Of a DNA stretch of 35,492 nucleotides, positions 1 through 35,492 are shown in pieces. The stretch lies in the IMG/VR virus record IMGVR_UViG_3300017923_000006, positions 1-35,492 of that record. One strand, given 5' to 3'. The notes beneath the pieces are model-generated. The model saw nothing but the letters and a program-made list of their open reading frames with translations, ran no database searches and was not told where the DNA came from. This stretch comes from a virus. The position numbers and the translations under genes were made by a program. How positions within the stretch are numbered: the stretch's first letter is position 1; each line of letters opens with the position of its first letter.

Positions 1-114
1 ATAGCTGAGCATGGCCCAATGAGTACTCCGCCGGCGGAGCTGGTGCGGCTTGTTCTTGGCCAAAAAGATAAAACAATTCAGATGTTAAAAGCTGGCATGA
101 CAAGTATTCAATAA
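1..114 (+). CDS. C-terminal end of an unidentified plus-strand gene (partial)
   Basis: An open frame runs from the first base to a TAA at 112-114, giving 37 residues that end in KAGMTSIQ. It is followed at once by a stem-loop and the next plus-strand gene, the same arrangement as the other small genes here. A start at the ATG at 19 would give a 31-residue protein, but no good ribosome binding site precedes it, so this is more likely the tail of a gene that begins outside the window. No family recognised. Confidence 0.35.
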   Translation: MAEHGPMSTPPAELVRLVLGQKDKTIQMLKAGMTSIQ

Positions 115-133
115 CCCCGGCCATGCGTCGGGG
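115..133 (+). repeat. Stem-loop 1 of the plus-strand hairpin family
   Basis: CCCCGGC / CATGC / GTCGGGG forms a 7-bp stem (one G-T wobble) with a five-base loop. It begins directly after the TAA at 112-114 and ends a few bases before the AAGGAGG that serves the next gene. Two near-identical hairpins (833-851 and 23151-23169) sit in the same kind of position. There is no T-run, so it is not a classical terminator. Confidence 0.6.
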
Positions 134-149
134 GAAGGAGGTAAAAATC

Positions 150-551
150 ATGGACAAATGTAGTCATTCTAATGTAGCTGATTTTGAAACTATACAAATT
201 TTAAATATGATGTTGTTTGCCCCTGAGCTATTTGAGCACGTCATGATATTTGAAAGTGATGAAATTGAAAATTTTGATATTGGCTTTGTGGATTTCTATT
301 TAAAAGATAATGAAAACATTCAAATAGAAGTTGAAGATTGGGCATGTGAAACAACAGAAGCTTTAAATAACTTGAGATCCAAAATTATCAAAAAGTACAC
401 AGTGCACCTTCAAATGCCAAAAACAGAAGATAAAGTCATATTTATAAAAGGTAGGAAGGTTGGAAAGATACAGAACATGCTTGGACAAGTAGAAAGCGAT
501 CCTGAATTAAATTATGGTGAGCGTATTAAAAAGCACCTTGAAACCACCTAA
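150..551 (+). CDS. Hypothetical protein, acidic, 133 aa
   Basis: The start ATG at 150 is chosen because AAGGAGG lies eight bases upstream; the frame is open from 123. The protein begins MDKCSHSNVADF, is rich in Glu/Asp and aromatic residues, and has no signal peptide or membrane segment. The gene is clearly more AT-rich than the 1152-1679 gene further along, which suggests separate acquisition. It is the first complete member of a run of small plus-strand genes facing the minus-strand structural operon. No family recognised; phage accessory genes of this kind are often dispensable host-interaction factors, but that is only context. Confidence 0.75.
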   Translation: MDKCSHSNVADFETIQILNMMLFAPELFEHVMIFESDEIENFDIGFVDFYLKDNENIQIEVEDWACETTEALNNLRSKIIKKYTVHLQMPKTEDKVIFIKGRKVGKIQNMLGQVESDPELNYGERIKKHLETT

Positions 552-568
552 ATAATAGGGGAATGATT

Positions 569-826
569 ATGCCCTGCCCAATATGCAAAAAGGAATACCC
601 AAAACTCAGGTTGCGTCTAGATTTACACGACAATGACACATGTTGTTGCACACCGGAAATGTGTGAAAAGCATGATAAAGGAATACCATTTACGAAGGAA
701 GAGATAGAGCGAACAAAGCCGAGAGACAGACAACATATGGGCTTTATGAGCCTTGATAAGAGCCCTCAGTTTAGATACTTGAGCACTTGGCCGTATAAGG
801 ATGGAGTTGATTCAGAATCAGAATAA
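569..826 (+). CDS. Small cysteine-rich, probably zinc-binding protein, 85 aa
   Basis: The start at 569 is preferred over the in-frame ATG at 563 because GGGGA then lies six bases upstream. The N-terminus has CPIC, and residues 25-35 hold a CCC cluster followed by another Cys and a His (CEKH), enough ligands for one zinc site. The remainder is charged (KEEIERTKPRDR) with no membrane segment. It lies 17 bases after the preceding gene and is probably co-transcribed. The zinc binding is inferred from Cys/His spacing only; no function can be assigned. Confidence 0.7.
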   Translation: MPCPICKKEYPKLRLRLDLHDNDTCCCTPEMCEKHDKGIPFTKEEIERTKPRDRQHMGFMSLDKSPQFRYLSTWPYKDGVDSESE

Positions 827-832
827 TAACCA

Positions 833-851
833 TCCTGGCCACGCGCCGGGG
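833..851 (+). repeat. Stem-loop 2 of the plus-strand hairpin family
   Basis: TCCTGGC / CACGC / GCCGGGG: a 7-bp stem with two wobble pairs and a five-base loop, starting seven bases after the TAA at 824-826. Same architecture and nearly the same loop as the hairpin at 115-133. Confidence 0.55.
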
Positions 852-882
852 AATAACGAATAACATATTTTTATGCGTGGAT

Positions 883-1092
883 ATGACGATGACTGAATCG
901 GAACTGATAGCACGACAGGCAAAGCAACTGGAAGAACTACGCGACGAAGTAGCAGACCTGCGAGAGCGATCAAGGCGAGCACTCATGCACATTTACTGCA
1001 TTGGAGGGCCGCTCAACGACAACAAGCTTGGATACACGAAGCCGCAAAAGGTGACATTTGCGCGGATAGCCGATGAACTTGGCGACATATAA
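883..1092 (+). CDS. Small coiled-coil protein, 69 aa
   Basis: The first 35 residues (MTMTESELIARQAKQLEELR onward) form a strongly charged heptad-like helix, probably a short dimerising coiled coil. The second half contains IYCIGGPLNDNKLGY and a short helical end. No strong Shine-Dalgarno is visible: starts at 877 (GTG), 883 or 889 are all possible, and 883 is a compromise. It lies between stem-loop 2 and the 1152 gene on the same strand. Unknown function. Confidence 0.6.
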   Translation: MTMTESELIARQAKQLEELRDEVADLRERSRRALMHIYCIGGPLNDNKLGYTKPQKVTFARIADELGDI

Positions 1093-1151
1093 CCAGACGA
1101 TACACCGGACAATGTATTTCGATTCTGCCTATATTGCGGAGGGAAGATAAC

Positions 1152-1679
1152 ATGCTCCAAATAGCAACACAACACAAACCAAAGCCCGTCCGCCCCGGCG
1201 GGTACGGGTGGAGACGACAGGCCCTGACCCTGGCTGTAACCGAAATCCTTACCTGGGCGGCCAGGTCGAACCGGACCAAACACACAAAGACCGATGACCA
1301 GATTTTCGCCCGGATCGACCGCTGGTCCGGGGAGTGCAAACGAGTCGCCGGGCTACCCACGGATATGAGCTTTTTCCAGTGCGGGGACCATATCGACTTT
1401 AGCGGGTCCGCGGCCCGCAGATGGTCCCGCGCTTTTGAGCGCATGGGGGCAATATGCAAAGAGAGTCTGCGGCACACCGAAACGACCGTCATCTTTGGTG
1501 CCCTGTTGTACGTCGTGGAAACATGCGCGGAGCAGGTACCAGAGAAGCGGCAACGGCCCTGGGACTTGCTCACACGTGCTGTGGTGGCCCTGTACCGGAG
1601 GGCTGACCCGGACTTCCTGGCTGAGGACCAGGGGAGGGCTCAGAAACTTGGGGAACGGCTGGTGAGCTGCATGGAGTGA
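1152..1679 (+). CDS. Hypothetical protein, basic and tryptophan-rich, 175 aa
   Basis: The ATG at 1152 has GGAGG nine bases upstream. The protein opens with a basic stretch (KPKPVRPGGYGWRRQ), continues with helical segments containing several Trp, Arg and Cys residues, and ends ERLVSCME. No signal peptide or obvious membrane helix. The gene is GC-rich compared with 150-826, and its stop lies three bases before the next ATG. No family recognised. The opposite strand also has long open frames here, but they lack ribosome binding sites and are taken as shadows. Confidence 0.7.
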   Translation: MLQIATQHKPKPVRPGGYGWRRQALTLAVTEILTWAARSNRTKHTKTDDQIFARIDRWSGECKRVAGLPTDMSFFQCGDHIDFSGSAARRWSRAFERMGAICKESLRHTETTVIFGALLYVVETCAEQVPEKRQRPWDLLTRAVVALYRRADPDFLAEDQGRAQKLGERLVSCME

Positions 1680-1682
1680 GAT

Positions 1683-1817
1683 ATGAGTAAAGATGTTGCA
1701 CTGCTCTACACTGAGCTGCAAAAGATGCGGAGACAGAGGGATGAGTTATTGGAAGCTTTGGAAGCTGCCCTTGAATGGATAGATGCTATTCCGAATGATT
1801 TTCAGCTACCTGTGTAA
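1683..1817 (+). CDS. Very small coiled-coil protein, 44 aa
   Basis: The frame MSKDVALLYTELQKMRRQRD continues to a TAA at 1815-1817. It is a single amphipathic charged helix of the type seen in many tiny phage proteins. It starts three bases after the stop of the preceding gene, so translation is probably coupled. Its last 12 bases overlap, tail to tail, the end of the minus-strand gene at 1806-2144, which leaves no room for a conventional terminator between the two opposing units. Confidence 0.6.
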   Translation: MSKDVALLYTELQKMRRQRDELLEALEAALEWIDAIPNDFQLPV

Positions 1818-2144
1818 GCTTGCACACAAACTGAGATTTTTTAGCACACAAAATAAGAAAAACTTATTATCGACTTTCTTTAAAATAGCCAAAAAAGGTA
1901 GCTCGTCGCCGTAACGCTCGAATTGACTTATCAAGACATCACTGCCGGTGAAGATCACCCGCTTCTCGCCATCCACCTCAAATTGAATAGTCAAGCACTT
2001 TCCTGACTTATTCTTACCCTTATATTTACTTTCTTTTATGCGATACCCTGTAAATAGTAACTCGTTATTCAAAATCGAATCTATCTGCACCTTCCCGCCC
2101 TCCAGCGGCCCCTCTTCCTCGGCAAAGTCCGAAAACCTTTTCAC
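1806..2144 (-). CDS. Hypothetical phage protein, 112 aa (last gene of the structural operon)
   Basis: The frame is open from 2234, but that start would overlap the upstream gene by 79 bases. The GTG at 2144 has AAGGA seven bases before it and lies just past the upstream stop, so it is preferred. The protein is mixed alpha/beta with the pattern IQFEVDGEKRVIFTGSDVLI and ELPFLAILKK, which I have the impression of seeing in small phage proteins of unknown role; I cannot name the family. It is the final minus-strand gene before the convergent plus-strand block. Confidence 0.7.
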   Translation of the reverse strand: MKRFSDFAEEEGPLEGGKVQIDSILNNELLFTGYRIKESKYKGKNKSGKCLTIQFEVDGEKRVIFTGSDVLISQFERYGDELPFLAILKKVDNKFFLFCVLKNLSLCASLHR

Positions 2145-2155
2145 TGCACTATCCT

Positions 2156-2647
2156 TTAGTTTGAAAACATGGCCCGTATATCCCGCCACCCCACCATTCC
2201 GCCTGGAATAGGCACAGAACCAGGAAAATCCCAACTTACGGATACCAGCTCCGTCTCGTTCCCGGCGCCAAAAACCGCAGCCTTGCGCTGATCATAGTAG
2301 GCCAGCACATCATCCACCCAATCAAATATCCGCTCGCATTCATCCACAATATCAGACCGTCCCAAACGATCCGCTTTCTGGGCATAGGCCTGAATGGTTT
2401 GTTGGGTCCCGGGATCATATCTTGCATAAATGTATTGTTGCAGGTCCGCCTGCAGCTTCCTCCATACTTGCTTTGCAGCCTGATCCAAGCTGGGCAACTG
2501 CGCTTGATCCAGCTGTATTTGCTGAAACCGATAAAACGTCTCACTTCCGCCATTTTCCGCCTCTCTCGTCACCTGAGTAACGCAGTACGGCACCAAAACG
2601 CCTTGATTTGACCGCCTGATTGTGGGCATTGATTTGCTTTCAAGCAT
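2156..2647 (-). CDS. Hypothetical phage protein downstream of the adhesin, 163 aa
   Basis: The ATG at 2647 has AGGAG six bases upstream. The first third is polar and the middle helical with many Gln (LQADLQQYIYARYDPGTQQT). A helical stretch follows (IVDECERIFDWVDDVLAYYD), then a Gly/Pro-rich end (PGSVPIPGGMVGWRDI). In DGR loci the gene after the variable protein is often avd, a four-helix accessory protein, but this protein is longer, its C-terminus is not helical, and I do not see a convincing Avd match. It may be a tail-tip or adhesin chaperone; that is context only. Confidence 0.7.
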   Translation of the reverse strand: MLESKSMPTIRRSNQGVLVPYCVTQVTREAENGGSETFYRFQQIQLDQAQLPSLDQAAKQVWRKLQADLQQYIYARYDPGTQQTIQAYAQKADRLGRSDIVDECERIFDWVDDVLAYYDQRKAAVFGAGNETELVSVSWDFPGSVPIPGGMVGWRDIRAMFSN

Positions 2648-2677
2648 GCACTACTCCTATTGCAGAGGGTTTGTGTT

Positions 2678-2700
2678 CCCTGCCTGCTCACAGGCCAGGG
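2678..2700 (-). other. Hairpin downstream of the adhesin variable region
   Basis: The arms CCCT-GCCTG and CAGGC-(C)-AGGG enclose a four-base loop (CTCA on the plus strand, TGAG on the minus). It lies about 80 bases after the adhesin stop codon. In phage DGRs a hairpin or cruciform with a four-base loop just downstream of the variable region helps retrohoming, so the position is suggestive. It could also simply be an mRNA structure. No T-run follows, so it is not a standard terminator. Confidence 0.45.
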
Positions 2701-2779
2701 CCACGTTTTTTCTGATGTCATTGCAGCCAAACCTTCCAAAACTTTTCGATTTGCGATCCGCGATTAACTAACCGCGAAA

Positions 2780-4324
2780 TTAAGCAGCCGCGCGCGCCCC
2801 GATACTCGAATACGAAGTGCCCGAATAGTTACTCGCAGTCAGATACGCGAGCCCCGCTCGAGCGCTACTCGCCAGATCCCCGCCCGAAGGAAGCACCCGC
2901 CAGCCGCCGGCGGCATTATAATGATAATCAGTTATATATGACCCAGACCCAGCTCCATTTCCAATTTCTATCGGATAAAACGCTGCCAGCTGCCCCTCCA
3001 AGTGCATGTCCTTAATGTAATCATCATCGTCCTCAAAATCCAGCGACAGGCCAGTATCACGGTAATTTATTGTCGTGTCATCGGCAAAATCGCCGGGGGT
3101 GTGACACACATATACATTAATCGGATCGCCAGTTGGATTGTTTATGTTTATGCCGTCCCAAAACTTCCATACATTCCCAAATGGGTTTTCAATGCCGTAA
3201 AAGCTATTGGCAATATACCGTCCATCCGTGCTGGATGTGCTGGACTCGGTGGCAGTTGCTCCGCTGGATTCCCCCGTAATGGTCTCCCCTGACGAAAACG
3301 ACCCCTCCACGCTATCCAGGTGCAATATACCTCCTGTCGATCCCTCAATATCTACCACAACTCCGGTGGCCCCGCTTGTCCCTCCAGTCACAGTCTCGCC
3401 CAGGGTGAACAAACTTACGTCATCAGCCCCATCCACTGTCACACTGGAGATTTTCTCATCTGACCATATCGACCCACAGTAGTTACCCAGGCCCAGTGTT
3501 ACTCCGGCTGGTGTCGCAAATCCATAAGACCAATCATGACATTCAGTATGGCCAGGCAGAACAGATTGAGAATCCCACGTTTTAAACCGAGTCAAAAAGA
3601 GAACGATCGTTATTTCCAGAATTCCCCAGCCAGCTTGATAAAATACCCCGTCTGCAATCTGGGTTCGAAATTGTCCTCGCGTGCGGTTCGTGAAAGGATT
3701 TGGGGTTTCGTTTGTCAAATATGCGCTGGTGTCTTTGACAATGGACTGAGCGGCAGCATCATTTGCATCTGTGGCTGCTACGCATTCAAAGGCGGCAATG
3801 TATCTGTATGCATCATCCCTGAATTCTTTTGGCACCCAGGCCGATACTCCATTAAATGTAAACGGCTGCAGGCTGTTTAGCACATACGCATAATCGCCAA
3901 TGCGGGTTATGACAACGTAAAACCGAGGGGTTTGAACCATAACCTGTCCCGCGCTACCATCCAAAGTAGCTGCACTGCCGTCCGGCAGTTTAGAGCTGTC
4001 CCTGGCGTTGAGTTCAGTCCAGGCACCAGCACTGGTGAGCAGTCCCCGCTTCATCTCCTCTTGTATCGGGAAATTTTGGTAATCGGTTGCTACAAAGGAC
4101 CCATCGACCAATATACCTGGCTCCCAGGCAGGGTCCTCGCTGGTCGTGTCCCTGCGCACCCCGTACACCATGCTCTCGGATTCCAGCGGAGTGGGGCTGT
4201 ATTCCCTTACGTCACCAGCCGCATCCTTGGTAGCGATATTGCCGGATGCGCTTATAAAAAAGGCCGTTTTGCCTGCGCTCGGAGTGATGGCGTCGCTCTT
4301 ATTTCCTAAATTGAATTGACTCAT
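2780..4324 (-). CDS. Tail adhesin with C-type-lectin fold, probable DGR variable protein, 514 aa
   Basis: The start at 4324 has GGAGG nine bases upstream and follows the previous stop by one base; a GTG at 4345 is in frame but unsupported. From about residue 130 the sequence follows the C-type-lectin / sulfatase-modifying-factor pattern of DGR target proteins: QTPRFYVVITRIG, then YIAAFECV, RTRGQFRTQ, GIENPFGNVWKFWDGI, and a C-terminal GGWRVLPSGGDL ending SSIGARAAA. An inserted module near residues 310-370 has two copies of a GETVTGGTSGATG / GETITGESSGATA repeat. The last 42 codons behave like a variable region (see the entry at 2783-2908). As the last large tail gene it is the best candidate for receptor binding. 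No template repeat or reverse transcriptase is visible in the window. Confidence 0.85.
   Translation of the reverse strand: MSQFNLGNKSDAITPSAGKTAFFISASGNIATKDAAGDVREYSPTPLESESMVYGVRRDTTSEDPAWEPGILVDGSFVATDYQNFPIQEEMKRGLLTSAGAWTELNARDSSKLPDGSAATLDGSAGQVMVQTPRFYVVITRIGDYAYVLNSLQPFTFNGVSAWVPKEFRDDAYRYIAAFECVAATDANDAAAQSIVKDTSAYLTNETPNPFTNRTRGQFRTQIADGVFYQAGWGILEITIVLFLTRFKTWDSQSVLPGHTECHDWSYGFATPAGVTLGLGNYCGSIWSDEKISSVTVDGADDVSLFTLGETVTGGTSGATGVVVDIEGSTGGILHLDSVEGSFSSGETITGESSGATATESSTSSTDGRYIANSFYGIENPFGNVWKFWDGININNPTGDPINVYVCHTPGDFADDTTINYRDTGLSLDFEDDDDYIKDMHLEGQLAAFYPIEIGNGAGSGSYITDYHYNAAGGWRVLPSGGDLASSARAGLAYLTASNYSGTSYSSIGARAAA
2783..2908 (-). other. Candidate DGR variable region (adhesin codons 473-514)
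   Basis: About eleven codons at the exposed positions (GAT, AGT, AGC, TAT, ACT, AGT, AAC, TAT, ACT, TAT, AGT) can each be derived from AAT or AAC by changing only the adenines, while the intervening codons encode the conserved frame (GG, AG, IGAR). This is the pattern expected when an AAY-rich template repeat is copied with adenine-specific mutagenesis. The region ends at the stop codon, as is usual. Seen directly: the codons. Inferred: their origin, because no template copy is present here. Confidence 0.6.
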
Positions 4325-4325
4325 T

Positions 4326-4766
4326 TTATAAAACCTCCCATACACCGTTTACCGTTACCGTTGCTTCAATATCCAGCGGCCCCACACTTAATGCATTGTA
4401 GCCGTCTGGTATTTCTGTATCTGACGTAACCGCGTTCTTGTTCATTTGGATGCCACTTTCTTTTTGATTAAGGTTTTGATACACTTCAGCCGTATTCACT
4501 ATACTAAGCTTACTGCCTAAAGGACAAGATATGGCACTTGATCCTTCCTTTGCCCGTTCAAGGGTTACTGTATTGCTGCCTTCCTTGGCCACAATATGGA
4601 CATACTCATAGCTTGAGCCATTCCATAAGACAGCAGGGTAATAATCATCCCCATCAATGTCCTCCAGCAAATCATAGTAGCTGGACTCGATCTCTGCGCT
4701 GGTTTCTGTTTTGCCCAGATCGTTTGACAGAACAGTGTCCCAATCATTTATAAACAACATTGTCAT
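4326..4766 (-). CDS. Tail-tip/adhesin-associated protein, 146 aa
   Basis: Starts MTMLFINDWDTVL with AGGTG upstream and ends one base before the adhesin start, so the two are probably translated together. The centre has YVHIVAKEGSNTVTLERAKE followed by SAISCPLGSKLSIVNTAEVY, a beta-rich pattern typical of short phage tail-tip proteins in which a measured value is followed by a strand-turn-strand and then a coil leading to the fibre. Probably a structural adaptor or N-terminal piece of the adhesin complex. No enzyme motif. Confidence 0.7.
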   Translation of the reverse strand: MTMLFINDWDTVLSNDLGKTETSAEIESSYYDLLEDIDGDDYYPAVLWNGSSYEYVHIVAKEGSNTVTLERAKEGSSAISCPLGSKLSIVNTAEVYQNLNQKESGIQMNKNAVTSDTEIPDGYNALSVGPLDIEATVTVNGVWEVL

Positions 4767-4773
4767 AAAGCAC

Positions 4774-5133
4774 CTATAAAATCTGCTTCATTGTGAACGA
4801 AGGAAATGAGAACAGGCCACCAACATAGACTTGCAAGGCCCTTGTGGTTGTAACCAAAAGCAGTCTTGAGCCGTCAACAAAAGCAATGTGTGACACTTCC
4901 CCATCAGAGTCCACGGCCTGATCCGCCTTTGCTGCAACAGTCAAATTCCACCCGCTTGATCCTTCGGCCCAGGAAAAATCACTAGAGCTTACAGAAACAT
5001 CTACTAGCTCATAGGTAGACACAGCCTCGCTCCTATTCGTAGGCTGTTGCGAACAAGCCACCATCAATGTGGCATTGTCTTTGACCTCTTGCAGCCCGTT
5101 CTTATACACATCTTCGTGTGCCCATTTACCCAT
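4774..5133 (-). CDS. Phage tail protein of unknown role, 119 aa
   Basis: Begins MGKWAHEDVYKNGLQEVKDN, with a central CSQQPTNRSEAVSTYEL and a beta-rich second half (HIAFVDGSRLLLVTTTRALQ). This pattern (short helix, cysteine-containing turn, VAAKAD, then a HIAxVD strand) recurs in small proteins encoded beside siphovirus tail-tip genes. Its start codon overlaps the stop of the preceding gene by one base (TAATG), so expression is coupled. Exact function unknown. Confidence 0.7.
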   Translation of the reverse strand: MGKWAHEDVYKNGLQEVKDNATLMVACSQQPTNRSEAVSTYELVDVSVSSSDFSWAEGSSGWNLTVAAKADQAVDSDGEVSHIAFVDGSRLLLVTTTRALQVYVGGLFSFPSFTMKQIL

Positions 5134-5834
5134 TATAAGAACTCCTTGAGTGAGAAGTCTATTTTGTAGTTATTAAAGCTAGAAAGCAATCCTTTTGGCA
5201 GGCTTTCCATCCTAGCATAATATGTTAATTCCTCTGAGAAATTTTCGATATAAAGCAGAAATGGGTCTGGATATATGGCCTCAGCCCAGCGCATAAAGTT
5301 GAAATATTCCTCTTTTGACTCAGGCTGCATTGAAAGGCTGGGAGTTTTTGATAAATTGCGCTGAAAAATGTACTCAAACCCATTATCCAGATCGTAAACA
5401 ATGCTGTGGCTCTTTGCTCCCGTATTTGCGCCCCACCTTGGATTGGTCCAGCTATACGCCACACCGCTAAAAAATATCCCGCAAGCCACATCATCACCAG
5501 ATATATTTAGCTCTATTGTGGCGTCGTGTGTTCCTGCAACTGTGCCATAGTCAAGAAAAAACGACTTTAGTCTGTATTCGCCCCATCCATCATCTTGAAG
5601 TAAGGTAAAATTGTAATCAATTCCATCAACTGTCACTGTTACAGAATCAGCGGTCAGGTTATACATAGCCAGAGCGTTACTCCCGCCCTGCAAGGTCGCT
5701 GTAACTGTGGTGCTTGATACACCAGACTTCCAGCGTTTTTTGCTATGCTCATTAAGCATATTGCTGGCCGGAAACCCGGACTCGCTATTGGTAGCTGAGA
5801 TTGTCTCAGTTGCATTTTCCCAAATTATTTTCAT
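5133..5834 (-). CDS. Tail-tip / baseplate structural protein, 233 aa
   Basis: Starts MKIIWENATETISATNSESG with the phrase FPASNMLNEHSKKRWKSG, a discoidin-like opening found in many phage tail-tip proteins. The body is beta-rich, with a long jelly-roll-like stretch. The C-terminal third (SLSMQPESKEEYFNFMRWAE, then DPFLLYIEN) resembles the part of distal-tail proteins that packs under the tape measure exit. It overlaps the upstream gene by four bases. Probably a distal-tail-like component; no enzyme residues seen. Confidence 0.7.
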   Translation of the reverse strand: MKIIWENATETISATNSESGFPASNMLNEHSKKRWKSGVSSTTVTATLQGGSNALAMYNLTADSVTVTVDGIDYNFTLLQDDGWGEYRLKSFFLDYGTVAGTHDATIELNISGDDVACGIFFSGVAYSWTNPRWGANTGAKSHSIVYDLDNGFEYIFQRNLSKTPSLSMQPESKEEYFNFMRWAEAIYPDPFLLYIENFSEELTYYARMESLPKGLLSSFNNYKIDFSLKEFL

Positions 5835-7039
5835 ATAAAATTAACCTCACCATCACCTTTGACGGTGACCGTTTTGGCAGAGTAATCAAGTGCAAAATCC
5901 CTCACTCTCACGTAGCCTTCAACCGGATTGACTGATATTTCGTCCACAAACTCAATCTTCTCTCCATAGCGGGGTAGCCGATATAGCGGCAAATCAATCT
6001 CAATTTGTGGACGGTTGGCTCGTGATAGAATATCCTCAACACGCTCTTTTATTGTTTCCTTGTCGTAATTATAAACGGCAGGCATAGACTCTTCTACGCC
6101 GATAACTGTATAATCAGAAAAAACCTCTATGTCGTGATCCTCAGATTCAACCCGTGTACCGTCCGAATCTGTCACTGAATCTCTGGTCTGCCAATTTGCA
6201 GTATATTTTTTGATTGGCTGCGGCCAGCTATATGTAATTTTAACGGGGTCAAGCGTGTTTTCTTCGAGCCCTACCTGCTGAACTCCGTTGCTTGCATCAT
6301 TATGTACAAGATACAAAGTATTATCTAAAACATAGAATCCATGATCTACATACCAAGCCAACTTATCCAAAAAATCCAGTATGTATTGCTGACTTGATAT
6401 AACCGTGTCGATATTTACATTTCCTGCAAGCTCGCTGTTAAGCGTCAATCCAAGCTCATCGCAGGCCCAGGAAAACACATCTACCAATGTTTCCTTGTTG
6501 CCTGTCCCAGACATATACAGTGTGCCGACCAAATCCACGCTCCTGCTTACCGTTCCATCACCATTGTCTGTCCAAGAATCATTTATCAGCACTCCGTCAT
6601 CGTAACAGTCGATTCCATTGCCAATGCTGCCTACAAAGTCCGGCAGATAGTATCTCTGTTCTGATTGATCTCCTGTCCGCTGGGGCTGCATATACTCAAC
6701 ATTTCCGATAACTAGCGGCAAATCAACATTGTTCCCTTCTGTATCTGTGCCTTCCTCAAGCAACTGAGTTTCGTACTCAGGTTCAAATATATCGTATGTA
6801 AGTTCTTCGTTGGTCAGCTTTCGCAGGATAATCGTGCCATCAAATACTTTAAAAGATGCAGCATAAGTTAGCCCCCACTCCAGAGTAACAGTCGCTTTGC
6901 GGGGAGGCTCGCCAGTGTAAGTGTCAGGTGCAAAGCCGATCTGTCCCCAAGACGGCTTCATATAACCGCCCTGGTTGCTCCTGCCCATATCCAGGCTCGG
7001 CAGATCAATTACTTTTGGTTCCCACCATATTGCTGTCAT
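5831..7039 (-). CDS. Tail hub/baseplate protein, 402 aa
   Basis: A beta-rich protein without membrane segments. Residues 1-120 include a strand pattern with WGQIGFAPDTYTGEPPRKAT. The middle (VDVFSWACDELGLTL, then ILDFLDKLAWYVDHGFYVLD) looks like the hub fold of tail-associated proteins in which a helix leads into a barrel. The end (GYVRVRDFALDYSAKTVTVK) is a typical closing strand. It lies three genes downstream of the tape measure and overlaps both neighbours by a few bases. It is best read as the tail hub (gp27-like), an assignment made from position and general pattern only. Confidence 0.7.
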   Translation of the reverse strand: MTAIWWEPKVIDLPSLDMGRSNQGGYMKPSWGQIGFAPDTYTGEPPRKATVTLEWGLTYAASFKVFDGTIILRKLTNEELTYDIFEPEYETQLLEEGTDTEGNNVDLPLVIGNVEYMQPQRTGDQSEQRYYLPDFVGSIGNGIDCYDDGVLINDSWTDNGDGTVSRSVDLVGTLYMSGTGNKETLVDVFSWACDELGLTLNSELAGNVNIDTVISSQQYILDFLDKLAWYVDHGFYVLDNTLYLVHNDASNGVQQVGLEENTLDPVKITYSWPQPIKKYTANWQTRDSVTDSDGTRVESEDHDIEVFSDYTVIGVEESMPAVYNYDKETIKERVEDILSRANRPQIEIDLPLYRLPRYGEKIEFVDEISVNPVEGYVRVRDFALDYSAKTVTVKGDGEVNFI

Positions 7040-7311
7040 TATTCTGTCTCGATGCCCTCAAAGCTCAAGTTGTATATTGTGCCTTCATCATCAACGGTTA
7101 CAAAGATGTATCCGCCTTGGTCGATAGAAGGATAAATTTGTGGAATACTAAATGTCAACTCAAAGTCGTAAACCAAGTTTTCATATCTGAAATTGGGCCT
7201 ATCCAGATGGGGCAAGGAGAACTCAAAATCAAACCAGTCAACAACAAGCTTGTTTTTGGTTGCCAACGTGCCCAGGACGTTCTTGCCTAGTGTTTGTTGT
7301 CCAAATAGCAT
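7039..7311 (-). CDS. Small tail protein after the tape measure, 90 aa
   Basis: Its ATG overlaps the tape measure stop (TAATG), and its stop overlaps the next start in the same way. Begins MLFGQQTLGKNVLGTLATKN and is otherwise beta-rich (FDFEFSLPHLDRPNF, YDFELTFSIPQIYPS). No Cys, signal peptide or membrane segment. Position suggests a tail-tip adaptor between tape measure and hub. No named family. Confidence 0.7.
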   Translation of the reverse strand: MLFGQQTLGKNVLGTLATKNKLVVDWFDFEFSLPHLDRPNFRYENLVYDFELTFSIPQIYPSIDQGGYIFVTVDDEGTIYNLSFEGIETE

Positions 7312-10300
7312 TACATCGCCTGCCTATTCGTGCGTTCCTTTACTTCATTGCGGATCTCATTTTTGAGCTGTTTTTTATCCATCGCAACTGTTATATTTGG
7401 TGCGGTATCTTTGGCTTCTACAGTTTCGATGAGTTGGCGCAAAAGCTTGTTTTGCTCTCGTAGTTCAGCTATCTCCTGGCTATCTGAGCCATGAACCATT
7501 ACTGGTATGTCCTGCCCATTGGGAAGAGGAAGCACGGCCTCACGACCGTGCAACGTAGCAGGATACCCGGATGTCGGCCCCTCAAAAATTCCACCTTCTG
7601 CCGCGTATGGTATATTGTTGTGGTCCAACCAGCGGCGCAGATTGATCGTGTTTTTTTCTAGCATATCGTTTTGCCAGTTACGCTGGGACACATTGTCTGC
7701 GGCAAAAACACCATCCGGCCAATTCAAAATTCTGACATTCATACTGCTTGGGAAGTTTACATCTGCTGATCCTTCGAGGTTTTTTAACGGGCTCGAATAC
7801 CAATAACTGTAGTCATAATATCCACTAGTTCCAGATCCTTTATATTGTGCTCCGGCCAACCGCTCCATTAACAACGTCTGTCTGTGCTCAAGCTCATTGA
7901 GCCAGTCCTGCATATTTACCTGCACTTCACCGGATATTTGTGCTGTTACGGTCGCAATAATATCGTTTGGCACACCCTCTTCTCTTAGGAGCATCTCAAG
8001 CCCTGATGCAGTCAGATCACTTGACTGGTAGATTGCCTTTATTGTCTTTGTAACATACGTTGATACGCCAGCATCATCAAGAGCAGTGTTAAGCTCAGCC
8101 CACGAGCCAAAGTCATGTGTTGCGTTATATCTTCCCTCAATCTCCTTTACAAATGTTTCTGTTGTTCCAGATGCTTCCAGCCATGTCTTATAGTCGTTCC
8201 ATGTTTGGAAATCTCCTGTATAATCCTGGAAGCCTGATTCGAGCTGTTTAATAAATGTTTCTGTTTTTGGCACACCGTGTTCACCAATCAGCCATACTTT
8301 GAAATCATCCCAGCTGCTAAACCCAAGACCCGCAGATACCCATGCCGGCTTTATAGTTTTTATGAAAACTTCATCAGCCACTCCGTACTCATTTATGAGC
8401 GTAGACTTTAATTCAGACCAAGTTATATCCCCGCTGTCTTTTAGCTCATTGATAAACTGCACGGTGGCTTCTGTTGCCCATCCACCGCTTTGGCGTGCAA
8501 TAAAGTTTAGAGCTGCCAAGTCATCAGCTACCTTGGCAGGATTGTAATCCTCGTTAAACGTCGTTATAAATCGTAGGACAACCTCGTCATTCCAGCCATT
8601 GGCCATCACGAGGTCTGATAGTTCGCTCAAGAAACTCATCGTAGTGCTAGATACGCTATCAGCATCTATTTGTAGCGGTATGCCTGTCTCGTTTGCAAGT
8701 TTGTTGAGTAAACTCGTTACACCTTTTGCTGCTGATGTTTGTCCTGTAATCTCTTTATAGATCGCCTCGTCGTATGATCCAGCAACAGCCATGCTTTTGA
8801 CTCTTTCTACGTCTCCCATCGCAGATTCATAAATTTGCTGGTACTGTCCGCTGGACTTATAGGCATCTTGGGATTGCCTGAGATACGTTGACACAAAACC
8901 AAGGTAGTCCTGGACCTCGGTAACTCCTGCTCCTTCGGAGACAGCGGCGTTGAAAAGCTCTGCATAATCCTGCTGTGCTTCATGCGCTTTCTGGCGTGGC
9001 AGCTCTATATTGAGATCAGAGTACTTCAATAGCTCGATTGAGCTATTGATGCTCGCAATCAGATTGTCAACTCTATCTGCTACACGATCCCACGCATCAG
9101 CTACTTCTCGTTGCTTTTCTATTATCTCTTTCTGCTCTTGCGCATCCCAAACTTGTCGCTGCAAGTCAATTATTTGTTTGGCAAACTCTCCATAGTCGTT
9201 TTTAATTCGCTCTATCTCAATTCTCCGCTGTTGGTACTCAATATCGTTAGCTAATTTTCTGTTATCTGTTAAATCAGCTAACTGTCCCTGCAGGTTTAGC
9301 GTCTTTGTCCATGCGTTAAACTCTTTGTCTGCTGCCTTTGCAGCATCACTCAAGGCATAAATTTGTTTTTGTAACCCAACCAATGCCGGGTCTAGCTCTT
9401 TTAATGCTCCAAGCTCAATTTGCCTCTGTTGGCGCAACACCTCTTCGGCCAACGCAGCATCATTAGTAATCTCTGCTATTTGTTGCTGTAGCTCGACCCG
9501 TTTTCTGAGAATATCACCGGCGTTTTCTTGTGTGTCGTTATAATATGGTGTGCTTTCCTTTCTTATTTCAGGAGCTTTAGCATTCGGTCCATAATATTTG
9601 CCCATCTCATTTATATATTGGCTAAGTTGACTCTCAGAAATACCAAATTCTTCTGCCCAAGCTTGCGGATTTTCATGGGCTACTTGGGTTAATACATCAT
9701 ATGTTTGCTGAGGGCCAGCATTATATCTATAATGATCTGCAACATCTCGCAGGACATTATCCCATTTTTCTTTTTCCTGAAACCAAACATCTCGCTGATA
9801 GGAAATTGGAGCTGACTGTAAAATATTTTGTTTAATGCTTCTAAGAGATTGACCGAAATTATCTAATGCACCAATCATTCCTTGCAATTCGCCGGTCGAA
9901 ATATCAAGACTATCCGCCAGCGTATCAAAATCAGATTTAGTAGCATTTGCAGCCCAATTAACAACTTCAGCAGCGTCCTGTATAGACAGGTTGTAGTGCT
10001 CCATTATTTTTTGGGCTTGAGCTTGTTCTGTCGATACTCCTTTGAGCTTTGTTTGCCAGTGTTCAAAACTAGATAATGCTCCTGTAGCGACCAATCCAAG
10101 CTCTTCCAGCACATCAGCAAACTTTTGGAATTCCTCTTCGTCCATCGCCGCTTCAATCTTGTCCATTGCGTCGTCAAATGTGGACGTGAGTTCATCAAGA
10201 GAGATATCGCCAGCAAAGTAGTCGGCCATCAGGTCTTGCAAGCTGCCCACCTCATCAAATGCACCTTGAATGATGTTTTTGGTAAAGTCCTGCTGTGCAG

Positions 10301-13259
10301 CGGTGAGGACAGCCTGCTTCATTTGGTTTTCGATGTTGGTTGTTAAGCCTTGCTTGAAGTCTTCAAATGACAGGGACTGCACCGACTCGTTCAAGCCTTG
10401 CTGTATTGCAGGAGTGAGTACGCTGGATACGTATTGAAATTCTAGTTCCAATTCTTTGAATGCCTGTGCTTTTGTAGCACCTTCTTCAATACTTTCTCGC
10501 ATCTTCTCTATTGAATCAGGAATATAATCCAATACTTCATAACTACGCACAAAAGCATCAGCTAAACTTTCTCCCTCTTGCTGAATAGATTTTAGAAAAT
10601 CAGCATCCAACAAACTCATATTTTCTTCAATTTGCTTTATCTCATTCAGCAAATCACTTCTTGTGTCTATGCCCCCTAATTCGTCAGTTAGCTTAGATAT
10701 ATCCTGAATATTTTTTATATGGTATCGGAAATGCTCAAACAGCTTGTCTGTACCAATCTCTTCTACCCATGTATCAATATCATTGATAAACTTATCCAAA
10801 TTCAGAGTAGCATTTGGCTGCCCCCTTCGTTCATTATATTCTGGGTATAATTCATCAAAGCTTACCCCTTCAAAAAGGCCAGACATCTCTTGAGCAAATA
10901 TTTCTTGTGGTCCTTTATATCCTTCTAATGTAGAAAAAAGAGCATCTGCGTAAGTGTTAAAAAACTGCTCATTGATTTTGTTGATAAGCTCTTCTGCGCT
11001 CTCAGGATCGCCCACCTTGATAAGTAAGGATTCTTGATTGAGTATATCGTCAACGCTCTGGTCAAATGCTGAGTCTAAGGTTTCAACCATGCCTACAACA
11101 TAATTATGGACGGCCCTGCCAAGCTTGGCTCCCGTGCCAGCATCCCCGGTATCCCTTCCAAAATCGTAAGTACGAGTGCCAAACGCGCCTTCCCATTCAG
11201 CAAAATTGACGACATCTGTGCCGCCGGAACGGGTTATTGCGCCCTCTGGTCCGCCGTATTTGTCCATATATGGCAGACCCTCACCAAAGAATGCCTCAAA
11301 GTCCGTGTCGTCAATGTCCTCCTTAAAGGCACCAAAAGCATTGGCAAGATCAATCGCCGCAGAAGCTGCCATAGTAAAGGGCGAGTGAGGTCCAGGGACA
11401 GCAGACGCAACCTTTAGCCCTCCAGACATAGTGCTGGCAGTGCCTTGAGCTGTTTGTCCAAAGCCGCCAATGTTTGTGCCAATCTGGTAAAGGCCACCAG
11501 CAGCCATAAGTCCTTGCCCGACAGACACGCTTCGTAAACCAGGGATGTTCTTTTGAAAAAAGTTTGGACTTGTCTGTACGGTGGCCTCTTCTGGCCCATA
11601 AAGCCCTAGTCTAGCCACAGCATTTCTTGGATTGAGCATGTTGCCAACGCTCGAGAAAGAAAAACTGCTGCCTCCAGATCCGCCAAACAAGTTACCTAAA
11701 ACACCTTGGCTGCCTTGTCCTCCAGTAAATAAACCTGCACCCTTAACGCCAGGTACTTGAAATATGCCACGCATAATATCAACAGCCGCCATTTCAGCAA
11801 CCATGTGCTTAAACATATCCAAGATGGAGTCAAAAAAGTCTCCCCAAGAATCAAGCTGTCCGTCGAGCATGTCATAAATGGTATCAGCAAACTCGTCTTG
11901 GATATTCTCAAGCATCCGCTCATAGATTTTATCTATTTCGGAAGTGGTGTTTTGGTGGGTCTCTTTGGTATCGCGCTCCACCTCATCATTCGCCCCGGTC
12001 CATTCCTCCACGCTGTGGCGGGCTGAGGCGGCGTGGAGTTCTATCGCACGGCGCTCGGAGATGAAGGCGCCGAGGTTGTACATTTTGTCGTAGGTTTCGC
12101 TCAGGTCCTCCACTTCCTCTTTGTGCTCCTTGGTGGCCTCTGCCATTTCCTTATTGGCAGTGACCACCACTTCCTCCATCTGGTGGACATTGCCCAAGAC
12201 CTCGCGCCGGGCACGCTCGGAGTTCATAATCAGTTCATCGGTCACACCCTTGGCCTGCTCCCGGGCCTCATCAATCCACTTCCTCATCTTGGGGTCAATG
12301 GAGATCACACTGCCCATCTGGCTGAACTCGTGCGTTTCCTCCAGCTCGTCATTGAGAAAGGACAGGGCAGCGGTCAAGGCATTGATACCGCCCACAGCCG
12401 CATCCATATTGGCGAGATTGCCTTTCAGGTCAGTCCATTCCTCGGAGAATCGATTGACCGCGCTCTGAGCACTCTCAATGCCCGATGTCTCAGCCGCTGC
12501 ACCGTAGGTATTGTGGAGTTCGTCTGCCAGCCTGGGCAAGAGATCACCGGCCAGGACTTCACCCTTGTCCAGCATCTTGCCAAGCTCCTTAGTGCTCACA
12601 CCCATTGCTTTTGCGGCCACCTGAAATGCACCGGGTAGTGCTTCCCCCAACTGGCCTTTCAATTCCTCGCTTTGGACACTGCCCTTGGAGATCATCTGGC
12701 TTAGTGCTCGGAGTGCATTACTGGTTTCATCAGAGGACAAGCTGAGGGCGGTACTGGCTTCAGTGACAGCGGAAAAAATATCCCGGACTTCTTTACCCTC
12801 AAAGGCTGTATCCTTGGCAGCTGCCGCAATCTGTTTGAAACTCGGGGCCAAGGTATAAAAGCTCTGCCCAAGACGTTCAGCCTCTGCTCGTAAGAATTCC
12901 ATCTCGGCTTGAGCTGAAGCTGTGGTCCCGAATATTGCCTCGAATGATCTATTCAGACGGTCCACTTCCAGTCCGGTATTGAATAGTTCGCGGGCAAACA
13001 TGGTGAGGCCGATACCAGCCACAGCTGAGCCCACCCCGGTCATAATGGTGGACAGTCGGCCCATGCGTCCAGACAAAGACCGGGCCTGGTCGCCGGTCTG
13101 CCTCATTTCCCTGTTTGCCTGATTAAACTCCCGGGTCATGCGCTCGGTTGCAGTCTCTGTTTGCTTTGACTGGCCTTCCAGCTTGCCCAAAGACTGAGTT
13201 GCATTTCTGGTATCGCTGGAGTCTATGGAAATATTGAGACTGGCTATGTCTGTGCTCAT
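7311..13259 (-). CDS. Tail tape measure protein, 1982 aa
   Basis: Sets tail length and is ejected ahead of DNA. Residues 30-70 are a polar coiled coil, about 72-94 a hydrophobic helix (TIMTGVGSAVAGIGLTMFAR), and about 95-260 the conserved tape-measure N-terminal domain, including KGSVQSEELKGQLGEALPGA. A Gly/Ser-rich stretch with membrane-like helices lies at about 500-600, followed by very long coiled coil. About 1550-1780 is a degenerate repeat region (see findings), and the end (YPATLHGREAVLPLPNGQ) is typical. At about 1.5 angstrom per residue the tail would be near 300 nm. It follows the frameshifted chaperone pair, as in nearly all siphoviruses. The long open frames on the opposite strand are shadows. 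Confidence 0.97.
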   Translation of the reverse strand: MSTDIASLNISIDSSDTRNATQSLGKLEGQSKQTETATERMTREFNQANREMRQTGDQARSLSGRMGRLSTIMTGVGSAVAGIGLTMFARELFNTGLEVDRLNRSFEAIFGTTASAQAEMEFLRAEAERLGQSFYTLAPSFKQIAAAAKDTAFEGKEVRDIFSAVTEASTALSLSSDETSNALRALSQMISKGSVQSEELKGQLGEALPGAFQVAAKAMGVSTKELGKMLDKGEVLAGDLLPRLADELHNTYGAAAETSGIESAQSAVNRFSEEWTDLKGNLANMDAAVGGINALTAALSFLNDELEETHEFSQMGSVISIDPKMRKWIDEAREQAKGVTDELIMNSERARREVLGNVHQMEEVVVTANKEMAEATKEHKEEVEDLSETYDKMYNLGAFISERRAIELHAASARHSVEEWTGANDEVERDTKETHQNTTSEIDKIYERMLENIQDEFADTIYDMLDGQLDSWGDFFDSILDMFKHMVAEMAAVDIMRGIFQVPGVKGAGLFTGGQGSQGVLGNLFGGSGGSSFSFSSVGNMLNPRNAVARLGLYGPEEATVQTSPNFFQKNIPGLRSVSVGQGLMAAGGLYQIGTNIGGFGQTAQGTASTMSGGLKVASAVPGPHSPFTMAASAAIDLANAFGAFKEDIDDTDFEAFFGEGLPYMDKYGGPEGAITRSGGTDVVNFAEWEGAFGTRTYDFGRDTGDAGTGAKLGRAVHNYVVGMVETLDSAFDQSVDDILNQESLLIKVGDPESAEELINKINEQFFNTYADALFSTLEGYKGPQEIFAQEMSGLFEGVSFDELYPEYNERRGQPNATLNLDKFINDIDTWVEEIGTDKLFEHFRYHIKNIQDISKLTDELGGIDTRSDLLNEIKQIEENMSLLDADFLKSIQQEGESLADAFVRSYEVLDYIPDSIEKMRESIEEGATKAQAFKELELEFQYVSSVLTPAIQQGLNESVQSLSFEDFKQGLTTNIENQMKQAVLTAAQQDFTKNIIQGAFDEVGSLQDLMADYFAGDISLDELTSTFDDAMDKIEAAMDEEEFQKFADVLEELGLVATGALSSFEHWQTKLKGVSTEQAQAQKIMEHYNLSIQDAAEVVNWAANATKSDFDTLADSLDISTGELQGMIGALDNFGQSLRSIKQNILQSAPISYQRDVWFQEKEKWDNVLRDVADHYRYNAGPQQTYDVLTQVAHENPQAWAEEFGISESQLSQYINEMGKYYGPNAKAPEIRKESTPYYNDTQENAGDILRKRVELQQQIAEITNDAALAEEVLRQQRQIELGALKELDPALVGLQKQIYALSDAAKAADKEFNAWTKTLNLQGQLADLTDNRKLANDIEYQQRRIEIERIKNDYGEFAKQIIDLQRQVWDAQEQKEIIEKQREVADAWDRVADRVDNLIASINSSIELLKYSDLNIELPRQKAHEAQQDYAELFNAAVSEGAGVTEVQDYLGFVSTYLRQSQDAYKSSGQYQQIYESAMGDVERVKSMAVAGSYDEAIYKEITGQTSAAKGVTSLLNKLANETGIPLQIDADSVSSTTMSFLSELSDLVMANGWNDEVVLRFITTFNEDYNPAKVADDLAALNFIARQSGGWATEATVQFINELKDSGDITWSELKSTLINEYGVADEVFIKTIKPAWVSAGLGFSSWDDFKVWLIGEHGVPKTETFIKQLESGFQDYTGDFQTWNDYKTWLEASGTTETFVKEIEGRYNATHDFGSWAELNTALDDAGVSTYVTKTIKAIYQSSDLTASGLEMLLREEGVPNDIIATVTAQISGEVQVNMQDWLNELEHRQTLLMERLAGAQYKGSGTSGYYDYSYWYSSPLKNLEGSADVNFPSSMNVRILNWPDGVFAADNVSQRNWQNDMLEKNTINLRRWLDHNNIPYAAEGGIFEGPTSGYPATLHGREAVLPLPNGQDIPVMVHGSDSQEIAELREQNKLLRQLIETVEAKDTAPNITVAMDKKQLKNEIRNEVKERTNRQAM

Positions 13260-13262
13260 AAT
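13234..13262 (+). promoter_or_regulatory. Sigma-70-like promoter for the membrane moron
   Basis: TTGAGA (13234-13239), a 17-base spacer and CATAAT (13257-13262) match the consensus at five of six positions in each box. It points away from the tape measure gene; its -10 box overlaps that gene's start codon on the other strand. A transcript would start near 13269, leaving a leader of about 12 bases that still contains the GGAGG at 13271-13275. Confidence 0.6.
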
Positions 13263-13280
13263 AAAGCCATGGAGGTGTTT

Positions 13281-13454
13281 ATGATTATTGTGGTTGTCTG
13301 GATTTTACTCGGAGCAGTGACTGCATTTTCCGCATACCAAAAGGGGCGGAATGTCGCCGGTTGGTTTTTGTTTGGCTTTATCATTCCGCCCCTCGCTTTG
13401 GTTATGATTTTGCTGTCGCCTGGAGTTAAGGGCTATGACCTTGAGCCTGCCTAG
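13281..13454 (+). CDS. Small membrane protein (moron), 57 aa, amber stop followed by 41 more open codons
   Basis: GGAGG lies five bases before the ATG at 13281, so the in-frame ATG at 13269 is not needed. Two hydrophobic helices (MIIVVVWILLGAVTAFSAY and WFLFGFIIPPLALVMILL) flank the loop QKGRNVAG; a KGR-xx-x-WFLxG-PP pattern is common in small bacterial membrane proteins. After TAG at 13452-13454 the same frame stays open to a TAG at 13578-13580. That stretch encodes a linker (AHQEFEVAPPASERL) and a third hydrophobic helix (VAWGLVVVGVIVAMLMMIET), so the intact product was probably 98-99 residues. It is the only plus-strand gene inside the tail operon. Superinfection exclusion would be a plausible job, but nothing proves it. 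Confidence 0.65.
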   Translation: MIIVVVWILLGAVTAFSAYQKGRNVAGWFLFGFIIPPLALVMILLSPGVKGYDLEPA

Positions 13455-13560
13455 GCCCACCAAGAGTTTGAGGTTGCGCCGCCAGCAAGCGAGAGGCTGA
13501 ACGCCCTTGGCGGATATGTCGCCTGGGGTTTGGTTGTTGTTGGAGTCATTGTTGCCATGC

Positions 13561-13899
13561 TTATGATGATTGAGACTTAGGATTCTCTTTTTTCCGCTTC
13601 TCCCCAACCCACCCCATGTAAACTCTATCCATCATCCGTAGCGCCTTGACTTCCTGTGGCGTGGGCTCCTGGTTTGTCAGTGCAGCCCACGCCTGGATGT
13701 CCCTGTACGTTATCGGCCCCGGCCCCATGCCGCCGGAACTCCTAGCTTCATGCAGCTCCCACCACCAATGCCAGATATGTTGGGCAGGGTAGGGCATTTC
13801 GGGCTCGTCAAGCAGGGCCTGTGGTGTCTCACCGCTGGTTTTCTCCAGTTGCTTGAGGTGTGCCCGCCGTGTCGTGCCATCCTTACCCGGCATATCCAT
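13561..13899 (-). CDS. Tail assembly chaperone, distal (T-type) frame, 112 aa
   Basis: The frame contains HIWHWWWELHEARSS, PITYRDIQAWAALT and TPQEVKALRMMDRVYMGW, the pattern of the second tail-assembly-chaperone frame found between tail tube and tape measure genes. The ATG at 13899 lacks a ribosome binding site, and the frame is open upstream through the slippery site at 13947-13953. It is therefore probably made mainly as the C-terminal part of a fusion with the 13914-14396 gene, like the lambda G-T product. Its 3' end overlaps the moron on the other strand by 20 bases. Confidence 0.8.
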   Translation of the reverse strand: MDMPGKDGTTRRAHLKQLEKTSGETPQALLDEPEMPYPAQHIWHWWWELHEARSSGGMGPGPITYRDIQAWAALTNQEPTPQEVKALRMMDRVYMGWVGEKRKKENPKSQSS

Positions 13900-13913
13900 C
13901 TTTAATGTGTGTT

Positions 13914-14396
13914 CTAGGCATCGGCAGAGGTCGTCTGCGACCCCGGCAAAAAATTGGCATCCTCGTTGATGTATTTATCGACCTGCCGACGGATGACCGG
14001 GAATTGCCGGTAAAGCTTGCGGGCATTTTCAAAATTGCATTCCATGTCTTCGCCGTGGAGGGTGATGTACAGCTTAAACTCAATCGGCTCATCCGTTTGT
14101 TCATCGTACTCAGTGGCCGTGCGCCAACCCTTTGTCATTTCAGCCAAATACTTGAGTGAGCTTTCCTCGCTTAACCGCTCAAATTCGGCTTCCTCAGCTT
14201 TGGACAGGTTCTGTTTTTGACGCTTGCCCTTATACCAGTTCGACAACCGCTTGAGATGTTTTTTGCGGGCTTCGTCCCCGGTTTCTGAATCGGTGTTGTA
14301 AAGTTCAATAAACACACCTGTTGGCTGTTTGTTCAGATCCAGAATCTCCAGTTCACTACTGTCGACTTTTTCCAACTGTGCAAGATCAAATGTCAT
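13914..14396 (-). CDS. Tail assembly chaperone, proximal (G-type) frame, 160 aa
   Basis: The ATG at 14396 has GGAG eight bases upstream and is preferred to the GTG at 14417. The protein is helical and charged (KKHLKRLSNWYKGKRQ, SKAEEAEFERLSEE), with a beta pair around EFKLYITLHGEDMECNFEN. It lies between tail tube and tape measure, the standard place for the chaperone that coats the tape measure during assembly. It ends at a TAG at 13914-13916; a T TTT TTG heptamer 31 bases before the stop can shift ribosomes into the next frame. Confidence 0.8.
   Translation of the reverse strand: MTFDLAQLEKVDSSELEILDLNKQPTGVFIELYNTDSETGDEARKKHLKRLSNWYKGKRQKQNLSKAEEAEFERLSEESSLKYLAEMTKGWRTATEYDEQTDEPIEFKLYITLHGEDMECNFENARKLYRQFPVIRRQVDKYINEDANFLPGSQTTSADA
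13947..13953 (-). other. Probable -1 ribosomal frameshift site of the tail chaperone pair
   Basis: In the G-type frame the codons read AAT TTT TTG, which places T TTT TTG in the correct X XXY YYZ register. After a -1 slip the frame reads GCC GGG GTC GCA GAC GAC CTC and stays open through ATG 13899 to the stop at 13561. Programmed -1 shifting between these two genes is established for lambda and most long-tailed phages. Confidence 0.75.
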
Positions 14397-14456
14397 ATCT
14401 ATTTCTCCACCATCCACCTGGTTAGCGGGGCAGAGGGAGCCGGTGGCTAGCCCCCA

Positions 14457-14472
14457 TAGGTGTGCACACCTA
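14457..14472 (-). other. 16-base perfect palindrome between tail tube and chaperone genes
   Basis: TAGGTGTGCACACCTA is a perfect palindrome 20 bases after the tail tube stop; a second short palindrome (GGCTAGCC) lies next to it. No T-run follows. It may protect the abundant tail tube message or limit read-through into the chaperone, or serve as a protein-binding site. Function inferred only. Confidence 0.45.
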
Positions 14473-14492
14473 GCCCCGCAAATTTATTGATA

Positions 14493-15440
14493 TTAAGCCA
14501 AGGAGCGCACAATTTGCAGCGCAGTTGCATCACTGGAGCTGTACTCAGCTTCAAAGGGCATGTTCAAAGTTATGCCTGTTTCATTGTAGGGTGCCTCACC
14601 GCCTGTGTACTTGATCTGTGGCAGGGTAAATGTGTAAGTGTTACTACCATCAGTCAAAGTAAATTCCAGGCTGGAACTTGTGCCATTCACGAATTTATCA
14701 AGAAGGGTTTGGTCCTCAAACCAAGCATTGAGAGTTCCTGTGATGATGCACTTCCCGGTATGGATCGCATAAGTGGAATCTGACCCTAATACATTTGCAC
14801 GTTCAGCATTGTTAGTAAGATTGAGGTCCAGGCCGGTCACAATGGAAATGCTCGATCCACCTTCATTGATTGTCCCTGAGAAGGAATCAATGGGCTCAGT
14901 GGCGGGTAGGGCCTGCGGGCTATCATCTGCAAAGGCAGTGGAGGTGGACAGCGCTTTGCCCATGGTGTCAAAAGATCCCGTCACGATGGCATCAGGCTGT
15001 ACCGACAAGCTCATGCCCCCAGGGAAAATGCCGGAAAAGAGGTGTTGAACATTAATGTCGGTAAAATCCTTTTCCACGCTGAAAGACTTAAACGTACTTC
15101 CAACCTTGAGCGTATCTGTTTCCCATGTGGACATGAGGACAGCGGCAAGCCAGTCATCCAGGAACGTGTTTCCGGCAGACTCGGAAGCGATAAACTCAAA
15201 CGGGATTGGCCCGCCCACCATCTGCATACCGTGACGGACAAATGTTCGTTGACGGTGCGAGGTTATGGTGTTGGAGGTTAAGGTGTTTTTTGAGAGTTGA
15301 ATACCGCAACCGGTGACAGGCATCAGGGTCGTGAGTCCAGAAGCTGCACTTGCCGTTCCGGTAGCATCAGTGGGGGTTGTCCCGTAAATGTCCTCAGCAA
15401 TGTAGCTGAGCTGAAGCTGTGATCCTTGTGCAATGGTCAT
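14493..15440 (-). CDS. Major tail tube protein, 315 aa
   Basis: AGGAG lies eight bases before the ATG at 15440. The N-terminus (MTIAQGSQLQLSYIAEDIYG, then SAASGLTTLMPVTGCG), the alternating strands in the middle (GGMSLSVQPDAIVTGSFDTM) and the closing strand (YNETGITLNMPFEAEYSS) fit the tail tube family in which each subunit adds to a hexameric ring. Its place between the tail terminator and the chaperone pair supports this. About 315 residues is usual for phages of this type. Confidence 0.9.
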   Translation of the reverse strand: MTIAQGSQLQLSYIAEDIYGTTPTDATGTASAASGLTTLMPVTGCGIQLSKNTLTSNTITSHRQRTFVRHGMQMVGGPIPFEFIASESAGNTFLDDWLAAVLMSTWETDTLKVGSTFKSFSVEKDFTDINVQHLFSGIFPGGMSLSVQPDAIVTGSFDTMGKALSTSTAFADDSPQALPATEPIDSFSGTINEGGSSISIVTGLDLNLTNNAERANVLGSDSTYAIHTGKCIITGTLNAWFEDQTLLDKFVNGTSSSLEFTLTDGSNTYTFTLPQIKYTGGEAPYNETGITLNMPFEAEYSSSDATALQIVRSLA

Positions 15441-15451
15441 AAGCGTTTCTC

Positions 15452-15862
15452 CTAATTGGCAATGTATGCGTAAAATCTAATTGTTACAGGCACCTTGCAC
15501 CACGCGCCCTCGATCATGCGCGGCCCATGGTATGCCTTGCGAAACCAAACCGTTATACCGTTATAAGTTGACGAGTTACCCCGTTTGAACTGACCGCATA
15601 TCGTGTCTACCCAGCCTAGATACCCGCTCCGGCCACTGCCCAAGGGAGCTATCACGTCCACCTGCCATATTCCCGGTGCCCTATTCTTGGCGTCTTTACC
15701 TATGCCTGCCGCTGTTGTTTCAGCCGGGAGCAGGTGGGCGGCAAGATAAAGTTCCCCGGTGGTTGGTGTGTAACCATCATTCGGCCATGCCACATCAGGT
15801 AAGCTGTCTATGGAGTAGAGCTTTTGCACCAAGGCTGCGGCTATGTCTTCGTATGCGCTCAT
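15452..15862 (-). CDS. Tail terminator protein, 136 aa
   Basis: Starts MSAYEDIAAALVQKLYSIDS and contains a helix-strand pattern with LYLAAHLLPAETTAAGI, GIWQVDVIAPLGSGRSG and a C-terminal WCKVPVTIRFYAYIAN. This is the general look of the DUF4128-like tail terminator that caps the tube where it meets the head. It overlaps the upstream gene by four bases (ATGA) and lies directly before the tail tube gene, the usual order. Confidence 0.8.
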   Translation of the reverse strand: MSAYEDIAAALVQKLYSIDSLPDVAWPNDGYTPTTGELYLAAHLLPAETTAAGIGKDAKNRAPGIWQVDVIAPLGSGRSGYLGWVDTICGQFKRGNSSTYNGITVWFRKAYHGPRMIEGAWCKVPVTIRFYAYIAN

Positions 15863-16245
15863 TGTGCGTATCTGCTCAGGTGGTTTATGATCTCTTCAAA
15901 GGATATGCGGTAAATGCCCTGTGGGGCCTGGCCGCTATGTCCATATTCGAGTGGTAGAGCGTACTCTAAGTTGTTAAACAGAAAGACCGTATCCCCAAGA
16001 TTGAAAGAATTGATTTCTTGATTGCCCTGCCTGATCGTTGCGTTTCCAGATGCGTCCGTCTCCATAACTGCATCTTGGGGCAAAGAGTTTATGCTTATTT
16101 GGTTATTTGCCCGAAATCGCCCGGTATCGACAGGGCTCCTATCCACGATCCGCATAAAAAGATCAAACCCCAGCTTAATTACAAACTGCCGGGCCTGCTC
16201 TTCTGTCTTGAGGCGAAATTGTTTTATTTGTTGTGAAAAGCTCAT
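15859..16245 (-). CDS. HK97 gp10-like head-tail/neck protein, 128 aa
   Basis: Contains a long N-terminal helix (QIKQFRLKTEEQARQFVIKL), then the diagnostic RSPVDTGRFRANN turn and, near the end, a YALPLEYGHSGQAPQGIYR motif; both are hallmarks of the gp10-type proteins. These act at the head-tail interface or in tail completion. It overlaps both neighbours by four bases. Confidence 0.87.
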   Translation of the reverse strand: MSFSQQIKQFRLKTEEQARQFVIKLGFDLFMRIVDRSPVDTGRFRANNQISINSLPQDAVMETDASGNATIRQGNQEINSFNLGDTVFLFNNLEYALPLEYGHSGQAPQGIYRISFEEIINHLSRYAQ

Positions 16246-16607
16246 AATCTCACCTGAATCTTATACACAGCCCCAGCCCCATCAGCGCCCCAACTCACCA
16301 CCGTATAATCCGTCCCATCAACCGTAATCGTCTCCCCATTGACCGGATCAACGCCAAGCTCAGCCTGCCGGACCACCAACCGCCGGTCCCCCTGTTGGAT
16401 CACCGTGCCGTCAATAAGGCTCTGCCGGTATGCGGTCAGGATACCTTGCGCGGTGTAGGTGGCGCTGGTCGGTTCCACGTCCCAGGACTCAGTAACCGGG
16501 TTCCATGTGCCACCTGTCTCGCGCGCAATCGAGCAAGTGACCGGGATGTCCCCGGTAGCCGCAAACGCTGCGGCGGTGGCGTTGGCTATGGTGGTGCGGA
16601 GGCCCAT
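16242..16607 (-). CDS. Head closure protein, 121 aa
   Basis: Begins MGLRTTIANATAAAFAATGD. The body is a small beta barrel (VTCSIARETGGTWNP, GDRRLVVRQAELGVDP, GETITVDGTDYTVVSWG). A strand ending in DGTDYTVVS is typical of phage head-closure proteins, which plug the connector after packaging. It lies between the adaptor (16609-17166) and the gp10-like gene, the expected place. Confidence 0.8.
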   Translation of the reverse strand: MGLRTTIANATAAAFAATGDIPVTCSIARETGGTWNPVTESWDVEPTSATYTAQGILTAYRQSLIDGTVIQQGDRRLVVRQAELGVDPVNGETITVDGTDYTVVSWGADGAGAVYKIQVRL

Positions 16608-16608
16608 A

Positions 16609-17166
16609 TCATCCCCTCATCAGCCTAACAGTTCCAGACCCTTTCTTGGCTCCCAGGTGTTGCACCATGCGCCATACATGCATTGGGATCATGGCCGTGC
16701 GGTCTTTCTTGTCGATCTCCAGCGACACCGCCCCCTCGACCTCGATGGACCTAAATCCGGCAGTATCCGGCACAGCCTGCGTGTCGCTCCCAAGCAGGTG
16801 CAAGGCAAGCTCGCACTGTGCATCTTTGATCTCTTGTGGGATTTCGTCGCTGGAGAATGAATATGTATCCTCGACCGGCAGATATTGCCCGGTACATTGC
16901 CAGTACCGCACACCGTCATAACAGATACCCCAACGCGGCCAGGCAAGGGCCTGATCGGTATCTGTGGGCCAGCCAAGCCAGTTGACGTATCTGCCTAAGA
17001 TCCGGGTTGCCTGTACCAAAGCCGCGTTTTTGTTGGGGTCTGCGGCATCGTCCCAGGTGGTAGTATGCAGCCTACCCTCCATGTAGGACTCGGCATCGGC
17101 CAGGGAGATATAGGTATTTGCCCCGGTGACGATGGATCCGTCTTCAACTATAAGCGTGAGAGCCAT
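16609..17166 (-). CDS. Head-tail adaptor (DnaT-like phage domain), 185 aa
   Basis: Starts MALTLIVEDGSIVTGANTYI followed by SLADAESYMEGR, the signature of the phage head-tail adaptor family that was first described as DnaT-like. Next come AALVQATRILGRYVNWLGWP, LAWPRWGI and PQEIKDAQCELALHLL, all in the usual order. The C-terminus has a short beta piece and a basic tail. It would bind the portal dodecamer. Confidence 0.87.
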   Translation of the reverse strand: MALTLIVEDGSIVTGANTYISLADAESYMEGRLHTTTWDDAADPNKNAALVQATRILGRYVNWLGWPTDTDQALAWPRWGICYDGVRYWQCTGQYLPVEDTYSFSSDEIPQEIKDAQCELALHLLGSDTQAVPDTAGFRSIEVEGAVSLEIDKKDRTAMIPMHVWRMVQHLGAKKGSGTVRLMRG

Positions 17167-17169
17167 ACT

Positions 17170-17685
17170 TTATCTCCCGGCAAAGAGAATTGCCTGTTCA
17201 ATCCAAGACAGAAACTCTTGCAACTTCACCCTATCATCGCCGCTTAAAATGCCCTCCCCGACCTGCTCGCGGGCATAATCTGCAATGTCTTTAATCATTT
17301 CCCGCAATAGATATTGATCAGCCACGTCCAGCCGTCCCCAGGGCACCTGATCCAATACCTGCCGCTCCAGGTCGTCAATCGTAACCTGTGCGGACTGGTC
17401 AGCGTATTGCTGTACGCGCTGGACAATGGTTAATGCCTGAGATTGCTTGTCCTTATCGCCGGACAAAAATTTGATAACCGCGTATTGGACTGCACTTTGA
17501 AACGCTGGATTCTCAGCCACACGCCACATCGTCGCGCATCCACCCAGCAGGGGCAGCATAAGCAGGACAACCAACCATTGCCTCCATTCTGGATGTGTGC
17601 GCCGGGCAATCCAGCGGCACAAGGGGCAGGACATTAGGATTGCCCACAGGACATATTCTTTAACGCTGCTGTACCCATTGCACAT
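17170..17685 (-). CDS. Probable lipoprotein of the lysis region, 171 aa
   Basis: The ATG at 17685 has AGGAG five bases upstream. A hydrophobic helix ending in the lipobox-like LLGGCA (Cys at about residue 50) follows a basic RRTHPEWRQW. If processed, the mature protein begins at that Cys and is largely helical (VTIDDLERQVLDQVP, YLLREMIKDIADYARE). The signal region is longer than normal; an internal ATG at 17634 would give a more standard one but has no good ribosome binding site. The place among lysis genes suggests an outer-membrane spanin or a conversion lipoprotein; neither is proven. Confidence 0.7.
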   Translation of the reverse strand: MCNGYSSVKEYVLWAILMSCPLCRWIARRTHPEWRQWLVVLLMLPLLGGCATMWRVAENPAFQSAVQYAVIKFLSGDKDKQSQALTIVQRVQQYADQSAQVTIDDLERQVLDQVPWGRLDVADQYLLREMIKDIADYAREQVGEGILSGDDRVKLQEFLSWIEQAILFAGR

Positions 17686-17687
17686 AC

Positions 17688-18098
17688 TCACTCCTGCTCA
17701 AACCACACCAAGTCCCAACCATCAGCCCGCAACTCCAAGACCATCTTTGAAAATCTGGTCCGCGTACCTTCCACATAAATATCCGTCTCGGTGAGCACGA
17801 CCATAAAAGACCCACGATCCTCTGAATATGTAACCTCGTTAGGCTGAATCTTGTCTCCTGTGTCTTCGGCCTTTGGCGGTAAATATACCTGGTTCCCATC
17901 GCCAACAATCAGCAGAGCTCCGTCGCCATTGCCCAGGTCTATGCGGTAATTGACCGAGTTGTCGGTGGAGCTATCGGTGGTGGAGTTGTCGGTTGATGGC
18001 GTTGCCTCTGTGTCGACGTCATTGCCCACCTCCGCAAATGCCCACGCGCTCCAAGCCACAAAAACGAATACCAGCACAAAAAAAACAATTCGCTTCAT
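17688..18098 (-). CDS. Secreted protein with signal peptide, 136 aa
   Basis: The ATG at 18098 has a GGGGGG run four bases upstream. Residues 1-22 (MKRIVFFVLVFVFVAWSAWA) are a clear signal peptide. Then comes a Thr/Ser/Asp-rich linker (about 25-50), followed by two beta-rich stretches (ALLIVGDGNQVYLPP, SFMVVLTETDIYVEG). The stop TGA is part of the ribosome binding region of the lipoprotein gene, so the two are coupled and may act together in the envelope. No named family. Confidence 0.7.
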   Translation of the reverse strand: MKRIVFFVLVFVFVAWSAWAFAEVGNDVDTEATPSTDNSTTDSSTDNSVNYRIDLGNGDGALLIVGDGNQVYLPPKAEDTGDKIQPNEVTYSEDRGSFMVVLTETDIYVEGTRTRFSKMVLELRADGWDLVWFEQE

Positions 18099-18099
18099 G

Positions 18100-18228
18100 T
18101 TACCCCCCAAAGATTGCTTGCAAAACCCGCATTGCTGTCTCGCTGTATGTAGGAGACAAAATCCCGGCAGCAGCCAAGGCACCAACCACAGACGCCCAAA
18201 ATTTCTTCTTGCGGTAAAACTCAGCCAT
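18100..18228 (-). CDS. Very small membrane protein, holin-like, 42 aa
   Basis: GGAGG lies about seven bases before the ATG at 18228; the frame ends at TAA 18100-18102, one base before the next ATG. The sequence MAEFYRKKKFWASVVGALAA has a basic cytoplasmic end and one hydrophobic helix with many Ala/Gly, followed by a short polar tail. Size, topology and place (between DUF1353 and the signal-peptide protein, downstream of the endolysin) are those of a small holin or holin-like phage protein. A holin role is inferred only. Confidence 0.7.
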   Translation of the reverse strand: MAEFYRKKKFWASVVGALAAAGILSPTYSETAMRVLQAIFGG

Positions 18229-18604
18229 GGTACGACCTCCAGCCCGCGACTCTCACAGCCGCGTACATCATTTGTCTGTGCACTAAATTTGCTCCCTCAA
18301 CCCGCATGGCCTCTAAAAACACCCGATCACATTTAATGCGCGGCCAAAACGCCGGGCATTTTTGGCCCCGGTACAGCCAATCATGGATCACCGCCGGACG
18401 TTGCTGAGTTGATCCGGCCAGCCACCACATCAGGGGTAGGCGTGGAACGCTTGCGAAATCTGTCTGAAAACCAGCCCGGACAACAATCACTTCACCGGCC
18501 AGGGCAGAGTAGTATTTAAGCGGTGCGGTCAACTCCCAGGTGCGGGACCACCAGCCCGCATGGACTAGCCTGCACTCCAGGTCAGTCAGAAAATTGGCGT
18601 CCAT
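18221..18604 (-). CDS. DUF1353 family phage protein, 127 aa
   Basis: The core FQTDFASVPRLPLMWWL, then AVIHDWLYRG and a C-terminal CDRVFLEAMRVEG with YAAVRVAGW reproduce the DUF1353 pattern (G-x-x-T-DFASVP, HDWLY, D-x-x-F-xx-AM). Members are common beside phage lysis genes, and their function is not settled. Its start overlaps the endolysin stop by one base. Confidence 0.87.
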   Translation of the reverse strand: MDANFLTDLECRLVHAGWWSRTWELTAPLKYYSALAGEVIVVRAGFQTDFASVPRLPLMWWLAGSTQQRPAVIHDWLYRGQKCPAFWPRIKCDRVFLEAMRVEGANLVHRQMMYAAVRVAGWRSYHG

Positions 18605-19017
18605 CAGCCGTCCCGTAACTGCACGAAAATTTTGTCTACCCTGGAGTCTTGCACCTGCTCAGCCCAGGCAGAGTCCAGGGCCTCCATCGCAGCCCGATCC
18701 CAATCTCCATTATGTATTGCCCGAATCATGCGCTGAAACGTGCGGAATCCGCCCGCGCCAAGATTGAAACGCATATCCACCAGGGCACATTGCCGGGCAG
18801 GCGAAAATGTGTCGAAATCCAAGCCAAATATCTGCTGTAAATCTGCGCGGCACCTCTGGATGTCATTATTAAGCAGGTAATTTATTTCGTCGTTTGATAG
18901 TCCGCGTGTCTCCAGGTTGCGGCCTACACCAATGGTTAGATACCCGGCAGGGCATCGGTAGGGATATTGCCTGCGGCCCTCGGAATCCTCTAGTTGTCTG
19001 GCCATCTTGCAAGTCAT
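18604..19017 (-). CDS. Endolysin, GH24 lysozyme-type, 137 aa
   Basis: Cleaves the glycan strands of peptidoglycan. The start at 19017 has AGGAGG seven bases upstream and overlaps the previous stop (ATGA). The catalytic triad of the family is visible as E13-x8-C22-x5-T28 (SEGRRQYPYRCPAGYLTIGV), with Cys in place of the T4 Asp20, as in several lambdoid lysozymes. Downstream helices (CALVDMRFNLGAGGFRTF) are normal. No signal peptide or SAR helix is seen, so export needs a holin. Length is slightly short for the family. Confidence 0.93.
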   Translation of the reverse strand: MTCKMARQLEDSEGRRQYPYRCPAGYLTIGVGRNLETRGLSNDEINYLLNNDIQRCRADLQQIFGLDFDTFSPARQCALVDMRFNLGAGGFRTFQRMIRAIHNGDWDRAAMEALDSAWAEQVQDSRVDKIFVQLRDG

Positions 19018-19214
19018 CCATCTGCCTCCTGTTGACACTCAACACACAGTTGCACCCCGGGTACGGCCTGTCGCCGGGCCTCCGGGATCGGATCACCGCA
19101 CTCAACACAGTGCCGGGCAGAGGGTAAGGTAGGGGTAATGGCTAGATACTTGTGCTCAATCGCCCTACGAGTCCAGTACATTTCATTCTGTGCCCGGTCT
19201 GCTATATCAGCCAT
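19014..19214 (-). CDS. TraR/DksA-type C4 zinc-finger protein, 66 aa
   Basis: An N-terminal helix (MADIADRAQNEMYWTRRAIE) is followed by a C-terminal zinc finger with CVECGDPIPEARRQAVPG and CVEC, the exact layout of the TraR family. These proteins bind the secondary channel of RNA polymerase and change promoter choice without ppGpp. Phage versions may redirect host transcription. It overlaps the endolysin start and the upstream gene by a few bases. Confidence 0.9.
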   Translation of the reverse strand: MADIADRAQNEMYWTRRAIEHKYLAITPTLPSARHCVECGDPIPEARRQAVPGVQLCVECQQEADG

Positions 19215-19518
19215 CCCCGCCCCCGTTGGTGTTCAAAATCTTTTCTTTCTCATGTGCTGGTATGTCTGAATATGTGATAAGCGCCCGGATCATACGGAAC
19301 TGGACATTGCTGGCCTTTTTGAGGTCAGCCATGTCTTTTTGTTGTTGCCTGCGTAGAAGGTCATCCCGGCAACTGTCATTTTCATGACGCTGTTGGCATT
19401 CCTCTTTGGTCACGTACTTCTCTCCCAGGACCATCTTGACCGCTATGCCAGCAGTGCCGGAGGACAGCAGGGCAATGATTGATGTCCCGAGTATGGTTTC
19501 CAGGGGGGTCAACTGCAT
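19207..19518 (-). CDS. Single-span membrane protein with coiled-coil tail, 103 aa
   Basis: GGAG lies eight bases before the ATG at 19518. An N-terminal hydrophobic helix (ETILGTSIIALLSSGTAGIA) is followed by a polar region with two Cys (EECQQRHENDSC), then a charged helix (RQQQKDMADLKKAS) and a C-terminal ALITYSDIPAHEKEKIL. The topology resembles inner-membrane lysis-region proteins; an inner-membrane spanin or holin-partner role is possible. It overlaps both neighbours by 8-10 bases. Confidence 0.75.
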   Translation of the reverse strand: MQLTPLETILGTSIIALLSSGTAGIAVKMVLGEKYVTKEECQQRHENDSCRDDLLRRQQQKDMADLKKASNVQFRMIRALITYSDIPAHEKEKILNTNGGGDG

Positions 19519-20294
19519 CCAGCGTGCTCCAGTAAAAATTGTAGTGCCGCCCCGGACCTCATTTCATCCATGGTCCACTGCCCATACGCCACCCGGTCCA
19601 ACAACCGTTGCCGTGCGGCCTTGGTCCCGAACCGTGGGGTCTCCACCCTGGACAGATCCACCTCACACACATCGGCATACGCCGCGCATGGATCACAGAT
19701 CACCGGCACACCGGCCATGATTGCCTCATAGGCGGCGGTGGAGTTGTACGTGACCATGCAGTGGCAGCCTTGAAGGATTTCAGACAGAGAAAAGTCAGGC
19801 TTTTTGACCCTTGGATGAGGACGGTAGCAGTGGGGCCGATCAGTGTACTCTTGCAGCATGTCAATGGTGGCGTCTTTCCAGGCATCAACGTCAATGTCGT
19901 GCTGGGCGTCGCCGGGCTTTTGGCCGCAGATCAGGATATGCCCATCAGGTACGGGCTTGCGCTTGGTCTGGGCAATCAGGCCCATCTCGGCGGCCCGGTC
20001 GTGGGGGGCGGTGGGGGGCAGGGCATTGAGGCCGTTCCAGCCTGCCTGGAAGTAACCGTGGTCGCGCAGGATATAGCCTGAATCGAGGATGAGGACGGGA
20101 GTGCCGATGGCCTGGTAAGCGTCACGGACAGTGCGGCTCTTTTCGTGCATCCCGATCAAGACCACCAAGCCAAAACCTTCAACACTAAACCCTTCACGCT
20201 TGCAGAAAGCAGCATCAAAGCCCAACTGCATTGCGCCGTCATGTATGGCCCGGAGGGCAGTGTTGGAGGATTTGCCGTACAAGCCGATTTTCAT
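19509..20294 (-). CDS. Capsule-biosynthesis-like glycosyltransferase, 261 aa
   Basis: A GT-B-type pattern is visible. The N-terminal half is Rossmann-like with LVVLIGMHEKSRTV, LILDSGYIL and HILICGQKPGDAQHD; the C-terminal half has HCYRPHPRVKKP followed by CMVTYNSTAAYEAIMAGVPV and ICDPCAAYAD. The latter motif is typical of capsular polysaccharide transferases of the Kdo/PF05159 type. It is translationally coupled to the small gene upstream (ATGA). Lying between capsid and lysis genes, it may glycosylate a virion protein or alter the host surface; the substrate is unknown. Confidence 0.75.
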   Translation of the reverse strand: MKIGLYGKSSNTALRAIHDGAMQLGFDAAFCKREGFSVEGFGLVVLIGMHEKSRTVRDAYQAIGTPVLILDSGYILRDHGYFQAGWNGLNALPPTAPHDRAAEMGLIAQTKRKPVPDGHILICGQKPGDAQHDIDVDAWKDATIDMLQEYTDRPHCYRPHPRVKKPDFSLSEILQGCHCMVTYNSTAAYEAIMAGVPVICDPCAAYADVCEVDLSRVETPRFGTKAARQRLLDRVAYGQWTMDEMRSGAALQFLLEHAGCS

Positions 20295-20476
20295 TGTCCA
20301 GCCTTGACTTTGCGCTTGCGGTTGTGGCCTGGTCCCGCAGTGGACCTCGTGCCTGTATTTGCGTCTTTTACTATCGACTTCTTGCTATGCAGGTTTGAAT
20401 CATAATCACTCTGGTTGATGATGATCTGCATACCGTCTGACTTACGGTAGACCTGCATGGTGGGGAGAACTGCCAT
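20291..20476 (-). CDS. Small basic phage protein, 61 aa
   Basis: The ATG at 20476 has GGAG six bases upstream. It starts MAVLPTMQVYRKSDGMQIII and has the INQSDYDSNLH turn often seen in small proteins encoded just downstream of phage capsid genes. The end is very basic (GPGHNRKRKVKAG). It is separated from the coat gene by a terminator-like hairpin at 20495-20515. Unknown function. Confidence 0.7.
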   Translation of the reverse strand: MAVLPTMQVYRKSDGMQIIINQSDYDSNLHSKKSIVKDANTGTRSTAGPGHNRKRKVKAGQ

Positions 20477-20494
20477 CTTGCACTCCAAATAGCG

Positions 20495-20515
20495 AAAAGG
20501 GGGCCGCAGCCCCCT
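20495..20515 (-). terminator. Terminator-like hairpin after the coat protein gene
   Basis: On the minus strand AGGGGGC / TGCG / GCCCCCT forms a 7-bp GC stem with a tetraloop, ending in a short run of four T. The weak T-run suggests partial termination, lowering expression of downstream genes relative to the abundant coat protein. Confidence 0.65.
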
Positions 20516-20524
20516 ATGTTGTCG

Positions 20525-21679
20525 TTACCCCAGGAGCATCGCAGTGTGCTCAGGCTTGATGCACTTGACGCCCCAGGCCAGGCCCACTTCATACTTGACC
20601 CTGCGGTACTGCCGATAAACAGCCACCTGAAAGGCCAGACCGGAGAGCGGATCTTGAACCTCCATCACGTCATCGGCTGCGTCACCACCCTGTGGCATGG
20701 CCGGGGCGCGGGTGATGAGGTGCAGGGCGGAGCGGTGGAAGGCCATGTTGGCTTCAAAGTTGGTTCCATCTGTTGCGACCGCCTCACTGCCCGAAGTGGC
20801 GACTCTCAGACCGGGCTCAGCAATCACGATGTCCCCGGTGGTATCCGCACCAATCGTCACATCCTCAGCAACCACGTACTTGTTATCCCCGCCAGCGATG
20901 GTGATGAAGTCGCCGGCAGACAGAGACACGGCCCCGGTCGAAGCGGCGGTTGTTACCCCAATAGTGGTAGCGCCAACGCTGTTGGCTCCGGTCACGGTGG
21001 TGTCGGTCACGGACCCGGCGGTGTGATCCTGAATCCCGGCAGACTCCCGAATGGCGAAGCCGTGAATGTCCAGCAGCACCCCACGCCGCAGGGTATCTTC
21101 CGTTCCTGCCTGGTTGACATTGGTGAGCTGAGACAGGGACCGGAGATTTGCGCCCGCAGCAGTACCCAAGAGCATGTTCAGGTCGCTATTCGGCGCACCG
21201 TTGTCCTTGAGGATCTTCAGCATCTGGGCAGCATCGGAGAGGTTACTGCCAAACGGAGTGGTCCCGGCGGTTCCGTATGCGCGGGAAGTATCCACATAGA
21301 GCCCGCCAATGTCCGTTTCCACCTCGTTGACCAGAGCCCGCATAGCCTGAGCAAATTGGTCCCGCATGATCGGGTCAAGCTGATCTGAAATGCTGCGCTG
21401 TTCCTCTCCGGTCCAGCGGACAGGAGCGTACTTACTCTTGGAGATCGTCATATCAACGTAGCTGATAGTCTGATCCCCGTTGTCCGCAGCATCATTGCCG
21501 GGGGAGATGTCATAGGTGGAAGCGGTGGGGGCCACGAAAGACCGGATGGTCTGGTCTTTGGCCGCACGTTCCGCGCTGGAGTCCCGAGAGACAGCAGGCA
21601 CAAAACCCACAAGTTCGCGGGACACGGTATCAAGGGCCGCATAGATGGTAGGGATAAGGCCAGTGAGTGTATTCGACAT
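20525..21679 (-). CDS. Major capsid (coat) protein, P22-type, 384 aa
   Basis: Forms the head shell (HK97 fold). The N-terminus has MSNTLTGLIPTIYAALDTVS, RELVGFVPAVSRDSS and the long-loop region; then MTISKSKYAPVRWTGEEQ, the central helix (RALVNEVETDIGGLYVD) and the closing GVKCIKPEHTAMLLG, all typical of the P22 coat-like family. An inserted beta domain (GDFITIAGGDNKYVVAEDVT) corresponds to the extra domain seen in this family. AAGGA precedes the start. The long open frames on the other strand are shadows. Confidence 0.93.
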   Translation of the reverse strand: MSNTLTGLIPTIYAALDTVSRELVGFVPAVSRDSSAERAAKDQTIRSFVAPTASTYDISPGNDAADNGDQTISYVDMTISKSKYAPVRWTGEEQRSISDQLDPIMRDQFAQAMRALVNEVETDIGGLYVDTSRAYGTAGTTPFGSNLSDAAQMLKILKDNGAPNSDLNMLLGTAAGANLRSLSQLTNVNQAGTEDTLRRGVLLDIHGFAIRESAGIQDHTAGSVTDTTVTGANSVGATTIGVTTAASTGAVSLSAGDFITIAGGDNKYVVAEDVTIGADTTGDIVIAEPGLRVATSGSEAVATDGTNFEANMAFHRSALHLITRAPAMPQGGDAADDVMEVQDPLSGLAFQVAVYRQYRRVKYEVGLAWGVKCIKPEHTAMLLG

Positions 21680-21704
21680 AATCGTTTATCCTTGCTGTTT
21701 GGGG

Positions 21705-22433
21705 TCAGTCTTCGACCATGCCACCATTTTGGATATGCTTTTGCTTGTCAGTAGCGGACATGGCATCGAACTGAGCCCTGGTTACTGCTTTGGGGCTTTT
21801 CGGCCCTCCACCTCCGGGCTTGGACCCGGAACCGGGAAGAACATCGGACTTATAAAACTTCGGCTTTGCTTCCTTGAAGTCTTTGTTGAAAAAGTCCTCT
21901 AGGGTGCGGTCAGACGGCTCACCGTCCTTGTCCAAGACGATGATGCTTTCCCCATCATCTCCGCGCTTTATCTTGGAGCCAACGATTGCCATTACGTCTT
22001 CCAGGTCTTCAGGGATTACTCCAGCGGATAAGGCAGTCTGCTTAATCTTTTCGTTTAGATACAGAGTGTCGAGCTTACGGTTCAATTCATTGACCTGCTG
22101 CTCATACTTCTGCCGTTCCTGCTCCCGTTCCTTGCTCCACTTCTCGCGGAGCTTTTCAAACTCGCCTTCCTTCTGGAGCTTTTCTTCCTCAGCCTTTTGC
22201 TGCTGCTGTTTGAGCTGTCTGTACTCGTCCGGGTCAACGTCTTCCATGGACTTCATCTTTTTCTCGTATTCCCGGCGAGCCTTTCGCTCTTTCTCCAGGG
22301 CAGACTTCAAGCCGTCTGTGTCCTCAAGGCCATCAACCGCAAGGCGATACTTCCCGTCATCAACCTGCTGATAAAATTGCTGCACACCCTCATCCAGACC
22401 ATCCAACGATTCAACTTCAAGCTGCAAAGCCAT
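21705..22433 (-). CDS. Capsid scaffold protein, 242 aa
   Basis: Residues 45-130 form an extended, highly charged coiled coil (YRQLKQQQQKAEEEKLQKEG, KLREKWSKEREQERQKYEQ), preceded by a globular start with VQQFYQQVDDGKYRLAVDGL. A Gly/Pro/Lys-rich stretch (KPGGGGPKSPKA) leads to a short C-terminal helix (RAQFDAMSATDKQKHI), which probably binds the coat protein. The gene lies immediately upstream of the coat gene, the usual order. GAGG precedes the start, along with a 6-bp dyad at 22453-22467 (TCGGTG / CACCGA). Confidence 0.87.
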   Translation of the reverse strand: MALQLEVESLDGLDEGVQQFYQQVDDGKYRLAVDGLEDTDGLKSALEKERKARREYEKKMKSMEDVDPDEYRQLKQQQQKAEEEKLQKEGEFEKLREKWSKEREQERQKYEQQVNELNRKLDTLYLNEKIKQTALSAGVIPEDLEDVMAIVGSKIKRGDDGESIIVLDKDGEPSDRTLEDFFNKDFKEAKPKFYKSDVLPGSGSKPGGGGPKSPKAVTRAQFDAMSATDKQKHIQNGGMVED

Positions 22434-22507
22434 ATCAGACCTCTCGTCTGTGTCGGTGTCTCACCGAGATAAAATTGCCGCCAAGGGCTTCCCGCCCGGA
22501 CCAAAAC

Positions 22508-22542
22508 AAAAAAGCCGCCTAGGGTAAGATTCCCAAGCGGCT
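22508..22542 (-). terminator. Rho-independent terminator upstream of the scaffold gene
   Basis: On the minus strand AGCCGCTTGGG pairs with CCCTAGGCGGCT (11 bp, two G-U pairs) around a short loop and is followed by TTTTTTG. There is no T-run on the plus strand. It lies inside the late operon, between the head genes on the right and the scaffold and coat genes on the left. The region from here to the promoter at 22679 is AT-rich and holds no gene that I can see. Confidence 0.75.
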
Positions 22543-22644
22543 CAATCATAGCGGGGTAGTGTGTTTACTGCATTTGCATTTATTTACATACGAGATAAAT
22601 TTCAGACTTTTTCAAAATTTGTTTATATGTGGCTGACATGATTG

Positions 22645-22707
22645 AATAAAAAATTTTAAAAAATTTTGCCTTACCCTATTGACATTTGCACCCTGTGGGT
22701 GCATACT
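22645..22707 (+). promoter_or_regulatory. Plus-strand promoter with UP-like A/T tracts and an operator dyad in the spacer
   Basis: TTGACA at 22679-22684, 17 bases, then CATACT at 22702-22707. Between the boxes is the inverted repeat TGCACCC-TGT-GGGTGCA (22687-22703), a good operator for a dimeric repressor. Upstream, 22645-22668 is almost pure A/T in short tracts, as in UP elements. It would drive the two genes at 22810-23506, with a leader of about 95 bases that includes a small CCTC-GACGA-GAGG hairpin. Confidence 0.7.
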
Positions 22708-22809
22708 GGACTCAACAAAGGGGGAGAAAAACCCTGGCGGAATTAAGCCTCGACGAGAGGCCGCTAAGCCGCAATTCGAGAAAACTTAAAAATCTGAAGG
22801 AGTATAGAT

Positions 22810-23142
22810 ATGAAAACGAAAACTTGTCCCAAATGCGGCGGATCTGGACGTATTGATAGTTGTAGTCATGTAATGGGTGGCAGGTGCTTTCGGTGCGGCG
22901 GCTCTGGCGTTGTTGAGCACACTGCCCAGAAGCAAGAGTTCGCAATGGTGATAAACGGTCGAGTGGTTTGTTGGGCCAAGGGTTTTGACAAGGACGAGGC
23001 TGAAAAGAAAATGCTCAAAGGAAAAAGCGCCTCTCAATATGAGATCAAAACCAAAAAAGAGGTCAACAAGGCGATGAAGGACAAAAAGAAAGTGCTTGGC
23101 CGCGAACTTACCCAAAAAGACGTAGACACGCTTTTTGCATAA
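22810..23142 (+). CDS. DnaJ-type zinc-finger protein, 110 aa
   Basis: AAGGAG lies seven bases before the ATG. The N-terminus carries two CxxCGGSG repeats (CPKCGGSG near residue 6 and CFRCGGSG near residue 26), as in the DnaJ cysteine-rich domain, enough for one zinc site. After that comes a short strand pair (FAMVINGRVVCWAKGF) and a very basic helical end (KTKKEVNKAMKDKKKVLGRE). First gene of the promoter-driven plus-strand cassette. It could bind nucleic acid or a partner protein; no specific function known. Confidence 0.75.
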   Translation: MKTKTCPKCGGSGRIDSCSHVMGGRCFRCGGSGVVEHTAQKQEFAMVINGRVVCWAKGFDKDEAEKKMLKGKSASQYEIKTKKEVNKAMKDKKKVLGRELTQKDVDTLFA

Positions 23143-23150
23143 CAAACCAG

Positions 23151-23169
23151 CCCCGGTCACTGGCCGGGG
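23151..23169 (+). repeat. Stem-loop 3 of the plus-strand hairpin family
   Basis: CCCCGGT / CACTG / GCCGGGG: 7-bp stem with one wobble pair and a five-base loop, starting eight bases after the TAA at 23140-23142 and ending ten bases before the GGAGG of the next gene. Closely related to the hairpins at 115-133 and 833-851, more than 22 kb away. Confidence 0.6.
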
Positions 23170-23188
23170 CGAACCAAACGGAGGCTTT

Positions 23189-23506
23189 ATGCGTAAGATC
23201 ATCAATGGCAAGCGTTATGACACAAGCAAAGCGGTTGAGGTGGGCTCCGCATCCGGCGGAGGGGCAGTCGGAGATTTCAGCCACTGGAGCGCGACCTTGT
23301 ACCGGACCCCGCGCTCCGGCCAGTATTTTCTGCACGGCGAAGGTGGCCCTATGACCCGGTGGTCAGTGTCGGTAGGGCAAAATCAATGGGCAGGGGGCGA
23401 GGACATCACCCCCATGACGCGGGATGAGGCTTTTGCCTGGGCTCAGGAGCACCTAAGCCCAAGCGAGATTGAGGACGAATTTGCGGACATGATCGAGGAC
23501 GCATAG
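23189..23506 (+). CDS. Small conserved phage/plasmid protein, 105 aa
   Basis: GGAGG lies four bases before the ATG at 23189, so the longer frame from 23135 is not used. Starts MRKIINGKRYDTSKAVEVGS, followed by LYRTPRSGQYFLHGEGGPMT, GGEDITPMTRDEAFAWAQEH and an acidic end. I recognise this layout from small uncharacterised proteins on phages and mobile elements; no activity is established. Second gene of the plus-strand cassette. Confidence 0.75.
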   Translation: MRKIINGKRYDTSKAVEVGSASGGGAVGDFSHWSATLYRTPRSGQYFLHGEGGPMTRWSVSVGQNQWAGGEDITPMTRDEAFAWAQEHLSPSEIEDEFADMIEDA

Positions 23507-23561
23507 CCCCAGGGCAATCACGTAACCCTAATCACACAACCCCAAAGTAATCACACAACCC

Positions 23562-23588
23562 AAGCCCCTGTCACCACGGCAGGGGCTT
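23562..23588. terminator. Hairpin between convergent genes (possible bidirectional terminator)
   Basis: AAGCCCCTG / TCACCACGG / CAGGGGCTT is a perfect 9-bp inverted repeat between the plus-strand cassette and the minus-strand gene ending at 23587. Neither strand shows a clear T-run, so termination would be weak. The stem and CA-beginning loop resemble the plus-strand hairpin family. Confidence 0.45.
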
Positions 23589-23769
23589 AGTCATAGGTCT
23601 GAGTCGAACTAAACACCTCGCCGCAAATCGTGCACTTATGAACCCGCACAGTCCGCACCCGCCCTCGCACGGTCTGATACACCACAAGCTGGTTGCCGCA
23701 GTATGGACACAGATTTCCCTCCGGCACCGGCCTTGCCTGCTGGTCACGCATGTCTTTGGCTGTCTGCAT
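23587..23769 (-). CDS. Small zinc-ribbon protein, 60 aa
   Basis: The ATG at 23769 has GAGGTG close upstream and follows the previous stop by seven bases; an in-frame ATG at 23784 is the alternative. Residues 20-48 contain CPYCGNQL and CTICGEVF separated by a basic strand (RGRVRTVRVHK), a classic C4 zinc ribbon. The end is polar. Probably a nucleic-acid or protein adaptor; unknown role. Confidence 0.72.
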   Translation of the reverse strand: MQTAKDMRDQQARPVPEGNLCPYCGNQLVVYQTVRGRVRTVRVHKCTICGEVFSSTQTYD

Positions 23770-23776
23770 CTTCACC

Positions 23777-24052
23777 TCACACATCAATCATTCTCCCGCA
23801 CATCGGGCAGTGGATACCTTGCGGAACAATCTCAAATAGCCGATTGCCGCAGTCACACTCCCAAGTCACATCGCCCTTGCTCAGTGGATACCGAAACACC
23901 TTTTTCATGCACCCGCACACCTCACACTCCATAAAGTGGACATGCCCGGCAGGGATCACGGCTGCACCAACACTCTCACAGGCCAGGCACACCGTTTCAC
24001 CCGTTGTCCATCCGGCGGGGGAATGGTCTCGCATGGGTAGGATTTTGGTCAT
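23777..24052 (-). CDS. Cysteine-rich double zinc-ribbon protein, 91 aa
   Basis: GGAGG lies four bases before the ATG, which overlaps the upstream stop (ATGA). Two cysteine sets are seen: CLAC with CEVCGC (around residues 22-48) and CDCG with CPMCG (around 67-86), each compatible with a zinc ribbon, joined by KKVFRYPLSKGDVTW. It is coupled to the minor head gene and to the next zinc-ribbon gene. No name or function recognised. Confidence 0.75.
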   Translation of the reverse strand: MTKILPMRDHSPAGWTTGETVCLACESVGAAVIPAGHVHFMECEVCGCMKKVFRYPLSKGDVTWECDCGNRLFEIVPQGIHCPMCGRMIDV

Positions 24053-25149
24053 ACTTCCTCCAGCTTCCGTTTTTCCTTGATCCCCAATTCCTTCAAGGTC
24101 TTTATCTCGCCCCGGTAGGTAGTCAGGTCGTCAAAATCTATCTCGCCCTTCATCAGTGCCTGCACCCGAGACGGCCCAATGATTTCAGCCTGCCTCTTGC
24201 GGGACAGTCCAAGAAAAAAGTCCTTGTACGTTCCCTTGAACTTGCCTATTTCCTCAGCCACCGCACCCCCGACACCAACCCGACCATCCCGCCAAACCCA
24301 GTTACGCATGGCCCGGTCAATCTCCGGCATATCGACCTGGCCGCCTGTGATCTCAGCCCATGACTTTGTCTTGAAGCGACGCAAACAGCGGCAAGAAATG
24401 TGGTAAGGTATTGAAATATCGTCATCTATTGTAAACTCACGTCCATCAAGCGACATACAGGACATGCAGGCTCTGTTATCGAGTATTGCGCTCCAGATCC
24501 ATGTGTCTTGAAGTATATCCCGGTTCTTGTCCGCCACCTGCCAACTTGCCCGGTTATTCATCTCCTGCACCTGCGTCCGCACAATACTCGTCACATCATT
24601 CCGAGCCCCACCCCAATTATCCTGCACCCGGTCCACCAGCTTGCGGTAGCTTTCACCCCGCAGCAATCCGGCATCTATGTCCTGCTTCACTCTGTCCACA
24701 AGGTTATGATCAAAAGCATTGGCGACCACCTCAGCCGCTTGCAGTCCACCGAGCGGAGTGCTGACCATTGCCCGTAATTGCTCCGGGGACAGTTCCACGT
24801 TGTTGAAAGCAGGGAGCGTTTGGTCTACACTGAATATATCGTTGTACTCAGCGACCGTCTGTGTGGCCGCAGTGGTGGCTATGTCGTCCAGGTCTTGTCC
24901 CAACTGCTCTTTGATCCCCACGGTCATGTCCGTGAGTTCATCGACCAGGGCACGGAGGCGGCCTTCGGTCCAATACCTGCGCGGTTGCATGGCGAGACGT
25001 TCTTCAAGTTCGGCTATAACTTCGTTGCGGGCCTGGTCTACTGTTTTGAGAACTTGGGAGAGTTGGGAATCTTCCCATTCGTCGAGCCTCAACCTGAAGG
25101 CAACGCTACGCACAAACAAATATTTCTCGTACCTTGCGCGGGAGGTCAT
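24049..25149 (-). CDS. Minor head protein, phage Mu F / SPP1 gp7-like, 366 aa
   Basis: The first 200 residues are mainly helical. The conserved morphogenesis domain follows: VTSIVRTQVQEMNNRASWQ, then WIWSAILDNRACMSCMSLDG and IPYHISCRCLRRFKTK, with the family's CxxC / CxC cysteines. These proteins are incorporated in small numbers in the head near the portal and take part in assembly or early DNA ejection. It lies between the portal and the scaffold/coat genes, as expected, and overlaps both neighbours by four bases. Confidence 0.9.
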   Translation of the reverse strand: MTSRARYEKYLFVRSVAFRLRLDEWEDSQLSQVLKTVDQARNEVIAELEERLAMQPRRYWTEGRLRALVDELTDMTVGIKEQLGQDLDDIATTAATQTVAEYNDIFSVDQTLPAFNNVELSPEQLRAMVSTPLGGLQAAEVVANAFDHNLVDRVKQDIDAGLLRGESYRKLVDRVQDNWGGARNDVTSIVRTQVQEMNNRASWQVADKNRDILQDTWIWSAILDNRACMSCMSLDGREFTIDDDISIPYHISCRCLRRFKTKSWAEITGGQVDMPEIDRAMRNWVWRDGRVGVGGAVAEEIGKFKGTYKDFFLGLSRKRQAEIIGPSRVQALMKGEIDFDDLTTYRGEIKTLKELGIKEKRKLEEV

Positions 25150-25445
25150 CCTTCCTCTCTGATCTTTTGGATGGCGTTTAAGACAGCACGTACCGTCACG
25201 CGGTCATATTCTTTAACGTGGTCCGGTAGGCTTTCATAAGGAATCATATCTGTATGGCAATCTGGGCAATGTTTTTCAAAGTAAAGCTCTTCCGACTCTT
25301 CCTTCCCCACAGCAGGCAAAGGAACAGCATGCGGACAATCAATCGGGGCATGAAAGCCTTGTTTCTTCTTCTCTTCCCACCAACCGTTGTGTACCTCTTC
25401 AGCTATTCTTTCCATGTTGTCCCAAAGAATGTTCGTTTTAAACAT
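25146..25445 (-). CDS. RyR-domain protein, 99 aa
   Basis: GAGGTG lies about seven bases upstream. The sequence MERIAEEVHNGWWEEKKKQG followed by MIPYESLPDHVKEYDRVTVR matches the RyR repeat first seen in ryanodine receptors (IAExVHxxW near the start, PYxxLPxxxKEYDR near the end). A loop between them holds CPHA and HCPDCH, which could bind zinc. RyR domains occur in bacteria and phages as stand-alone proteins; their role is unsettled. Coupled to the minor head gene by ATGA overlap. Confidence 0.8.
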   Translation of the reverse strand: MFKTNILWDNMERIAEEVHNGWWEEKKKQGFHAPIDCPHAVPLPAVGKEESEELYFEKHCPDCHTDMIPYESLPDHVKEYDRVTVRAVLNAIQKIREEG

Positions 25446-25502
25446 AGGATCACCTCATGCCTGAATGGTTTATCCCCATAACTCCTCGCCGACGCGCCAA
25501 AA

Positions 25503-26951
25503 TCAACCGATACCTGCGCCACCTGGCCCGGTCTGGTCAAGTTCGCGTGTTGTCAAAAGATTGCCACCAAGACGACCAACCGTGCGGTTCTCCGCCTCCA
25601 GACGTTGCTGCTCTTCAACGGGATCAAAGTCTTCCGGCAGATAACCCCACCGATTTAACATTTTCCAAAACGTCTCACGACTCAGATCCGGTATCCGGCG
25701 AAGATCAATAAAGGCTCTCATCAGATCCTGCCCAACCTCTTCAGCACTGAAGTCCTTGTTGTACGTGACCTTAATCTCGGGCTCACGCTCACCCAGCCAC
25801 ATCGCCATGTACTTCCAGCACAATCTTTCGCTATGCTCCATGTTGGCGGCGAACCTGGCGAGCTGACTGTCAAGCTGTTTGCGGTCCTCACGCTTGCTGT
25901 CCGCGCTTTCTACCTGCCTGCTCTCAGGCCGGACCATGCGTAGGGCGATCTCACGGATACGGCTCTCGTCTTCGTTTATGGCCTGACGTAATGCATCGTA
26001 GACCCGCCCGGTGGGTGCAGCGTACTCCATGCGAGCTTCTGCATTTTCGGCCCGGAGCCCATTGTTTGTGGACACCACGAACTCGCTCAGTTCTTCCTCG
26101 GTGAAGCCAATGAACTGCGGCACCTCAACCGCACCGTCGAGCAAAGCCTTGTCCAGCTCACTGTCTCGCATGTAGACGCGCTTGAGCAGGCTCGCCACAT
26201 CATCCAGGGCAGACGTGCCCACCATCTGGCTTTTGCGCTGGAAGTGGAAGGGGACCAAAGGGATCACGCCAAGCGGATTGACACCCTCGTCGATTATGCG
26301 GATAGTTCGCTTACCATTCTCGTCCTCGTCTTCAACCCAAACTTCCCAGGTGTCCCGGTACCAAATCTTGTACTGCTCTTGGTGCTCATGCCCGGCGAAT
26401 GGATCAGCAGACACCTCAACCCCTTCGCGGATCTTCACCCAATCCAGCATCCGGCCCTCGCCAATGCTCCAGTCCAGCACACTCCAGGCCGGGACTTGGA
26501 CAAAGTATGGCCTAATACCCTGAGCCTGAGCCTCGGCCCTGGTCTGCGCGTCACCTCGTGGCGAATCCACCAGCACAAAATGCAGACCCCGCGCAGCCGC
26601 CTTGATATGCACGTCGCCCATGAATTGATTTGCGCTGCTCCCGGCCCGGTCCACGTCGCTGACATAATCAGCAATTCGCTCCGGCAACTGCTCCCGGTCA
26701 GGCGGCGGGTCGGATAGGGCAGAGCTGAACACCTCCACGATAGGCGCGGCCAGGTTGCGGTAGGTGGCTCTGGACAAACGGATCTCGTATTGTTTAGTGA
26801 TCTCGTACGGGTGGCGGGGGAGATACTGTTTGGCCTTCTCCTGGCTCTCCATCTGCTTGCCGCCCTGAAACAGATCATCCCAAAGCTGATAGAGCGGGGC
26901 CTGGTTGTCGTAGTCCGGGTGGGTTAGGTCTAGTCGTTTGTCGTTTGGCAT
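25503..26951 (-). CDS. Portal protein, DUF4055 type, 482 aa
   Basis: Forms the dodecameric ring through which DNA passes. Starts MPNDKRLDLTHPDYDNQAPL. Conserved landmarks include YLPRHPYEITKQYEIRLSRA, the long beta section with GVIPLVPFHFQRKSQMVGTS, then ALDDVASLLKRVYMRDSELD and the stem helices, ending in a Gly-rich tail. AGGAG lies nine bases upstream. It follows the large terminase by 15 bases. An open frame on the other strand at 25457-25711 overlaps its 3' end and is a shadow. Confidence 0.92.
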   Translation of the reverse strand: MPNDKRLDLTHPDYDNQAPLYQLWDDLFQGGKQMESQEKAKQYLPRHPYEITKQYEIRLSRATYRNLAAPIVEVFSSALSDPPPDREQLPERIADYVSDVDRAGSSANQFMGDVHIKAAARGLHFVLVDSPRGDAQTRAEAQAQGIRPYFVQVPAWSVLDWSIGEGRMLDWVKIREGVEVSADPFAGHEHQEQYKIWYRDTWEVWVEDEDENGKRTIRIIDEGVNPLGVIPLVPFHFQRKSQMVGTSALDDVASLLKRVYMRDSELDKALLDGAVEVPQFIGFTEEELSEFVVSTNNGLRAENAEARMEYAAPTGRVYDALRQAINEDESRIREIALRMVRPESRQVESADSKREDRKQLDSQLARFAANMEHSERLCWKYMAMWLGEREPEIKVTYNKDFSAEEVGQDLMRAFIDLRRIPDLSRETFWKMLNRWGYLPEDFDPVEEQQRLEAENRTVGRLGGNLLTTRELDQTGPGGAGIG

Positions 26952-26966
26952 AGGTTAGGTCTCCTG

Positions 26967-28208
26967 TTACCCCATCCGCACCAGGGACGGGATTGGTTTT
27001 ACTTCGCGTTTGCGGATTGGATATTCAAACTCAATAAAGTACGTGCCTGCGTCGAAGATGTGGTCAATGCCGCTGTTCTTGTCCGGCAGACCGTTCTTGT
27101 CATACGCCAACTGCTCCAGGGCCTGAGTGTATTCCCGGCACTGCTCTACGTTGACGAAGTACCGCTGGTCCTCAAATACCTTGTTCGCCGCCGCCACCCG
27201 GTCTTTGATATGCGGGTTCTTCTTGTGCGCCTTGACCCGGAACCCAGCTTTACGCAGCAGAGCAATGTCAGACTGCGAAGCATTAACGGTCTTGCGCGAG
27301 TCACCGGAGGCGTCCGGGTAGACCGTGATATTGTGCTCCGGGTATCGTTCCTTGATCGTCTGGATCATGGCCGGGGTGTCGTACATATCCACCAACTCAT
27401 CCACGGCATGAGGCACCTTGTCGCGCATGACATGGACCACAGCCGCTTGCCTGGTCACGTTGAAGTCACAGCCGATGTAAAGCGGTTCCCTGGGTTGGAT
27501 CGTCTCTGTGCTGGCATTGCGTACCCGGTCAAACGCATGGGCAACTGTACCGGAGGACAGATTGACGAACTTTCCCTCCAGGTAGGCGTCCAGCAGGTTA
27601 GAAGGGTAGGTGTCGCGCATTGAGTCAATGTAGCCCTCGGCCAGATGAGGGTTACTCCATGTGGGGGCATGAACTTTTTGGTAGTCCTTTCCGCCCCTAC
27701 GCACCCACCTATCATAGCAAAACCGAAAACCTTCAGGGGTTGTGTAGACGCTTACCTTGTTTGATTTCCCGCTTGAAACCTTTTGACGATTACGAGCTAT
27801 AATCTTGTGCCAAACCGCTTCGGCTTTATCTTTGGGCAAGGTATCCAATTCATCAACATGACTCCGCCAAACCTCATAAGCAATTATCCTCTCTGGATTA
27901 TCCAATGTGCGCACAATGAACTTCCCATAGCCTTCAATTGTGATCCACTTTTTGTTTTCGTTATACTTATAGTTTATCGGCATATCGTCTAGGTATGCAA
28001 TTATTCTTGGTATCGTGTTTAGCGCAGCTAAATCATATGTTGGGTCATACAATGCAACATTGCTTTCAGGTTCTGAAAACTTGTCATCAAAAGCCTTTAT
28101 GATCTTTGTTTCTGTTTTGCCGCTGCCAAAACCGCCCACAAAAAGAGGGAAGCGACAATCAAGACCATAAAAGTCATCTTGAGGTTTAGTCAGTTTCACT
28201 TTCGGCAT
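26967..28208 (-). CDS. terL: Terminase large subunit, 413 aa
   Basis: Packaging ATPase and nuclease. The Walker A motif GGFGSGKT lies at residues 25-32. A Walker B-like HVDELDTL follows near 117. The C-terminal RNase-H-like nuclease shows the expected acids: IGCDFNVTRQ (about 247), YPDASGDS (about 297) and DHIFDAGTYF (about 381). Its start lies inside the small subunit gene (23-base overlap). Size is typical for the compact phage type. Confidence 0.95.
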   Translation of the reverse strand: MPKVKLTKPQDDFYGLDCRFPLFVGGFGSGKTETKIIKAFDDKFSEPESNVALYDPTYDLAALNTIPRIIAYLDDMPINYKYNENKKWITIEGYGKFIVRTLDNPERIIAYEVWRSHVDELDTLPKDKAEAVWHKIIARNRQKVSSGKSNKVSVYTTPEGFRFCYDRWVRRGGKDYQKVHAPTWSNPHLAEGYIDSMRDTYPSNLLDAYLEGKFVNLSSGTVAHAFDRVRNASTETIQPREPLYIGCDFNVTRQAAVVHVMRDKVPHAVDELVDMYDTPAMIQTIKERYPEHNITVYPDASGDSRKTVNASQSDIALLRKAGFRVKAHKKNPHIKDRVAAANKVFEDQRYFVNVEQCREYTQALEQLAYDKNGLPDKNSGIDHIFDAGTYFIEFEYPIRKREVKPIPSLVRMG

Positions 28209-28707
28209 TTAATCTCTCGACAATAAACGGTTCTTTCTGCTCTACCGTTCCCTCAAACTTATCGGTAAACATCTTGAAATGTTTGCCTATCAACTCAAGA
28301 GATCCTTTTTTATCCCAAAGCCTGATCTTGTGAATGTACTCAACCTCACCATCGCCAAGATTCTTGGTCACAACCTCAATGGATGAAATTGCAGCAGCCG
28401 TTTTGTCATCCCAACTTTCAGGACGCTTGAGGTTTCCATATTCATCAAATGCGCCACGGATATCGGAAAATCCGATTTTTGCAAGTTCTTCCAAAACCTT
28501 ATCAGAAGTTACCTGTGTTCTTTCTTGCTGCTTTTTTATTGCAGTATCAACAGCATATTGAACTTCAGGTTTTTTCAGGTTTTCATGGCCGTAAGAGTAT
28601 GCCGTTTTTTCGCTATACCCAGCCCGTATTGCAGCCTGAGTAGCATTGAGGTCAACAAGATATTCTTCGACAAATCGTTGCTGTTTTGGTGTCAACTTCT
28701 TGGCCAT
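28186..28707 (-). CDS. terS: Terminase small subunit, 173 aa
   Basis: Recognises phage DNA for packaging. The start MAKKLTPKQQRFVEEYLVDL with NATQAAIRAGYSEKTAYSYG is the Terminase_2 (P27/SPP1-like) helix-turn-helix signature; the coil that forms the oligomer follows (PEVQYAVDTAIKKQQER). The tail ends with DKFEGTVEQKEPFIVE. AGAGG lies about nine bases upstream. The stop lies in the first codons of terL. Confidence 0.93.
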   Translation of the reverse strand: MAKKLTPKQQRFVEEYLVDLNATQAAIRAGYSEKTAYSYGHENLKKPEVQYAVDTAIKKQQERTQVTSDKVLEELAKIGFSDIRGAFDEYGNLKRPESWDDKTAAAISSIEVVTKNLGDGEVEYIHKIRLWDKKGSLELIGKHFKMFTDKFEGTVEQKEPFIVERLNAESETD

Positions 28708-28709
28708 GC

Positions 28710-29333
28710 TTAATTCCTCTTATCCCTCCGCACACTCAACACCTCAAATCCTTCGTCCTCCTGCTCAGTCACTGGAATCTCTGAGTACGGCACATCAGAC
28801 GGAGCCGCACTGTCCCGGTAGCGGATACGGTGCTCGGGTTCTTCGTCGGTGTAGGTGTGGTTGGCTGGCCGCTTGAGCGGGGTACGCCAGTCGTGGGCAA
28901 AGAGAGCAACTTCCTTATAAGCCACGACCCTAATTCCTCCACCATACCACTTTTCATGCTTCAAATATGGTTTGTCTGGTCCCATAAACCAGTAAATTGT
29001 TCCATGTTTTTCCTGCGCCGCCCACTCAGCCCACTCCGGGGCTTCGTTCCAATCCACCAGGTCGGCTAGGCTGGGTTGATCATCGTCTAGGGTGTCGGGG
29101 CCTTCTTGATTCTTAACGAAATCTGTTTCGTTAACATTTTCTTGCCGCCCAATCTCCCGGTCGATGTACCACCGGGCTTTTTTTAGGTCTTCAACCCCGC
29201 CCTTCTGTTCATGCCGCCACAGATACTTAATGGCATTGCCCACACAGAACCCCATATGCTCCGTGATCTGGATACACTCTACACCGGATGGGTGTTGGGT
29301 GTAGTGCTCTGGATGGTTGACGTTATCGTTCAT
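28710..29333 (-). CDS. DUF3310 domain protein (nucleotide kinase-like), 207 aa
   Basis: The first 55 residues have NHPEHYTQHPSGVECIQITE, followed by GNAIKYLWRHEQKGGVEDLK and KARWYIDREI, the DUF3310 signature of many phage proteins annotated as nucleotide kinases. The rest is longer than usual and has a second region rich in Trp and Glu (WNEAPEWAEWAAQEKHG, YWFMGPDKPYLKHE). AGGAGGTGGAGGG precedes the start. Biochemistry unproven. Confidence 0.87.
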   Translation of the reverse strand: MNDNVNHPEHYTQHPSGVECIQITEHMGFCVGNAIKYLWRHEQKGGVEDLKKARWYIDREIGRQENVNETDFVKNQEGPDTLDDDQPSLADLVDWNEAPEWAEWAAQEKHGTIYWFMGPDKPYLKHEKWYGGGIRVVAYKEVALFAHDWRTPLKRPANHTYTDEEPEHRIRYRDSAAPSDVPYSEIPVTEQEDEGFEVLSVRRDKRN

Positions 29334-30018
29334 CCCTCCACCTCCTTGTATTATTCATCTGTTCTTTGTGTGTCGCCCACCTGCAATTTCCAGGTTCATA
29401 ATTTCCGTCATTGTTTATCCTATCAATAGATAAATTTTCAGGTCTATCCCCCATGTCAGCATAAAAATTTTCAAAGCTATACCATCTTTCGCATACACTT
29501 ATGCCTCTTCCTCCATAATTTTTATAATTTTTGTTATTTTCATTTCTACACCTATCAAGCATTGTAGCCCATATTGAATAAATTGACGGCCTGCCAACTC
29601 CAGACATACCATGTTTTCTGTTTGCTTTTGTGATATTAGTATAAAACAGGCATCCACAACTTTTTACAGCTCCACTTTTTAGATCTCCCGTCCTAACGAC
29701 CGTTAATTCGCCACAAAGTTCACACTGGCAAAACCAATGCCTACAACCTCCAAATTTCTTTGATGGACCTATGACTAAAAGATGATTAAATTTCATTCCG
29801 GCTATATCAATAACTTTACTATTTGCTAAAACCTCTTTTCTATAACAACCGCAACTTTTTACAGCTCCACTCCTTAAGTCTTTTCCAGAAACGACCACCT
29901 CCTTCCCGCAATCACATGTGCAAATCCAGCATATTTTATTATCTTTTTTTATTTCAGATTTTCCTACAACAAGTAGCCGACCAACTTTTTCCCCTTTCAT
30001 GTCTATCATTTTACCCAT
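29323..30018 (-). CDS. AP2/HNH-type homing endonuclease with duplicated cysteine modules, 231 aa
   Basis: The ATG at 30018 has GGAG six bases upstream and overlaps the MazG stop. Two N-terminal modules of about 65 residues each end in DLRSGAVKSCGC and DLKSGAVKSCGC. The C-terminal half has YSIWATMLDRCRNENN, KNYGGRGISVCERW and LSIDRINNDGNYEPGNCRWA, the pattern of phage HNH homing enzymes. The gene is strikingly AT-rich compared with its neighbours and is slotted between two nucleotide-metabolism genes, as expected for a free-standing mobile endonuclease. Confidence 0.87.
   Translation of the reverse strand: MGKMIDMKGEKVGRLLVVGKSEIKKDNKICWICTCDCGKEVVVSGKDLRSGAVKSCGCYRKEVLANSKVIDIAGMKFNHLLVIGPSKKFGGCRHWFCQCELCGELTVVRTGDLKSGAVKSCGCLFYTNITKANRKHGMSGVGRPSIYSIWATMLDRCRNENNKNYKNYGGRGISVCERWYSFENFYADMGDRPENLSIDRINNDGNYEPGNCRWATHKEQMNNTRRWRDER
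29657..29871 (-). repeat. 20-base direct repeat inside the endonuclease gene
   Basis: CAACTTTTTACAGCTCCACT occurs at 29657-29676 and again at 29852-29871 (plus-strand reading). The spacing of 195 bases equals 65 codons, matching the duplicated protein module that ends in SGAVKSCGC. Confidence 0.8.
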
Positions 30019-30343
30019 TCTTATCTCCATTTTTGACGAACACCCCACCCCGCATTTCACCCCGCCGGTCCTTAATCTCGTTCCAGGCATGAGCCAGGCA
30101 CTCAGCAAACCCCAAACCCTGCATCTTGGCCTGGATTATCAGCGTTACGGCTATGTCGCCGATGTCATCCTTGATGCCCAACTTGTCAGTATAACCCAAG
30201 GATTGAGCATCCAAACTACCTTCAAGTTCTCTGATCTCTTCCATCGTTTTCTCAAACTGATCCATCGGGGTCGCCTTCTCCAAGATCCCCCGGTCCTCGG
30301 CCCACTGTTCTACGTTTTGGACTAAATCTTCCATGCTTACCAT
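30011..30343 (-). CDS. MazG-like nucleotide pyrophosphohydrolase, 110 aa
   Basis: The start at 30343 follows AAAGGAGG by three bases. Two metal-binding motifs are present, QFEKTMEEIRELEGSL and KDDIGDIAVTLIIQAKM, the EExxE / DDxxD arrangement of all-alpha NTP pyrophosphatases. It may hydrolyse (d)NTPs, or ppGpp as proposed for host MazG. Single-domain length is normal for phages. Its stop is overlapped by the endonuclease gene. Confidence 0.9.
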   Translation of the reverse strand: MVSMEDLVQNVEQWAEDRGILEKATPMDQFEKTMEEIRELEGSLDAQSLGYTDKLGIKDDIGDIAVTLIIQAKMQGLGFAECLAHAWNEIKDRRGEMRGGVFVKNGDKNG

Positions 30344-30356
30344 CTTCCTTCCTCCT

Positions 30357-30563
30357 TTACCCACACGCCGACCACCCACAGGTCGGGCACTTCATACATC
30401 CCTCGGTCATCATCACCGGCGCTCCGCACTCCGGGCAGGTCGGTTTATGTTTTCGAAAATCGTCCTGCATCTGTGTCTCCCGGGTCGGCTTACTGCATCT
30501 GGGGCAGGTACCCATACTGTCCGGGTATATCGTGCCGCATACGCACTGCACTTTGTTGCTCAT
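30357..30563 (-). CDS. Double zinc-ribbon protein with an RNR-like tail, 68 aa
   Basis: Four CxxC pairs are visible: CVCG, CPRC, CPEC and CPTC. The last part (TEGCMKCPTCGWSACG) closely resembles the C-terminal zinc-binding tail of adenosylcobalamin-dependent ribonucleotide reductases. No catalytic domain is present. Its start overlaps the previous stop (ATGA). Possibly a stand-alone adaptor of nucleotide metabolism; inferred from similarity of the tail only. Confidence 0.8.
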   Translation of the reverse strand: MSNKVQCVCGTIYPDSMGTCPRCSKPTRETQMQDDFRKHKPTCPECGAPVMMTEGCMKCPTCGWSACG

Positions 30564-30733
30564 CGTCCATCATCCTCCATCTCTTTTTGCCGCCGGGCCT
30601 GTTTCACCACGGCCAGTTCCAGCACCTCCAGCCGGTTACGCACGTCCATAATAGCCCGATGGATTTCCGCCAGCATGCGGGCATGGGTGTAGGATTCCGG
30701 CGGCGCGAATATCGGTGTATCCATGTCTGTCAT
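30560..30733 (-). CDS. Small helical protein, 57 aa
   Basis: GAGGTG lies three bases before the ATG at 30733. The sequence MTDMDTPIFAPPESYTHARM is followed by a long charged helix (DVRNRLEVLELAVVKQARRQ). The frame ends in ATGA, which starts the next gene, so coupling is likely. Unknown function. Confidence 0.65.
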   Translation of the reverse strand: MTDMDTPIFAPPESYTHARMLAEIHRAIMDVRNRLEVLELAVVKQARRQKEMEDDGR

Positions 30734-30743
30734 GTTCACCTCA

Positions 30744-30781
30744 TGTTTAGTTTTGTTAACACATTTGTTTAGTTTTGTTAA
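30744..30781. repeat. Tandem 16-base direct repeats with 22-base spacing
   Basis: TGTTTAGTTTTGTTAA at 30744-30759 is repeated exactly at 30766-30781. Start-to-start distance is 22 bases, about two turns of DNA, so both copies face the same side. AT-rich in a GC-rich neighbourhood. It covers the only sizeable gap in this part of the minus-strand operon. Could be a regulator or replication-protein binding site. Confidence 0.6.
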
Positions 30782-31203
30782 TCATCCCAGTTCAACGTGA
30801 TGATCGTTTTTTCTTGGCCTTTTTTGCACTTTTCCTGGCTGAACCGGACTTCTTTGATCTGGTCTGTTGAATCGTCCTCAAGTATTCCTTCTTGAACAAT
30901 GCCATCGAGTATTGCCTTCGCTGAAATGTTATCGGGATCGGCCAGTCTGGACCGTAGCGAATGGACATGGACGTAGCAAAGTGGAGCATGTGCCGAACCT
31001 TTTTTCGCTCCCAATGACTTAGCCGCAGTAATTGGTTCCACGTTGGCAACTGCATCGGTATCTCTATCGTCACTTGCTTGCTCACATCGCCTCCTTGCCC
31101 CCTGTGCGCTTCGTGTATCGCTTCCAGCCCTTTCCCCGGACTCAGCCCCCCGGACACCCGGACGCTTCAAGATTTCGGCTAAATCTGCTTCACTCCAAGC
31201 CAT
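30778..31203 (-). CDS. RusA-like Holliday junction resolvase frame (possible frame disruption), 141 aa
   Basis: AAGGAG lies seven bases before the ATG at 31203. The C-terminal half holds the RusA-like signature RLADPDNISAKAILDGIVQE, then GILEDDSTDQIKEVRFSQEK, with the conserved aspartates of the active site. The N-terminus MAWSEADLAEILKRPGV is also protein-like, but residues 25-75 are low-complexity and Arg-rich, unlike a folded domain. In the same stretch the -1/+1 frame gives a proper RusA N-terminus (see 30792-31085). The real product may need frame changes at G6 (31146-31151) and A6 (31000-31005). Confidence 0.6.
   Translation of the reverse strand: MAWSEADLAEILKRPGVRGAESGERAGSDTRSAQGARRRCEQASDDRDTDAVANVEPITAAKSLGAKKGSAHAPLCYVHVHSLRSRLADPDNISAKAILDGIVQEGILEDDSTDQIKEVRFSQEKCKKGQEKTIITLNWDD
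30792..31085 (-). CDS. Overlapping frame carrying a RusA-like N-terminus, 97 aa
   Basis: A GTG at 31085 has GGAGG four bases upstream. The first residues (SKQVTIEIPMQLPTWNQLLR, then LSHWERKK) look like the opening strand and HW-x-KR helix of RusA-type resolvases. At 30999-31005 the codons read CGA AAA AAG, giving an A AAA AAG heptamer in the correct register; a -1 slip leads straight into the DPDN-containing frame and would yield a protein of about 102 residues. Without a slip the frame continues to a basic tail of doubtful meaning. Confidence 0.45.
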   Translation of the reverse strand: MSKQVTIEIPMQLPTWNQLLRLSHWERKKVRHMLHFATSMSIRYGPDWPIPITFQRRQYSMALFKKEYLRTIQQTRSKKSGSARKSAKKAKKKRSSR

Positions 31204-31441
31204 CTTTGTACTCCTTGACGATCTTGAACCTAAAGCCAGGCGGTTCCCATTGCGGATAGGCAAGCTGGGTAATCCATTCAAAAAAGCCCTGGACGTACGG
31301 GATGACAGATCCGACCATCCAATCAGATATTGGCCCTACACCCCACACATGAGGCTCTTCGCCTTCAAAGCGCAGATAGCACGGCACACCCCATAGCGTT
31401 GCTTTGTATTCTGGTTTTGGCAGATCATCATTCCAAGCCAT
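31190..31441 (-). CDS. Hypothetical phage protein, 83 aa
   Basis: The ATG at 31441 has GGAGG seven bases upstream; the longer frame to 31531 would overlap the previous gene and is not used. The sequence MAWNDDLPKPEYKATLWGVP continues with CYLRFEGEEPHVWGVGPISD and a hydrophobic centre (VIPYVQGFFEWITQLAYP). No zinc site or enzyme motif. Its end overlaps the start of the RusA-like frame by 14 bases, so they are coupled. Confidence 0.72.
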   Translation of the reverse strand: MAWNDDLPKPEYKATLWGVPCYLRFEGEEPHVWGVGPISDWMVGSVIPYVQGFFEWITQLAYPQWEPPGFRFKIVKEYKDGLE

Positions 31442-31478
31442 AAATTTACCTCCATAATCCCGTATGTCACACGCATGT

Positions 31479-32108
31479 TTACCCCAATCCCAGCATGAGT
31501 GTTGACGTAGCTGCAACTCCCTGCGGTGCATGTATTTCCCCGCTCGCCCACGGGTTCCAGTATTTTTGCTTTACCGGACGTGTAGGTTCATCGTCGAGTT
31601 TCCGCATTTTGCGGTTTTCAATGCTCAATAGCCGCTCCGGGCAACCCATGTCCCGTAATACGCGTTCGATGCTTTCACTTTCGTTGCGACCCGATAACCA
31701 GTGACTGACAGACGTTGGGTCTACCCCGGCCCGGCGGGCAATTTCGGCGTGCCGTATCTTGCGGGCATTTATCCACCGGCGGGCTGATTTCGCTGGCGTT
31801 GCCTCTTCCCGGGTCCGCATTTTTGTACCCATTTCGCGCAGCTTATTGCCGCAATAACTCGCGCTACATCCGGCCTCTTGGGCGCACTCAGAGACGCTGT
31901 AATTGTGATTTTCGTGCAGCGATCGGATATAATCCCAATCTATATTCAACTGCCGCTGCGGCGTGTCGCGCTTAATTCCCATGCGATTTATCGCCAACGC
32001 AACACCGGCTTTACTTTTCCCCATCCTCACCGCGACTTGCCGCATGTTAAGGCCGTCTAAGTACAGCCTCCCTGCTTCACTCCACCAGTCAGGTTGTTTT
32101 TTTGCCAT
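31479..32108 (-). CDS. DNA-binding protein with several helix-turn-helix modules, 209 aa
   Basis: GGAGG lies seven bases before the ATG at 32108. Three HTH-like segments can be seen: NMRQVAVRMGKSKAGVALAI (about residue 20), VSECAQEAGCSASYCGNKLR (about 72) and HAEIARRAGVDPTSVSHWLS (about 120). The last resembles the XRE/LacI type. The end is Pro/Trp-rich. Probably a regulator or a replication/recombination accessory; target unknown. Low similarity among the modules suggests old duplication. Confidence 0.78.
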   Translation of the reverse strand: MAKKQPDWWSEAGRLYLDGLNMRQVAVRMGKSKAGVALAINRMGIKRDTPQRQLNIDWDYIRSLHENHNYSVSECAQEAGCSASYCGNKLREMGTKMRTREEATPAKSARRWINARKIRHAEIARRAGVDPTSVSHWLSGRNESESIERVLRDMGCPERLLSIENRKMRKLDDEPTRPVKQKYWNPWASGEIHAPQGVAATSTLMLGLG

Positions 32109-32280
32109 CTGCATTCCTCCACGGGCATACAAGTTTTGCGAAATATGATCCGCACCAAAACTCTCCCCGGTGCTGATGCAGACCCGCGCACCAGCTTGAC
32201 TGCTTTGTTGGGTCTGGGCCGTTTATGACTTTGCATCCAGCCCAAGGGTCAGTTGGCTTCTGTGCGCCGTTTTTAGCCAT
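32089..32280 (-). CDS. Small cysteine/tryptophan-rich protein, 63 aa
   Basis: Starts MAKNGAQKPTDPWAGCKVIN with AAGGGG about 12 bases upstream. Four Cys (GCKV, WCAG, WCGS, VCPW) and a His could bind one zinc. The 3' end overlaps the start of the HTH gene by 20 bases and carries its ribosome binding site. Another frame is open here but lacks a ribosome binding site. Unknown function. Confidence 0.6.
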   Translation of the reverse strand: MAKNGAQKPTDPWAGCKVINGPDPTKQSSWCAGLHQHRGEFWCGSYFAKLVCPWRNADGKKTT

Positions 32281-32360
32281 ATTCTTGTCTACCCCTTGCC
32301 ATGTATCGGGTTAGCGTAAAATTTCGCTCCTACATGCCCTCATACTCATTCTCACAGCAT

Positions 32361-32633
32361 CTACACGCTGACCTCTTCCCCAATTTTGGCTATGCGCTCG
32401 TCAATCTTTTTCAGTAAACGCATAAGTCCATCCCAGGTCGTGCATTGGCTATTGAGCATTTTGTGCTTCTTGTACCCCTGGAGTGCGCCTTCGACGGTGC
32501 TGTAAAATCCGAGTGCACGTTCAATTTCTTTCCCTGGCTCCTTGGCGTTCTCCCCGGCTATCTGCGTTGTCGCCAGGTAAAAACACCGCTTGTCCGTCCG
32601 TAACCTAGTCTTGTCGTCAATTGGTATGTCCAT
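32361..32633 (-). CDS. Hypothetical phage protein, DUF5405-like layout, 90 aa
   Basis: GGAGG lies six bases before the ATG. A strand section (TRLRTDKRCFYLATTQIAGE) is followed by RALGFYSTVEGALQGYKKHK, a helix signature I associate with small phage proteins near replication genes (GYYSSLEGAL-type), and a helical end. It overlaps the upstream gene by 17 bases. The gap 32281-32360 holds no gene. Function unknown. Confidence 0.72.
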   Translation of the reverse strand: MDIPIDDKTRLRTDKRCFYLATTQIAGENAKEPGKEIERALGFYSTVEGALQGYKKHKMLNSQCTTWDGLMRLLKKIDERIAKIGEEVSV

Positions 32634-32967
32634 CTTCGTCCTCCATTCCTTTCTCTGCCTCCGCCAGATCCATCAGATCCACCACCGTTTTTATCGCCCG
32701 AATCTCGCCCTCCGGTCCAGCCTCATACCCGTTGCGGCCACAGTCGTTCTCGTAAACAAACCACTCCACATCGACAGGCAGCTCACTCGCTGCTTCAATG
32801 AGCTTGGTCTGTTGGTCAATTAGCTGGTACGCGACGGTAAATATTTCGCCTTCGATAACATCCGCACCGAATAGCTTTTCAGCCGTATCCATGCAGGCGT
32901 CTAGTCTGTGCTTGGACTGGATCAGTGCTTCAATCTGTAACTGTGTGTCTTCGTAGTCTAGTGGCAT
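32617..32967 (-). CDS. Hypothetical acidic protein, 116 aa
   Basis: GGAGG lies four bases before the ATG. The first 60 residues form charged helices (EDTQLQIEALIQSKHRLDAC, YQLIDQQTKLIEAASELP). A short strand follows (VDVEWFVYENDCGRNGYEAG), then an acidic helix to the end. Overlaps both neighbours. It may be a small adaptor of the replication module; no family recognised. Confidence 0.7.
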   Translation of the reverse strand: MPLDYEDTQLQIEALIQSKHRLDACMDTAEKLFGADVIEGEIFTVAYQLIDQQTKLIEAASELPVDVEWFVYENDCGRNGYEAGPEGEIRAIKTVVDLMDLAEAEKGMEDEDGHTN

Positions 32968-33218
32968 TGGTCCTCCTGCATTTCCTCAACGGCATACTTG
33001 GCATCTTTTAGACTTGCACCAGTGATCGCCCGGAATTCCTTAATGGCCGCGATTTTATTTCCAGCTTTTATTAACTCCCGCACGGTTTTGAACTTGTCAG
33101 CGCTGCCGTTGCATGCGCGAAGGAAGTCAGCCTGGTGCTTCTTGGCGTAATCCATTGCGACCTTCTGCCAGTCATGTTCCTTGAAAAGCTCATCAATCGC
33201 TGCTGCGTAGTAGTTCAT
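32958..33218 (-). CDS. Small protein with an L7/L12-like C-terminal motif, 86 aa
   Basis: The ATG at 33218 has a GGGGG run just upstream. After an N-terminal helical part (MNYYAAAIDELFKEHDWQKV), the end reads AGNKIAAIKEFRAITGASLK followed by DAKYAVEEM. This is the KIxxIKxxRxxTGxxLKxAKxxVE motif of the ribosomal L7/L12 C-terminal domain, which recruits proteins to the ribosome. Phages carry such domains in small proteins; the role is unknown. Confidence 0.72.
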   Translation of the reverse strand: MNYYAAAIDELFKEHDWQKVAMDYAKKHQADFLRACNGSADKFKTVRELIKAGNKIAAIKEFRAITGASLKDAKYAVEEMQEDQCH

Positions 33219-33270
33219 AGTTCCCCCGCCTGTTCGATCACACACACAATCCCGAACACCTCAGCCAGGC

Positions 33271-33684
33271 TCAGAAAGGGGCTTCGTCCATCGGCCCCTG
33301 CGGAGGCCCCGGAGGGTTTGCGGGCTGTTGGGGTTGCTGTTGAGCTTGGGGTTGCTGTCCCTGCCCCTGGTTGCCGCCTTTTGGATCTCCCTGCTGAAAC
33401 TCCAGGTCGCGGACTATAAACTCAATGCTCTTGCGGTTATTTCCGTCCTTGTCCTGCCATTTGCGCTCTTGCAGTTCAGCCGTGACTGTCAGTGCTTTGC
33501 CTTTGGTTAGGTGCTGGACCAAGTTTTCGCGCTTCCACAAGACAAAACGGGGGAAGTCTGTGCGTTTGTACTCACCGAAACCACTATCCACAGCCAGGGT
33601 GAAATTGCTGACCGGGGTGCCGGATTGTGTGTAACGGGTTTCGGGGTCTGCTGTTAGTCGGCCTGAGAAGATGCAAATGTTCAT
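33271..33684 (-). CDS. ssb: Single-stranded DNA-binding protein, 137 aa
   Basis: An OB-fold opening MNICIFSGRLTADPETRYTQ followed by GTPVSNFTLAVDSG and VTAELQERKWQDKDGNNRKS. The C-terminal tail is Gln/Pro/Gly-rich and ends MDEAPF, the acidic tip that contacts partner proteins in SSBs. AAGGAG lies six bases upstream. Coats single strands during replication and recombination, acting with the helicase encoded just upstream. Confidence 0.95.
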   Translation of the reverse strand: MNICIFSGRLTADPETRYTQSGTPVSNFTLAVDSGFGEYKRTDFPRFVLWKRENLVQHLTKGKALTVTAELQERKWQDKDGNNRKSIEFIVRDLEFQQGDPKGGNQGQGQQPQAQQQPQQPANPPGPPQGPMDEAPF

Positions 33685-33693
33685 GTGTGCTCC

Positions 33694-34962
33694 TTAATTA
33701 TTTTGCTGTTTTGGCATATCGAAGTATGTGCCGTTGTCTGCTATAAATCCAAGCTGTGCTTTCCCCAGCTTTCCAACTTCTTTAAAGCGAATCTTTTGCA
33801 CATGCACATCCACTTCCGGCTTGCGCGGATCTTTTCTGTGGATGCAAATGCCGTTGTCTGCCTTGTTGTAAAATGCTGCGCTGCCTGAAATGTCATACAG
33901 TCTTGGCACCGGGTATGTGCCATCATCTTTACGCTTGAGTTTGGTGGGGTGAGCCACAATCCAGACATGAACTTTGTTGAATCTTGCAAACCTACGGATC
34001 TGCCCAAGAGACTCGGATATAAATTCAGTCTCCGATTTGTCTGTGGGCCTGCGGTGTTCAAGCTCATTCCAGGGGTCCAGCACAATCCCGTTAACTCCGT
34101 GCTTTTCAATCACTCCGCGCATCACCTCCAGAATGGTGCCTATGTTCATGTTTTCGTCCTGGAGTTGAGTAAAAAAGAAAGCATCAGAAACAATCTGTAG
34201 GCCGTGCTCTGCATCCTGTGGGGTCATGCGGGGAGACGTGGGGGTGTCGCGGTTAAATGGTTTGCCGATAAATTTCTCAATCAGTCCAGCAGCATGGCGC
34301 GATATAGGCCAGTTCTCAGGCGAACAAAATGCAATACGCCATTCGTGTTGGTTATAAAGATTTACCGCCATTGCATCTAAAAAAGTCGACTTTCCGCTTC
34401 CAGGAATGCCAGTAATAATAGTCATTTCGCACTCGCGGACGGTGTAAAACTGATCCACCTCTGGCCAGCCAGTGCTAATTCCTGGTTTGAGCCCGGCATG
34501 GTAGAGATTCATTATTGCGTCGCGCATTTCGTCAGCCTGAAAAATGCCGTTGACCTGGCCCTGGCTGTCGTGGTCCGCAATCACGGACTGATACGCCTGC
34601 CATGCGCTGGCAATGCGTTCCGGGTCTTTGTTAGCAACTTCCCGCGCAAGGTCCATTTCTTTGAGCAGGGCAGTCACTTCCCGGTCAATCCGTTCAGCCG
34701 AATAACCCGGCAGGTTGTATTTTTCAGTTAAATCAATCAGCGATACGGCCTTGGATGCCGGTATCAAGCTGGATACTGACTTGCCTTCAGTCTGTGCCTG
34801 CTTGGCATATTTGATTGCATCACGGATGATCCCGGTCGTGTGCGTTTCCATGGAATCCAAGGTATCCAAGCTCACTGCATGGCCTGAAAATGCCCTCGAA
34901 AATGCCACGGCTCCGATATGGTCAAGCTCGTCTCTGCATTGCTGTATAGTGCGTGTGTGCAT
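33694..34962 (-). CDS. Replicative DNA helicase, DnaB-like, 422 aa
   Basis: Opens the phage replication fork. The N-terminal 150 residues are helical. The RecA-type motor has Walker A GIPGSGKS (residues 185-192), the Walker B strand NGIVLDPWNEL (Asp near 296), and later HVWIVAHPTKLKRKDDG and SGSAAFYNKADNGICIHR, which correspond to the DnaB/Twinkle helicase motifs. No primase domain is present. AAGGGG lies upstream. The N-terminal region is not clearly a DnaB N-domain, so this is a phage-specific variant. Confidence 0.9.
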   Translation of the reverse strand: MHTRTIQQCRDELDHIGAVAFSRAFSGHAVSLDTLDSMETHTTGIIRDAIKYAKQAQTEGKSVSSLIPASKAVSLIDLTEKYNLPGYSAERIDREVTALLKEMDLAREVANKDPERIASAWQAYQSVIADHDSQGQVNGIFQADEMRDAIMNLYHAGLKPGISTGWPEVDQFYTVRECEMTIITGIPGSGKSTFLDAMAVNLYNQHEWRIAFCSPENWPISRHAAGLIEKFIGKPFNRDTPTSPRMTPQDAEHGLQIVSDAFFFTQLQDENMNIGTILEVMRGVIEKHGVNGIVLDPWNELEHRRPTDKSETEFISESLGQIRRFARFNKVHVWIVAHPTKLKRKDDGTYPVPRLYDISGSAAFYNKADNGICIHRKDPRKPEVDVHVQKIRFKEVGKLGKAQLGFIADNGTYFDMPKQQNN

Positions 34963-34970
34963 ATCGCCCC

Positions 34971-35492
34971 TTAGTAAACCAGGTTTCGTAGGTCGTCTGG
35001 ATCTTCGGCCTCAACCTGGACGGACAGCTCATCGTTCCACCGCTCTTGATTCAGCCAGGTTTGCGGGTGAGGTATGAACTGCCCGCCGTCCCGTCTCCAT
35101 TGCTCGGACTTCTTATGCTGATCAACGATACGGACAAGCTCATCAGCATCCGGCCTTGTGCCGTTCAGCTTCTTCCACGCCTTAAACGCAGCACCCTTGC
35201 CAATTTTGCGCGGGTATGCTTGCCAGAAGCGCTCGAACTCATCGGTGTACTTCGATGACGTATTACTCTTTTCTTCTTTCTTTACATTCTTGATAGTTGT
35301 TAGTTCTTTGTTAGCTCTTTGGTGTAAACTTTGTTGATCGCTTTGTTGGTCTTGCTGGTAACTCTCCCAATTTATTATCGTTATCAGCCGCCCACTCTTT
35401 GTTGACTTGTTTGTTAAAAATTGCCACTTTTCTAATTTTAACAAAGCAGTTCGCACATTCTGGATAGACACGTCCTTGGCGCAGCAATCCCG
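34971..35492 (-). CDS. Replication initiator-like protein, N-terminus beyond the window
   Basis: A winged-helix region (VSIQNVRTALLKLEKWQFLT, then GRLITIINWESYQQ) is followed by a Gln/Lys/Ser-rich linker and a C-terminal DEFERFWQAYPRKIGKGAAF plus FIPHPQTWLNQERWND, a combination usual for phage replication proteins (lambda O / DnaD-like helicase loaders). The frame stays open to the last base and the GTG at 35471 has no ribosome binding site, so the gene is truncated by the window edge. Nine bases separate it from the helicase. Confidence 0.82.
   Translation of the reverse strand, partial: RDCCAKDVSIQNVRTALLKLEKWQFLTNKSTKSGRLITIINWESYQQDQQSDQQSLHQRANKELTTIKNVKKEEKSNTSSKYTDEFERFWQAYPRKIGKGAAFKAWKKLNGTRPDADELVRIVDQHKKSEQWRRDGGQFIPHPQTWLNQERWNDELSVQVEAEDPDDLRNLVY

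Follow-up and report, generated by a model that had tools for sequence, protein, structure and literature searches.

A tail adhesin with a DGR variable region in a phage record that holds neither template nor reverse transcriptase

The tail adhesin and its family

The window examined here is an entire IMG/VR record (IMGVR_UViG_3300017923_000006; 35,492 nt), so that anything absent from the window is absent from the record as a whole; the record is linear and lacks repeats at its ends, and related records are as long as 44–46 kb. Its minus strand carries a gene for a tail adhesin (2780–4345) that ends in a variable region (VR; 2783–2908), followed by an interval of 132 nt (2648–2779), a gene for a 163-residue protein (2156–2647) and a small accessory gene (1806–2144). 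Beyond the accessory gene the coding strand switches, and plus-strand ORFs are found at 123–1679. Positions 1–1000 have a G+C content of 0.37–0.43, compared with about 0.50 elsewhere, and their plus-strand ORFs, which run opposite to the late operon, have no PHROG matches.

The adhesin comprises 521 residues when counted from the GTG at 4345, and the start that corresponds to its homologues is probably the ATG at 4324, judging from the relative L092, which begins MSQFNLGN. For both the ORF and the codons at its C-terminal end, the description given in the sequence-only reading is correct. Single-protein searches returned no relatives of either the adhesin or the tail protein encoded at 5831–7039, and a profile search with the C-terminal domain of the adhesin retrieved hundreds of homologues; PHROG 5302 (tail protein) also matches the adhesin, with an E value of 7e-50. 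Counting only those with a usable C-terminus, 225 homologous loci were retained, 153 of which have a template whose differences from the VR are confined almost entirely to adenines (usually with 0–1 other mismatches in 60 nt) and 159 of which contain a reverse transcriptase (RT). The adhesins of the nearest relatives are only about 35–56% identical to that of the window. They also lack an inserted, repeat-like linker of low model confidence (GETVTGGTSGATGVV / GETITGESSGATATE), which is encoded at 3289–3430 and corresponds to residues of about 305–353.

A C-type-lectin layout had been proposed for the adhesin, and its structural model bears this out. The model matches TaqVP (5vf4), the variable protein of a diversity-generating retroelement (DGR) of Thermus aquaticus, with a Z score of 22.0 over 260 residues and an r.m.s.d. 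of 3.3, and the sequence profile of the adhesin finds the same protein with an E value of 4e-7. The match to Mtd of BPP-1 is weaker (Z score of 9.0).

The variable region and its codon signature

The VR comprises about 42 codons and aligns with the templates (TRs) of two intact relatives, L342 (IMG/VR 3300036943_000718; aligned over 2783–2881) and L278 (IMG/VR 3300027580_000051, which is also the record of L090; aligned over 2783–2874). Its 3′ end (2780–2803, minus strand; ATCGGGGCGCGCGCGGCTGCTTAA) is rich in G+C and putatively IMH-like, and carries CGC where the nearest templates show CAC. Comparison of 102 distinct templates from homologues sharing the spacing of the window revealed ten codon columns with AAY in no fewer than 87% of them. 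These span 2804–2878 on the minus strand (residues 490, 492, 493, 496, 503, 505, 506, 510, 512 and 514) and come close to the earlier estimate of about eleven AAY-reachable codons among the last 42. In the window the ten columns read GAT, GCG, AGT, CGA, ACT, AGT, AAC, ACT, TAT and AGT, with the expected pyrimidine as the third base in eight of the ten; the remaining two, GCG and CGA, fit the ACG and CAA of the nearest templates. Read through the templates of its relatives, the VR fits adenine-only change from AAY template codons.

The distribution of differences points the same way. The VR retains the third base at nine of the ten AAY codons of L342 and at all seven of L278, and it differs from these two templates at 53–59% of the adenine positions but at only 15–35% of the other bases. 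When six relatives were compared, third-base identity was 0.88–1.00 at eight variable codons versus 0.30–0.34 outside the VR, while the first and second bases behaved in the opposite way, being the variable ones at these eight codons. Such an inversion is the product of copying from an AAY template, and is not a pattern that ordinary selection gives; it also shows that templating acted in this lineage well after silent sites had become saturated relative to the relatives compared. The proposal that the adhesin ends in a DGR-like variable region is confirmed by its membership of a template-bearing family, by the third-base inversion and by the TaqVP-like model, and its identification as a DGR target, which rests on the templates of its relatives, is strongly supported.

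A hairpin with a four-base loop had also been pointed out downstream of the VR. The fold is real and stable (2678–2700, minus strand; −10.4 kcal/mol and z −3.9 for 2668–2712), with a bulged stem and a TGAG loop, and lies about 80 nt from the VR. Published phage DGR hairpins have a stem of 7–10 bp and a GRNA loop, and are located 4–34 bp from the VR (PMC3240598). The hairpin was therefore rejected as evidence of a DGR on account of its loop and distance, and no counterpart was found behind the VRs of close intact relatives. Since these relatives are also without an obvious hairpin, the lack of one matching the DGR consensus is not decisive.

The missing core and the neighbouring genes

Neither RVT_1 nor the RT protein of the nearest relative detects an RT in the record, an adenine-tolerant scan of both strands for a template finds the VR alone, and the templates of relatives match nothing in the record except the VR. 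The earlier statement that the window contains no template or RT therefore stands, as a statement about the record only. A permissive search for RT fragments gave chance matches, which were discarded.

Comparison with intact relatives shows where the core would be expected. The gene order is adhesin, TR, RT, accessory gene and 163-residue protein gene in L090/L278 and L342, and adhesin, TR, RT, 163-residue protein gene and accessory gene in L279 (IMG/VR 3300029267_001809); that of the window is the order of L279 minus TR and RT. The RTs of these relatives carry YCDD and GNYLSQ motifs, the latter fitting the DGR-type GxxxSQ (PMC11054128). The interval is about 1.4 kb in L279 and 132 nt in the window, where no remnant of TR or RT is recognisable. 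Identity between the adhesin and those of its nearest relatives is too limited for a deletion scar to be located with single-base precision. A core further along the same operon would be unexpected, since the coding strand changes after the accessory gene. Relatives identified through the terminase were set aside as a guide to the ancestral locus, as they lack both the adhesin and the RT; none of 43 such records contains an RT.

The two small genes that remain are both found close to DGR cores elsewhere. Orthologues of the 163-residue protein lie beside the core in L090 and L342 (46–48% identity) and in L279 (34%), and no match to it was found among annotated phage records. The accessory gene, with a GTG start assigned by homology, has homologues at 35 adhesin loci out of the 225. 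All but one of these loci (34) include an RT as well (Fisher p = 3e-5), in most cases no more than 600 nt away. Within the annotated phage records the gene is found in ANMV-1 and vir525 alone, in both cases directly after the RT, and the ANMV-1 RT that precedes it is part of a published DGR (PMC4372165; KP703175). Homologues are located at L090:11774-12067, L342:5244-5543 and, in ANMV-1, L355:3983-4279. No Pfam, PHROG or NCBIfam match was obtained. The predicted structure (pLDDT 82) resembles PriB, SSB and a RuvB-like OB domain with a middling best Z score of 7.4, and the product may tentatively be regarded as an OB-fold protein of the nucleic-acid-binding type. In the window, the body of the gene is conserved (62–64% to L342) and the core residues of the family are kept, but the conserved C-terminal YYT(F/L) motif is altered and the stop is displaced, extending the ORF by 14 residues (1806–1850), which may be a mild sign of decay.

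Other members of the adhesin family are also without an adjacent core. In L097, a record of 38,130 nt that has no RT, the VR is followed 15 nt on by only the last codons of the accessory gene (L097:10390-10471), whereas in its relatives L101 and L093 this interval is occupied by the TR, the RT and a complete accessory gene; L097 is thus a second case of core excision in this family in which the VR was kept. About a dozen further homologues with ample flanks display the codon signature with no RT or TR nearby, indicating that it is not rare for a target to be orphaned or remote. L103, L116, L122, L126, L149, L162, L217 and L320 have adhesins with an NNY signature and no RT or TR within their flanks, and may be remote or orphan DGR targets. 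L345, an RT locus of a MAG, contains no template for the orphan adhesins L264, L251 and L271 of the same MAG. At L089:10569-11057, immediately behind a DGR-type adhesin and at the place expected for the TR, lies an ORF similar to an HNH homing endonuclease; the contig ends there.

Loss of the core, its alternatives and known systems

The adhesin is a DGR target that was probably orphaned by the loss of its DGR core. Its ancestor would have carried the adhesin, TR and RT, followed by the 163-residue protein gene and the accessory gene. In copying the TR RNA the RT would have made errors at its adenines, and the resulting cDNA would have taken the place of the 3′-terminal part of the adhesin gene, resetting about ten ligand-facing residues of the C-type-lectin domain at the tail tip. 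TR and RT would then have been lost from the cassette, leaving behind the adhesin with its IMH-like VR end and the two small genes. The adhesin would thereafter have been fixed at its last variant, altering only by ordinary mutation, by recombination or by retrohoming from another element. A target that was active until recently and then lost its core is the best reading of the locus, and we infer that the genome as a whole has truly lost TR and RT, which would leave the VR frozen. Three observations favour core loss: the syntenic place is closed, a gene linked to DGRs was left behind and a parallel case exists. On the other hand, the largely conserved body of the accessory gene implies that decay has been slight, and recent DGR action would be equally well explained by a remote DGR or by one acting in trans.

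The first of these, an intact core in a part of the same phage genome that was not assembled, with the adhesin VR as a remote target that it continues to diversify, is unlikely but deserves consideration. Without end repeats the record may be a fragment, and several missing kilobases could hold TR and RT; furthermore, the frozen third bases of the VR speak for recent templating, and remote VRs have been described in phages (PMC12629997). However, where the homologous loci have an RT it is usually within a few kilobases of the VR, the syntenic place is closed in the window and the terminase-related records are devoid of RT. In addition, the missing part would probably be flanked by the replication genes on one side and the leftmost plus-strand genes on the other, where a core would be unusual.

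Diversification in trans, whether by a DGR of the host or of a second prophage, as put forward in the sequence-only reading, or by that of a co-infecting phage, is rather improbable. It would be in keeping with the retention of the target side (the VR and its IMH-like end) and of the accessory gene, as well as with the recent templating shown by the frozen third bases, and BPP-1 reconstitution works with donor and target on separate plasmids (PMC12875486). Nevertheless, exact patterns of the window's own codons found no donor template in viral_contigs, a search that may leave out the records closest to the window. A template-translation pattern search of the same collection matched only L090 and L342, and these are not the donor, since their templates differ from the VR at many non-adenine sites. 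Thus, of the original interpretation, the DGR target is well founded, while action in trans was not demonstrated and the simpler loss of the core fits.

An assembly artefact, in which the contig skips TR and RT or joins two genomes near 2650–2780, has little probability. VR/TR repeats do break assemblies, and indeed the VR is where L092 and L276 stop, either at it or within it, and L091 starts inside the adhesin. Yet the join preserves the adjacency of the 163-residue protein gene and the accessory gene seen in L279, and a collapse between VR and TR would leave the RT downstream instead of removing it. Finally, although the record lacks TR and RT and some homologues likewise have no RT nearby, an ordinary C-type-lectin adhesin that was never a DGR target and acquired its codon pattern by chance can practically be dismissed, given that the inversion falls at exactly the codons that are AAY in the templates of relatives and that the accessory gene is linked to DGR RTs.

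Loss of the core, the preferred explanation, makes this locus an example of what remains after a phage drops its hypermutation machine. Surveys anchored on the RT miss DGR targets that have no RT nearby, a limitation stated in PMC8144416, and where a target family is known, frozen third bases alongside variable first and second bases at set columns provide an RT-free route to their detection. The case also points to a small and uncurated accessory family, OB-like according to its model, that neighbours DGR RTs in archaeal viruses as well as phages and is a candidate alternative to Avd. Were action in trans to prove true, the adhesin would represent a satellite-like use of the mutagenesis machine of another element.

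The closest known systems are L342, L090/L278 and L279, which share with the window a homologous adhesin with the VR in the same place and the adjacency of the accessory and 163-residue protein genes, but have TR and RT between the adhesin and the small genes instead of 132 nt. The DGR of the archaeal virus ANMV-1 (Paul et al., 2015; PMC4372165; KP703175) likewise has a C-type-lectin, tail-associated target and a homologue of the accessory gene (43%) immediately 3′ of the RT, in a cassette that is complete, unlike that of the window. Mtd of BPP-1 and TaqVP resemble the adhesin of the window in their C-type-lectin fold of the FGE subtype with the VR at the C-terminus, but belong to complete DGRs with Avd, whereas RT and TR are both missing from the window. 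The Epsilon crAss-like phages are a different phage group, and the accessible text of PMC11054128 on them does not include the accessory gene of the window; as described there, RT fragmentation or deletion has occurred in some members, in which a receptor-binding protein with a TaqVP-like fold and its VR have been kept, as in the window.
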